Shown one piece after another: positions 1-42,304 of a DNA stretch of 42,304 nucleotides. The translations under genes and the position numbers were made by a program. The notes below the pieces were generated by a model that did not search any database, had not been told where the DNA came from, and saw only the letters and a list, made by a program, of their open reading frames with translations. The stretch covers positions 1-42,304 of the IMG/VR virus record IMGVR_UViG_3300028920_000135; one strand, written 5' to 3'. Source of the stretch: a virus. Position 1 is the first letter of the stretch. Every line of letters begins with the position of its first letter.

Positions 1-58
1 AAGTATATAAATATTTGCAATAAAAAAAGCCTCCTAAGAGGCTAATTTGCTTTTTTGT
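1..58. repeat. 58-bp direct repeat, copy 1
   Basis: Bases 1-58 are identical to 19502-19559 in the same orientation. The copy contains a minus-strand terminator hairpin and the last residues of the gene ending at 34. The window begins exactly at the first base of the shared sequence, so this edge may be an assembly break at a repeat and not a natural end. Confidence 0.95.
22..43 (-). terminator. Rho-independent terminator of the early operon
   Basis: On the minus strand a six-pair stem (AGCCTC/GAGGCT, loop TTAG, 28-43) runs straight into seven T residues (22-28). The TAG stop of the upstream gene (34-36) lies in the loop, so translation ends inside the hairpin. The same hairpin follows the fibre gene at 19523-19544. 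Confidence 0.85.
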
Positions 59-252
59 ACTAACTTTGAAAAATCTGGGTTTTCAACTTCGCTCCAATCT
101 GACAGACAGAAACATACTCTTGTTCTGTCGCCGTCTTCGTCAATCGTATCAAATTCAACAAAGTCAAATATATTTTGATTATCGCAATATTCTGCGATAA
201 CCTCGATTCTTCCATACATTTCCTCTAAGCCTTGCTTTTCGTTTTTTGTCAT
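34..252 (-). CDS. Hypothetical acidic phage protein, 72 aa
   Basis: I do not recognise this protein. It is acidic, with a CFC motif near residue 48, and has no signal peptide or membrane segment. A good ribosome site (GAGAGGTGAG) precedes the ATG. It is the last gene of the short operon started by the promoter near 600 and follows the 255-548 gene by two bases. Its final residues and TAG stop are encoded inside the 58-bp repeat and terminator. The C-terminus may therefore have been replaced by a recombination event, or be misjoined in assembly. A small soluble early accessory protein is the most that can be said. Confidence 0.7.
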   Translation of the reverse strand: MTKNEKQGLEEMYGRIEVIAEYCDNQNIFDFVEFDTIDEDGDRTRVCFCLSDWSEVENPDFSKLVQKSKLAS

Positions 253-254
253 TT

Positions 255-548
255 TTACTCACCTCTCAATAATTTTGCTACTCTGTTGTGTTTCTCGATT
301 TCAAGCATTTCTTTATAATTGTCAAGATTTTCTTTTCTTAATTTCATTTGTACTTTGAACATTCCGTTGTATACATTGTTAGATTCGTCTGTTGTTAATA
401 ATTCAAAGTAATTTTCGTTTTCCATTGCATTGTTTATTGTCGCATGATTTTTTAGTATTGATCTAAGTTCTTTTTCGCTTTTGTCGGATGTATCTCTCTT
501 AATATACGCCTCAATCAATTCTTCTTTGCTTAATATTATCTTTTTCAT
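255..548 (-). CDS. Hypothetical early protein, 97 aa
   Basis: A mostly helical, charged protein with no recognisable domain. The first ATG in frame (557) overlaps the ribosome site GGGAGATG, so the ATG at 548 is the likely start. It is the first gene after the repressible-looking promoter at 588-616, which closely resembles the main early promoter at 17225-17253. It should therefore be made at the same time as the first early genes. The C-terminal half is rich in Lys and Glu and may form a helical hairpin. Immediate-early host-takeover protein is a guess from position only. Confidence 0.65.
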   Translation of the reverse strand: MKKIILSKEELIEAYIKRDTSDKSEKELRSILKNHATINNAMENENYFELLTTDESNNVYNGMFKVQMKLRKENLDNYKEMLEIEKHNRVAKLLRGE

Positions 549-587
549 TCTTAACATCTCCCTTTTATTTGTTTTGCTTACATATTA

Positions 588-616
588 ATTATACTCTATT
601 TTTAGTGTTTTCGCAA
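588..616 (-). promoter_or_regulatory. Second early promoter with operator
   Basis: On the minus strand TTGCGA (611-616), 17 bases, TATAAT (588-593), then the gene at 548. The spacer holds TACTCTATTTTTAGTGTT (592-609), 15 of 18 bases identical to the perfect palindrome at 17229-17246, which sits at the same place in the main early promoter. The half-site AATACT (615-620) and the upstream TTATAGCACAA block (624-634) are also shared. Two promoters under one repressor is the simplest reading. Confidence 0.75.
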
Positions 617-655
617 TACTTTTTTATAGCACAAACAAATAAAAAACTAGCACAA

Positions 656-790
656 TTATCTAACTTCTGTGATAACTCTATGCTCGTATTTCAGCATCGG
701 CGGAAATATCCCCGGCACACTTACCATAACAGCTGTTAAATATACAACTGCTATCTCAACGCTTTTTCTGTTCTTCTTCAATTTTTTCAT
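656..790 (-). CDS. Mini membrane protein, 44 aa
   Basis: Read directly from the sequence. The ribosome site AGAGGGTGA lies 6 bases before the ATG (790) and the stop is TAA (656-658). A basic N-terminus (KKLKKNRK) is followed by one hydrophobic segment, about residues 11-30, and then a charged tail, which suggests a single-pass inner-membrane protein. It overlaps the preceding small gene by 35 bases in another frame. It is the last of three consecutive small membrane proteins, so a joint role at the membrane is possible. The function is unknown. Confidence 0.6.
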   Translation of the reverse strand: MKKLKKNRKSVEIAVVYLTAVMVSVPGIFPPMLKYEHRVITEVR

Positions 791-878
791 TTACTTTCAC
801 CCTCTTTTCGTCAATATACACGATTCCAATTAATGCCACATTCCACATTATGATTAAGCCTATGATGTTAAATATCAC
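756..878 (-). CDS. Mini membrane protein, 40 aa, GTG start
   Basis: The start is GTG (878-876), five bases after a strong GGAGG, and overlaps the TAG of the upstream gene by one base. The first 21 residues are hydrophobic (one transmembrane helix), followed by a charged KRVKVNEKIEEEQKKR tail that is probably a cytoplasmic helix. The close coupling to its neighbours favours a real gene. The family is not recognised. Confidence 0.55.
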   Translation of the reverse strand: MIFNIIGLIIMWNVALIGIVYIDEKRVKVNEKIEEEQKKR

Positions 879-1063
879 TATCTCCTCCTGATTATATTTT
901 TTATTGTATTTACCAGAAATCTAATTGCCAACAAAGTATTAACTATCGGGATCAAGGCTATAATATACATTATAACCTCGACTTTGAACCCTCTATCATT
1001 GTTTCTGTTGCTAAATATCATCATAACTAATAATACTGCTGATATTGAGTATATATAACTCAT
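878..1063 (-). CDS. Small two-helix membrane protein, 61 aa
   Basis: Two hydrophobic stretches (about residues 4-18 and 30-50) are separated by a polar loop (SNRNNDRGFK), and the protein ends in a basic RRR. The ATG directly follows the TGA of the upstream gene, with AAGGTGAG as ribosome site. It lies downstream of the sliding clamp gene and is followed by two further tiny membrane proteins. The shape would fit a holin, but the position in the early replication operon argues against lysis. Superinfection exclusion or membrane anchoring are alternatives. Confidence 0.65.
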   Translation of the reverse strand: MSYIYSISAVLLVMMIFSNRNNDRGFKVEVIMYIIALIPIVNTLLAIRFLVNTIKNIIRRR

Positions 1064-1264
1064 TCACTCACCTTCTCCAAAGTCAATAGCTTCGATTAAC
1101 TTTGTGTTAAATACCATTTTCCTTAATCCTAACTTAGTTTTTACATTAAATTTTAACGATTCCGCACAGAATGTATTTGTTATCCTGTATTCGTCAAAAT
1201 CTTTAGTACATTTTGAATCAACTTTATATTCGCGTCCACTTGCCATTATTATTTTAATATCCAT
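1064..1264 (-). CDS. Hypothetical protein, 66 aa
   Basis: A small soluble protein predicted to be mostly beta strands (short alternating hydrophobic segments around IKIIM, YKVD, YRIT, LKFNV, MVFNTKLIEAI). Its ATG lies three bases after the dnaN stop and uses GGGAG inside the end of dnaN as ribosome site, so it is translationally coupled to the clamp. No domain is recognised. A clamp-associated accessory factor is only a guess from position. Confidence 0.6.
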   Translation of the reverse strand: MDIKIIMASGREYKVDSKCTKDFDEYRITNTFCAESLKFNVKTKLGLRKMVFNTKLIEAIDFGEGE

Positions 1265-1267
1265 AAT

Positions 1268-2326
1268 TTACTCCCGTAAAGCCATCGGCATAGTCAAATA
1301 ATCATCATTAATCATAAACGCCGATTGATTATCCCTGAATTTAATTATAACTGTATCACAGCTTAATAAAGTTATATAATCTAGTATGTACTTGACATTC
1401 AATGCAGTCTCAAGTTCTGTATTGTTAATATTGATTATATCTACTTTTTCAGTTACTTTAGACCTTCCATTTTGTGCCTTAACAGTTAATTTATTACCAG
1501 AAATTATAAACTTTGCAGCAAATCTCGATTCATCATTCTTACTTGCAAATATTATAACTTTATTTAGCATTTTTATCAATTCTTTTCGATTAATATTTAT
1601 CTCATTTGGTGTATTTTCTTTTGTCTTGGAAAATATATTCCTAAAATCAGGAAAAGCTAAATCTATAATTCTACTGCAAAATAGCACATTTTCAGTTTTA
1701 ACATAAATTTTGTTATTGTTGTATCCTATCTCGATGTTATCTCCTGCACACTTATTAATTAGTTTTGATATATTCTTCGTAGAATTGAATGGTATTGTGC
1801 AGATTAAATCGGTTTGTAGGCTTGTCACAGCTAATCTATAGCTGTCTGTAGCACATAGCTTGTCATTATCTACTCTGATACCAAATGTAGCTAAATTTGA
1901 CTGGTCTTGTCCTGCTGCAAATTGTACCATTTTGAATGCTTGTTTGAAATCATCTGAATTGACTTGTTTCAAATTACCCGGGTCAAGTCTTATTTCTGGG
2001 TATTCGGTAACATCAAATACAGTGAATTTTGCATTGTCTATCGTTATAAAACCATCTTTAAGTATAATGTCAATCTCTATGTTATCGCTTTTCTTGATAT
2101 ATTCAAGTGCTTCTGTATGGTCCAGCAGCAACTCGCCTTGTTCTATTATCTCACCTTGCAAATCAACGATGATAGTCTCTTCCAAGTCTGTACCTATTAG
2201 CTGTATTTTATCGTCTGCCATTATCTTTGTATTGGATATAACAGGTCTTATCTTATTTTCCTTAGCAACACCTGATATTAAGTCAAGTGCTGCTATTAGA
2301 TTTGATTTGTCTATTTTTATTCTCAT
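1268..2326 (-). CDS. dnaN: DNA polymerase III beta subunit (sliding clamp)
   Basis: 352 aa, close to the usual 360-380 aa of bacterial beta clamps. The N-terminus (MRIKIDKSNLIAALDLISG), the following RPVISN segment, the LIGTDLEETI strand and the C-terminal MPMALRE tail match the DnaN family. That family forms a dimeric ring of three domains per subunit and tethers polymerase to DNA. Strong ribosome site GGGGGAAATA. It lies in an operon with a MazG-like pyrophosphatase, a nuclease and a methyltransferase. A phage-owned clamp suggests that replication recruits host Pol III, or an unseen phage polymerase, through its own ring. Divergent but clearly a family member. Confidence 0.9.
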   Translation of the reverse strand: MRIKIDKSNLIAALDLISGVAKENKIRPVISNTKIMADDKIQLIGTDLEETIIVDLQGEIIEQGELLLDHTEALEYIKKSDNIEIDIILKDGFITIDNAKFTVFDVTEYPEIRLDPGNLKQVNSDDFKQAFKMVQFAAGQDQSNLATFGIRVDNDKLCATDSYRLAVTSLQTDLICTIPFNSTKNISKLINKCAGDNIEIGYNNNKIYVKTENVLFCSRIIDLAFPDFRNIFSKTKENTPNEININRKELIKMLNKVIIFASKNDESRFAAKFIISGNKLTVKAQNGRSKVTEKVDIININNTELETALNVKYILDYITLLSCDTVIIKFRDNQSAFMINDDYLTMPMALRE

Positions 2327-2649
2327 TATTTCCCCCTAACTTCATTATACCGCATCTTATTTTTAATAGCCGTCATCAAGTCAATTCCTAATTCTTCCGC
2401 TATAGACAAACAAACAATTACCACATCTGCAAGCTCATCATCTACAGAACCGGCTACATTTACCTCATAAGTAGTTCTATAATCCAATCCACCTTCATAA
2501 TAATCTTCGTTAATTTGTGACTTATCTTCTATTGCATTTGCAAATTCCGACACTTCCTCATATAAATTTAATATAGCACCGTCCATACCTCTATCCCATT
2601 TCCCACGTTTTACGGCTGTTTCGTGGGCTTTTTTTTGCAATTCTTTCAT
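2326..2649 (-). CDS. MazG-like NTP pyrophosphatase
   Basis: An all-alpha NTP pyrophosphatase of MazG type, 107 aa from the ATG at 2649, chosen because AAGGGGTGAT precedes it (an upstream in-frame start at 2706 lacks a site). The metal-binding pattern is visible: an EEVSEF segment, then DDELADVVI about 40 residues later. The family hydrolyses nucleoside triphosphates to monophosphates. In phages it is thought to alter nucleotide or alarmone pools. It overlaps the dnaN start by one base, so the two are co-translated. Substrate unknown. Confidence 0.8.
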   Translation of the reverse strand: MKELQKKAHETAVKRGKWDRGMDGAILNLYEEVSEFANAIEDKSQINEDYYEGGLDYRTTYEVNVAGSVDDELADVVIVCLSIAEELGIDLMTAIKNKMRYNEVRGK

Positions 2650-2689
2650 TTTATCACCCCTTACCATAAAGTTAATTGATTTTGTTTGT

Positions 2690-3070
2690 TTATATTGTTT
2701 CTTCATTTAATTTAAACGCATTTATGTTATATATTCTTATTCCATTTTTAGTATCAAAATAATCTGTTCTTTCTAATATTGATAAATATTGATAGTATAT
2801 TCTTGATGTATTTTTTATAAATACCAATAAAATTGTATCTATATTTAAATCATTATAAATTTGTGTTCTTAGTTTTATTTGTTTAATATCTAATCCTGTT
2901 CCAAAAAATGGTGGTGGATTATATAATTCTTTTTCTTTAACCTCAACAATACAATACTTGCCATCTTTTTTTATTAACCAATCAATTTGTTGCATATTAA
3001 AAATACCTTTTGTTCTTAAAAAACTTCTTGCTTTTTTCTCACCTTCTATACCTTCTTCCATAATACTCAT
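2690..3070 (-). CDS. PD-(D/E)XK nuclease-like protein
   Basis: 126 aa. The restriction-endonuclease-like core is visible: an early helix with EGEKKARSFL, then D30 in QIDWLIKKDG and E43-x-K45 in CIVEVKEKEL, the classic D...(E)xK arrangement. A basic QIKLRTQIY segment follows. Such small stand-alone proteins are usually DNA repair or structure-specific nucleases, so Holliday-junction or flap processing during phage recombination fits. Its ATG overlaps the end of the methyltransferase gene (3067-3070), so the two are translationally coupled and might cooperate in DNA marking and cleavage. Not assigned to a named family. Confidence 0.65.
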   Translation of the reverse strand: MSIMEEGIEGEKKARSFLRTKGIFNMQQIDWLIKKDGKYCIVEVKEKELYNPPPFFGTGLDIKQIKLRTQIYNDLNIDTILLVFIKNTSRIYYQYLSILERTDYFDTKNGIRIYNINAFKLNEETI

Positions 3071-4239
3071 GCTTCATTACCCCATACATCAAAACCTTCT
3101 ATTTTTCTTCTGTTGAAAATATCAATCTTTTTACCAGCAGTAACCCTTCTTATTACTTCATAAAATTCATCTGGTTTTTTAGAATGTCCAGTCCTGTTAG
3201 CACTAAAACAAGTAAAAAAGTTTTTTAATTCTGTAAAAACTGGACTTCCTATCCTGCCATACATTACATATTCATGGTTAAATTGTGGCAAATTAAAAGG
3301 TTGGAATCCACCATTTTTATGCCAAACAAACTCACAAATAAATCTTACACCCCATCTTTCAAATATATCCCAACCGTATTTATGATGTTTTTGTGTTATC
3401 CACATAAACACATGGCAATCTTTTTCATTTGGTAATTCAAATTCTTTTATTTCTTCTATTGACATTGTGGGATAATCAAATCCAACTTGATTAGGTGCAA
3501 CTTCTCTTTCTATTTTTTCCATTTGCCAAGGTGGATCAATAACAATTACATCATATTTTCCGTTACATTTTTCTATCTCTTTTTGTTTTAATATGTTTAT
3601 TTTGTTTTCTATTATTTTCCGTTTTTGCTTTCTTTTTAATAATTTTTCTTCTTCTATTTTTTTCAATCTTTTTTCAACTTCTTCTTCAATATCTATTTCT
3701 GAAAAACTGCTTATATCCTGTTTTGTATAATCTGTTTTGCCCTGCAATATATCTTTTTTTAATTCCAAATCATATTTCGCTATATTATCTATACCTTTTG
3801 TTATTTTTTCTGCTCTTATAACTGTGTTTTTGCTTACACCTTGCTCATCTGCTATTTTTTCTGCTGTTTTTTTCAAGTTCCCACTTTGGGTACTTGATTC
3901 TGTTTTTCTATTGCCGCCGTATGATTTCTTTTCTTGTTTATATCTTAAACCTAATAAATAATCCCTTTGCATAGCTGTTATATTACGCCTACCTAGTTGA
4001 TTATCAATGATCCAGTTTTTAACCTCATCCCTATTATCGAATTCTTTTTCTATCGTTTCATATTGCAAGTTATGTTTATTTGCTATCACATACCTATTGT
4101 GTCCATCAATCAACACATTTTGCCAAGTTACCAGCTTATCTCTTATGCCTTCTTCTAGTATGTTTTTTTCTAATTGTTTAAATTCATTTTCTGATAATGC
4201 AAATATTAAATCTTTAAATTCTTTATCTATCTTAAACAT
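3067..4239 (-). CDS. ParB-domain / MT-A70 adenine methyltransferase fusion
   Basis: 390 aa in two parts. Residues 20-150 look like a ParB/Sulfiredoxin nuclease-like domain (GHNRY at 46-50, the LGRRNITAMQRDYL helix, an HTH-like KKTAEKIADEQGVSKNTV). A charged linker runs from 180 to 225. Residues 226-390 are an MT-A70 methyltransferase with the catalytic DPPW at 235-238, an FMWIT strand and a C-terminal GHSKKPDEFYEVIRR. The known family activity is N6-methylation of adenine, here probably phage DNA, protecting it from restriction or marking strands. A ribbon-helix-helix gene and a perfect promoter lie just upstream, and it overlaps the nuclease-like gene. Confidence 0.88.
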   Translation of the reverse strand: MFKIDKEFKDLIFALSENEFKQLEKNILEEGIRDKLVTWQNVLIDGHNRYVIANKHNLQYETIEKEFDNRDEVKNWIIDNQLGRRNITAMQRDYLLGLRYKQEKKSYGGNRKTESSTQSGNLKKTAEKIADEQGVSKNTVIRAEKITKGIDNIAKYDLELKKDILQGKTDYTKQDISSFSEIDIEEEVEKRLKKIEEEKLLKRKQKRKIIENKINILKQKEIEKCNGKYDVIVIDPPWQMEKIEREVAPNQVGFDYPTMSIEEIKEFELPNEKDCHVFMWITQKHHKYGWDIFERWGVRFICEFVWHKNGGFQPFNLPQFNHEYVMYGRIGSPVFTELKNFFTCFSANRTGHSKKPDEFYEVIRRVTAGKKIDIFNRRKIEGFDVWGNEA

Positions 4240-4303
4240 TTATACCCCTTTCTATTTCTTGTCTGTCAGAAATCTGACAAACACATTTTTTTTATTCATA
4301 TTT

Positions 4304-4429
4304 CTATTTTAATTTATCTAACCCTTTCAAAACCAAATAATCTTTTAAACTAAGATTTAATTCTTTTGCTTTTTCTTGCAATTCTTTTTTTTGTTCTGGC
4401 AAAACTTCTAATATTATCCTACTTTTCAT
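4304..4429 (-). CDS. Mini ribbon-helix-helix regulator, 41 aa
   Basis: Read directly from the sequence. AAAGGGGGT precedes the ATG at 4429, and the TAG is at 4304-4306. The protein follows the CopG/Arc plan: an N-terminal strand (KSRIILEVL), helix A (PEQKKELQEKAKEL), a turn (NLS) and helix B (LKDYLVLKGLDKLK). It is the first gene after a perfect consensus promoter (4462-4490) and precedes the ParB-MT-A70 gene. It most likely represses its own promoter and the methyltransferase-nuclease-dnaN operon. Two other genes of this fold sit behind identical-type promoters at 12157 and 19471. Confidence 0.65.
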   Translation of the reverse strand: MKSRIILEVLPEQKKELQEKAKELNLSLKDYLVLKGLDKLK

Positions 4430-4461
4430 TTTACCCCCTTTCGTTTTATTCGGTTACACAT

Positions 4462-4490
4462 ATTATATAACAGTCTTTGTATATTGTCAA
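4462..4490 (-). promoter_or_regulatory. Perfect consensus promoter of the methyltransferase operon
   Basis: On the minus strand TTGACA (4485-4490), 17 bases, TATAAT (4462-4467), 33 bases upstream of the ribbon-helix-helix start. An imperfect inverted repeat GTTA...TAAC (about 4455-4473) overlaps the -10 and could be the operator. The promoter lies across the 3' end of the upstream 35-aa gene. Confidence 0.85.
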
Positions 4491-4594
4491 GTTATATTTT
4501 CAATTATCTCATCATCATATTCATCCCAACTATGAGGGCATATACCATACTCCTCGCATTCTTTACAGGTTTCTTTTTTATCTAAATCACACAT
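4487..4594 (-). CDS. Cys-rich mini protein, 35 aa
   Basis: The ATG (4594) directly follows the TAA of the upstream gene and the stop is TGA. The cysteines are C2, C10, C13 and C19, with a histidine at 21 (CKECEEYGICPH), and an acidic tail follows. This looks like a small zinc-binding knuckle. The ribosome site (GGCGAG) is weak, so it is probably expressed by coupling. Unknown function; similar tiny cysteine-rich proteins are common in phage early regions. Confidence 0.5.
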   Translation of the reverse strand: MCDLDKKETCKECEEYGICPHSWDEYDDEIIENIT

Positions 4595-4789
4595 TTAATC
4601 TCGCCACAATTCTAATTCTTCTATTTTTTTAATTACATATTTGTACCAATCCAAATCATAACCAGCAGTAAAATTAACTTCTGCTTTGTTAAAAATAAAT
4701 TTATTCTTATATATTTTAATGCTTATTTTTTCTTCATCACCTTTTATTATTGCTTTGTAACCTAAATATTTTATTATACTTTCAAACAT
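4595..4789 (-). CDS. Hypothetical protein, 64 aa
   Basis: A strong AGGGGTGAT ribosome site precedes the ATG. The sequence alternates charged and aromatic residues and ends YKYVIKKIEELELWRD, with no membrane segment or cysteines. It lies ten bases after the DUF1064 gene in a tightly packed run of small genes. No family recognised. Confidence 0.6.
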   Translation of the reverse strand: MFESIIKYLGYKAIIKGDEEKISIKIYKNKFIFNKAEVNFTAGYDLDWYKYVIKKIEELELWRD

Positions 4790-4799
4790 CTAATCACCC

Positions 4800-5249
4800 C
4801 TATAATTTTCCTTTTTTTCTATCTCGCCTTAACTTTTTTAGCTTATCAAAATCAATCCAACCATCAATCGCATAATCTTCCGCCCATTTCGGTGCTTTTG
4901 TAATTATTTTTAACTCCTTCATATGTGTCCTTTTAAATAATTCTTTTTTTAGCTTAAATACTGGCGTTTCTACTCCTTTAATATCAATTACAAGGTTTCC
5001 AATTTGAAAATCAGCTATATATTTTATCTTTCTAAGTGTATTTCCTTCGTAATCTTTGCTTGTGTTAAACAAAATATATTCTGGATGAAAATAAATATCT
5101 GATTTTTTTATGCCTTGACTTAATAAAAATTGATAATATTCACATTCCATTTTACTATCAAATTTTATCCCATCAAATTCTATTTTTATATTTTTATATT
5201 TGCTTTCTTTAGATTTCTTTTGGTATTCTGCTGCTGTCATCTTTTTCAC
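4800..5249 (-). CDS. DUF1064 family protein, nuclease-like fold
   Basis: About 149 aa from a GTG at 5249 that follows GAGGTGG. It matches the phage DUF1064 pattern: KYKNIKIEFDGIKFDSKMECEYY near the N-terminus, then KYIADFQIGNLVIDIKGVET around residues 73-95 and a KxxLFKR helix. Conserved E in the MECEYY helix, D in the ADF strand and the D-I-K-G strand resemble a PD-(D/E)XK core. This suggests an endonuclease related to junction resolvases. It sits among replication-associated accessory genes, so processing of branched phage DNA is plausible. Activity is inferred. Confidence 0.75.
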   Translation of the reverse strand: MKKMTAAEYQKKSKESKYKNIKIEFDGIKFDSKMECEYYQFLLSQGIKKSDIYFHPEYILFNTSKDYEGNTLRKIKYIADFQIGNLVIDIKGVETPVFKLKKELFKRTHMKELKIITKAPKWAEDYAIDGWIDFDKLKKLRRDRKKGKL

Positions 5250-5258
5250 TCAACCACC

Positions 5259-5693
5259 TCAATTATTATAATATGTGCCTGCTCCGCTTGTCTTAGTTAT
5301 CTTACCTTTGCATTCATAATACGGATTATTTTTTAATTTTGCTCTACATTTAGGGCATCGTCTTTGATACGGTATTCCTTTTTTATCCAAATCAGCCGTA
5401 AACATTTTGTTACACCCGGGCATATTGCATTTTATTTTCTTTTTCTTTGCGTTTTTATTATCTTGTAGCCTTGTACTTTTTTGTTTTTCGACACTTGTTT
5501 TTTCACATTTTATATATCTGCCGTCAATTTTTCTATACCCTTGACTGTACAACCTACCAGAAACTTGATATTTTTTAGTATATCCGTATTTTTTCAGAAA
5601 TTCAGCACAATCAACTTTTTTACCTATCAATTTTTCTTTTGCCAATATTGAATTGTATTCTAACGCTAACATTTCTATGTCAATTTTTGCCAT
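5259..5693 (-). CDS. Zinc-ribbon protein, 144 aa
   Basis: Two parts are visible. The helical N-terminus (1-65) looks like a short HTH-type segment (KKVDCAEFLKKYGYTKKYQVSGRLYSQGYR). The C-terminal zinc-ribbon-like part has C-N-M-P-G-C near residues 90-95 and C-P-K-C near 114-117. The protein is very basic between them. This combination fits a DNA- or RNA-binding protein. Ribosome site AAGGAGTT. It follows the 137-aa zinc-ribbon gene by three bases, so the pair is co-expressed. No named family recognised. Confidence 0.6.
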   Translation of the reverse strand: MAKIDIEMLALEYNSILAKEKLIGKKVDCAEFLKKYGYTKKYQVSGRLYSQGYRKIDGRYIKCEKTSVEKQKSTRLQDNKNAKKKKIKCNMPGCNKMFTADLDKKGIPYQRRCPKCRAKLKNNPYYECKGKITKTSGAGTYYNN

Positions 5694-5696
5694 CTT

Positions 5697-6110
5697 TTAA
5701 CTCCTTTCTAACAATCCATCACAATTCAAACATTTAAAAATCACTACTCTTTCATTTATAAATTGCTGGCATTCTGTTTTACATATTGGACAAATATACT
5801 TATGTGTAGTTGATGTTACTGGGATTTCATTAATTACTACTTTTACAGGTTTTTTCTTTTTTAAGTGTTCTTTTTTTAATTGCTTCCAAGTATAATTTGA
5901 TTCTTCGTGAACATTCCACACAATTTCATCTTCTTCATCATAATACCAAATTTCAACAATATCAAAAAGTGAATTTTTATTGTATTTTTCACGCGCACAA
6001 TTTAAACTACCGCCATTTTTTTTATACCATTTCAAAAATTCTTTCTTATCTTTTTTACTTTCAAATTTAATTGCAGTTCTTTTTTTTGCTAATTCTAATA
6101 ATTTATTCAT
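5697..6110 (-). CDS. Zinc-ribbon protein, 137 aa
   Basis: A basic helical N-terminus with repeated lysines (residues 1-35) is followed by an acidic aromatic stretch (WYYDEEDEIVW) and a C-terminal zinc ribbon, CPICKTEC...CLNC. The ATG has an ideal AGGAGG site. It may bind nucleic acid or act in transcription. Its neighbour at 5259 has a similar layout, but I see no clear sequence similarity that would prove duplication. Function unknown. Confidence 0.6.
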   Translation of the reverse strand: MNKLLELAKKRTAIKFESKKDKKEFLKWYKKNGGSLNCAREKYNKNSLFDIVEIWYYDEEDEIVWNVHEESNYTWKQLKKEHLKKKKPVKVVINEIPVTSTTHKYICPICKTECQQFINERVVIFKCLNCDGLLERS

Positions 6111-6119
6111 TTTTCCTCC

Positions 6120-6455
6120 TTAAAATTCACAATACATTTCCCTATTTTCTGATATTTCCTGCACAAACAAATTAGCCAACTTGCAATTTTCAACATCGCC
6201 GTCCAAATAGCACACCTCATATTGAGTAGGATTTTTAACTCTATCAAACAACCCACCTCTTACTGCTATGATTAAAGCTAATTCTACTTGTCTAGTCTTA
6301 GGCTTATCGCCTTCTCTATACTGAACGCTTGTCATTAGCCGACCATTCCGCATAGTAGCCTTCTTCGGCTTGTTATCCAGTCTGTAGACGATGCCGTTTC
6401 TGACATCTACGCCATTTTTCATCTGGTTGATTATATCAAACGTTTTCTTTGTCAT
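6120..6455 (-). CDS. HNH-fold-like protein lacking catalytic histidines
   Basis: 111 aa. The order of elements (GIVYRLDN, RQVELALIIAVRGGLF, then YEVCYLDGDVENCKLANLFV) mirrors phage HNH endonucleases of the VDHIDGNKLNNRLENL type. The usual histidines are replaced by V/E and Y here, so cleavage is doubtful. A DNA-binding protein derived from an HNH nuclease is my inference. It overlaps the radical SAM gene by four bases (ATGA) and shares its ribosome site pattern CGGTGAAAA with the PAPS-reductase-like gene. Confidence 0.45.
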   Translation of the reverse strand: MTKKTFDIINQMKNGVDVRNGIVYRLDNKPKKATMRNGRLMTSVQYREGDKPKTRQVELALIIAVRGGLFDRVKNPTQYEVCYLDGDVENCKLANLFVQEISENREMYCEF

Positions 6456-7306
6456 TTTTCACCGCACCCTTTGTAATCTTCAAATTTTTCACATTTTTTA
6501 AAAATGAATTTATTATTACACCATCTTGCTACTTTTTTTTGTAATTTATCTTTTTTGTTAAAAGGCATAACAAACGGATCAACTCCAAGCTCTCTCAACT
6601 TTATGATTCTATACAAATCCTCTTCGTGTGTACTCCAATATCCTATTAATACATAACACATTATTTTATATGGTTTTATGTGTTCACACATTTCTTTTAT
6701 TTTAGGCAACACATTTTCTTTCGGATTATCCCACGCTATGTGGATTTGTTTATAATGTTTTAATTTATTCAGCCAGTAAGCCTGTTCGCTTGTCATAATT
6801 CTTACGTCTACACCATGAAAATTAACTTTTTGATTTTTTTCTATCAAATAATCAATTGCTTTTTTCCATTCTGGATTAGCAAAGAAGTTATTGTCAAATA
6901 TTTCTATGTGTTTACCTTTTAAATTAAGTTCCATCGGTTCTACAGGATAAATATACCCTTCTTTTTCTCTAACTACGCAAAACGGACAGTTTCGTATGCA
7001 ACCTCTTGAAAAAAACTGTATCGAATAATCACAATTAGGATATATTGAATAATCCGGTTGACATTTTTCAATTTCATCTGGCAATTTACTTTGAATATCG
7101 TATCCTGTACCACCTTTTATAACTTCATCAGCATTGATGCAATAATTAATATCTTTTGTGAAATCAAACAATTTTGAAATATAAACTTTGTCAAATTTTT
7201 CAAAAAATGTATTAACCCATTTTGCATTTTCTCCATAATAAGTTTTTATTTTCATTAATGGCAATACAGGCATTTTGCTATCTAAATCAATCAATCCTAC
7301 TTTCAC
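6452..7306 (-). CDS. Radical SAM superfamily enzyme
   Basis: 284 aa. The [4Fe-4S]-binding CxxxCxxC is at C103, C107 and C110 (SRGCIRNCPFCVV). It follows an N-terminal part that opens like phage and prophage radical SAM proteins (MKVGLIDLDS...LMKI) and carries INADEVIKGGTGYD near 57-70. Downstream barrel strands follow (IEIFDNNF, VNFHGVDVRI, IHIAWDNP, YVLIGYWSTHEEDLYRI). The family cleaves S-adenosylmethionine to a 5'-deoxyadenosyl radical. The substrate of this phage branch is not established. It sits 14 bases after the PAPS-reductase-like gene, so the two may act on one substrate, for example a nucleotide or tRNA modification. Confidence 0.88.
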   Translation of the reverse strand: MKVGLIDLDSKMPVLPLMKIKTYYGENAKWVNTFFEKFDKVYISKLFDFTKDINYCINADEVIKGGTGYDIQSKLPDEIEKCQPDYSIYPNCDYSIQFFSRGCIRNCPFCVVREKEGYIYPVEPMELNLKGKHIEIFDNNFFANPEWKKAIDYLIEKNQKVNFHGVDVRIMTSEQAYWLNKLKHYKQIHIAWDNPKENVLPKIKEMCEHIKPYKIMCYVLIGYWSTHEEDLYRIIKLRELGVDPFVMPFNKKDKLQKKVARWCNNKFIFKKCEKFEDYKGCGEK

Positions 7307-7320
7307 ATTTCACCGTCCAA

Positions 7321-7995
7321 TTAGAATAATTTTAATTGTCTATTTTCACTTTTAAATCTTTTTTCAAGCTGTTCTAAAGTATAATCACTTCTAAAACTTC
7401 TTTCTGAAAACTTATCTAATATTTTCATTTTTTTCCAGTATTTAGGGTATACATTGTAAATAGTTCTAAGCTCTCCTATCCTTTGCAATGGACATAAAAA
7501 ACAACTTAATCTATCAAATTCTTCATATAATCCTGACCAATCAAAACCTTTGTTATAACAATATTCAAGTGCTTCTTTTTCTGTTATTTTCCATTCATAT
7601 AAAGGGTATTTTTTATATTCTGTAGGTTTATATCTTTTAGGTTCATCATAAGCAATTCCAATACATTCAATATAATTGTTTTTTTCATATTTTCCGTTCA
7701 AATACTTTTTTATTGGTTGAATTTTTAACAAAGTAGTACACCATCTATTTTTGAAATCGCTCCAATGATATTTTTTAATCCCTTCCTCAAATGTTATGTT
7801 ACCTCTTATTGTTGTAAATAATATCTCATTAGGTATGTAATCCTTAACTTTTTCAATATGCTTATACATTTCTTCAAATTCTGCTCCAACTACATCTGCA
7901 TAAACCACCTCGTTAATCTGTATGCCTTTTTCAATCATCATAAGAAGCATTGCTGTGCTGTCTTTTCCACCCGAAAAACTAACTATATTTGTCAT
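7321..7995 (-). CDS. PAPS-reductase-like (PP-loop) protein
   Basis: 224 aa. It opens with the PP-loop SFSGGKDST (residues 6-14), the nucleotide-binding motif of the adenylyl-transfer alpha hydrolases. C86 (RWCTTLLK) and a CxxC at 165-168 (CFLCPL) give the layout of DndC/PAPS-reductase-like proteins that may bind an iron-sulfur cluster. In bacteria relatives reduce PAPS or put sulfur into DNA (DndC). In phages the role is unknown. Directly upstream of a radical SAM gene. Sulfur insertion into nucleic acid is possible but there is no dnd set here. Confidence 0.82.
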   Translation of the reverse strand: MTNIVSFSGGKDSTAMLLMMIEKGIQINEVVYADVVGAEFEEMYKHIEKVKDYIPNEILFTTIRGNITFEEGIKKYHWSDFKNRWCTTLLKIQPIKKYLNGKYEKNNYIECIGIAYDEPKRYKPTEYKKYPLYEWKITEKEALEYCYNKGFDWSGLYEEFDRLSCFLCPLQRIGELRTIYNVYPKYWKKMKILDKFSERSFRSDYTLEQLEKRFKSENRQLKLF

Positions 7996-8273
7996 TTTTC
8001 ACCGTCTAATTTTCGAAACTCAACATCCAGCATATCACCGACTTTCGTATCTTGCTGATACAACTGATTCAATACACAATTCATATACCACCACTTACCC
8101 AGCAACTCATCTGGTGCGTCAGGTATAACACATCCAACATTGATAACTTGCTTTTCCTTCTTACCGTTGACATCGTACTCAAACACTTGCTTTTCTGTTA
8201 CTTGTTTGCAAGGATATTTTGATATAGCTTTTAAGCCGCGGATATACGAATGCACAAAATTCTCAACGTTCAT
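7992..8273 (-). CDS. Hypothetical protein, 93 aa
   Basis: A soluble protein with a conserved-looking WWYMNC segment in the middle and a strand-rich second half. Its TGA overlaps the ATG of the PAPS-reductase-like gene (ATGA) and its start lies inside the end of the 70-aa gene, so it is part of the same translational chain. Two cysteines (VGCVIP and YMNC) could bind metal. No family recognised; a partner of the PAPS-reductase-like protein is one option. Confidence 0.55.
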   Translation of the reverse strand: MNVENFVHSYIRGLKAISKYPCKQVTEKQVFEYDVNGKKEKQVINVGCVIPDAPDELLGKWWYMNCVLNQLYQQDTKVGDMLDVEFRKLDGEK

Positions 8274-8475
8274 TTTTCGTTAAAATATTAAGTATGTCAA
8301 TAAAATACTTCTTCATTTTTTCATCTTCGATTTTGCGAAACTTCTCAATTATCTGCTGTTCTTCTTCTGTGATTTCAACTTTTGCAAATTGAAATATTTC
8401 CCATTCTAATTTACCTTGTTCATCTATTGCTTCCACTTCCAAGTCATATTTTGATACATTGCTATAATCTTCCAT
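8263..8475 (-). CDS. Hypothetical acidic protein, 70 aa
   Basis: Highly charged and mostly helical, with an acidic core (EVEAIDEQGKLEWEIFQF and ITEEEQQIIEKF). Ribosome site AGAGGTGTAAAG before the ATG, similar to that of the next gene upstream (GAGGTGTAAAG), which suggests a duplicated leader. It overlaps the following gene by 11 bases. Not recognised. Confidence 0.55.
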   Translation of the reverse strand: MEDYSNVSKYDLEVEAIDEQGKLEWEIFQFAKVEITEEEQQIIEKFRKIEDEKMKKYFIDILNILTKNER

Positions 8476-8477
8476 CT

Positions 8478-8744
8478 TTACACCTCTTTTCCCATTTCTT
8501 TCAATAATTGTTCAAATTCTTCTTTTGTCATATTGTTATCAATAAACCTTTCTTCAACTTCATCAAAAGGTCTTAAATGCTTTGATAAAATGCTTTTTGC
8601 TTCTCTTTTTGCATTTTCTATCGCCATTTCAACTTTTAAATTAATATATTCTTCTTCCGTCATATCCCAGTGAGTCGGACAATCGACTATAGTTGAAAAT
8701 CTGCAATATAATCCGTTTGGTTGTTGTGCTATAAATGCACCCAT
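8478..8744 (-). CDS. Conserved phage hypothetical protein, 88 aa
   Basis: The N-terminus MGAFIAQQPNGLYCRFSTIV followed by DCPTHWDMTEEEY is a type I have seen repeatedly in clostridial phages and prophages, without a known function. The first half looks like a small beta domain and the second half is a charged helix pair (EEVEERF, MTKEEFEQLLKEMG). Strong GGAGG site. It is spaced two bases from both neighbours' ends, consistent with an operon. Confidence 0.65.
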   Translation of the reverse strand: MGAFIAQQPNGLYCRFSTIVDCPTHWDMTEEEYINLKVEMAIENAKREAKSILSKHLRPFDEVEERFIDNNMTKEEFEQLLKEMGKEV

Positions 8745-8746
8745 CT

Positions 8747-9064
8747 TTACACCTCCACAATTTCAGCTATTTTCTTGCATAACACCTCATATTCTTTGCT
8801 GCCAATATCCAACTTTAGCAAGTACGCTTTTAAGTCTTCGTATTTCTGTATTTTTTTATCTGTTATTTTTTTTATGCTCTTTTTAATACCGACTGGTTTA
8901 TAATTTGGTTTTTCTTTCATATTTGATTCAAAATATTCACATTGCTTTTGATCCTTGAATCTACAAACTCTTTGAAAAATCAAATGATTTTTTTTAATAT
9001 TTTTATTGGTACATTCAAAATTACTATTATTCCCATAAATACAATGATTAACTATCTTTGCCAT
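8747..9064 (-). CDS. Cys-rich hypothetical protein, 105 aa
   Basis: Four cysteines in the first 43 residues (HCIYG, FECTN, RVCRF, QCEYF) suggest a metal-binding N-terminal domain. A basic linker and a helical C-terminus with a further cysteine follow. GAGAGTGAT precedes the ATG. Co-directional and tightly spaced with both neighbours. A small nucleic-acid-binding or recruitment protein is plausible but unproven. Confidence 0.55.
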   Translation of the reverse strand: MAKIVNHCIYGNNSNFECTNKNIKKNHLIFQRVCRFKDQKQCEYFESNMKEKPNYKPVGIKKSIKKITDKKIQKYEDLKAYLLKLDIGSKEYEVLCKKIAEIVEV

Positions 9065-9068
9065 CTAA

Positions 9069-9452
9069 TCACTCTCCCCAATCAGGCAATTCAATGCCTT
9101 CTAATATTTGCTTATATGCAAATTCACTTTTATGTTTTTCGATAATACATTTTATTTCTTCAAGTTCTGTATATTTTTCTAATTCCCATATATTTTCAGC
9201 TGTCACGCTATTCTCAATGTCTTCGAGTAGTTTTAGCCAACTTCCAATTTTGATATAATCAAAAACATTTTTGTCTTCAAAATAGGATTGTTTCTTGATA
9301 TCTCTTATAATGTCTGACTTAATAATTTCATAGTTTCCGTTTTGTTTATAACAAAATAACCGTACTTTTTCTAATTTTATTATTTTATGTTTTTTAATTA
9401 TTTTGTAAGCTCTATTTAATTTGTCGATTATTGCACTATCAAACAAATCCAT
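9069..9452 (-). CDS. Hypothetical helical protein, 127 aa
   Basis: Predicted almost fully helical and basic at the N-terminus (LNRAYKIIKKHKIIKLEKVRLF), acidic in the second half. Its ATG overlaps the TAA of the DnaB helicase gene (TAATG), with AAGGATT as ribosome site, so it is translated with the helicase. That coupling hints at a replication role, but no motif supports it. Not recognised. Confidence 0.55.
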   Translation of the reverse strand: MDLFDSAIIDKLNRAYKIIKKHKIIKLEKVRLFCYKQNGNYEIIKSDIIRDIKKQSYFEDKNVFDYIKIGSWLKLLEDIENSVTAENIWELEKYTELEEIKCIIEKHKSEFAYKQILEGIELPDWGE

Positions 9453-10753
9453 TAATTAATCCTTGTCGTATAATCCTGTATTCTTTGATATTCGCCAAAA
9501 AATCTAGCAAAATTATTTCCAGTCTCGCCGTCACGATTTTTAGAAGTTATTATCTCCATTATACCTTTCATTTCAGTGTCTTCATTGTAATATTCGTCAC
9601 GATACAAAAATATAACTGTATCTGCATCTTCTTCTAACGCTCCTGATTCTCTAAGGTCAGATAACATTGGTCTCTTATCACTCCTTTGTTCTACAGCTCT
9701 ACTAAGTTGGGATAAGCATATAACAGGTATTTTTAAGTCTCTAGCAAGTTGTTTTAATGATTTAGATATATACGAAACTTGTAAATCTTTTCTTTGAAAT
9801 TTTTCGTTAGTTCTTATTAATGTGATATGATCTAAAATTATAAAATCAATATTGTTTTTCATTTTTTCAATTTTAGCAGTTGAAATTATATTGTTTAAAT
9901 AATTATTAGCTTTATCATCAATTAACAAAGTTTTTTTAAATAAGTTTCTAATCTCGTTATATCTATTCCCTAGCAATTCTTTTATTTTACCGTTTTCAAA
10001 ATGTTTTTTAACTACATCTAATTTAATTGACATAATATTTGCAATTATTCTTTGCAATAATTTTCTGTTGTTCATTTCAAGACTAAACATTAGCCCTTTT
10101 TTATCTTGTTTAAAGTTATTATATGCTATATTAATTGCAAATGCAGTTTTACCCATACTTGGTCTAGCTGCTAAAATTATAAGATCACCATTCGCTAAAT
10201 TTACTCGTTTATCTACTGATTCAATATAAGTTTTTATACCTTCAATTTTACCATGCTTTTTTATTTCCTCTGCTGTTCTTTCTTCTTCATCTAATATTTC
10301 ATTAATATTCTTTGGTCTATTGTTTCCGCTTCCTCTAGTATTAATTTCTATCATAGTATTTTCTAAAATTTCAATAATATTTGTGCTGGTCTGATCATGT
10401 TCTATTTCCTGTATTGTGTTAATTATTTTCCTTCTGTCACTATATTCTCTTATTATTTCTAAATAATTTTTAACCCTGGATGATATTGTTGTTCCTTCTT
10501 TTAGATAATCTGCAAATTCCATTAAAAAATTACTCTTATATGATTCGTTTATACATTCTTCAATTAGCACACTATCAATAATTTTACCTGATTTGCTAAT
10601 CTCTTGCATAGTTTTATATATTTCTTGATTGAACCGATTATAAAAATCTTCATAATTTAAAGTCAATTGAATCGCATATATTAAATCAGGTTTTAACATT
10701 ATCGAACCTAATAAAGCTCTTTCAGCATTTAAATTATAGATAGGCTTATTCAT
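9452..10753 (-). CDS. dnaB: Replicative DNA helicase, DnaB family
   Basis: 433 aa. The N-terminal DnaB domain (NLNAERALLGSIMLKPDLI) is followed by the RecA-like motor: Walker A ARPSMGKT at 196-203, Walker B FIILDH at 304-309, DnaB motif SLSQLSRAVEQR-type at 347-357 and DLRESGALEEDADTVIFLYRDEYY at 366-389. It forms hexamers that unwind DNA ahead of the fork. The ATG lies inside the stop of the helicase loader gene, and upstream are the loader and replisome organiser, the standard order in Gram-positive phages. The length is normal for the family. Confidence 0.95.
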   Translation of the reverse strand: MNKPIYNLNAERALLGSIMLKPDLIYAIQLTLNYEDFYNRFNQEIYKTMQEISKSGKIIDSVLIEECINESYKSNFLMEFADYLKEGTTISSRVKNYLEIIREYSDRRKIINTIQEIEHDQTSTNIIEILENTMIEINTRGSGNNRPKNINEILDEEERTAEEIKKHGKIEGIKTYIESVDKRVNLANGDLIILAARPSMGKTAFAINIAYNNFKQDKKGLMFSLEMNNRKLLQRIIANIMSIKLDVVKKHFENGKIKELLGNRYNEIRNLFKKTLLIDDKANNYLNNIISTAKIEKMKNNIDFIILDHITLIRTNEKFQRKDLQVSYISKSLKQLARDLKIPVICLSQLSRAVEQRSDKRPMLSDLRESGALEEDADTVIFLYRDEYYNEDTEMKGIMEIITSKNRDGETGNNFARFFGEYQRIQDYTTRIN

Positions 10754-11015
10754 CTTTTATTCCATACATTCTATCAATATCAACTCTTGTAAGATAGTCT
10801 TTTTCTATGTGCTTATATATCTCGCCGATTGTAGGAAAATAACTTGTTTCTTTGTTTTTGTATAGTTTAATTTTAGCTCTTTGAAGTTGTCTTATGCTTA
10901 TTTTATCTTTAAGAAATATGTCATAGTACAATTTTGCTTTTTCTTTAGATACAGGAGAGTACATCGTCACTAATTCCTTTATAAAGTCATCGAATTCTTT
11001 TTTATCTAATCCCAT
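10746..11015 (-). CDS. Helicase loader / inhibitor, G39P-like
   Basis: 89 aa from the ATG at 11015; a TTG at 11024 is possible and neither has an ideal ribosome site. A compact all-helical protein (KEFDDFIKELVTMYSP, ISIRQLQRAKIKLYKN, YFPTIGEIYKHI) with the PTIGEIYK-type segment typical of the SPP1 G39P group. That group binds the phage helicase and delivers it to the organiser. The position between organiser and DnaB fits exactly. The domain call rests on size, composition and position. Confidence 0.7.
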   Translation of the reverse strand: MGLDKKEFDDFIKELVTMYSPVSKEKAKLYYDIFLKDKISIRQLQRAKIKLYKNKETSYFPTIGEIYKHIEKDYLTRVDIDRMYGIKDE

Positions 11016-11788
11016 ATACTCCAATCTTTATCAACTCCTTTTTCTTTTTCGTCATATTTTCCTTCTAAAACTTTCACTATGTTATTATCATTAACTATTA
11101 ACCAATCAATGTCAGCCTTCCATGTTCTGCCGTTTTTATCTGCTATCTTTCCTGTTGCAAATTTACTATCTGCTAATTTATCAATAGCAAGTTTAAAATC
11201 ATCTATTGAGTTTTCTTCTATTCTTAGTTTTATTTTTTCTTTTCTTTTACTGGAAAGATTTCTGATTGCAGGTAATTCTTTTTTACTGTTCCAATGTTCT
11301 TTTATTTCTGTGTAATTTATTCTATTAAAATTATCATTTGCAATAACAGCATCTTCTATATCTTTGCCTAACTCTAAACTATCCTTAACTAACTCTAACC
11401 TAACCTTACCTGTGTCTACAAATTGTATACATTTTGTATCCAACGTGTATCCTTTATTTTCCTTTACCAATAATATTTGTTTTTCTTTAGTATGAACGCT
11501 TTCTTTATATCTGTCTTTTTGTATATAATTATGTATTTTCCAATGCTTTATAATTACTATTCCATTCTCAAATTCATAAATAAATTTTTTTATTCTAAGC
11601 AATGAAAGTTCATCATCATTACAACCTAACATTCTCATTATTCTTTTAGGGCTATTAACAAAACCATCATCATCTGCCCTCATGCCTAAATGAAAGTATA
11701 GACACTGTGTGCTAAGTGGCATATCCAAAAAAGCATCACTGTCAATTATTGTTTTAGCAAACATTCTACGTTCCGCCGATTTAAACAC
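11006..11788 (-). CDS. Replisome organiser, DnaD-like N-terminal domain
   Basis: 260 aa. The opening ERRMFAKTIIDSDAFLDMPLS then QCLYFHLGMRADDDGFV and the KHWKIHNYIQKDRY segment are hallmarks of Gram-positive phage replisome organisers. These have a winged-helix origin-binding domain, and a C-terminal domain recruits the loader and helicase. A basic C-terminal half carries KNGRTWKADIDWLI. The start is a GTG overlapping AGGGGG; an ATG at residue 9 is possible. The phage origin is often within such a gene. Between 11380 and 11440 short repeated blocks of the CTAACTCTAACC type occur and could be origin iterons. Confidence 0.85.
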   Translation of the reverse strand: MFKSAERRMFAKTIIDSDAFLDMPLSTQCLYFHLGMRADDDGFVNSPKRIMRMLGCNDDELSLLRIKKFIYEFENGIVIIKHWKIHNYIQKDRYKESVHTKEKQILLVKENKGYTLDTKCIQFVDTGKVRLELVKDSLELGKDIEDAVIANDNFNRINYTEIKEHWNSKKELPAIRNLSSKRKEKIKLRIEENSIDDFKLAIDKLADSKFATGKIADKNGRTWKADIDWLIVNDNNIVKVLEGKYDEKEKGVDKDWSIWD

Positions 11789-11791
11789 CCC

Positions 11792-11974
11792 CTAACTTTT
11801 TGAACTGTCATAAAATTTTGTTTTTTCTAAAAAACTATCAATGATTTCTTCATAATCAGCTATTATGCCTCTATACTTAAAAGCCATAATTGATAAATCT
11901 TCTTTACTAAAACTTTCAAAATAATTAATAGCAATTTTTTCATCTTCTTCTGAAAGTTGATATCTAATTTTCAA
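11792..11974 (-). CDS. Hypothetical protein, 60 aa, TTG start
   Basis: A TTG start (11974) is adjacent to the TAA of the ribbon-helix-helix gene, with AGAGGTGAAA as ribosome site. Two helices with a charged surface (SEEDEKIAINYFESFSKEDL and ADYEEIIDSFLEKTKF). It lies between the regulator and the replisome organiser. Function unknown; perhaps an accessory of replication initiation. Confidence 0.55.
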   Translation of the reverse strand: MKIRYQLSEEDEKIAINYFESFSKEDLSIMAFKYRGIIADYEEIIDSFLEKTKFYDSSKS

Positions 11975-12130
11975 TTATTTCACCTCTCTTTTTTCTTTTT
12001 CAGCCTTTATCAACCTTTCAAGAACAGAGTTTGAAGTTGTGCTTTCTTCTGCTGCCATAATTTTTAATGCTTTAACTATCCAGAATGGCAATGTAGTAAC
12101 GAATCTTACCTTTTGATTTTCAATTCCCAA
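11975..12130 (-). CDS. Ribbon-helix-helix regulator of the replication operon, 51 aa
   Basis: Read directly: a perfect GGAGGTGAT precedes a TTG start (12130), and the stop is TAA. The fold matches Arc/CopG: strand QKVRFVTTLP, helix A FWIVKALKIMAAEE, turn STTSN, helix B SVLERLIKAEKEKR. It is the first gene after the perfect promoter at 12157-12185. Repression of its own promoter, and hence of organiser, loader and helicase, is likely. It shares this arrangement with the genes at 4304 and 19263, although their sequences differ, so each probably reads its own operator. Confidence 0.7.
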   Translation of the reverse strand: MGIENQKVRFVTTLPFWIVKALKIMAAEESTTSNSVLERLIKAEKEKREVK

Positions 12131-12156
12131 TTTTATCACCTCCATTAATATACCAT

Positions 12157-12185
12157 ATTATACATTAGTGTTATACATTTGTCAA
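12157..12185 (-). promoter_or_regulatory. Perfect consensus promoter of the replication operon
   Basis: On the minus strand TTGACA (12180-12185), a 17-base spacer and TATAAT (12157-12162). The element ATGTATAA occurs twice, 14 bases apart, once in the spacer and once across the -10. This direct repeat is a candidate operator for the ribbon-helix-helix protein encoded just downstream. Confidence 0.88.
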
Positions 12186-12196
12186 GCGAAAGTTTT

Positions 12197-12220
12197 AAAA
12201 TAAGGGCATATTTCAGCCCT
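12197..12220 (-). terminator. Probable weak terminator before the replication promoter
   Basis: On the minus strand a five-pair AGGGC/GCCCT stem (12203-12220) with an eight-base loop is followed by TATTTT. The stop codon of the upstream gene (12219-12221) is in the stem. The short T-run makes it leaky, but its place just before a promoter supports an operon boundary. Confidence 0.55.
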
Positions 12221-12377
12221 ATTCTTCATCATCAAAACTAATTATTAATTCCATTTTGTTTTTTTTAGCAATTGTAATTAAAGTTTCAAATTCATTTTTG
12301 TCATTAATAATTAATGCTACATTTTCTTTACCTTCGCAAACTGATTTATAAGTGGAAGTTGTCAATATAACTTTCAT
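12219..12377 (-). CDS. Hypothetical protein, 52 aa
   Basis: Read directly: AGGGGATGAT before the ATG (12377), stop TAG. A small alpha/beta protein (KVILTTSTYKSV, NVALIINDKNEFETLITIAKK, MELIISFDDEE). It follows the lipoprotein gene by 11 bases and ends in the terminator stem. Not recognised; last gene of its operon. Confidence 0.55.
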   Translation of the reverse strand: MKVILTTSTYKSVCEGKENVALIINDKNEFETLITIAKKNKMELIISFDDEE

Positions 12378-12388
12378 TTTATCATCCC

Positions 12389-12718
12389 CTATTCAAAATA
12401 TACATACTGCCCCCATATGTGAATACACATATCCTCATCAATATCAATATACGCAATTTCAGTTGTTGGATTCATGTGCATACCGAATCCATTAATATTG
12501 GTCCATGTCCAAGTTATTTGGTATCTTCCATCCTCGAGATGTAAGTCTGTGACATCGTTCAAAGGTAAGCCATAATCGCCGATGCTGGCTTGTGTGACTA
12601 TTTCCGTGTATACATAGCCACCGTCTTCTACATTCAGCCTGACAAGGTGCGTTTCTGGTTCAGCAGAACATCCGATTAATGTGATTAATATTATTAATGC
12701 TAATAGTATTTTTTTCAT
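12389..12718 (-). CDS. Small predicted lipoprotein, 109 aa
   Basis: The ATG at 12718 follows GGAGAG by eight bases. KKILLALIILITLIGCSAE is a classic lipoprotein signal: two lysines, a hydrophobic core and an LIGC lipobox, with C17 as the lipidated residue. The mature part (about 93 aa) is acidic and beta-rich with several aromatics (ITWTWTNINGFGMHM, IHIWGQYVYF). It should be anchored on the outer face of the host membrane. Phage lipoproteins often block superinfection or DNA entry, which is a family-level expectation and not shown here. Located among early genes, away from lysis genes. Confidence 0.75.
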   Translation of the reverse strand: MKKILLALIILITLIGCSAEPETHLVRLNVEDGGYVYTEIVTQASIGDYGLPLNDVTDLHLEDGRYQITWTWTNINGFGMHMNPTTEIAYIDIDEDMCIHIWGQYVYFE

Positions 12719-12723
12719 TTTAA

Positions 12724-12897
12724 TCACTCTCCTAACATAATTTGAATTTCTACAAGTTTTTTATCTTGTATCACATACACGATATCTTCAACAATATACA
12801 TATTACCGAATAACATTATTTTTTCATTTTTGCGAGGCACTAGAAACATTTTTATCTCTGTTACAAATTCTGATTTGTGATAGTATTTTATTTCCAT
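12724..12897 (-). CDS. Hypothetical protein, 57 aa
   Basis: Read directly: AGAGGTGAAC before the ATG (12897), stop TGA inside the next gene's ribosome site. A small, probably all-beta protein (IKYYHKSEFVTEIKMFLVP, IMLFGNMYIVEDIVYVIQ, KLVEIQIMLGE). It overlaps the upstream gene by ten bases. The pattern resembles small phage proteins with a barrel fold, but no family is recognised. Confidence 0.6.
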   Translation of the reverse strand: MEIKYYHKSEFVTEIKMFLVPRKNEKIMLFGNMYIVEDIVYVIQDKKLVEIQIMLGE

Positions 12898-13343
12898 TTG
12901 TTCACCTCTGCTAATCTAACACAAGACCATGCGCATCTAGTAGCAATTGCATCTGTTTGTGTGCTTGTCCATTTAGTTTTTCCTTCTACAAATACAGTTA
13001 GAGCACCACTTTCTGTCACTCCTGCAAAATGACCTCTATACCATTTTTTACCGTCATGGCTCATTTCAACTTTTGTATCAATCTGTACTTTTGACCAGTT
13101 AACTTCTTCTTTAATATCAGTTAGCCATTCTTTTTTGAAATACCAAATAGTATTATCGTCAAAATATTCATAATCATATTCATCATCTACTATTTTTTTT
13201 AATTTAATGGTTTTTCCTATATATTTGTTTGTGCCAAAGCCCCAATCGCCTTTTTCAAATTCTATACTATCATTTGAATATCCTACAACCTTTTCAATGT
13301 CAAGTATTTCTTTCAACGTCTTAACTTTCGCTTTTATTTCCAT
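12888..13343 (-). CDS. Phage beta-barrel domain protein, 151 aa
   Basis: The start at 13343 is chosen because AAGGAGG lies just before it; an upstream GTG in frame at 13364 has none. The C-terminal half (IDTKVEMSHDGKKWYRGHFAG, ALTVFVEGKTKWTS, AWSCVRLAE) matches a small module I know from many phage early proteins of unknown function (V-DGK-W--R-FA ... G-T-WT ... W---RLAE). The N-terminal half is acidic. A hairpin (13358-13383) sits between its ribosome site and the DUF551 gene. Confidence 0.6.
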   Translation of the reverse strand: MEIKAKVKTLKEILDIEKVVGYSNDSIEFEKGDWGFGTNKYIGKTIKLKKIVDDEYDYEYFDDNTIWYFKKEWLTDIKEEVNWSKVQIDTKVEMSHDGKKWYRGHFAGVTESGALTVFVEGKTKWTSTQTDAIATRCAWSCVRLAEVNKWK

Positions 13344-13357
13344 ACTTACCTCCTTGT

Positions 13358-13383
13358 ACGTCACCGACCGTAGCCGATGACGT
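13358..13383 (-). promoter_or_regulatory. Inverted repeat next to a ribosome site
   Basis: ACGTCA (13358-13363) and TGACGT (13378-13383) pair around a 14-base GC-rich loop that contains three CGG triplets. On the minus strand it ends four bases before AAGGAGG of the 12888-13343 gene. It is unusually GC-rich for this region. It could be a protein-binding site, an mRNA processing signal or a translation-control hairpin; there is no T-run, so it is not a terminator. Confidence 0.45.
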
Positions 13384-13411
13384 GGTTTTGTTGGTTTTGC
13401 TTATTTGATGC

Positions 13412-13627
13412 TTATTTGATAGGTGGTTCAGGCAATGGCATCCAATACTCAATTTCATGTATGTGATACATAAAATCGTCACCGCTTGAATCGTCCCAGC
13501 ATTGATGATAATGATTGAAAACTAATATTTCTATATTGCCGTTCCTATAAGTAATACAAAGTGTTTGACTATGTATTAGACTGTCACTTTTTTTAGGCAA
13601 TCTTTCACTTGTTTTTATCCATTCCAT
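13412..13627 (-). CDS. DUF551 domain protein, 71 aa
   Basis: EWIKTSERLPKKSD at the N-terminus and EIEYWMPLPEPP at the C-terminus are the signature ends of DUF551, a short phage and prophage protein of unknown function. The region between is beta-rich (LCITYRNGNIEILVFNHYHQCW). Ribosome site GAGGTGAT. Sits downstream of the SpoVG-like gene within the recombination module. Confidence 0.8.
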   Translation of the reverse strand: MEWIKTSERLPKKSDSLIHSQTLCITYRNGNIEILVFNHYHQCWDDSSGDDFMYHIHEIEYWMPLPEPPIK

Positions 13628-13637
13628 TTATATCACC

Positions 13638-13949
13638 TCAATCTCCAAATGGAAACTCAAAATTATCAGAATCTGAACTATTCGGATTATTTGATTTGTT
13701 TAGCTTGTTATATTCGGCTAAAACTGATTCCTGTATGTTCTGCCTAAACTCTTTATTTAATGCGAAGACTTGATCTTTATATTCTCCATTCGGCATTTTT
13801 CTTGATGGCATAGATACAAAGTCACCGTTGCGACCTGTCATGACTTTTAAGCCTTTCACTACAAGCGCATTCTCAATTGTAATATCTGCGAATGCTTTTA
13901 AACTTCCTTCTGATTCTGATAATCTAACTCTTACCTCTGTTATTTTCAT
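13638..13949 (-). CDS. spoVG: SpoVG-family DNA-binding protein
   Basis: 103 aa from the ATG at 13949, which has a perfect AAGGAGGT. KITEVRVRL..SEGSLKAFADITIENALVVKGLKV, the MPSRK motif and NGEYKDQVFALN match SpoVG. SpoVG proteins bind DNA or RNA and regulate gene expression; phage copies often travel with ERF and HNHc nucleases. The acidic C-terminus (NSSDSDNFEFPFGD) resembles a single-strand-binding-protein tail. An in-frame upstream GTG at 14024 could add 25 residues, but the ribosome site supports the shorter form. No SSB gene is seen in the window, so it may take that role (inference). Confidence 0.85.
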   Translation of the reverse strand: MKITEVRVRLSESEGSLKAFADITIENALVVKGLKVMTGRNGDFVSMPSRKMPNGEYKDQVFALNKEFRQNIQESVLAEYNKLNKSNNPNSSDSDNFEFPFGD

Positions 13950-14020
13950 TGTTACCTCCTTATGTTTTAATATTTCTGTATCCATTTTCATATAATCGAA
14001 TTCGTCCATTCTATTGTTTG

Positions 14021-14818
14021 TCACTCTCCTTTATAGTCACTATTAGTTTTCGGATTGATATGTTCCTTAATTTCTTTGTTAATTTCGTCTTGTGTATATG
14101 CCCCAAGTGCCAATTTTTCTGGTACTGGTACAATATTATATTTTTCTAACACATATCTATTACCTTTGTTGTGGCATAAATTGTGCATCTCTCTACATAC
14201 AGGTATTACAAGTAAGTCTTTTGCGTATTCGGGTTTATATTTTCTTGATGTATAGCTTTCAATATGATGAATGTCCGCACCTTCTTTACCTGTAATTACA
14301 CATTTACGATTTTTCAAACAAGCTATTGTAAAATTAGCTCCTTCCTGTTCTAATATCATTTCGTGCGTTTTATCGTTAATCGGAATGTCATTATCGAGAT
14401 AGAAGTCTATAATGAATTTTATGAACAAACACATTTTCTCCTGACTGCAAACACGCAAGGCAAGACTAAATGATTCTGTCACATTCAATTCTATACTAAG
14501 CCATTCCAAAAATTCTCTTAAATTAGCCTCTATATCATCTAAAATCACATTAGCCTTAGTCTCATTAGTCCAATCCCTTTCAAGTGCCTCTATCAAGCTG
14601 TCAGACACGTTAGATTTGAAAATATCGAACGCTTTACCTTCTCTTAATTCTCTGGTGGCTTGTATATATAACTTTTTCAAATATGATTTAGCTTTCCATA
14701 TCCAATACTCGTGAGGTAGAGATTCGGGCGACTTGCTGGCTAAATAATTTGCATAGTCGCCCAAGAGTGCGTAAGCTAATTTCTGTGATTGTCGACTGCT
14801 AGGCTTGAACTTTTTCAT
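14021..14818 (-). CDS. Putative HNHc nuclease
   Basis: 265 aa. The N-terminal helical region (PSSRQSQKLAYALLGDYANYL) and the C-terminal zinc/HNH part (C173 VITGKEGADIHH at 184-185, then REMHNLCHNKGN with H212 and H216) match the phage HNHc family found in ERF/SSB recombination cassettes. The expected role is endonucleolytic processing during recombination or packaging. It overlaps the end of the 59-aa gene by 20 bases and the SpoVG upstream start by four. Confidence 0.85.
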   Translation of the reverse strand: MKKFKPSSRQSQKLAYALLGDYANYLASKSPESLPHEYWIWKAKSYLKKLYIQATRELREGKAFDIFKSNVSDSLIEALERDWTNETKANVILDDIEANLREFLEWLSIELNVTESFSLALRVCSQEKMCLFIKFIIDFYLDNDIPINDKTHEMILEQEGANFTIACLKNRKCVITGKEGADIHHIESYTSRKYKPEYAKDLLVIPVCREMHNLCHNKGNRYVLEKYNIVPVPEKLALGAYTQDEINKEIKEHINPKTNSDYKGE

Positions 14819-14978
14819 ATTTCAAGATTTCCTCTTCTGTCATTTCCAATACTTCAAATTCTGAAAATAAGTACTCCGTTGCATACATTTCAGCCATTCT
14901 ATCTGCTTCTTCTTCACTGTCAATTCTATCACTCCATACTTTGCCATCTCTTTTTATTTGCCATTCTTTATATTTCAT
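14799..14978 (-). CDS. Hypothetical acidic protein, 59 aa
   Basis: Read directly: ATG at 14978 shortly after GGGAGTAGG, stop TAG at 14799. KYKEWQIKRDGKVWSDRIDS then EEEADRMAEMYATEYLFSEF: a short strand-strand-helix protein typical of phage mini-proteins. It overlaps the HNHc nuclease start by 20 bases and follows the 52-aa gene by three. Not recognised. Confidence 0.6.
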   Translation of the reverse strand: MKYKEWQIKRDGKVWSDRIDSEEEADRMAEMYATEYLFSEFEVLEMTEEEILKYEKVQA

Positions 14979-14981
14979 AAC

Positions 14982-15140
14982 CTACTCCCTATTACTCAAT
15001 TTTGTTTTATCACGATACAAATAACTAGCTGGTATGCCTTTTGCATTACTGCCACTTCCATATTTTGAGGAGGTCATGAAATCAAAATCCCATAACCTAC
15101 TGAAATGTGAACCACCGACTAATCCTAACATCTCTAACAT
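14982..15140 (-). CDS. Hypothetical protein, 52 aa
   Basis: Read directly: a strong TAGGAGGT before the ATG (15140), stop TAG. A hydrophobic start (LEMLGLVGGSHFSRLWDFDF) and a Ser/Gly-rich middle (TSSKYGSGSNAKG). It could be a cytosolic peptide or membrane-associated. It lies between two clearly real genes with matching spacing, which supports it. No family recognised. Confidence 0.5.
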   Translation of the reverse strand: MLEMLGLVGGSHFSRLWDFDFMTSSKYGSGSNAKGIPASYLYRDKTKLSNRE

Positions 15141-15144
15141 TTTT

Positions 15145-15384
15145 TTACCTCCTAAGCCTTGCTAAATATTGTTTTTCAGTGCAAATTTCATACTTAATAT
15201 ATTGATTAAGGTAATGCCACCATCCGTCTATGTTGTTATCCCAAATTAGTTTAAGTGCTTCTTTGTATTTTGTTTCTGTTTCAAATCCAGGATAAGCACC
15301 ACTTTGTCTTACGTTTAATCCAAATCGTTTTAATTGCATCATTTGTTCCGCCATTTGTCCTAAATCTCCATCCAATGTATACAT
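15145..15384 (-). CDS. Hypothetical protein, 79 aa
   Basis: The start at 15384 is chosen because AGGGATG precedes it; an ATG at 15405 would overlap the end of the ERF gene. Segments DGDLGQMAEQMMQLKRFGLNVRQSG and IDGWWHYLNQYIKYEI are distinctive, with a WW pair. Probably alpha-helical. Located directly after ERF, so an accessory to recombination is a reasonable guess, without motif support. Confidence 0.55.
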   Translation of the reverse strand: MYTLDGDLGQMAEQMMQLKRFGLNVRQSGAYPGFETETKYKEALKLIWDNNIDGWWHYLNQYIKYEICTEKQYLARLRR

Positions 15385-15394
15385 TTTTACATCC

Positions 15395-16009
15395 CTATTT
15401 ATCATCTTTATGCTTTTTTTCTGTAATAGTCTTTTTCAAGTCTTCCCAGTCTTCTTTTGTCATGCTTTCTACATTATTCCTCTTGTAGTGTGCAAGTGTC
15501 ATATCTTGTGCTTTCTTGCTCCAACTTTCGTATATTTCCCTGATTGTAGGTTGTTTTGGTGGTGTTGTTTTTTTAGGTTTCGTTACTTCTGGTGATTTGT
15601 GTTCAGTATCCTTTTCTTCTTCTGTAGGTATGCAAAATACCTGGAATAGCGCGTATTTAAAGGCTGTTGACATAGCTTTGTTATATGCTTTATCGCTTGT
15701 GTCGCTTGCTTCTCCAATAGTAATAACTTCTTCATAACTTCCGTCTTCCGCTACAAACTTATACAATCCTTCAATAACAACGTTCTTTTGTTCTGCACCT
15801 TTCTTAGTTTCTCCGATAGTTTCAGAAATAACTTTGTATCTTGGGAATATGCAAACCTTGTGTTTTGCTAATAATCCATTAACAGCATTGTATACATCGT
15901 CTATTCCTCTGAACATATACCCTTGAAAGCTGTTTTTGTGTTCTTTTCCTATTGCTTTAATATCGCCTATAATTAGGGCGATAGATTTATAAATATTATT
16001 TTCCATCAT
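15395..16009 (-). CDS. erf: ERF-family single-strand annealing protein
   Basis: 204 aa. The core matches ERF recombinases: NSFQGYMFRGIDDVYNAVNGLLAKHKVCIFP, then GSYEEVITIGEASDTSDKAYNKAMSTAFKYALFQVFCIPT, with the conserved A-DTSDKA-NKA segment. ERF proteins form rings that anneal complementary single strands. A linker rich in Lys, Pro and Thr leads to a helical C-terminus. The ATG overlaps the stop of the Gam-like gene (ATGATG). Together with Gam-like, HNHc and SpoVG this is a full phage recombination cassette. Confidence 0.93.
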   Translation of the reverse strand: MMENNIYKSIALIIGDIKAIGKEHKNSFQGYMFRGIDDVYNAVNGLLAKHKVCIFPRYKVISETIGETKKGAEQKNVVIEGLYKFVAEDGSYEEVITIGEASDTSDKAYNKAMSTAFKYALFQVFCIPTEEEKDTEHKSPEVTKPKKTTPPKQPTIREIYESWSKKAQDMTLAHYKRNNVESMTKEDWEDLKKTITEKKHKDDK

Positions 16010-16530
16010 TTCACCTCGATTTCAACCTTAATGGGCTGCTCTTTTATTTGTAATATCTCTGTGATTTCTCCTGTTTCTGTAAAAATAACATTACCTTCTT
16101 CATCTTTTTCAAAAAAGCTTTTTAATCCGAGCTTGTCAATAGATATCTCTTCTTTTTTTCTAATTAAATCGGGTTTATTTGTAACAAGCCAATTTTTCAA
16201 GGTTTCTTCATCATATTCAAATTTAGGCTGTTGTTTTCTAGTTTTTATTTTGCCGTAAGGTGTAGATAATTTAAACTTTTTATTCTTATCAATCTGTTCA
16301 TTCCAGTATCTTAATAGTTCAGTTTCATAGTATTTTATCTTACTTTCGTGTTCTTCTGCTTCTGAATTAATCCATTCTGAAACTTGTTTAATTTCTTCTT
16401 GTAGTTTCTTTATTCTTTCTATTCCGACCTCTTCAATTTCGTGAATTAATTGCTTTACTTTTCTAATTTTAGCCATATATTCAGTAGCGGTTGCCAAGTC
16501 CACTACTTTCGGCTCTGGTAAATTATTCAT
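16006..16530 (-). CDS. Gam-like host-nuclease inhibitor
   Basis: 174 aa from the ATG at 16530 (GGAGGAGAT site). A long antiparallel coiled coil (KVKQLIHEIEEVG...LQEEIKQVSEWINSEAEEHESKIKYYETELLRYW, about residues 25-85) is followed by TPYGKIKTRKQQPKFEYDEETLKNWL. That is the order of Mu Gam-like proteins, which bind DNA ends and block RecBCD/AddAB-type exonucleases. Direct linkage to ERF supports this. The Siphovirus Gp157 group is a related alternative. Confidence 0.72.
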   Translation of the reverse strand: MNNLPEPKVVDLATATEYMAKIRKVKQLIHEIEEVGIERIKKLQEEIKQVSEWINSEAEEHESKIKYYETELLRYWNEQIDKNKKFKLSTPYGKIKTRKQQPKFEYDEETLKNWLVTNKPDLIRKKEEISIDKLGLKSFFEKDEEGNVIFTETGEITEILQIKEQPIKVEIEVK

Positions 16531-16739
16531 TCTATCTCCTCCCATTCTTTTGTTTTTGATATTTCTTCTCCTATACATATTTTATTATCATCAACTATAG
16601 CGACGCCATCATATCCTTCCTCAATTTCTATTATTTGACAATCTTCCAGTTGAATTAATATTACATCGTTTCCACGATTTCTGTACATTGCTGGTAATCC
16701 AGCTTTTTCTAATTCGTCAAATAGTCCTTTTAAACTCAT
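16527..16739 (-). CDS. Hypothetical protein, 70 aa
   Basis: A small acidic alpha/beta protein (SLKGLFDELEKAGLPAMY, then strands NDVILIQLED, QIIEIEEG, GVAIVDDNKICIGEE). AGGGGATAAA precedes the ATG. It overlaps the start region of the Gam-like gene by four bases and ends in WEEIE. Not recognised; early operon position. Confidence 0.6.
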   Translation of the reverse strand: MSLKGLFDELEKAGLPAMYRNRGNDVILIQLEDCQIIEIEEGYDGVAIVDDNKICIGEEISKTKEWEEIE

Positions 16740-17020
16740 TTTATCCCCGCCTTTATCATTAAAATTTCATATGTGGTGCCGATAGCATTACAAAATCTAA
16801 CCAGTGTACAACGCTTAATTCTGCCTTTTGCTATTTTCGTATTGATATTTGACATCAATACATGCCAATTTTTCAGTCTTGCCCTGTCAGCTATCAGTTG
16901 TTGTGCGTCCTTTGATTTCATACCATCGTCAAGCACCATTTGAGCTGCTTTCAGGTGGATCATAGCTCTTAGTGTTGTGAGGACTTTTCTTACGTCATAG
17001 TTTCCTTTTTGTTCTTTCAT
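16736..17020 (-). CDS. Possible Cro-like HTH protein, 94 aa
   Basis: The stretch LKNWHVLMSNINTKIAKGR then CTLVRFCNAIGTTYEIL resembles the recognition-helix half of phage XRE-type regulators (a Q/S-N-x-N-x-K helix followed by a helix ending in A-x-G). An extra N-terminal helical part (1-48) precedes it. AAGGAGGT site. It is the second gene after the operator-bearing early promoter, the usual place for a Cro-type regulator. Moderate confidence; a short helical protein of other function is possible. Confidence 0.5.
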   Translation of the reverse strand: MKEQKGNYDVRKVLTTLRAMIHLKAAQMVLDDGMKSKDAQQLIADRARLKNWHVLMSNINTKIAKGRIKRCTLVRFCNAIGTTYEILMIKAGIK

Positions 17021-17181
17021 TTAAACCTCCTTATAGTTTTTTTATATGCTTTTGTTATTTCTAATTCGTTGTATCCTATTTCTAAAAATTTATTTCCTAC
17101 TGATTCAAGCGTGTAATCTATTTCGTATTCTTTTCTGCTTTTAATTTCATCGTATACCATTTTTTCTAATCCTGTCAACAT
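17017..17181 (-). CDS. Hypothetical first early gene, 54 aa
   Basis: The start at 17181 has AAGGAGTGG; an in-frame upstream ATG-like start at 17220 lies at the promoter and would leave no leader. The protein is helical and charged (GLEKMVYDEIKSRKEYEIDY, then NELEITKAYKKTIRRFK). It is the first gene of the main early operon, so it is made immediately after infection or induction. Function unknown; its size and charge would fit a host-takeover or regulatory peptide. Confidence 0.6.
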   Translation of the reverse strand: MLTGLEKMVYDEIKSRKEYEIDYTLESVGNKFLEIGYNELEITKAYKKTIRRFK

Positions 17182-17224
17182 ATTAACCACTCCTTTTTTA
17201 TTTGTTTTCTTAACTCTCAATACT

Positions 17225-17253
17225 ATTATACACTATTTTAAGTGTAAAATCAA
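17225..17253 (-). promoter_or_regulatory. Main early promoter with palindromic operator
   Basis: On the minus strand TTGATT (17248-17253), 17 bases, TATAAT (17225-17230). The spacer contains an exact 18-bp palindrome, TACACTATTTTAAGTGTA (17229-17246). Half-sites ACACT or AGTGT recur at 17230, 17241, 17253, 17274 and 17308, spaced about 11-12 bases for the first three, so a protein could bind along one face. A bound repressor would cover the promoter. Confidence 0.8.
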
Positions 17254-17330
17254 CACTTTTATATAGTACAATTACACTATTTTATAGCACAATTAATAAT
17301 GTAATTTAGTGTGTTTTTTATACTTTTTTG

Positions 17331-17359
17331 TTGTTTTCAGTGAAAAAATGTAGTATAAT
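17331..17359 (+). promoter_or_regulatory. Plus-strand promoter of the 83-aa gene
   Basis: TTGTTT (17331-17336), 17 bases, TATAAT (17354-17359), seven bases upstream of GAGGTGAT for the ATG at 17378. It is divergent from the early promoter about 100 bases away. The 22 bases 17342-17363 recur exactly on the minus strand at 24478-24499. Confidence 0.75.
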
Positions 17360-17377
17360 ATAATCGAGGTGATTAAT

Positions 17378-17629
17378 ATGTTATCTGAAAATGATATCTT
17401 GTGTATATTAAATGATAAGAATGTTGACGAGTTAGTGTGTATCGTCAACGATATCAAAGAAAAGTCTTGGAATGGATTCACCAGAAAAGAAGATTTAATT
17501 GCCCATATTATTAATCACTATAGGTTTTATTGTAACATGAGATTTGAGATAAGATTGTCGCTGAAAGTTAGAATGAAATGCCACTGCGACGTTAAAAGAA
17601 TACAGAACATTGTAAGTTTGCATAAATAA
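17378..17629 (+). CDS. Plus-strand gene in the immunity position, 83 aa
   Basis: This is the only well-supported plus-strand gene. ATG at 17378 after GAGGTGAT; a GTG at 17369 in frame overlaps that site and is rejected. The N-terminal half is acidic and helical (SENDILCILNDKNVDELVCIV, FTRKEDLIAHIINHY) and faintly like small SAP/Rho-N helical modules. The C-terminal half is basic (RFEIRLSLKVRMKCHC). No HTH repressor is recognised. It lies where a lysogeny repressor would lie, divergent from the operator-bearing early promoter, so a regulator is the main hypothesis. Alternatively it is a moron or toxin-type gene linked to the adjacent small RNA. Confidence 0.65.
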   Translation: MLSENDILCILNDKNVDELVCIVNDIKEKSWNGFTRKEDLIAHIINHYRFYCNMRFEIRLSLKVRMKCHCDVKRIQNIVSLHK

Positions 17630-17647
17630 ATATTTGCAATAAAAAAA

Positions 17648-17676
17648 TTGACAAACAAAGCATAATATGATATAAT
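17648..17676 (+). promoter_or_regulatory. Perfect consensus promoter of the small RNA, with A-rich upstream element
   Basis: TTGACA (17648-17653), exactly 17 bases, TATAAT (17671-17676) on the plus strand. An AT-only tract with runs of A (about 17626-17647) lies directly upstream of the -35 and looks like an UP element. Part of that tract is a 22-base copy of the start of the 58-bp repeat. No coding start with a good ribosome site follows. Confidence 0.88.
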
Positions 17677-17682
17677 TATATT

Positions 17683-17778
17683 AATTAAAAATTTAGGGCA
17701 ATGTTTTTTCATTGTCCAACATCTCAAGACTGTAATTTCCAGGTTGGTCGCCAGGATGAAATTACAGTCTTTTTGTTT
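17683..17778 (+). ncRNA. Candidate small RNA of two hairpins
   Basis: The predicted transcript starts about 17683 and ends in the T-run near 17774-17778, so about 95 nt. Hairpin 1 pairs GGGCAATG (17696-17703) with CATTGTCC (17710-17717) around six T. A short single-stranded linker (ACATCTC region) follows. Hairpin 2 is a 14-pair perfect stem (17726-17739 with 17758-17771) with an 18-base loop containing CCAGG twice. A 27-codon ORF (ATG 17701 to TAA) overlaps both hairpins but has only AGGG three bases away. An RNA product seems likelier than a peptide. I do not recognise the RNA family. Confidence 0.65.
17726..17775 (+). terminator. Strong Rho-independent terminator of the small RNA
   Basis: AAGACTGTAATTTC pairs perfectly with GAAATTACAGTCTT (14 pairs) and is followed by TTTTT then GTTT on the plus strand. 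There is no comparable T-run in the other direction, so it acts on plus-strand transcripts: the small RNA and any read-through from the 83-aa gene. Confidence 0.85.
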
Positions 17779-17785
17779 GCATAAA

Positions 17786-17809
17786 TAAAAAAGGCGAATT
17801 GCTCCGCCT
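17786..17809 (-). terminator. Terminator of the DUF3102 operon
   Basis: On the minus strand an AGGCG/CGCCT stem (17792-17809, eight-base loop) is followed by five T, A and three T. The TAG of the upstream gene (17808-17810) is in the stem. It faces the small-RNA terminator, so the two convergent units are insulated from each other. Confidence 0.8.
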
Positions 17810-18389
17810 AATTGTTTTCAATGTATTCTTTATTTGTTATTTTATCTATATAACTATTTATTTCTGTTCTACTTTTGCAGGCGTAAAATTGATTATATAT
17901 ACCATAATTATTTAATTTCTCATTTATTATTTCCCAAGATTTTTTAAAATGATACTTATAATCTATATTTTCATATCCATTCGCATTTGTTATTTTATAA
18001 GTTATTGCAAGGGGTTCTTTTCCATTTAGATATTTGTCATATGGTATATTTTGATTTTTTTGTATTATTCCAGCCCACCTTAATAGATTAGTCATTTTGT
18101 TTTTTATAACAGGATTGCACATCTTTCCTAAATTTCTTCTAGTATAATATTTATCATCTGCACTATCTGTATGTATTTTTATAGTTTTGTTAATTAAATT
18201 GTTCAAATCTTGTTCTATATTATCAGTTACGTCATTAATTTGAGTTTCTAAATCATTCATCCTTTTATCTGTCAACGCTTTATAATTGTTTAACTCTTGA
18301 CTTAAATTAACCATCATATCTTTTGATAATTCTGTCATTAAAACGTGTTTTTGTTCTTTTGTTAATTTTGATATATCTAATAATTCCAT
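17808..18389 (-). CDS. Hypothetical protein with coiled coil, 193 aa
   Basis: The N-terminal half (residues 10-75) is a probable coiled coil (LSKDMMVNLSQELNNYKAL, LETQINDVTDNIEQDLNNLIN). The C-terminal half has aromatic-rich segments (YDKYLNGKEPLAITYKIT, YKYHFKKSWEIINEKL) that faintly recall the C-terminal regions of phage antirepressors. GGAGGATT before the ATG. It follows the DUF3102 gene by two bases and ends in a terminator, so the two form one operon under the 19471 promoter. Function unknown. Confidence 0.6.
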   Translation of the reverse strand: MELLDISKLTKEQKHVLMTELSKDMMVNLSQELNNYKALTDKRMNDLETQINDVTDNIEQDLNNLINKTIKIHTDSADDKYYTRRNLGKMCNPVIKNKMTNLLRWAGIIQKNQNIPYDKYLNGKEPLAITYKITNANGYENIDYKYHFKKSWEIINEKLNNYGIYNQFYACKSRTEINSYIDKITNKEYIENN

Positions 18390-18391
18390 TT

Positions 18392-19285
18392 TTAATCCTC
18401 CAATCCAAATATATTTTTAATAGAATAACTCCAATTATCCGCGAATTCAGCTATAGTTCTAACATCGTTTTTTAATGCTTCTTTAGTGCCATCTTTTAAA
18501 GTTAAAACTGCAATAGCTGACATTTCTTTTTCATAAAATTCTTTTACTTTTTTGATCATTTTATTTGCTTTACTTAAATCATCAATATCACTCATCAATT
18601 CTGACTTTTTCTTTCTGTAATCCTCAATTTTTTTTATTTCATTTTCAATTTCTTTTGCATTTTGTTCATATTTTTTTAGTTCTTTAATTCTTTTGTTTGC
18701 TGCATCCAATTCATTATTAACATTTTTTATGGTTCTGTTTAGCTGCTGTGAATACCTTTCGTTATCTTGTGATTTCTTCTTATAATATTCGTAATCATCT
18801 GGTATTTTTTCGACTTCTTTAATTTTTTCTTTTGGCTTTTGTTGTATAGCTTCTTTTAATAATAAATTTTCATTTTCTATTTTTTTAATTTTTTCTTGCA
18901 TTTCTTCTTTTACTTTTTTTTCAATTTCTTTGACTGTCATTTCTGAAACATCATTTTCATCAATAAATTTTTCTCTTTTTTCATCATCAAGTTTCCCTAA
19001 CGCAAGTAATTTTTTTACTCCTATTTGTGCACTCAAGTGCACACCATCAGAAGAGTATTTTTCCCTAATTTCAATTAATTCATACGCTTTTCTCCTTGAA
19101 TATTCCAAGTGATTCTCACAAAATTCTTTAAAGTCGCTGAACTCTAATTCTTGATAAGTTTTGTTATCTCTAATATACTTCAACTCGTTTCCAATATTCC
19201 ACAACCCTAATCCAACAATATTTTCATTTTGTTTAATTACTGCAATGCTAGTTTGTATCGTTTTATTTTCTGTTAATTGATTCAT
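18392..19285 (-). CDS. DUF3102 family protein
   Basis: 297 aa. The N-terminal pattern (IKQNENIVGLGLWNIGNEL, FSDFKEFCENHLEYSRRKAYELIEI, SAQIGVKKLLALGKL) matches DUF3102, which has an HTH-like region and occurs in phages and plasmids of Gram-positive bacteria. Residues 105-250 form a long coiled coil, and the C-terminus contains ALKNDVRTIAEFADNW. TTGGAGGTG before the ATG. The family function is not known; DNA binding is suggested. Preceded by a broken ribbon-helix-helix gene overlapping its start by 23 bases. Confidence 0.8.
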   Translation of the reverse strand: MNQLTENKTIQTSIAVIKQNENIVGLGLWNIGNELKYIRDNKTYQELEFSDFKEFCENHLEYSRRKAYELIEIREKYSSDGVHLSAQIGVKKLLALGKLDDEKREKFIDENDVSEMTVKEIEKKVKEEMQEKIKKIENENLLLKEAIQQKPKEKIKEVEKIPDDYEYYKKKSQDNERYSQQLNRTIKNVNNELDAANKRIKELKKYEQNAKEIENEIKKIEDYRKKKSELMSDIDDLSKANKMIKKVKEFYEKEMSAIAVLTLKDGTKEALKNDVRTIAEFADNWSYSIKNIFGLED

Positions 19286-19430
19286 ATTTCACCTCCAATT
19301 CTTCTTTAATGAAATATTCTGATAATGCAATATTAACAATTGCAGATTCAGATACACCTTTAATTTTGGACATTAATCCTAGATTTTTTTTAACATCATC
19401 CTTTAATGTCGCTTATAACTTCTTTGACAT
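19263..19430 (-). pseudogene. Ribbon-helix-helix gene with an early in-frame stop
   Basis: After a perfect GGAGGTG site the frame reads ATG-TCA-AAG-AAG-TTA-TAA (stop at 19413-19415). It then stays open for 49 more codons to a TAA at 19263: ATLKDDVKKNLGLMSKI then KGVSESAIVNIALSEYFI. That is a typical ribbon-helix-helix layout. A single C-to-T change (CAA to TAA) at codon 6 would explain it. The next in-frame ATG (codon 20) would lose the DNA-binding strand. Either a dead repressor, a sequencing error or an unusual re-initiation. Confidence 0.7.
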
Positions 19431-19470
19431 CTTAACACCTCCATTTATTTTATATTATTATTGTGCTACT

Positions 19471-19499
19471 ATTATATCACTTTGTGGCAACTATGTCAA
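19471..19499 (-). promoter_or_regulatory. Perfect consensus promoter of the DUF3102 operon
   Basis: On the minus strand TTGACA (19494-19499), 17 bases, TATAAT (19471-19476). Near-direct repeats TAGTTGCCACAA and TAGTAGCACAA flank the -10 and could be operator sites for the adjacent ribbon-helix-helix protein. The -35 begins two bases beyond the 58-bp repeat. Confidence 0.85.
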
Positions 19500-19501
19500 G
19501 A

Positions 19502-19559
19502 AAGTATATAAATATTTGCAATAAAAAAAGCCTCCTAAGAGGCTAATTTGCTTTTTTGT
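19502..19559. repeat. 58-bp direct repeat, copy 2
   Basis: Identical to 1-58. It spans the terminator of the fibre gene and the AT-rich stretch leading to the DUF3102 promoter. A 22-base part (ataaatatttgcaat plus seven A) also occurs at about 17627-17648, before the small-RNA promoter. Confidence 0.95.
19523..19544 (-). terminator. Rho-independent terminator of the late operon
   Basis: On the minus strand AGCCTC/GAGGCT (19529-19544, loop TTAG) followed by seven T (19523-19529). It lies 35 bases after the stop of the fibre gene and closes the late transcript. Confidence 0.88.
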
Positions 19560-19578
19560 TTATCAATTAGTAATTTGT

Positions 19579-21888
19579 TTATAAGTTATTAGATCTAGAA
19601 ATTTCGACCCAATTAGTACCATCACAAATCAACATTATTCTATCTTGTGTACTATCCATTACAAAATCACCTGCTATTAATAAATTACCACCATCTACAA
19701 CAGTAATGTCTCTATCAGAACTAGTTGTTTGAAGTATCAATGTATCCCCAATACTACCAGCTGTTATAGTTGTTAAATCGTCTGTGGCTGCTGCTGACTC
19801 AGTATCTATTCTATGATATGATTTTGTAGGAGTGATACTTCCAGAAGATATAGTTAAATCAGACCTTTCGAGTGTAACAATACCACCTGCTGTCAATCCA
19901 CCTGTTAGGGTGAGGTCATTGTTCTGGTCAAATCTTGCCCTTTCCTCCATGTTTCCACTTGAATTTTCAGCCTTAATTACGAAGTCTGCTCCTGTGTTTG
20001 TGCCATTTCTATTTGCTAACAAATAAACCTGTCTATCTGTATTTCCTATTTTTAATCTCAGTCCTACAGCATTGCTGATTGTTGATATTGGGTCACTTTC
20101 AAGAGACAATATATGTCCATCATAATCACTTGCCGAATAAGTATAATCTCCCGTTTCATTACTTATCAATCCACTTGCTGTTAATCCGCCTGTTATGGTT
20201 AGGTCGCCTGTTGAACCATTTAAACTTAATACTTCTGCTATTGATGCACCATTTGACATATCAATACTAAATTCTGAAACTCCACCAGATAATCTAGTAT
20301 TTTTTAGTTTAGTAACTCCATTTAAAACACCAGTAGAATCAGAAAACATTTCGATTATACTTCCTGCTCCAGCAGTTGTAGATCCATTTTTAACTATTAA
20401 TTGTGTAGCTTCTGCCCCAGAAGCAGATACTGTTGATGTGATTCCTCCCCCTGTTGTCAATCCTCCTGATACATCTAAACTTGTCAATGAACCTACACTT
20501 GTTATATTAGTTTGTGCTGCTGTTTGCAATGTACCTGTTAGATTTGTTGCTGTTACTCCTGTAGCTCCTGTTAGATTGCCACCTGTTATAGATATCGTTC
20601 CATCGGTTAGTGTTCCGCCTGTGATTGTACCAGAGGCATCTAAATCCCCTGTTATATCAAAATCAAATGAGGTACTTAATTCATCATTTATTTTATCTAT
20701 ACATAAACCTTTTAAAGAACCATTTATTTGATTACCCTGTGCTGCATCTAATAAATTTAAAAAACAATATAAAGTATCAGTTGCTGATATAAAATAAGCA
20801 TAATTATTAGTAAATCCTGAAACTGTTATGTTGCTTTTTCTTACAATAGCTTCACCAGTAGCACCTGAGTTCATATATATACCATAACCTGTACCGTTTC
20901 CAGATGAATTAAGAATTAATGAATCACATTGGAAATTGTTTATTGATGCTCCTGTTCCAAATGGTGAATAACCTGCTGCTAGCCCAGTAAAAGCTGCATT
21001 AGTACAGTTCAATTCTATATTTTCTGCTATTATATCAACTCTATTTGTTGAAGAGTTTAATATACCTACAATAAAATCGTCAACGTCATCGTCATTAATA
21101 GTCATAGAAAATCGAGCTATTGAAGTTACTGTAGAGCCATTAATATTAAAATAATTTTTAACATTTGCTCCTGCTGACGAACCAGTCATAGTGGCGGTAG
21201 CTGCAAAATCAGCCATTATTAATAAATCACAATCTACATCAATAAATTGACAAATTGCACCATTAGTAGCAGAATCAATATTATAATCCATATTTCTAGC
21301 AAGAACGAATCCACCAGCTGTTGCATCTATACATTCACTTCCATTTGCTGCTGTTGTTAAGTTTAACGAAAATTCAGCTATTCTTGAATTTGTATCTGCC
21401 ATTGTTACCAACGTTCCACTTGTGCCAGTTATTCTACAAGCAGCAGTACTCTCACCTTCAAGATAAACATAATTTTTCATTATGATATTTTCAGCATAAT
21501 CACCCGGTGCAACTTTTACCACGTATCTTTTAGTAGTTGTGGCATCTGTTATGGCATCAATAGCCGCCTGAATAGTTAAATAAGCTAAATCAACCCTTCC
21601 AACTGTACCTGTGCCATCATTACCACTTTTGGCAACAAATGCTTGTTGCTGTAATGGTACTTGTATTGATGCACCGCCTCCGATTTCCGTATATGCTGCA
21701 CCTGTCCATCTATAAATTTTGTCAGTGTCCTCAGCTACATAGATGACGTCGTTGCTACCACTTGCAGGAAAAGCCGCTAGATTAGCGTATGGGCTGTAGT
21801 TATCACTTACTGTGCCGAATCCAAAATTAAACGATGAATATGTCACAAAACTAAGTAAAAATATTAAACTTAATAGTAATTTTTTCAT
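19579..21888 (-). CDS. Tail fibre / spike-like protein with N-terminal signal-like segment
   Basis: 769 aa. The N-terminus is KK followed by a hydrophobic stretch (LLLSLIFLLSFVTYS), which looks like a Sec signal peptide and is unusual for a fibre. Residues 45-75 have the fibre hallmark DVIYVAEDTDKIYRWTGAAYTEIGG. Residues 95-400 resemble a right-handed parallel beta helix (pectate-lyase-like: LTIQAAIDAITDAT, VAPGDYAENIIMKNYVYLEG). Residues 410-700 carry repeated LTITGGLTAGG-type strands. The end (DTLILQTTSSDRDITVVDGGN) is typical of phage fibres. No enzyme motif is visible. Likely receptor binding, or a surface-exposed product if the leader works. Confidence 0.8.
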   Translation of the reverse strand: MKKLLLSLIFLLSFVTYSSFNFGFGTVSDNYSPYANLAAFPASGSNDVIYVAEDTDKIYRWTGAAYTEIGGGASIQVPLQQQAFVAKSGNDGTGTVGRVDLAYLTIQAAIDAITDATTTKRYVVKVAPGDYAENIIMKNYVYLEGESTAACRITGTSGTLVTMADTNSRIAEFSLNLTTAANGSECIDATAGGFVLARNMDYNIDSATNGAICQFIDVDCDLLIMADFAATATMTGSSAGANVKNYFNINGSTVTSIARFSMTINDDDVDDFIVGILNSSTNRVDIIAENIELNCTNAAFTGLAAGYSPFGTGASINNFQCDSLILNSSGNGTGYGIYMNSGATGEAIVRKSNITVSGFTNNYAYFISATDTLYCFLNLLDAAQGNQINGSLKGLCIDKINDELSTSFDFDITGDLDASGTITGGTLTDGTISITGGNLTGATGVTATNLTGTLQTAAQTNITSVGSLTSLDVSGGLTTGGGITSTVSASGAEATQLIVKNGSTTAGAGSIIEMFSDSTGVLNGVTKLKNTRLSGGVSEFSIDMSNGASIAEVLSLNGSTGDLTITGGLTASGLISNETGDYTYSASDYDGHILSLESDPISTISNAVGLRLKIGNTDRQVYLLANRNGTNTGADFVIKAENSSGNMEERARFDQNNDLTLTGGLTAGGIVTLERSDLTISSGSITPTKSYHRIDTESAAATDDLTTITAGSIGDTLILQTTSSDRDITVVDGGNLLIAGDFVMDSTQDRIMLICDGTNWVEISRSNNL

Positions 21889-21899
21889 TTACGACCCCC

Positions 21900-22211
21900 T
21901 TAGAATGACTCATACCATTGAATTTCTTCTGCTCCTGCACTACCTACAAAGATTGAAGTAACAGGCCCTGGAAAATACAATTCAACTGACCTTACGATTG
22001 GATTAAGCACTAATGCACCTGTATCATTCGCCCAAGCTGCCGCATCTGCCCCTGTCAAGTTTGCAATAGGTTTAATATATACAGTATCCGCCATGCTTGT
22101 TGATGTTGCCACTATACTAATCTTTTGAATACCATTTGCAAATTGTATCTCATCTTCTGTGTCTGCTACTAATGTTGTTCTTTTCTGTGTTTGTCCATTA
22201 ATTGTCGCCAT
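21900..22211 (-). CDS. Small beta-rich virion-type protein, 103 aa
   Basis: Beta-rich with few charges in the second half (ISIVATSTSMADTVYIKPIANLTGADAAAW, PGPVTSIFVGSAGAEEI). This composition is typical of small phage structural or fibre-accessory proteins. GGAGGTAAAA before the ATG, which overlaps the lysozyme end by 14 bases. It sits between lysozyme and fibre. Possibly a fibre-tip or attachment accessory; exact role unknown. Confidence 0.6.
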   Translation of the reverse strand: MATINGQTQKRTTLVADTEDEIQFANGIQKISIVATSTSMADTVYIKPIANLTGADAAAWANDTGALVLNPIVRSVELYFPGPVTSIFVGSAGAEEIQWYESF

Positions 22212-22623
22212 TTTTACCTCCTGTCTTCATTATATTTGCGTTTCTATTTGCCCTGTTTGGTGTTTGCTTTGCGTATCTACTATCAAGCATTTCAATTGCT
22301 GCTTTTTCATAGTCTTTTTCTTTAATAGCTGCTATCATTTTCTTGAATCCTAACATTCCATTAATACCCATTTGGTATGACATATCAACAATAACATCTT
22401 GCCTGGCACGATTTAATTCAAGATACCATTTATGATTGACTAATGCGCTTTCAATAGCTCTTAATCGTCTTTTTACAAGCATTAAGCTTTCATCTTCTGT
22501 TATATAAGTCAATCCGTGTCCGAATGTCCAATTTCCTAAATGATCTTTGTACGGCTTAAACTTAAAACCTTCTTCTTTCACAACTCTTTGAACTCTAGTT
22601 TGATCTCTTCTACACAAGTGCAT
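22198..22623 (-). CDS. T4-type lysozyme (GH24 endolysin)
   Basis: 141 aa. The catalytic triad spacing of T4 lysozyme is present: E18 (KEEGF), D27 (YKD) and T33 (NWTFGHGLT), the same +9 and +15 offsets as E11, D20 and T26. The lysozyme lobe then runs through ARQDVIVDMSYQMGINGMLGF and the C-terminal TPNRANRNANIM. It cleaves the MurNAc-GlcNAc bond of peptidoglycan. No signal peptide, so release should need a holin. The membrane protein at 22634 is the nearest candidate. GH24 enzymes are more usual in Gram-negative phages but also occur in clostridial ones. Confidence 0.9.
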   Translation of the reverse strand: MHLCRRDQTRVQRVVKEEGFKFKPYKDHLGNWTFGHGLTYITEDESLMLVKRRLRAIESALVNHKWYLELNRARQDVIVDMSYQMGINGMLGFKKMIAAIKEKDYEKAAIEMLDSRYAKQTPNRANRNANIMKTGGKNGDN

Positions 22624-22633
22624 ATCATCACCT

Positions 22634-23344
22634 CTATTGTCTTAATAGTCGTTTTTTCAACATATCATCACAATTATTTGTGAATTTATCTCCTAAATTT
22701 TTTAGTTTTCTTCTAAGTGTAGTATAATCGTGCGCTTGTGGCATTTGCACCTCAAAAAACTCTTCAAATAACCTAGTAATTATAATATTTGCTTCTTTAA
22801 TTTTTTCATCAGTTTCCGAAAATATTGTATCAAGTAATCTCTCATCAAAGTTAAGCGAATATATATATTCCCTCCCTTCTTTAACGTTGTTTGTTATTAT
22901 ATCTTTAATTTCGTACAAAATTAACTCTTTGTTTTGGTGCAGATTATTTTCAAGCACTGTAGTAATAAAATGACTAATTATTTTTTTAATGCTTAATTGA
23001 AACCTTAAACTGATATAATTATACATTTCTTCTCTTGTAAATTGTTTGGTATTTTTCAAAACTTCGATTAGTTCATTATGATTTTCAGTCATTTTATCGG
23101 TCAACTTCTCTAGTACAAAGCTGGTTTCATTAATTGCTTCTCTTAATTCGTCCGCTTTTTCTTGATAATTTTCTCTCATTGAGTTAATGTTTTCAGAATT
23201 AATTTTTTGCATTAATTCGTACGATTTTCTTTGTTTCGGCAGTACAAATATTATATAATACATTACAAGAAATATTGATAATCCGTGATTAAGAACTAAT
23301 ACAAAATATTCCTTAAAGTTTTCAGCTGTAATTATTTTTACCAT
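22634..23344 (-). CDS. Membrane protein next to lysozyme, possible holin
   Basis: 236 aa. A single transmembrane helix near the N-terminus (about residues 13-35, VLVLNHGLSIFLVMYYIIFVL) is followed by a basic PKQRKSYEL and a long helical, coiled-coil-rich cytoplasmic part. The N-terminus recalls UviB/BhlA-type holins, but those are about 70-90 aa and this one has a 150-residue extension. It lies just upstream of the lysozyme gene with 10 bases between. Holin or a membrane-anchored tail/lysis factor; moderate confidence. Confidence 0.55.
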   Translation of the reverse strand: MVKIITAENFKEYFVLVLNHGLSIFLVMYYIIFVLPKQRKSYELMQKINSENINSMRENYQEKADELREAINETSFVLEKLTDKMTENHNELIEVLKNTKQFTREEMYNYISLRFQLSIKKIISHFITTVLENNLHQNKELILYEIKDIITNNVKEGREYIYSLNFDERLLDTIFSETDEKIKEANIIITRLFEEFFEVQMPQAHDYTTLRRKLKNLGDKFTNNCDDMLKKRLLRQ

Positions 23345-23352
23345 AATTTCTC

Positions 23353-24465
23353 CTAATTAATTGCTGTTTCTGATGCCATATTAGCAATCATTTCATCAAT
23401 TGTTTTTTGCTGTTTTCCAAATATTAGTTCGACATTAAATCCTTTCGCTGTGTAATATTCAATTATATTTTCAATTCTTCTGTCAATCGATACTCCTAAT
23501 TTGTCATTTTGTATTGTAACTTCATCGCCCAAATCATAGTCAGTCTCATATTCAAACGTGCCTATTGGTAATATAACGCCCTCAAAAGATGTAATTGATG
23601 CGTTTTTTGCTAATTTCTCTTGACCTCGTGCTGTCAATTCGTCGTTTGTATTTAAATCTCTTGCATCTACAAATATCACATTCATTTCAACGCCTGTATC
23701 ACTTGTGCCAGTTTCAACTATAGTTCGTGCTGCTCCATCGCCTTGTCCGCCGACTACCGCATAATTTGCAGAATCTATATCACTGTCAATATAATCTTGT
23801 TCTTTCAAATTGCCGTATTTGTTTGAAAATATAACCGGACTAGCGCCTGTAGTATATGTTCTATCGACACCTACAATTACATCAAATATCCAATCACCTG
23901 TATCAAAATCGACTGTGACTTGTGTTCCCATTTCCGCAAGTTCCCCAAACGCTTCTAGTTCCTCGTTTAATTTTTTGTATCTGGTATTGAAATCAAACTT
24001 ATCACCTCGTGCTGAATCTGCTGCTATTGTGAAATACGAAGGATATTTGAATTGAACCACGTCTGCATCACTACTAGCTAAGTTACGAGAAACCACATCT
24101 TTTATTATGGTTTCGGCTTCGGTGTTTGTGAATGATTGATGAGATGCTGCCGCTGTAGGTATGGTTATTCTACTTTTTAATACCCATTTTAACTCATAAC
24201 CTTGTATAATTAACATCGCGCTATTACCTTTGTTTTTGTAGCGATAACTTCTGATTATTCCGACTTTATTTTCACTTTTACCAACTGAAATCAGTTTGTT
24301 TTTCGCAAGCAAATCAGCATTATTGATGTTATATTCAAGAGTTAGTGTGAATTTTCCTATGCCGTACAAGCTACGTTGAAATATTAAACTTTCATAATTT
24401 CCTATTTGTCCTAACAAAGTCAAATCAAGATCATATATTCGTATTGGTGTTTGTTCGTTTGCCAT
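23353..24465 (-). CDS. ReqiPepy6 gp37-like tail protein
   Basis: 370 aa from the ATG at 24465 (site GTGGGTGATG); an upstream in-frame start at 24477 is less likely. IRIYDLDLTLLGQIGNYESLIFQRSLYGIGKFTLTL, IIRSYRYKNKGNSAMLIIQGYEL, the later ARGQEKLAKN and YETDYDLGDEVTIQNDKLG match the siphovirus gp37-like family. These are phage baseplate or tail-tip proteins with a hub-like architecture. Located after the distal tail and baseplate genes, as expected for a tail-associated hub or lysin scaffold. A promoter-like -10 repeat (24478-24499) lies just upstream. Confidence 0.85.
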   Translation of the reverse strand: MANEQTPIRIYDLDLTLLGQIGNYESLIFQRSLYGIGKFTLTLEYNINNADLLAKNKLISVGKSENKVGIIRSYRYKNKGNSAMLIIQGYELKWVLKSRITIPTAAASHQSFTNTEAETIIKDVVSRNLASSDADVVQFKYPSYFTIAADSARGDKFDFNTRYKKLNEELEAFGELAEMGTQVTVDFDTGDWIFDVIVGVDRTYTTGASPVIFSNKYGNLKEQDYIDSDIDSANYAVVGGQGDGAARTIVETGTSDTGVEMNVIFVDARDLNTNDELTARGQEKLAKNASITSFEGVILPIGTFEYETDYDLGDEVTIQNDKLGVSIDRRIENIIEYYTAKGFNVELIFGKQQKTIDEMIANMASETAIN

Positions 24466-24477
24466 TACATCACCCAC

Positions 24478-24499
24478 TTATATTATACTACATTTTTTC
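24478..24499 (-). repeat. 22-bp inverted copy of the plus-strand -10 region
   Basis: The minus strand here carries GAAAAAATGTAG then TATAATATAA, the same 22 bases as 17342-17363 on the plus strand. It contains TATAAT but no good -35 is found 17 bases upstream. It overlaps the 3' end of the NlpC-like gene and ends just before the ribosome site of the gp37-like gene. Confidence 0.7.
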
Positions 24500-25060
24500 T
24501 ATTTTTTCACCAAAACATTTCACAAATTTGAAATCATACGCTTTGTAAATGTCGCCCGGAGTGCAATTTTCACTTAATGTATCTTCGCCTTTTCTGTTAA
24601 GAGTTATTCCAGCATTTTTATAACATCTTATTACAAATTTGCTGCAAAATGTATTTTCTTTGTTACGAAAGATATTCTTTTTCTTCCAATAACTTAATGT
24701 CAACTTTTCCATTACTTGATTAATTGTTGCATTCAGCAATCCTTTATAATCGTATTTTGTTTCACCATCATCTTTTAAATTTAAGTAAGTTTTTAATATT
24801 ATATCATCAAAATTTTCGATATCATATTTAAAAGTTTTCACAGCCACATTTCTATGATTCCATATCTGAAATCTGTACTTTGTGCCGTCTGCGTTACTTC
24901 CAAGTGTCAATACTCGACCGTCTTCTAATTCTTCAACTACTATTTCAACGTGTATCACGCCTTCATCAAGTTTTTTTTGCAGACAAGTAAATACTTTGTG
25001 ATACCATTTGTTGTTAGGATTTCCACGATTAAAAAATAATATATCTCCTGCTTTTAGCAT
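24488..25060 (-). CDS. Permuted papain-fold (NlpC/YiiX-like) cysteine hydrolase
   Basis: 190 aa. The N-terminal GDILFFNRG is the usual start of YiiX/NlpC-like permuted enzymes. H37 (GVIHVEIVVEE) precedes the catalytic-type C139 (NTFCSKFVIRCYKNAG), the circular order (His before Cys) of this group. Family members hydrolyse amide or peptide bonds in cell walls, lipids or proteins. It lies directly after the papain-like peptidase gene in the tail module (12 bases apart), so it may act on the host envelope during entry. GAAGGTGAT site. Substrate unknown. Confidence 0.78.
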   Translation of the reverse strand: MLKAGDILFFNRGNPNNKWYHKVFTCLQKKLDEGVIHVEIVVEELEDGRVLTLGSNADGTKYRFQIWNHRNVAVKTFKYDIENFDDIILKTYLNLKDDGETKYDYKGLLNATINQVMEKLTLSYWKKKNIFRNKENTFCSKFVIRCYKNAGITLNRKGEDTLSENCTPGDIYKAYDFKFVKCFGEKIEKM

Positions 25061-25072
25061 TATATCACCTTC

Positions 25073-26326
25073 TTAACTTTCTATTATTATTAAATTTTGT
25101 AAAATGTCTTTAACTGATAAAATAAAGTCTTCTAATTCTTTTTTATTATAGCTTGATTTAACTGATACTTTATAATTATTTTTATGATTTATTTTTTCTA
25201 GTTGCAATTCTAATACTTTAGTCATTTCGTTGTTAGACAAGTCTTTTATTACCATATCTGCAATTTCACTAGAAAATTCATAATTAAAACAACAATAGTA
25301 TTTTAGTTTTTTTTCAGTTGGTATTATATTTAACATAGTTTTCAAATCACAATTTTGTTTAAAATTTTTTGCATCAAGTCTAGTCTGAAAAACTTCATCT
25401 ATACCTACAAAAAACTTATTATTGCTTTGAAAAACTTTATATTTATATTTGCTAAAAGGTAAAAACCAATTTGAATTAAATCCTATACAAGAATTTTCAG
25501 CACTTTCTTTAGTGTCATACATAGAATTTTCTAAAACTAATACATAGTCAAGATTTATTTCTTTATCTGTTATAGTGTCAATTATTACAAAAAACTTTTT
25601 CCAAACATTTGAAACCATTGGAATATAACATAATCCATTATCACCCCAATTTTCGCCCCAAGAATTTTGAACAATCCACTCGCCACGCAATGTCCAACCT
25701 ATTATTAAAACTGCATGACCCCCGTAATTTGTTTCATCTGGTTTGAAATCTTTAATATTTCCTCCATTTTTTCCTTCTTCATAAAATGAACTTCTAACTT
25801 GAATACTAGCACCAACCGAACCATTAAAAAGCAAAGCTAATTTAATATCTTTAATTTTTTGTTCCAAATCTTCGGTTTTAATTTCATAAAAAGATGATAT
25901 TCTGTGAGGTTTTGCTTTTTCAAGTAGAGTAGATTTAATTTCTTCAAAATTATTAGGTTTATTTGCGTAAGTGTCATTACCTTCATATTCACTATATTCA
26001 GGAACACCATCGCAAGCTAATTGCGATAGTGCTTCCTCGATAATCATACCCTCTCCTTGATAATGATTAGGTTTTCTGTTATAATATATCCATTTTATTG
26101 AATATTCTTTATTGTTTTGTAATTGCTCTTGTTCTTTTAAGATTCTGCTTTCTCCTAACATATGAGCCACACAACTTCCTATATTACCTTGATTTAATAT
26201 TCTACATTTATCATTAATGAACTCTGGTGGAATTATTGGTGCGAACGATATATTATTTTTTACCATTCCAAAATCATAGTTTTTTTCTGTGTATTTATCT
26301 GTTAATATACAACCTAATTTATTCAT
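25073..26326 (-). CDS. Papain-family (C1) cysteine peptidase in the tail module
   Basis: 417 aa from the ATG at 26326 (GAGGGTGAC site); an upstream GTG overlaps that site. The papain triad is complete: Q46 (LNQGNIGSC), C52, H204 (GGHAVLIIGW) and N221 (VQNSWGENWGDNG). Residues 1-250 form the catalytic domain; 250-417 are a cysteine-containing C-terminal region that may bind substrate or the tail. No signal peptide. Active peptidases in tails can degrade host surface proteins such as an S-layer, or mature phage proteins; both are inference. Neighbours are baseplate genes and a permuted cysteine hydrolase. Confidence 0.88.
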   Translation of the reverse strand: MNKLGCILTDKYTEKNYDFGMVKNNISFAPIIPPEFINDKCRILNQGNIGSCVAHMLGESRILKEQEQLQNNKEYSIKWIYYNRKPNHYQGEGMIIEEALSQLACDGVPEYSEYEGNDTYANKPNNFEEIKSTLLEKAKPHRISSFYEIKTEDLEQKIKDIKLALLFNGSVGASIQVRSSFYEEGKNGGNIKDFKPDETNYGGHAVLIIGWTLRGEWIVQNSWGENWGDNGLCYIPMVSNVWKKFFVIIDTITDKEINLDYVLVLENSMYDTKESAENSCIGFNSNWFLPFSKYKYKVFQSNNKFFVGIDEVFQTRLDAKNFKQNCDLKTMLNIIPTEKKLKYYCCFNYEFSSEIADMVIKDLSNNEMTKVLELQLEKINHKNNYKVSVKSSYNKKELEDFILSVKDILQNLIIIES

Positions 26327-26338
26327 AATAGTCACCCT

Positions 26339-26812
26339 CTACAATATTTTCTCAATCTTCTCTATCCCATCAAGTATGTTTGTTGACGTATCAGTTGTAT
26401 AGCCTAATGAACTGAATAATATAACCATATCGTATACTCTTGAGTCAGATAATTTAATCTCATTTTCAGCCATTGCATAGTATTCTGCTTTTGCTCGTGC
26501 CAATTTAACTTTAATTTTTCTATCTATATCAACAGGAAAGTCAAGTGTTTCTAATATGTATACTCCCTCATCGTTAATAAATTTTCTAAGAAAATCTGCT
26601 TTTGTATATGTAAATTTTTTATTTATATTTTCAGGATAGACTTTATAATAGTTTTCTTCTATATCTACTACACATTTTTTATTTAAAAGAAAATCTTTTT
26701 CTACCTCTATACCATTTAAAAAATATTTAATTTCTTTATCTTTCACTAAATTCCATTTTTGTTTTGTTATATCTAAATTCAATACATCAAGATTACTATT
26801 CACTTTATACAT
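26339..26812 (-). CDS. Hypothetical tail-region protein, 157 aa
   Basis: An alpha/beta protein with an acidic strand-rich N-terminal half (SNLDVLNLDITKQKWNLV, KYFLNGIEVEKDFLL) and a helical C-terminus (IKVKLARAKAEYYAMAENEI). Its start overlaps the stop of the upstream gene by one base, site GGGAGTGAT. Located among baseplate genes; a structural or chaperone role for the papain-like protein or the fibres is possible. No family recognised. Confidence 0.55.
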   Translation of the reverse strand: MYKVNSNLDVLNLDITKQKWNLVKDKEIKYFLNGIEVEKDFLLNKKCVVDIEENYYKVYPENINKKFTYTKADFLRKFINDEGVYILETLDFPVDIDRKIKVKLARAKAEYYAMAENEIKLSDSRVYDMVILFSSLGYTTDTSTNILDGIEKIEKIL

Positions 26813-27306
26813 TAAGCATCACTCCCGTATTCTATTTCATAATTTATGGTATTTCCAGAAACAGTAGTTTGTTTAGCCTCAATTTGTAATGAATTTGAAA
26901 AATATAAAGGTTGAGTTATTCTTGAGCAATATTGACCAGCACCAGTGTAGGGTAACCCTACAATACCAATGCCTATCCCACTATAAGTTGTGAGACCTGG
27001 ATTTATAGGTCTTTCATATGAAGTGCTTGTTCCTGCATTATTAGTAGAATATATTCCAGCTATATCAGGAGTACCATCAGAATAACCTTCATATTTTATA
27101 ACACCATCTATTGTTATTTTTATAAAACTATTTACTGATGAGTTAGGTTTTAATATTGATAAAGATAAAAACCCAGACCCTGATATATTTAATAAATCTT
27201 CATATGTATTATCTACAGATAAAGACACAGAATTTTCTACAATCCTTGTTAAAGGATAATTTGTAGGATTAAAACCCTCCGCAGACGGTATCTGAGTTAT
27301 TCCCAT
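26812..27306 (-). CDS. Beta-rich baseplate or receptor-binding-type protein, 164 aa
   Basis: Low charge with many Gly, Ser, Thr and Asn and jelly-roll-like strands (ENSVSLSVDNTYEDLLNIS, SFIKITIDGVIKYEGYSDG, INPGLTTYSGIGIGIV). Composition and place suggest a virion tip protein. A strong AGGGGGTG site. A host-recognition role is plausible but not shown. Confidence 0.6.
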   Translation of the reverse strand: MGITQIPSAEGFNPTNYPLTRIVENSVSLSVDNTYEDLLNISGSGFLSLSILKPNSSVNSFIKITIDGVIKYEGYSDGTPDIAGIYSTNNAGTSTSYERPINPGLTTYSGIGIGIVGLPYTGAGQYCSRITQPLYFSNSLQIEAKQTTVSGNTINYEIEYGSDA

Positions 27307-27322
27307 TATTCAACACCCCCTA

Positions 27323-27673
27323 TCATTCCGTCGCACCAGTAATTGTGATTGTAACCTTACTAGCTGTAGTTGTTTCGCCTTGTATACTGTCATTTTCGTC
27401 TACCAACATTAGTCCTGGTACTGCATATTCTATAATTCTTGTTGCATCTGCTGCTAATTCTTCCTCGAATATAATATTAGTATCTCCTGCTGTACCTAGT
27501 GATCCGCCTGAATCGGGTACTTGATATAATATAACTGTTTCTGCTGTTGTATTGCTATTGTGTATATTGATTAATCTTACATAACTTGTCGTGCTTGCAG
27601 GATTAGCATATATTGACGCTGCTGAGGCAGCTATCGTGGTTACATCAACTAATCTTGAATATTCAAATGCCAT
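27323..27673 (-). CDS. Small beta-sandwich virion protein, 116 aa
   Basis: Beta-rich (RLVDVTTIAASAASIYANPAS, YVRLINIHNSNTTAETVILYQV, KVTITITGATE) with a layout like small phage proteins that decorate tails or baseplates. AGGAGGT site. In size and composition it resembles the 103-aa protein at 21900, but I see no clear homology. Structural role inferred from position. Confidence 0.6.
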   Translation of the reverse strand: MAFEYSRLVDVTTIAASAASIYANPASTTSYVRLINIHNSNTTAETVILYQVPDSGGSLGTAGDTNIIFEEELAADATRIIEYAVPGLMLVDENDSIQGETTTASKVTITITGATE

Positions 27674-27683
27674 TTTTTACCTC

Positions 27684-28229
27684 CTATAGTAAAAATGATT
27701 TCCTCAAATCTTCTTCTGATAATCCGACTGGTCTTACTTTGATTTCCACCATATCTCTCTCGTCTGTCACATTAGAATTCAGAATTAAACTAGCGGATTG
27801 AGGTACTAATATCTGTGCGAGAGATATCTCATATATATCACCTGATTGTGTAAGTGCTGGTGCTGCTGGACTTGCAGCTGGTGTCCCTTTTAAAACTGCT
27901 AAAATTGCACTTCTGGTTGAATCTGCAACATTTCTTCTTACTATTATTCTATCTATTCTATCATAAGTAACATCGCCTGCATCAAGTGTTAATGTTTCTG
28001 CTGCTGTGTATACTTCAAAGAAATAGCCTTCTACATTTGCACCACCAAGATTAATTGATACGTTTAAATCTGTATCATTTGCGGTTACTTGCAATTCTGT
28101 TGTTAATGCTGTGCTATCATCGACTAATACACCCGTCGTCATAAATTGCCGAAATCTATTAGCAAAATCATCTGCGTAATAAACTCTATCATCTGAAATT
28201 GATTTAAAAAATCCGCTTTTTTGTGCCAC
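27684..28229 (-). CDS. Baseplate / fibre-base protein, 181 aa, GTG start
   Basis: The GTG at 28229 has GGGAGGTGAA. The sequence follows a known phage fibre N-terminal module: FFKSISDDRVYYADDFANRF, GYFFEVYTAAETLTLDAGD, YDRIDRIIVRRNVADSTRSAILAVLKGTPAASPAAPALTQ and DIYEISLAQILV. This module usually attaches fibres or receptor-binding proteins to the baseplate. Here it stands alone with a short charged C-terminus (EEDLRKSFLL), so it may be the adaptor for a separately encoded fibre. Confidence 0.75.
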   Translation of the reverse strand: MAQKSGFFKSISDDRVYYADDFANRFRQFMTTGVLVDDSTALTTELQVTANDTDLNVSINLGGANVEGYFFEVYTAAETLTLDAGDVTYDRIDRIIVRRNVADSTRSAILAVLKGTPAASPAAPALTQSGDIYEISLAQILVPQSASLILNSNVTDERDMVEIKVRPVGLSEEDLRKSFLL

Positions 28230-28240
28230 TTTTCACCTCC

Positions 28241-29131
28241 CTATAAACCTATAAACCTATTTTTATACTGTGCTAATAATGTTGCTGTTGATGTACCTGA
28301 CGCTGTTGAAAATGAAATTTCTGAATCGCCAACTGGAAGTTGAAAAAAATCACTATTGCGATTAATAGAACTGAAAGCACTTGACTCATTCCAAGAACTA
28401 TCAACTAATTTCACATATACATTACCGAATTCTGTTGATATTTCAAGATATTCGTCTGCTGCGATTGTTTCCGTAACTTCAATATATTTTGTTATTGTTT
28501 CACCTGTGTCTTCATCTGTATATTCAAGATCAATTTTAGGATTAGTTGCCGGGCCATAAAAGTCTAATAATACAGGTGTTTCAACGTGTCCGCTATTTGT
28601 CAACGTTGCTCTTATATTACCATCTGTTGAGAATTCTATCGTATCTTGAAATTTCAATGGAAAACTAAATGTCGGTAACGTAATTGACATTAATTCACTT
28701 GTATAAGTTTGATCGAGCCAAAACGGATTATTAGCAATAAGTGATACTACGCATTGCTGATTATAATAGAAATCTTTTTTTTCAGGAGCTGTAAATCTCG
28801 GAGATATTTCACTTACGGCTGTTATATCTTTTGTGTAAGTTTCATTAGAATATGTCAATGTGCCTTGTCTGTGAGGATTAAATACATTTTGGACTTCTAA
28901 TTTTTTCGCATTAAGGTCAGCCAAGCCGGTGGCTTTTATCCAAATTGTGAGAACTATATTTCTATTTGTGAAATCATTTCGTATGAAAGTTGTACCTTGC
29001 TGAAAAGGCGCTTTTTGCATTTGCATTTCAGCACCTAAACCTCCTATTCCTGTTGCTCTTTGCAATATATAATCACCTGTTAATCCAAGTGAAATTGTAC
29101 CTCGTGTTGTTGTGAATGTTATCGTTTCCAT
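28241..29131 (-). CDS. Distal tail protein (Dit-like)
   Basis: 296 aa. The N-terminal half has the phage Dit/tail-family pattern: tight beta strands (ITFTTTRGTISLGLTGDYILQ, NRNIVLTIWIKATGLADLNAKKLEVQNVFNPHRQGTL, FYYNQQCVVSLIANNPFWLD). The C-terminal half is another beta domain. Dit forms the hexameric ring that joins tail tube to baseplate. It directly follows the tape measure gene, start and stop overlapping by one base. The order tape measure then Dit is standard in siphoviruses. Confidence 0.85.
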   Translation of the reverse strand: METITFTTTRGTISLGLTGDYILQRATGIGGLGAEMQMQKAPFQQGTTFIRNDFTNRNIVLTIWIKATGLADLNAKKLEVQNVFNPHRQGTLTYSNETYTKDITAVSEISPRFTAPEKKDFYYNQQCVVSLIANNPFWLDQTYTSELMSITLPTFSFPLKFQDTIEFSTDGNIRATLTNSGHVETPVLLDFYGPATNPKIDLEYTDEDTGETITKYIEVTETIAADEYLEISTEFGNVYVKLVDSSWNESSAFSSINRNSDFFQLPVGDSEISFSTASGTSTATLLAQYKNRFIGL

Positions 29132-32100
29132 TATATCACCCCTGCTGCTAATGCTTGACTTTCGCGTTTCAATAATCTCGCTACTTCAAATGGGTCAGGA
29201 TTCTTGTCGACAAAAGTAACATTCTGATTGATTGTAGTATTACCTGATGTTCCATTGCTGACTGGTGGCGTCATAACTGGTGGTGTTGTGCTAAATGTTG
29301 CTGTTTGCTCTCCATATGTCGGCAATGCTCCACTAGCTGCCGTTGACCCATACAATTCGGCTTCTGCTTCTTGTGCTGCATCAACCATTCCTAGTATCTC
29401 ACTAACTGCCGATTGTATAGGTTGCTTCATACTGTTAAGTCCGTTGAGTAGCTTGTCTCCGAAGGATTGTCCTTTGTCTTGCCAAAGTGGTTCATATTTT
29501 TCAAGTAATGATATCATTTCTGATTGGTCTTCATCTTGTGCTAGTCTTAATGCTTCATTTTGCAAAGATTGTTCAGTTAATAACGCTTCATAGTGTTTAG
29601 CGGTCTCATCTCTAATATCTTGCAAATTGTTGACCTTTTCTTGTAATGCTGTTTCTGCATCAGACCTTTCTTTTGTGTGAGCTTTTTCTGCTGCATCAAT
29701 TCTTAATTCTGATAATTTATTCTCATCTATTACTGCTTGGTCATATCTTGCGTTTGATGCGTCAATATAACCATCTGTAAGGTCACTTTCAGCATTAAGC
29801 AAATCTTCGTTATCGCGTTTTTTTTCAGTTAGCAAATCCTCGTGTGCTCTTTTTGTAGTTGTTAATATTTCATCAAGATTATCTTTAATTATATTAATTT
29901 TACCCTCTGCTAAATCTTTTTCTTCGTTAATTAAGTCTTCGTTATCGCGTTTTTTCTGTGTTAATAATTTTTCGTGTGCTTCTTTTTCTTTTTCTAATCT
30001 TTTATTAAGATTATCTTTGATTATATTAATTTTTCTTTCTGCAAAATCTTTTTCTTCGTTAAGCAAATTTTCATTATCGATTTTTTTCTGAGTCAATAAT
30101 TTTTCGTGTGCTTCTTTTTCGATTTCTAATGAAGAATCCCGTCTTTTTTTAACTTCTAATATCATATCTTCTGTATTTTTTTCTTCTGTAGATTTTAAAT
30201 CTTCGTTTTCTTTTTCGGCTTGTTCAATTAATTCTTTTGCAGAATTTTTAGCAATTTCAATTTTATCTTCTATTTCTTGTATTGCTAATTCTCTTTCTTT
30301 TTCAATTCTTTCTTGCTCTATTTTAGCAAGAAATTCAGCAAGTTCTTGTTTTGCTTCTGCGAGTTCTTGAGCTGTTTCTGCAAGTTCTATGTTTTTTTCT
30401 AGTTCAAGTTGTTTCGCTTCTTGAGCCGCAACTTCTCTCGTTTCTTTTTCAGCTTCCGCAGCTGCTTTTATTGCATTGATTTCATCTTGATACGCTTTAA
30501 TCGATTCTGCTGATTCTGCATTAATTGACGCTATTTTATTCATTAAATCTTCGTCATACATAGCTTTTTTTTCGTTTAATACTTCGTTTAAACCAGCTAT
30601 TTCTTCGTCATAAGAAGTGTTAATTATATCAATTCGTTCATCATAAGCGTCATTTAATTCATCGATTTCATCTTCATAACTTTTTTTAATTGTATTCAAT
30701 CTATCTTCTAGCGTATCGTTTATTATATCTATTTCATATTCTGCGTTATCTTTTAATTCGTCTTGTCTGTCTTCATGCGTTCTTTTCAATTCGTCAATTT
30801 CATCTTCATAACTTCTTTTAATTGTAGTCAATCTACCTTCTAATGTATCGTTTATTATGTCAATCTCTTCATCTGCGTTATTTTTTAATTCGTCTTGTCT
30901 GTCTTCATGTGTTCTTTTCAACTCTGTTATTTCGTTTTCATAAGCTCTTGTTATTATTGTTTTCTTTTCTTCAAGTTCGTCTTTTAATCTGTCAATTTCT
31001 TCTTTTCGATTATCTTCAATTTCATCTAATTCGTTTTGATGAAACTCTCCTAAACTTTCAAGTTTTTTGTTATATTTGTCGTCTAATATTGCAAGTTCTG
31101 CATCTCTAGCATTTTCAGCTCTTGCAATTTTATCATCTAAATCAGAAAGTTCAGCGTCTCTTTCAGCTTCTCGTTTTTTCTTTAATGCTGACATTATAGC
31201 ATCGCCGAGTCTATCAGCTTCTGTAATTGCAATATCTGTCATGGCATTTACAATTTCTGACATTGATTCAGTTAAATCAACCCCATATTGAATTGCTATA
31301 GCACTTAATTCTTGATAGGCGTTATTTAATTGTTCCATTATGCCTTCGCCTGATTGGATTGCTATTTCTAACCCTTCAATCATGTTATTAGAAATATCTT
31401 CAATCATTCTTGCTATTTCGTTTCCGGTTAATTTTGCTGTTTGTCCTTCGCCTTCAAATTCTGATGTTATTTCAGCCATTTGTTCTGCTGATGCTTTTCC
31501 TATTTGATATATATTATTAATTATTTCTTGATTATTTTGTGCAATAGCATTATATTCGTCAGCTATTGCATTACCTACATTTTTAGCAACTTCATATAAT
31601 GTTTCTGTTATAGGTTCTAAAGTTTCTTTTACAATTCCTTCTAAAGAATTACTGAAATCTTCCCATGCTTTTATTGTATCTGCTATTATTTCTTCGTGCG
31701 TCCTGCTATGCCCTCTTAACATAGTATTAAGAGCATTAAACATCTCATCGCCTTTTGTAATAATAGTAGTTGCTGCACCTATCCAGTCACCTGCCATTAC
31801 CTGCGTCGCAAGATCAAATCCTGCACCTATGCCTGCTGCAGTTTCATCTGATATGCCTATTATTTCAGTAAGTCCAGCAATTACAAGGTCTTTCACTTTC
31901 GACATATTGTCAGTAATATAACTTGATATTTTACTCCAAGTTGTTTCAGTATGATGGACATATTCTGTGTCGCTATCTTCCCATTCAGCATATCTATCTT
32001 TTTGTATTTGTATCATATCTTGTGCTTGTTTTGCTGTTTCATCTACATATTTAAATCCACCAAGTACCATTTCATCAATTGTATCTTCATATGTTTGTTT

Positions 32101-34278
32101 AGCTTCAACAACTACTTCTTTTATCTCGCCTGTTACTTCGTCAATTACTGTTTTCGTAACCATTGCAACTTCTTCGCCGGTTCTTTTTAGATTAGTTCCC
32201 CACTCTATAAAATCATCTCCGGTTTTATCCATTCCTTCTGCTAGTTTACCAGTTACACCATCGGCTATCTTCTGTCCTGTATCTTCTGCTTGTGCTTCTG
32301 CATTAGGTGTTTCGTCTTTCATTCCAAGTGACAAACCTTCGACTAAGAATCCACCATATTCTTTCATTAATCGTGAAGGCGATTTAATTGAGAAAAAATC
32401 TGTAAATGCGTCAGATATTCCTTGTGCTACGTTCCCGATTGTTTCTTTAACGTCATTGAATTTTGACATTATCCCATCTGCAAGACCGATTATTATATTT
32501 TCACCAAACTCTTTGAAGTTCTCTATAATTTTCGGTGTTTCTGTCTTAATTGCGTTTATTATATTTGTGCCAATATTAACAAACAAATCAATTATATCGT
32601 CAAATATTTCTTTCCAAAATTCGTATGTTTTTTCTAATATTTTATTAGCTTCTTTCCAAGCTCCTGCAAAGTCACCTTCAAGCAATTTTTTAATCACTAA
32701 CATAGCTGATTGCAAATTTTCAAATACAAGTGTTACAAATTTACTCATTTTTTCAAAGTAATACTCGATTAATTCGGTAACTTTTTTAACTGCTAATTGA
32801 ACTGCATTGCTTTCCCATATTTTTAATATGAATTGAAATGCCTCGTTTGTCCATTGTTTAATATTATCCCATACAATTTTTATTACATCTGATATTATTT
32901 CAAATGTATTCGATATTATTTTTTCTAAATTCTTAAAATATTCATCATTATTGCTTATAAATAATGCAATTCCTTTTAACATGTTTCCTAAGAATATAAG
33001 CGAATCCCCTACAAAGTTTTTAATAGTTGTAACCATTATATCAAATGCTTTTGATATAGCTTTCTGTGCATCTTCTGACTTAGATATCCATATTGCTATC
33101 CCAGCCACTAATGCTGTTATAGCCGCTATTGTAGCCCATACAGGAGCTGTCACGCCTGCTATAGCTGTTCCGACTGCTGCAAATACAGGTGTTAATGCTG
33201 CGACTGCTGTCATCAGTTTACCTGCAATTAATAGAAGTGGTCCTATCGCTGCGACTACTGCTCCGACTGATAAAATAACTTTCTTTTGTGTGCTTGTTAA
33301 ATCACTAAACCAATCTATTAACTGTCGCACCTTTCCTACTATTTCTGTTGCTATAGGCAATAATTGCTTTCCAAATGAGGCAGATAAATCAGTTATATCA
33401 CCTTTTAATGCTCGTGATTGATTAGCAAAACTTTGTGAAGTTCTAGCCATATCTCCAAGTGCGTCTCCTGATTGTTGTAAAACTAATTCGTATGTAGCTT
33501 GTGCTTTTGCTGCTAATAATGTTTGACCAGTTAAATCTTGTTGACCTTTTTCAAACAGTCTTTGCTTAACATCTTCTTCACTTATTTTAATTCCAAGACT
33601 TGTAAGTGCGTCACGTTCTCCTAGCATTGCTTTTGTTAATATCTCACTTGCTCTTGTTGTTCCGCCTTGTAAATTATTATAACTAGCCAAATCTGCTGCT
33701 ATTTCTTGTACGTTGTTTGATAGTTCAAGTGCTGCATCTGCTGTGAATCCGAAACCTTTAAGCAAATCTCCTGTACCTGATAATAGTCTTTTCGCTTCCA
33801 GTGATGACATATTGTATCCAACTGACAAGGCTTGTGCCGCGTCTTCTGCTGATTTAGTTATGCCCTTAAATGCTGTGTCAAACTTAGCTTGCGTTTCTTC
33901 TGCGTCTGAGGCTGTTTTTACCATCAACCCGGCTATTGCTGTAAGCGGTGCAGTTACTGCTACTGACATAGTTTTTCCAGCTTTTGACATTTTTTCGCCT
34001 ATTTCTTTGCTCAACTTTTGAAAGTTTTCTCTTATTTTTTCAATAGGCGCTTCTGTTTTATCTTCCACCTTTATATCTGTACTTGTTTCTTCTGGTATTT
34101 TATCTAAATTTTCATCAACTTTATTTATAGTTGGAGTAGCTTCGTCTGTAGCTGTTATTTCAGTTTCAACTTCGCTATTTTGTTTTACAAATTCCTGAAA
34201 GTTTTTATCTACTCTGTTTAATGTAACCGTTACATTGTCATTAAGCAATAAGTCGCCAAACATTTCAAATAATTTCAT
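29131..34278 (-). CDS. Tape measure protein
   Basis: 1715 aa, the largest product here. The N-terminal 300 residues are helical, with the TP901-type segment DMARTSQSFANQSRALKGD and DLSASFGKQLLPIATEIV. Hydrophobic segments span about residues 336-396, the expected membrane-interacting part. Residues 1050-1500 are long coiled coils with 44-residue repeats. The C-terminus has the usual Gly/Thr-rich end. In siphoviruses this protein sets tail length (about 1.5 A per residue, so a long tail of up to about 250 nm if unprocessed) and aids DNA entry. GGAGGTGAG before the ATG. Located after the frameshifted chaperones. Confidence 0.95.
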   Translation of the reverse strand: MKLFEMFGDLLLNDNVTVTLNRVDKNFQEFVKQNSEVETEITATDEATPTINKVDENLDKIPEETSTDIKVEDKTEAPIEKIRENFQKLSKEIGEKMSKAGKTMSVAVTAPLTAIAGLMVKTASDAEETQAKFDTAFKGITKSAEDAAQALSVGYNMSSLEAKRLLSGTGDLLKGFGFTADAALELSNNVQEIAADLASYNNLQGGTTRASEILTKAMLGERDALTSLGIKISEEDVKQRLFEKGQQDLTGQTLLAAKAQATYELVLQQSGDALGDMARTSQSFANQSRALKGDITDLSASFGKQLLPIATEIVGKVRQLIDWFSDLTSTQKKVILSVGAVVAAIGPLLLIAGKLMTAVAALTPVFAAVGTAIAGVTAPVWATIAAITALVAGIAIWISKSEDAQKAISKAFDIMVTTIKNFVGDSLIFLGNMLKGIALFISNNDEYFKNLEKIISNTFEIISDVIKIVWDNIKQWTNEAFQFILKIWESNAVQLAVKKVTELIEYYFEKMSKFVTLVFENLQSAMLVIKKLLEGDFAGAWKEANKILEKTYEFWKEIFDDIIDLFVNIGTNIINAIKTETPKIIENFKEFGENIIIGLADGIMSKFNDVKETIGNVAQGISDAFTDFFSIKSPSRLMKEYGGFLVEGLSLGMKDETPNAEAQAEDTGQKIADGVTGKLAEGMDKTGDDFIEWGTNLKRTGEEVAMVTKTVIDEVTGEIKEVVVEAKQTYEDTIDEMVLGGFKYVDETAKQAQDMIQIQKDRYAEWEDSDTEYVHHTETTWSKISSYITDNMSKVKDLVIAGLTEIIGISDETAAGIGAGFDLATQVMAGDWIGAATTIITKGDEMFNALNTMLRGHSRTHEEIIADTIKAWEDFSNSLEGIVKETLEPITETLYEVAKNVGNAIADEYNAIAQNNQEIINNIYQIGKASAEQMAEITSEFEGEGQTAKLTGNEIARMIEDISNNMIEGLEIAIQSGEGIMEQLNNAYQELSAIAIQYGVDLTESMSEIVNAMTDIAITEADRLGDAIMSALKKKREAERDAELSDLDDKIARAENARDAELAILDDKYNKKLESLGEFHQNELDEIEDNRKEEIDRLKDELEEKKTIITRAYENEITELKRTHEDRQDELKNNADEEIDIINDTLEGRLTTIKRSYEDEIDELKRTHEDRQDELKDNAEYEIDIINDTLEDRLNTIKKSYEDEIDELNDAYDERIDIINTSYDEEIAGLNEVLNEKKAMYDEDLMNKIASINAESAESIKAYQDEINAIKAAAEAEKETREVAAQEAKQLELEKNIELAETAQELAEAKQELAEFLAKIEQERIEKERELAIQEIEDKIEIAKNSAKELIEQAEKENEDLKSTEEKNTEDMILEVKKRRDSSLEIEKEAHEKLLTQKKIDNENLLNEEKDFAERKINIIKDNLNKRLEKEKEAHEKLLTQKKRDNEDLINEEKDLAEGKINIIKDNLDEILTTTKRAHEDLLTEKKRDNEDLLNAESDLTDGYIDASNARYDQAVIDENKLSELRIDAAEKAHTKERSDAETALQEKVNNLQDIRDETAKHYEALLTEQSLQNEALRLAQDEDQSEMISLLEKYEPLWQDKGQSFGDKLLNGLNSMKQPIQSAVSEILGMVDAAQEAEAELYGSTAASGALPTYGEQTATFSTTPPVMTPPVSNGTSGNTTINQNVTFVDKNPDPFEVARLLKRESQALAAGVI
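29805..30080. repeat. 132-bp tandem repeats in the tape measure gene, distal block
   Basis: The phrase cttcgttatcgcg recurs at 29805 and 29937, with a diverged form at 30069, an exact 132-base period (44 codons). In protein: EAHEKLLTQKK-DNE-L-NEEKD-AE-KINIIKDNL. The length 44 equals four hendecads, so an 11-residue coiled-coil periodicity is likely. Confidence 0.85.
30771..30912. repeat. 132-bp tandem repeats in the tape measure gene, proximal block
   Basis: cttcatg-gt at 30771 and 30903 marks two neighbouring copies 132 bases apart encoding RTHEDRQDELK-NA-EEIDIINDTLE-RL-TIK-SYEDEI. The unit length equals that of the distal block although the sequences differ, suggesting a common fold or shared ancestry. 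Confidence 0.8.
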
Positions 34279-34288
34279 TTCTCACCTC

Positions 34289-34905
34289 CTACACCTTACA
34301 CATTGTTATAAGTTGTAGTTCTTTTTCTAAATCTTCTTTTTCTTTTTCAAGTTGTTCTTTTGGTATTTCTATTTTAGGTTTTCCGATAAATTCGTCAAAG
34401 TTAATTTTCTTTTTCAAGTTAGGTGCGACTGTTACATATGCCATTAATTGAATATTATCTAGATATAGTTGACTTTTTCTGTATTTTTCATATGCTTGTT
34501 TGATTAATTCTTCCATTTCGTCTGTATCATAACATTCATCTAATATATCAAACCCACCGTATAGTGTATAAAAAATATGGATTGTTTCAGGAAGTTGTAT
34601 TAACTTCCCGACTTTAAAAAACCCATAATATTATTTTTAGCCCATATATCTTTCAATAGTTGTATAAATTCATCTAAATCTAAATCATCTACTTGTTCTG
34701 CACTTAAATTAGTTATGTTCGCGATAAATTCCGATATTTCAACATCTACATCGTCATACTTTTCAATTATAGTTTTTATTACTTTACTTCCAGCTTCTTC
34801 TTTTCTCGTTAAATCTACATTAAAAAAGTCAACGCCTATTTTTTTTATGATCCCAGTAATTGATTTTATATCTCTTTTCTTAATTTTTCTAATTGTTATA
34901 TCCAT
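34289..34905 (-). CDS. Tail assembly chaperone long form (gpGT-like), by -1 frameshift
   Basis: Reading starts with the short form at 34905. At the slippery T TTT TTA (34621-34615) a -1 shift moves into a frame that is open through the intergenic stretch (KVGKLIQLPETIHIFYTLYGG, then FDILDECYDTDEMEELIKQ) and ends at 34289. The product is 205 aa: about 97 residues of the short form plus 108 new ones. The separate 75-aa ORF inside (34289-34516) has no good ribosome site. This is the lambda G/GT arrangement: both forms bind the tape measure and recruit tail-tube protein. The place just before the tape measure gene agrees. Confidence 0.85.
34589..34621 (-). promoter_or_regulatory. Programmed -1 ribosomal frameshift signal
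   Basis: On the minus strand the canonical heptamer T-TTT-TTA (34621-34615) is in the zero frame (GGT TTT TTA AAG). Five bases later comes a seven-pair stem GGAAGTT/AACTTCC (34608-34602 with 34596-34590, five-base loop), extendable by a wobble pair. The zero-frame stop (34600-34602) lies at the edge of the loop. Site, spacing and stem match known phage frameshift signals. Confidence 0.88.
34600..34905 (-). CDS. Tail assembly chaperone short form (gpG-like)
   Basis: 101 aa. A small helical, basic-then-acidic protein (ITIRKIKKRDIKSITGII, then AEQVDDLDLDEFIQLLKDIW), the usual look of gpG-type chaperones. AAGGATTGAT before the ATG, which overlaps the stop of the DUF1540-like gene by one base. 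Ends in GFLKSGS just after the slippery site, so most ribosomes make this form and a fraction make the fusion. Confidence 0.82.
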   Translation of the reverse strand: MDITIRKIKKRDIKSITGIIKKIGVDFFNVDLTRKEEAGSKVIKTIIEKYDDVDVEISEFIANITNLSAEQVDDLDLDEFIQLLKDIWAKNNIMGFLKSGS

Positions 34906-35096
34906 TATTTATCAATCCTTTCTATGCTTTCAAAGTTTTCACATTTTCCATTTTTGCCTATTTTGATTTCTTTTAAATTGCATCCAACTTGATTTTTTAC
35001 ATTTATCAAATTATGTTTGCAATTATCATTTGTACATACTACTGTTGAAATCATAAATATTTCTGATAAATCAGGCATAATTCTTCCTTCTATCAT
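34905..35096 (-). CDS. Cys-rich DUF1540-like mini protein, 63 aa
   Basis: Four cysteines with DUF1540-like spacing: VVCTNDNCKHN, GCNLKEIKIGKNGKC, then ENFE. Such motifs bind metal in small Gram-positive proteins of unknown function. AGAAGGTTAA before the ATG. It is unusual to find it between the major tail protein and the tail chaperones. A structural zinc protein of the tail, or a passenger gene, are both possible. Confidence 0.6.
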   Translation of the reverse strand: MIEGRIMPDLSEIFMISTVVCTNDNCKHNLINVKNQVGCNLKEIKIGKNGKCENFESIERIDK

Positions 35097-35111
35097 TTTA
35101 ACCTTCTTTCT

Positions 35112-35135
35112 AAAATAGGCGAGATTACTCCCGCC
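35112..35135 (-). terminator. Probable leaky terminator after the major tail gene
   Basis: On the minus strand a seven-pair stem (GGCGGGA with TCTCGCC, loop GTAA, 35118-35135) is followed by TATTTT. It lies 36 bases after the major tail stop and before tail-assembly genes. A partial terminator here would make the tail tube protein far more abundant than the chaperones and tape measure, as is usual in phages. Confidence 0.7.
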
Positions 35136-35170
35136 CTTTCTGGTATATTTAACATCACTTATGTGTGTTA

Positions 35171-36370
35171 TTATGATACGATAACTACTCCGACGTTTGT
35201 ATCTGCTCCGCCGACTACAGTAGGAGTTGCTGTCCCTGATACTGTACTTCCTGCATCTCTACAATTAAGCGTGTAAGTTCCATAAGGTACAGACAATTCC
35301 TCAAAATACCCATTTGCATCTGCTGTTACGCTAGTTGTTGTAGCACCTATTGTGATACTTGCCACTCCAAGAGCTTGTGCTGTTCCTGATCCTGCTACTG
35401 TAGTTCCAAGTGTTCCAGCATCGAACACATTAGTAACTGCCGTAAATGTTTCGGTGGTTACGATACTATTCCCTGCTGTTCCCGGTATAATAGCTGTCAA
35501 CACTGCATCGTCTGACGCAAAATCTGCTATTGTAGTACTTGCATTAGCTGTATTCAAGTTGTCAGTACCGTTGATTGCTGCGACTATGTTAGCTTGACAA
35601 GCTGCAAGTCCTGAACCAAGTGAAATCTCGCCCGGTTGGTCTGTGTCTGCATCTGCTCTAAATGTATAAGTAGTAGCTCCAACTGTCATTGTATCTGCTG
35701 CTGTTGGTAATGTATCCACAGTTAATGTTCCTGCTGCTGCCGCTCCTGTTGAGATATATCCGCTTACTGTTCCTTCTGTCTTAGGATAGTAAATCTCAAC
35801 TGGTACTGTGCTTAGGTCTGTACTGTCATAATGAGCTTTGAATGTAATAGGATTAACCGCTTCACTTGAATCTGCTGTACCAAATGTCAATCCGCCTAAT
35901 CCAAGTACATTTTTTAAAACAATTATAATCGGAACTGATGTTCCTGCTATTTTTCCAACGTATGCTATATTTGTAAGATAATCAGTATTACAAATATAGT
36001 TTGACATTGTTATTTTTTCATAATAATCGTAAGTCGTAGAATCGACTGTTGTATTAGTTAATGATCTTTGAATTACTTCGCTTGATATTTCCAAGAAATT
36101 AGAAGTAATTTCAGCCATCCAAGAGTTGATTTGTTGCAACCCTTTTGTATCGCCTTTTGCTCCGTCAGCCTCTATCTTTCTGACATCTGCAGTTACGTTG
36201 AATGTGCTTCCACCTCTTGTGGTACCTATTAATCTACCATCTGCCTTTGCTGTTGTATATGTGTCTGTTCCAAATACCCAATTTTTGAATATTGCACCCG
36301 CATCTAGCAATAAATTTTGAGCTGTTGTCGCCTGAAAACTGCTATATTCCGTTGTGTTACAAGTTGGCAT
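35171..36370 (-). CDS. Major tail protein with appended surface domains
   Basis: 399 aa; AAGGAGGG before the ATG. Residues 1-205 form the tube domain (YSSFQATTAQNLLLDAGAIF, KADGRLIGTTRGGSTFNVTADVRKIEADGAKGD). Residues 210-325 are a repeat-type beta module seen in many tail proteins (ADTMTVGATTYTFRADADT, QANIVAAINGTDN, LTAIIPGTAGNSIVTTETFT). Residues 330-399 resemble a carboxypeptidase-regulatory/Ig-like fold (TSVTADANGYFEELSVPYGTYTLNC). The extra domains should decorate the tail outside. The expected position, just upstream of the chaperones, supports the assignment. Confidence 0.85.
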   Translation of the reverse strand: MPTCNTTEYSSFQATTAQNLLLDAGAIFKNWVFGTDTYTTAKADGRLIGTTRGGSTFNVTADVRKIEADGAKGDTKGLQQINSWMAEITSNFLEISSEVIQRSLTNTTVDSTTYDYYEKITMSNYICNTDYLTNIAYVGKIAGTSVPIIIVLKNVLGLGGLTFGTADSSEAVNPITFKAHYDSTDLSTVPVEIYYPKTEGTVSGYISTGAAAAGTLTVDTLPTAADTMTVGATTYTFRADADTDQPGEISLGSGLAACQANIVAAINGTDNLNTANASTTIADFASDDAVLTAIIPGTAGNSIVTTETFTAVTNVFDAGTLGTTVAGSGTAQALGVASITIGATTTSVTADANGYFEELSVPYGTYTLNCRDAGSTVSGTATPTVVGGADTNVGVVIVS

Positions 36371-36382
36371 TTTATTCCCTCC

Positions 36383-36772
36383 TTATATATCGTTATTGTA
36401 ATATCTTACGTTAAATCTTAGTTGTCTGCGTCTTAATTGTTCCTCTTGTGTTACATCTAAATTTAATGTGCTTTCGAGATTAAAAAATAATGATAAATCT
36501 GAATTTCGGCAAGTTCTTTTGTGCAAAAACTGTTGTATACTCTTTTGCAATGCTAACAAATCAGTAATTTGATTTCCTCTATTATGCCATATGTCAATTT
36601 CTAGCATAAAGTTAGTATTGTTACCTTCCTGTTGAAAAGCATCAAGCAAATTAAATACCGCATACGGAAATGTCGCATCTCTATCAGCTAAATTAAAATA
36701 TACATTACTTCCTATATTAGTTGTTAATAAGTCGTATATAAATTGTCCGACTGTAGCTTCATCAAATATCAT
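36383..36772 (-). CDS. Tail terminator / completion protein
   Basis: 129 aa. TVGQFIYDLLTTNIGSNVYF, then FPYAVFNLLDAFQQEGNNTNFMLEIDIWHNRGN and a basic arginine-rich stretch near the C-terminus (EEQLRRRQLRFNVRYY). The size, strand-helix order and place before the major tail gene match tail-terminator proteins (gpU/DUF3168-like), which cap the tail tube and dock it to the head. Its ATG overlaps the stop of the gp10-like gene by one base. Confidence 0.72.
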   Translation of the reverse strand: MIFDEATVGQFIYDLLTTNIGSNVYFNLADRDATFPYAVFNLLDAFQQEGNNTNFMLEIDIWHNRGNQITDLLALQKSIQQFLHKRTCRNSDLSLFFNLESTLNLDVTQEEQLRRRQLRFNVRYYNNDI

Positions 36773-37197
36773 TATTCAAACCCCTTTTTCAACTGTATCG
36801 CCATCACTTTGATAATCAAATCAATATTTTCTTCGCCTGCTGGTGTTAGAAATGGTTGAGGTTTCTGTCCTCTTGTAAATCTCCAACCTTTTTCACCTTT
36901 ATACCCGTCATAGAAGTAAGCCCAAGGGGTTTTCCTTCCGTTGCCATCTACTGCAAATATGCCTGTGCCTTTTTCAACGTATATTGCATATTCCGATGTC
37001 GAACCTACACGAACCATCTTTTTATCAAAATCAATATCCATTTTTATGCTTTTCTCTCTTAGAAAGTTCCTATCAACTGGAGCTCTTTCTTTTGCATCAC
37101 CCATAATTACATTTCCAGCAGCATCTAACGCATTGAATATATTTCTAAGCATCATTTCTTTAACTTTTGGTATGTTATTCTTGACTTGTACTGTCAT
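36772..37197 (-). CDS. HK97 gp10-like neck/tail protein
   Basis: 141 aa from the ATG at 37197 (AAAGTGATAACT). KDAKERAPVDRNFLREKSI-type segment (GDAKERAPVDRNFLREKSIK), then VRVGSTSEYAIYVEKGTGIFAVDG and the C-terminal GQKPQPFLTPAGEEN are the gp10 hallmarks (APVDTG-L--SI, Y---VE-GT, KPQPFL-PA). Members help connect head and tail. Overlaps the head-closure gene by 23 bases. Confidence 0.9.
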   Translation of the reverse strand: MTVQVKNNIPKVKEMMLRNIFNALDAAGNVIMGDAKERAPVDRNFLREKSIKMDIDFDKKMVRVGSTSEYAIYVEKGTGIFAVDGNGRKTPWAYFYDGYKGEKGWRFTRGQKPQPFLTPAGEENIDLIIKVMAIQLKKGFE

Positions 37198-37534
37198 AGT
37201 TATCACTTTCTTTCAGAAACACTTTATAGTATTTATCAAGGTATAACTCATCATCAATAAATGTTATTTGATAATTCTTACTATTATACAATACCCTGTC
37301 TTTTTCAGTAAAAGCAGAAGGTTCACAATACATTCTATGGCTTGCTTGTATACCTCTTTTGTCAGCTTCAACTATCTCATCACCAGTCAAATTGTGTATA
37401 CTAGCTGTTATTGTTGCAAATGTAGACCAAGTAGTAGCATCACCTGTATATCCGCCTTTCACTCTTGCCTCACGCTGTATAACTACACTATACCCTATAT
37501 CATCAAGTATATCGCCTATATATCCAAATGTCAT
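37175..37534 (-). CDS. Head closure / head-tail joining protein
   Basis: 119 aa from the ATG at 37534, which overlaps the connector stop (ATGA). FGYIGDILDDIGYSVVIQREA, ATTWSTFATITASIHNLTGDEI, ASHRMYCEPSAFTEKDRVLYNSKNYQI match the stopper family (SPP1 gp16-like): a beta barrel with an R/K-x-x-Y-N segment near the C-terminus. It seals the portal after packaging. Order connector, stopper, gp10, terminator is standard. Confidence 0.8.
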   Translation of the reverse strand: MTFGYIGDILDDIGYSVVIQREARVKGGYTGDATTWSTFATITASIHNLTGDEIVEADKRGIQASHRMYCEPSAFTEKDRVLYNSKNYQITFIDDELYLDKYYKVFLKESDNYDSTSQE

Positions 37535-38178
37535 ATTATCCACCGCTTATATTTGCTATCTAAAAGCGACTTAGTTGATAATAAAAATCCTGTTTCTGTA
37601 TCAATTACTTTTTCAACCGATGAAAACTTTTTAGTAGCTTTATCAAGTGTCCATGATTCAAGATTTTGAGATTTAGCTTTTCCTTTCTTGTTGTATGCTT
37701 CCACTACTTCATTAATACAAGCTTCTTCGAGGTCATAAGGTAATGTAGGGGTTACTTGGTCTGGTAAGTCATATCCAGCTTCATAGGTAACAGATATATT
37801 TCTTTCTGGGAGTGTTAATGTCTCTGTAATGCTAGTTACCCATCCATTTTTTGTGAATATACTTTCATAATACAATATGCCTTCGTCTGAATCTACTGTC
37901 ACATAATCAAGATCAACTGTTGCATCATCAATTACAAGTGCAGTAATCGGATCAGTTACAGGATAATTCTTCAAATTAAGTTCTAGTGTATCAGTACCTT
38001 GATATTTTTCAAGTGTATAAGTTTGTTTCTTGAATTTTCTATTACAGTAATCAGCTATTTTCTGTGATATTACATTAATTTGTCTTTCAAGATACGTTTG
38101 TTTGGTGTCGTCTGATAAGTCTAGTTCAGATTTAACTGTTGCGTATGTTGTTAATGCTATATTAGTATCTACTGGCAT
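37531..38178 (-). CDS. Head-tail connector protein (gp6-like)
   Basis: 215 aa. TTYATVKSELDLSDDTKQTYLERQINVISQKIADYCNRKF matches the helical core of gp6/gp15-like adaptors. The beta part (LKNYPVTDPITALVIDDATVDL, NISVTYEAGYDLPDQV, PYDLEEACINEVVEAYNKKGKA) completes the pattern. The family forms a 12-mer ring under the portal. GAGGTGATC site. Longer than HK97 gp6 but similar to clostridial phage homologues. Confidence 0.88.
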   Translation of the reverse strand: MPVDTNIALTTYATVKSELDLSDDTKQTYLERQINVISQKIADYCNRKFKKQTYTLEKYQGTDTLELNLKNYPVTDPITALVIDDATVDLDYVTVDSDEGILYYESIFTKNGWVTSITETLTLPERNISVTYEAGYDLPDQVTPTLPYDLEEACINEVVEAYNKKGKAKSQNLESWTLDKATKKFSSVEKVIDTETGFLLSTKSLLDSKYKRWII

Positions 38179-38179
38179 A

Positions 38180-38494
38180 TCAGATCACCTCACTTATCGC
38201 CTCAATTATTTTTTCTTTATTCATTTTGTATGTATTTATACCCATATTTTTAGCTTTCTTTTGCAATTGCTTGAAACTTAACTTATTGTAATCAACTTTT
38301 GTTTCTTTTGGTTGAATTATTTTAGTTTCAATTTTAACTGGATTATATATTTCACAAATCCCACGTTGTAGAAAACTTTTCATTACAAACTCACTCATTT
38401 CTGAGGGAACATTGTATATATGCTCCCTCAAATATTCTATCGTATTAACACCATCAAGTGAGCCTTGTTGATTTTTTAACATTCTCACTTTCAT
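38180..38494 (-). CDS. Hypothetical protein with SAP/Rho-N-like C-terminus, 104 aa
   Basis: The N-terminal half (MLKNQQGSLDGVNTIEYLREHIYNVP, FLQRGICEIYNP) looks like a small phage head-protein module. The C-terminal 40 residues (YNKLSFKQLQKKAKNMGINTYKMNKEKIIEAI) have the helix-turn-helix layout of SAP or Rho N-terminal domains, which bind nucleic acid. AGGTAATT site. Between decoration and connector genes; a head protein touching DNA is one option. Confidence 0.6.
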   Translation of the reverse strand: MKVRMLKNQQGSLDGVNTIEYLREHIYNVPSEMSEFVMKSFLQRGICEIYNPVKIETKIIQPKETKVDYNKLSFKQLQKKAKNMGINTYKMNKEKIIEAISEVI

Positions 38495-38499
38495 ATTAA

Positions 38500-38922
38500 T
38501 TACCTAGTTTGAGTTGTATCAGGTGCTACTATTGGATTTCCTAATATTGCGTATCCTCCAATAACTGCTCCACTTGATGTATTTGTAGATACGATACTCA
38601 TTCTTACATATCTTTTAATTCCTATGTATCCGATTTTAGATATTTTATCATCATCTGTATCAGCTGTAAAACTTGCCCCTGCTTCTGTGCCTCTCAAATA
38701 AGCGTCTGCCACATTTGCTGCATCTGATAAGTTAGATTCGTCTCCATCTTGAATTAATATTGTGTAGTCTCCGTCAGTCACTGTTCCTGTAATTATTCCG
38801 AATACTACACTCTGAAATCCTTGAGTGTCAATTATATTCCCTGCTGTTGTTGTGTCTGTTGAAATTGTTCCAAAATCTAATGCCACTTGTGGCTTTATGT
38901 TGCTAAATAAATCATGTTTCAT
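38500..38922 (-). CDS. Probable head decoration protein, 140 aa
   Basis: Beta-rich, with SVVFGIITGTVTDGDYTILIQDGDESNL, then KISKIGYIGIKRYVRMSIVSTNTSSGAVIGGYAILGNPIV. This pattern (a strand-loop-strand core with a GYA-LG-P end) is common in proteins encoded next to phage major capsid genes. GGAGGG site. Probably binds the capsid surface. Confidence 0.65.
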   Translation of the reverse strand: MKHDLFSNIKPQVALDFGTISTDTTTAGNIIDTQGFQSVVFGIITGTVTDGDYTILIQDGDESNLSDAANVADAYLRGTEAGASFTADTDDDKISKIGYIGIKRYVRMSIVSTNTSSGAVIGGYAILGNPIVAPDTTQTR

Positions 38923-38944
38923 TTTATATTATCCCTCCTATTTT

Positions 38945-39559
38945 TTAATAGTCACCCAAAAATTTCCAAAAAACAGTCACAACTGCTTCTATTGTTACGC
39001 TTTCTGTAGCTGTCCAAGTTTCGGCTAAATTAAGAAATACTTTTTTAGCTGTTGTATGTCCGTCTAATACTCCTGCTTCTGCTGCTACATAGTTGTTAGA
39101 ATCTGATCCACCACTTGTAATAGCCGTTGCTGTGAACCCATCCATTATATCTTCAAATGTCGCCGTTCCACTTAATACATCTATAACACCACTTGCTACA
39201 ACTGTTCCAAGTCCAACGTCAGGTGTACCAGTTTCTGTAGCTGCTGTCAATGTCAAATCTATTGTAGCATATTCAACCTTGATCATACCTTCTGGAAATG
39301 TATATAGTTCTTTTCCAAATCCAAGAGCTGCACCTGCTATTGCCTGTGTAAATGCTGCGACTGTTAACACAGTCTTATGACTAGAACCATCACCATACTC
39401 AACCGCTGTTGAGCCTGAACTTGCTGCCCCTATATTAGCCTCTGTTACACTATCCCCAGATTTATTAGTAAAAGTAGCTCCTGAACTTAATTCAAGTTCG
39501 CCACCTACTACCCATTTTGCCCCTTCTGATTCTTTATAATTTAAAGTACCATAACCCAT
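38945..39559 (-). CDS. Probable capsid decoration or head-fibre protein, 204 aa
   Basis: Low-charge, Gly/Ala/Thr-rich (LNYKESEGAKWVVGGELELSSGATF, TEANIGAASSGSTAVEYGDG, then strands IKVEYATIDLTLTAATETGTPDVG). The C-terminal half is a beta domain ending VTIEAVVTVFWKFLGDY. Just downstream of the major capsid gene with a strong AGAGGTGAT site. A capsid surface protein is likely; exact role unknown. Confidence 0.62.
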   Translation of the reverse strand: MGYGTLNYKESEGAKWVVGGELELSSGATFTNKSGDSVTEANIGAASSGSTAVEYGDGSSHKTVLTVAAFTQAIAGAALGFGKELYTFPEGMIKVEYATIDLTLTAATETGTPDVGLGTVVASGVIDVLSGTATFEDIMDGFTATAITSGGSDSNNYVAAEAGVLDGHTTAKKVFLNLAETWTATESVTIEAVVTVFWKFLGDY

Positions 39560-39571
39560 CTATTATCACCT

Positions 39572-40714
39572 CTAACTTACAGTCAAGATTGCAACTGCTT
39601 CTGGTTGTACTGTTTGTCCGCCGATTCTCTTTCTTCCTATGTACTTAACTACACCACTTGTAGATGATGAATATTGGTCTCTAAGTATCTTAGTTCCTGC
39701 TGTCATTACAACCACATAAGCCTTTCCAAAATCACCAAACATTAATACTTTGTTTCCTGTTGCAACTGTTGTTGCCATTGACGGTGCTTCATATACAGGT
39801 CTATTCATCAAAGTAGCTATTGATAATGGATATTTTTCAAGTGGTTCCATGCTAAATTGGAATCTACCTGAACCATCTTTCATCTTAGCGATGTGAGTTA
39901 GTATTTCTTTTGAAGCCATAAATGACCCTGTTCTTCTGTATTTTCCTTTAACTCCACCAACAAGGCTTATAATATCCTCATCAATAAATGTTGATGCTGT
40001 AGCTGTTGATACTGCTCCTGTGCCTGTTGCTGTCAAGATACCTTCTGCTTTGTTTACTCCATTTCCAGTAAGCATATCAACTTCTGAACCTTCTGCAATA
40101 GCATCTGCCATTTGAGTTGTTACTTCTCTTATGATGTCAATTTCAGCGTCTTCTACTACTTCTTCTGAAAGTGCTACAACATTCATATAAGGGAATGTAT
40201 TAATTGTAATTCTTTCAAAAGTAATATCCGCTGCCGTTACTTCTGCTGCTTCTGCCTTCGTAGTTGTAGCTGTAAGATTGTTAACTCTTATATACACATA
40301 ATCTTTTGACTTAGTAGTTATAACTTTTGCAACTGCCATCATAGCGTTCATTTCTCTTACGTCTTTTACTATTTGCTTGTCAATCTTTTGTCCTGCAAGA
40401 TATCCGCCAGTAGTATCATTGCTAGATATCATTGTTTTCTTTTCAGATTCGGTCAAGTTTTCTTTTCCATATCTCATATACTTCTTAAAAACTTCATCAT
40501 GCTTTGATTCTGTATCATCATCTTGTGTTCCTGTTGCTTCACCTTTTTTCATTTCTGCAATTTCTTCAAGTAGATTGTCAAACTTGCTTTTTAACTCTGT
40601 AAATTCCTCTGTGTTGTCACTTTTACCAGCTTTTTCAATCATTTCTTGGATTATCTCAACTGGTACAATTTGATTTTTAATTTTTTCTAACATCGCTTTT
40701 AGTTCTGGATTCAT
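39572..40714 (-). CDS. Major capsid protein, HK97 fold
   Basis: 380 aa. An N-terminal helical scaffold (delta) domain (residues 1-85, coiled coil LKSKFDNLLEEIAEMKKGE) leads to the capsid fold: GGYLAGQKIDKQIVKDVREMNAMMAVAKVI, YMNVVALSEEVVEDAEIDIIREV (E-loop and spine-helix region), LMNRPVYEAPSM, and KVLMFGDFGKAYVV near the C-terminus. The delta domain is normally removed by the prohead protease encoded just upstream. GGAGGT before the ATG. A textbook HK97-type head gene. Confidence 0.95.
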   Translation of the reverse strand: MNPELKAMLEKIKNQIVPVEIIQEMIEKAGKSDNTEEFTELKSKFDNLLEEIAEMKKGEATGTQDDDTESKHDEVFKKYMRYGKENLTESEKKTMISSNDTTGGYLAGQKIDKQIVKDVREMNAMMAVAKVITTKSKDYVYIRVNNLTATTTKAEAAEVTAADITFERITINTFPYMNVVALSEEVVEDAEIDIIREVTTQMADAIAEGSEVDMLTGNGVNKAEGILTATGTGAVSTATASTFIDEDIISLVGGVKGKYRRTGSFMASKEILTHIAKMKDGSGRFQFSMEPLEKYPLSIATLMNRPVYEAPSMATTVATGNKVLMFGDFGKAYVVVMTAGTKILRDQYSSSTSGVVKYIGRKRIGGQTVQPEAVAILTVS

Positions 40715-40717
40715 TTC

Positions 40718-41776
40718 TTATTTACCTCCTGTTATTATTAATATTTTTTCTAACTCTGCCATTATTGCTTTTTCTTCAATTTCTTTTTCTCTTATTTTGT
40801 TCTTTTTATCAACAAATGTTCTAGCCGGGACAACTTCTGTGCGTTCGCCTACTAATTCAACTGAATCACCATTAATCGCATAACTTTGTTTATAATATAC
40901 ATCAAAATCGTAGTTATCAGTATTATGATTATAGTTCCAATGATTATACACCAATTCATTTATAAATATTTCATTGATAGATAAACTTCCTGCAAAGTTT
41001 TCAATGCTTTCTTTAACTTTTTGATGCAACATATAACGAAGCGTTTGAGTTGTGTTTAATTCTTTAAATTCAGGTGTCCCTTGTATTTTTTTTAATCCAT
41101 ACTCAATTGCATTTAATCTTTCGTTAATATTATCCATCAATTCACCTCTATTTTTATACCCTGTTATATCAGCCTTTTCATTGGCAGGAAAATTAACTGG
41201 TGAAATCTCAAATAATTTTATTTCTTTCAGTTTTCTAACTGTTTTACCTTCAATTTCTCCATTTTCCGACTTTTCAGTTATGAAGCCTATTGACATCTTA
41301 TTTACTGCACCTGTTTTAATACCTTCTTTAACATCAACTGCTAATGCTGTATTATTCAACTGTGCCTCAAAGTATAATCCTTTTTCGTCTTCTTTCAATT
41401 GGTTAATTGTACCTATCGGAACGCTAGACCAGTCGTGATTAAAGAACATCTTAATATTATCAATATCGTTTTCAATTGATTTTTTAAATGCTCCCGGCAT
41501 AATCACATCTTTGTAACTATCTACATTGTTAAAAAAAGCAGCATAACCTTCAATTCTGCCTTCTTCCGAGGCTTTGACTTCAAATTTAATACTTTTAATC
41601 TCTCGTTTATTCATCGTCTCACCTCCCTTTGCTTTATTTCGATTATCCCACACAGACAATCCAACTGCGTATCTTTGAGATTCATCCGGGTAATCCTCAA
41701 TCATAACTGGGTCGCCCATAAATCTCTCTATAAACTCATCAAACGTTTCATCGCTTGTTGGTTTCGGCATCGGCAT
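40718..41776 (-). CDS. HK97-type prohead protease with C-terminal extension
   Basis: 352 aa. The N-terminal 45-residue module (PMPKPTSDETFDEFIERFMGD, RYAVGLSVWDNR) is common in phage head proteins. The protease (about 60-200) has the herpes-assemblin-like triad: H114 (FFNHDW), S162 (KMSIGF) and E190 (LFEISPVNFPANE). Residues 210-352 are a helical extension that may act as an internal scaffold. It cleaves the capsid delta domain during prohead maturation. GTAGGTGATG site; ends three bases before the capsid gene. Confidence 0.93.
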   Translation of the reverse strand: MPMPKPTSDETFDEFIERFMGDPVMIEDYPDESQRYAVGLSVWDNRNKAKGGETMNKREIKSIKFEVKASEEGRIEGYAAFFNNVDSYKDVIMPGAFKKSIENDIDNIKMFFNHDWSSVPIGTINQLKEDEKGLYFEAQLNNTALAVDVKEGIKTGAVNKMSIGFITEKSENGEIEGKTVRKLKEIKLFEISPVNFPANEKADITGYKNRGELMDNINERLNAIEYGLKKIQGTPEFKELNTTQTLRYMLHQKVKESIENFAGSLSINEIFINELVYNHWNYNHNTDNYDFDVYYKQSYAINGDSVELVGERTEVVPARTFVDKKNKIREKEIEEKAIMAELEKILIITGGK

Positions 41777-41789
41777 ATCATCACCTACT

Positions 41790-41909
41790 CTATGGTTTTA
41801 TTCCTTTTTTTACTTTTGGGGCTCCATCAATCAATTTAACACTATTATCTTTTTTAGGTTGATATCCAAATTCAAAATTATTTTTTATTAAATGTATTAA
41901 AATTTTCAT
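41790..41909 (-). CDS. Hypothetical basic mini protein, 39 aa
   Basis: Read directly: AGGAGTTGAT before the ATG (41909), stop TAG. KILIHLIKNNFEFGYQPKKDN then a lysine-rich end (PKVKKGIKP). It lies 13 bases before the protease start. Probably a real small late gene; no function visible. Confidence 0.5.
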   Translation of the reverse strand: MKILIHLIKNNFEFGYQPKKDNSVKLIDGAPKVKKGIKP

Positions 41910-41920
41910 ATTATCAACTC

Positions 41921-42085
41921 CTATTCCACTTTAAAATCTAGTACAATATTTTTTTTAATTCTTAGAATAGATTCCATTTGGGTAAGTTCTGGATTTATCA
42001 AGTTACAAATAAATGTTGTTATACCTATCCAAGCGTTTAAAATTAAAAATAACCAAAATATAAAAATTATAAACTTATCTTTCAT
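41921..42085 (-). CDS. Small membrane protein, 54 aa
   Basis: Read directly: AGAAGGATT before the ATG (42085), stop TAG. The N-terminal KDK is followed by a strongly hydrophobic helix (about residues 5-29, FIIFIFWLFLILNAWIGITTF) and a charged C-terminal tail. A single-pass membrane protein placed between head morphogenesis and protease genes, where most phages have none. The role is unknown; possibly superinfection control. Confidence 0.6.
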   Translation of the reverse strand: MKDKFIIFIFWLFLILNAWIGITTFICNLINPELTQMESILRIKKNIVLDFKVE

Positions 42086-42100
42086 TTTTAATCCTTCTTT

Positions 42101-42304
42101 CTATAGCTTATCTAACGCTTTATTCAAATTTTCCCATTGCTTTTTAAATCCTTTATCATACATTTCTTTCATAGGCTCAACCCATTTTTCAGCAGCGTCA
42201 TCTTGCGTTTTCCATAGCTTATATTCCATTTCTTCGCCATCCCATTTTGTCATACCTTCGATTATAGGCTTTGTGCTGCATCGGCACTGGATAACGTTTT
42301 TGGC
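42101..42304 (-). CDS. Head morphogenesis protein, 3' end only (SPP1 gp7 / Mu F-like)
   Basis: An open frame enters from the right edge and ends at a TAG (42101-42103), giving the last 67 residues. It begins AKNVIQCRCSTKPII, the usual C-terminal HP-x-C-R-C-type signature of phage head morphogenesis proteins that bind the portal. It then continues as an acidic-to-basic helical tail (EKWVEPMKEMYDKGFKKQWENL). The start, and the portal and terminase genes expected beyond it, are outside the window. Confidence 0.7.
   Translation of the reverse strand, partial: AKNVIQCRCSTKPIIEGMTKWDGEEMEYKLWKTQDDAAEKWVEPMKEMYDKGFKKQWENLNKALDKL

Follow-up and report, generated by a model that had tools for sequence, protein, structure and literature searches.

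The window analysed here, a whole stretch of 42,304 nucleotides with 31% G+C, carries the genes of a tailed phage, including those for a tape measure, Dit, a major tail protein and HK97-type head proteins. Clostridia and other Firmicutes hold most of the relatives of its DnaD-like loader, which makes a Gram-positive host, a Firmicute, probable. The genes scanned, a subset of those on a contig that may be incomplete, included no recognisable integrase or repressor. A 58-bp perfect direct repeat (1–58 and 19502–19559), consisting of a terminator (AGCCTC..GAGGCT) and an A/T-rich tract, begins at the first base of the contig. The contig probably broke at this repeat, and its left end may thus have arisen in assembly and not be a true terminus of the genome. 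Beside the replication genes, an accessory pair at 6452–7995 (−) encodes a radical-SAM protein and an adjoining PAPS-reductase-like protein.

Within this genome, a unit composed of a promoter, a predicted RNA and a terminator occupies a true intergenic gap, with an 83-codon open reading frame (ORF) on one side and a convergent − strand operon on the other (Table 1). The last gene of that operon encodes an orphan protein of 193 amino acids and lies behind a gene for a DUF3102 protein. The sequence-only reading had set the RNA on the strand opposite to the whole phage. This holds for nearly all genes, which lie on the − strand, but was overstated: the ORF, with its ribosome site, lies immediately upstream on the + strand, and the isolation of the RNA from other + strand genes is therefore doubtful. 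The end of the ORF lies 18 nt upstream of the −35 element of the RNA promoter, with no terminator in between. At −0.07, its codon-usage score is the lowest among the intact ORFs tested (median 0.27), which leaves two possibilities: a foreign accessory gene or no gene at all. PADLOC matches it weakly to AbiEii (E 0.0055). When the ORF and the 193-amino-acid protein were used as synteny anchors, no homologues were found, and the single-sequence folds of both were too poor for searching. An A/T-rich 15-bp direct repeat flanks the promoter–RNA–terminator unit and, on one reading, insertion of the unit into the 3′ end of the ORF may have duplicated these 15 bp. Ahead of the ORF, the 21-bp stretch AAAAAATGTAGTATAATATAA (17343–17363) is shared with positions 24478–24498, before the tail gene with its start at 24477 (−); being promoter-like, it possibly marks a second promoter class of the phage. 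The divergent region between the + strand ORF and the leftward early genes is occupied by operator-like repeats (17221–17310) that include a 21-bp tandem pair (17253–17294), two occurrences of TACACTATTTTA and one inverted repeat. The motif AGCACAAT(A/T)A is found again at 649 (+) and also immediately past the −10 element of a promoter at 19499.

Table 1. Features at and around the predicted small-RNA gene
Feature	Position	Strand	Remarks
83-codon orphan ORF with good ribosome site GAGGTG	17378–17629	+	Codon usage unlike that of the phage
15-bp direct repeat GTTTGCATAAATAAA, left copy	17616–17630	+	Overlaps the end of the 83-codon ORF
A/T-rich 25-bp repeat adjoining the −35 element on its upstream side	17623–17647	+	Further copies at 4–28 and 19505–19529
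Perfect promoter of the sigma-70/SigA type: TTGACA-N17-TATAAT, extended −10 (TGn)	17648–17676	+	12/12 consensus matches
Predicted non-coding RNA, about 96 nt	17683–17778	+	Start (A at 17683) inferred from the distance to the −10 element
Hairpin 1: 8 pairs, loop U6	17696–17717	+	
Linker AACAUCUC, 8 nt, largely unpaired	17718–17725	+	
Terminator hairpin: perfect 14-pair stem and G+C-rich loop of 18 nt, followed by TTTTTGTTT	17726–17778	+	
15-bp direct repeat GTTTGCATAAATAAA, right copy	17775–17789	+	At the terminator's end
Terminator of the convergent − strand operon	17792–17809	−	

The promoter named in the sequence-only reading is present without a mismatch. Four perfect promoters of this form occur in the 42 kb, against 0.014 expected per window under a first-order Markov model of the 31% G+C sequence with a 17-base spacer and both strands counted. 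The other three, at 19499, 12185 and 4490, are all on the − strand and each has a good ribosome site just downstream, so the sequence at 17648 looks like a promoter type that the phage really uses. To the earlier description we add the TGA that precedes TATAAT, which makes this a full-consensus extended −10 promoter. The A/T-rich 25-bp tract in front of it is a possible UP element; both further copies of this tract lie right behind − strand terminators, and the copy at 19505 also adjoins the promoter at 19499. The first ORF behind the 19499 promoter (19286–19430, −) contains an in-frame stop at codon 6 (MSKKL*ATLKDDVKKNLG...), and its product resembles, as judged by eye, a small CopG/Arc-type protein; the gene may be broken or its stop recoded, or the sequence may contain an error.

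The predicted RNA opens with a leader of 13 unpaired A/U-rich bases, followed by hairpin 1, the linker and a terminator stem with perfect arms (17726–17739 and 17758–17771) that runs into UUUUUGUUU (TTTTT, the U-run). This layout of an 8-pair hairpin, a short linker and a perfect 14-pair stem had been described before and is borne out by the folding analysis: the fold of 17683–17778 has an energy of −32.2 kcal/mol, compared with a shuffle mean of −14.8 kcal/mol (s.d. 3.0; z = −5.8), and was equalled by 0 of 200 shuffles. Each hairpin is significant alone (z = −5.1 for the 5′ part with hairpin 1; z = −4.1 for the terminator hairpin). The 14-pair stem exceeds in length every other perfect short-loop inverted repeat of the window, and simulated sequence totalling 3 Mb yielded no 14-pair case. 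Its loop, CAGGTTGGTCGCCAGGAT, has a G+C content of 11/18 in a genome of 31% G+C and exceeds the needs of a plain terminator, and the linker is a candidate pairing seed. An open frame of 27 codons (17701–17784) is also present and could specify a 27-residue peptide; however, its AUG is weak, is buried in hairpin 1 and lacks a proper ribosome site, and its stop codon (17782–17784) lies past the T-run of the terminator. A terminated transcript would thus have no stop codon, which makes coding by this ORF very unlikely. A bad fit had previously been noted for this frame, and we give the peptide a next to negligible probability. With its own promoter directly upstream, an intrinsic 3′ terminator, significant folding and no credible ORF, the stretch from 17648 to 17778 is, by sequence criteria, a well-made small-RNA gene, and it is a singleton.

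Searches of Rfam, at the gathering score and at E values up to 10, gave no convincing family for the predicted RNA, in agreement with the earlier statement that no family with this layout was known. The best match, SdsR (21.4 bits, where the cutoff is 38), looks like a chance hairpin fit, as does a match to MIR477. BLASTN of the RNA locus against phages and plasmids gave no homologue. In IMG/VR, exact-pattern searches with an 18-mer of the terminator loop gave four matches (three on contigs of 65–76% G+C and one on a contig of 54% G+C), none of which has the structure. An 18-mer of the linker gave 11 matches, most of them one recurring sequence of 40–43% G+C, and none folds alike; patterns for a 28-mer and for the stem with a variable loop gave no matches. 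BLAST against three overlapping samples of Firmicutes (draws of 398, 299 and 398 genomes) returned only fragments of 25–75 nt, which mostly covered the A/T-rich promoter. Among 398 genomes, hairpin 1 was matched by a single repeated, IS-like sequence, present in two genomes as eight copies, and by one unrelated sequence, about the number expected by chance and with no CRISPR-like array. As synteny anchors, DnaB yielded no confirmed relatives and Erf yielded relatives that were only 35–44% identical; in the 88 loci retrieved, a counterpart of the RNA region was absent. The IMG/VR and genome scans depend on exact seeds and may omit the records nearest to the window, such that unseen close relatives could exist. 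As no homologue was found in the collections searched, conservation speaks neither for nor against a function of the RNA.

Pairing with the transcripts of the phage itself was also evaluated. For the accessible parts of the RNA, 19–52% of shuffles paired as well with phage start regions (99% for the 5′ tail), and none of the phage's own start regions pairs with these parts clearly better than shuffled controls. When the full RNA was taken as unfolded, pairing with the start of the tail-region gene 26812–27306 reached −38.4 kcal/mol and was equalled by 2 of 150 shuffles, a figure that is one result after several tests. This pairing requires the opening of hairpin 1, and co-folding gives a net gain of about 2 kcal/mol. 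We consider it a weak lead.

Several known phage RNAs offer points of comparison. The sar RNA of P22 and the c4 RNAs of P1 and P7 are short structured antisense RNAs that act in phage immunity and antirepressor control. The RNA described here is likewise short and structured, but is predicted to lie between, rather than over, neighbouring transcripts and has no c4-type match in Rfam. Overlap with or complementarity to a neighbouring mRNA, as in sar, sas and c4, was not found, given the position of the RNA between convergent genes. As far as predicted mRNA ends allow this judgement, the terminator of the − strand operon (reading from 17809 to 17792) precedes the 3′ end of the RNA (about 17778), and the predicted RNA is therefore not antisense to the operon. 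Trans-acting small RNAs encoded by phages, such as SprY, AgvB, StxS and others, have been reviewed (PMC12197685); these are similar in being short phage-borne non-coding RNAs with hairpins and candidate unpaired seeds, although no sequence relation to the RNA at 17683–17778, here predicted from sequence alone, was found. RCd22 of the AbiF system (PMC12373285) is a phage RNA of the protein-binding type, of similar size class and with its own promoter. Together with the abiF RNA motif (RF03085), it shares with our candidate a length of about 100 nt, a SigA promoter, hairpins and a terminator; in contrast, neither the RF03085 motif nor an adjacent AbiF-type (Abi_2-type) toxin gene was recognised at the locus. 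RacrIF1 (PMC10651486) is likewise a phage RNA of similar size class made from its own promoter. Racr RNAs, or solitary CRISPR repeat units, resemble the present case in their intergenic phage location and in a small RNA that directly follows a strong promoter. They differ in that no CRISPR-repeat family was matched here, in a comparison that covered the Rfam families, and in that arrays of hairpin 1 were absent from the genomes sampled.

The far-above-chance promoter, the two hairpins, the U-run, the absence of a credible ORF and the intergenic gap all favour a non-coding RNA. The earlier interpretation of a strongly transcribed, structured and non-coding RNA is well supported by these sequence statistics, whereas the roles offered with it (regulator, decoy or lysogeny-linked transcript) found no confirmation, and no phage start region pairs convincingly. 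We favour, with somewhat less than even confidence, a free-standing phage gene for a non-coding RNA of about 96 nt that would most likely act through base pairing in trans. Transcription by host RNA polymerase, carrying its housekeeping sigma factor, would start near 17683 from the near-ideal promoter and would stop at the 14-pair hairpin and U-run, both steps being strongly supported predictions. The same terminator would also end any readthrough from the upstream 83-codon ORF, such that the RNA could additionally accumulate as the 3′ end of the ORF transcript. Base pairing in trans through unpaired bases is the most ordinary action of such RNAs; here, the linker, the U6 loop of hairpin 1 and the G+C-rich terminator loop would serve as accessible seeds for a target RNA that is probably in the host.

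The same features could instead form a transcription-control device, in which the terminator ends the transcript of the + strand ORF, polymerases at the promoter hold readthrough from the − strand operon off the + strand unit (transcriptional interference) and the short RNA is a by-product. The position between convergent units, right beside the terminator of the − strand operon, would suit such a device, as would a terminator built on the longest perfect stem in the window and the fact that neither a conserved RNA nor a clear target was found. A barrier, however, has no need of hairpin 1, which alone reaches a z score of about −5, or of a G+C-rich 18-nt loop, and we regard this explanation as unlikely. 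A protein-binding RNA (serving as a decoy, as an anti-defence RNA, RNA antitoxin or CRISPR-repeat mimic, or to soak up a host RNA-binding protein) is suggested by the size, strong promoter and hairpins, which recall RCd22/AbiF (PMC12373285) and RacrIF1 (PMC10651486), and by the foreign codon usage of the 83-codon ORF, as is often seen with accessory cassettes. This role is unlikely, given that the CRISPR-repeat and abiF families of Rfam are unmatched, that no toxin or defence family was recognised adjacent to the RNA (the AbiEii match of the ORF being weak) and that hairpin 1 arrays are absent in 398 genomes.

Two further explanations tie the RNA to the 83-codon ORF. As a 3′-UTR-type RNA, it would arise through an internal promoter and mRNA processing and would act with or on the ORF product, consistent with an ORF that ends just before the −35 element without its own terminator and with a 15-bp repeat that starts in the ORF end and recurs at the RNA end. 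On the other hand, the ORF may not be a gene—it has no homologue, a non-phage codon usage and a poor single-sequence fold—which leaves this origin decidedly unlikely. It would be a long shot to take the RNA and the foreign-looking ORF as a two-part accessory cassette marked by the 15-bp repeat, in which the RNA would be active, as a decoy or antitoxin, against host defence; if true, this would represent a new RNA-based counter-defence or toxin–antitoxin family.

Our preferred reading remains a free-standing gene for a trans-acting non-coding RNA. As a singleton, this RNA settles no larger question at present. Should it be transcribed, this unstudied phage would possess a strongly expressed non-coding gene of a kind that is missed by protein-based annotation, and the small set of phage RNAs outside enterobacteria would gain a candidate.
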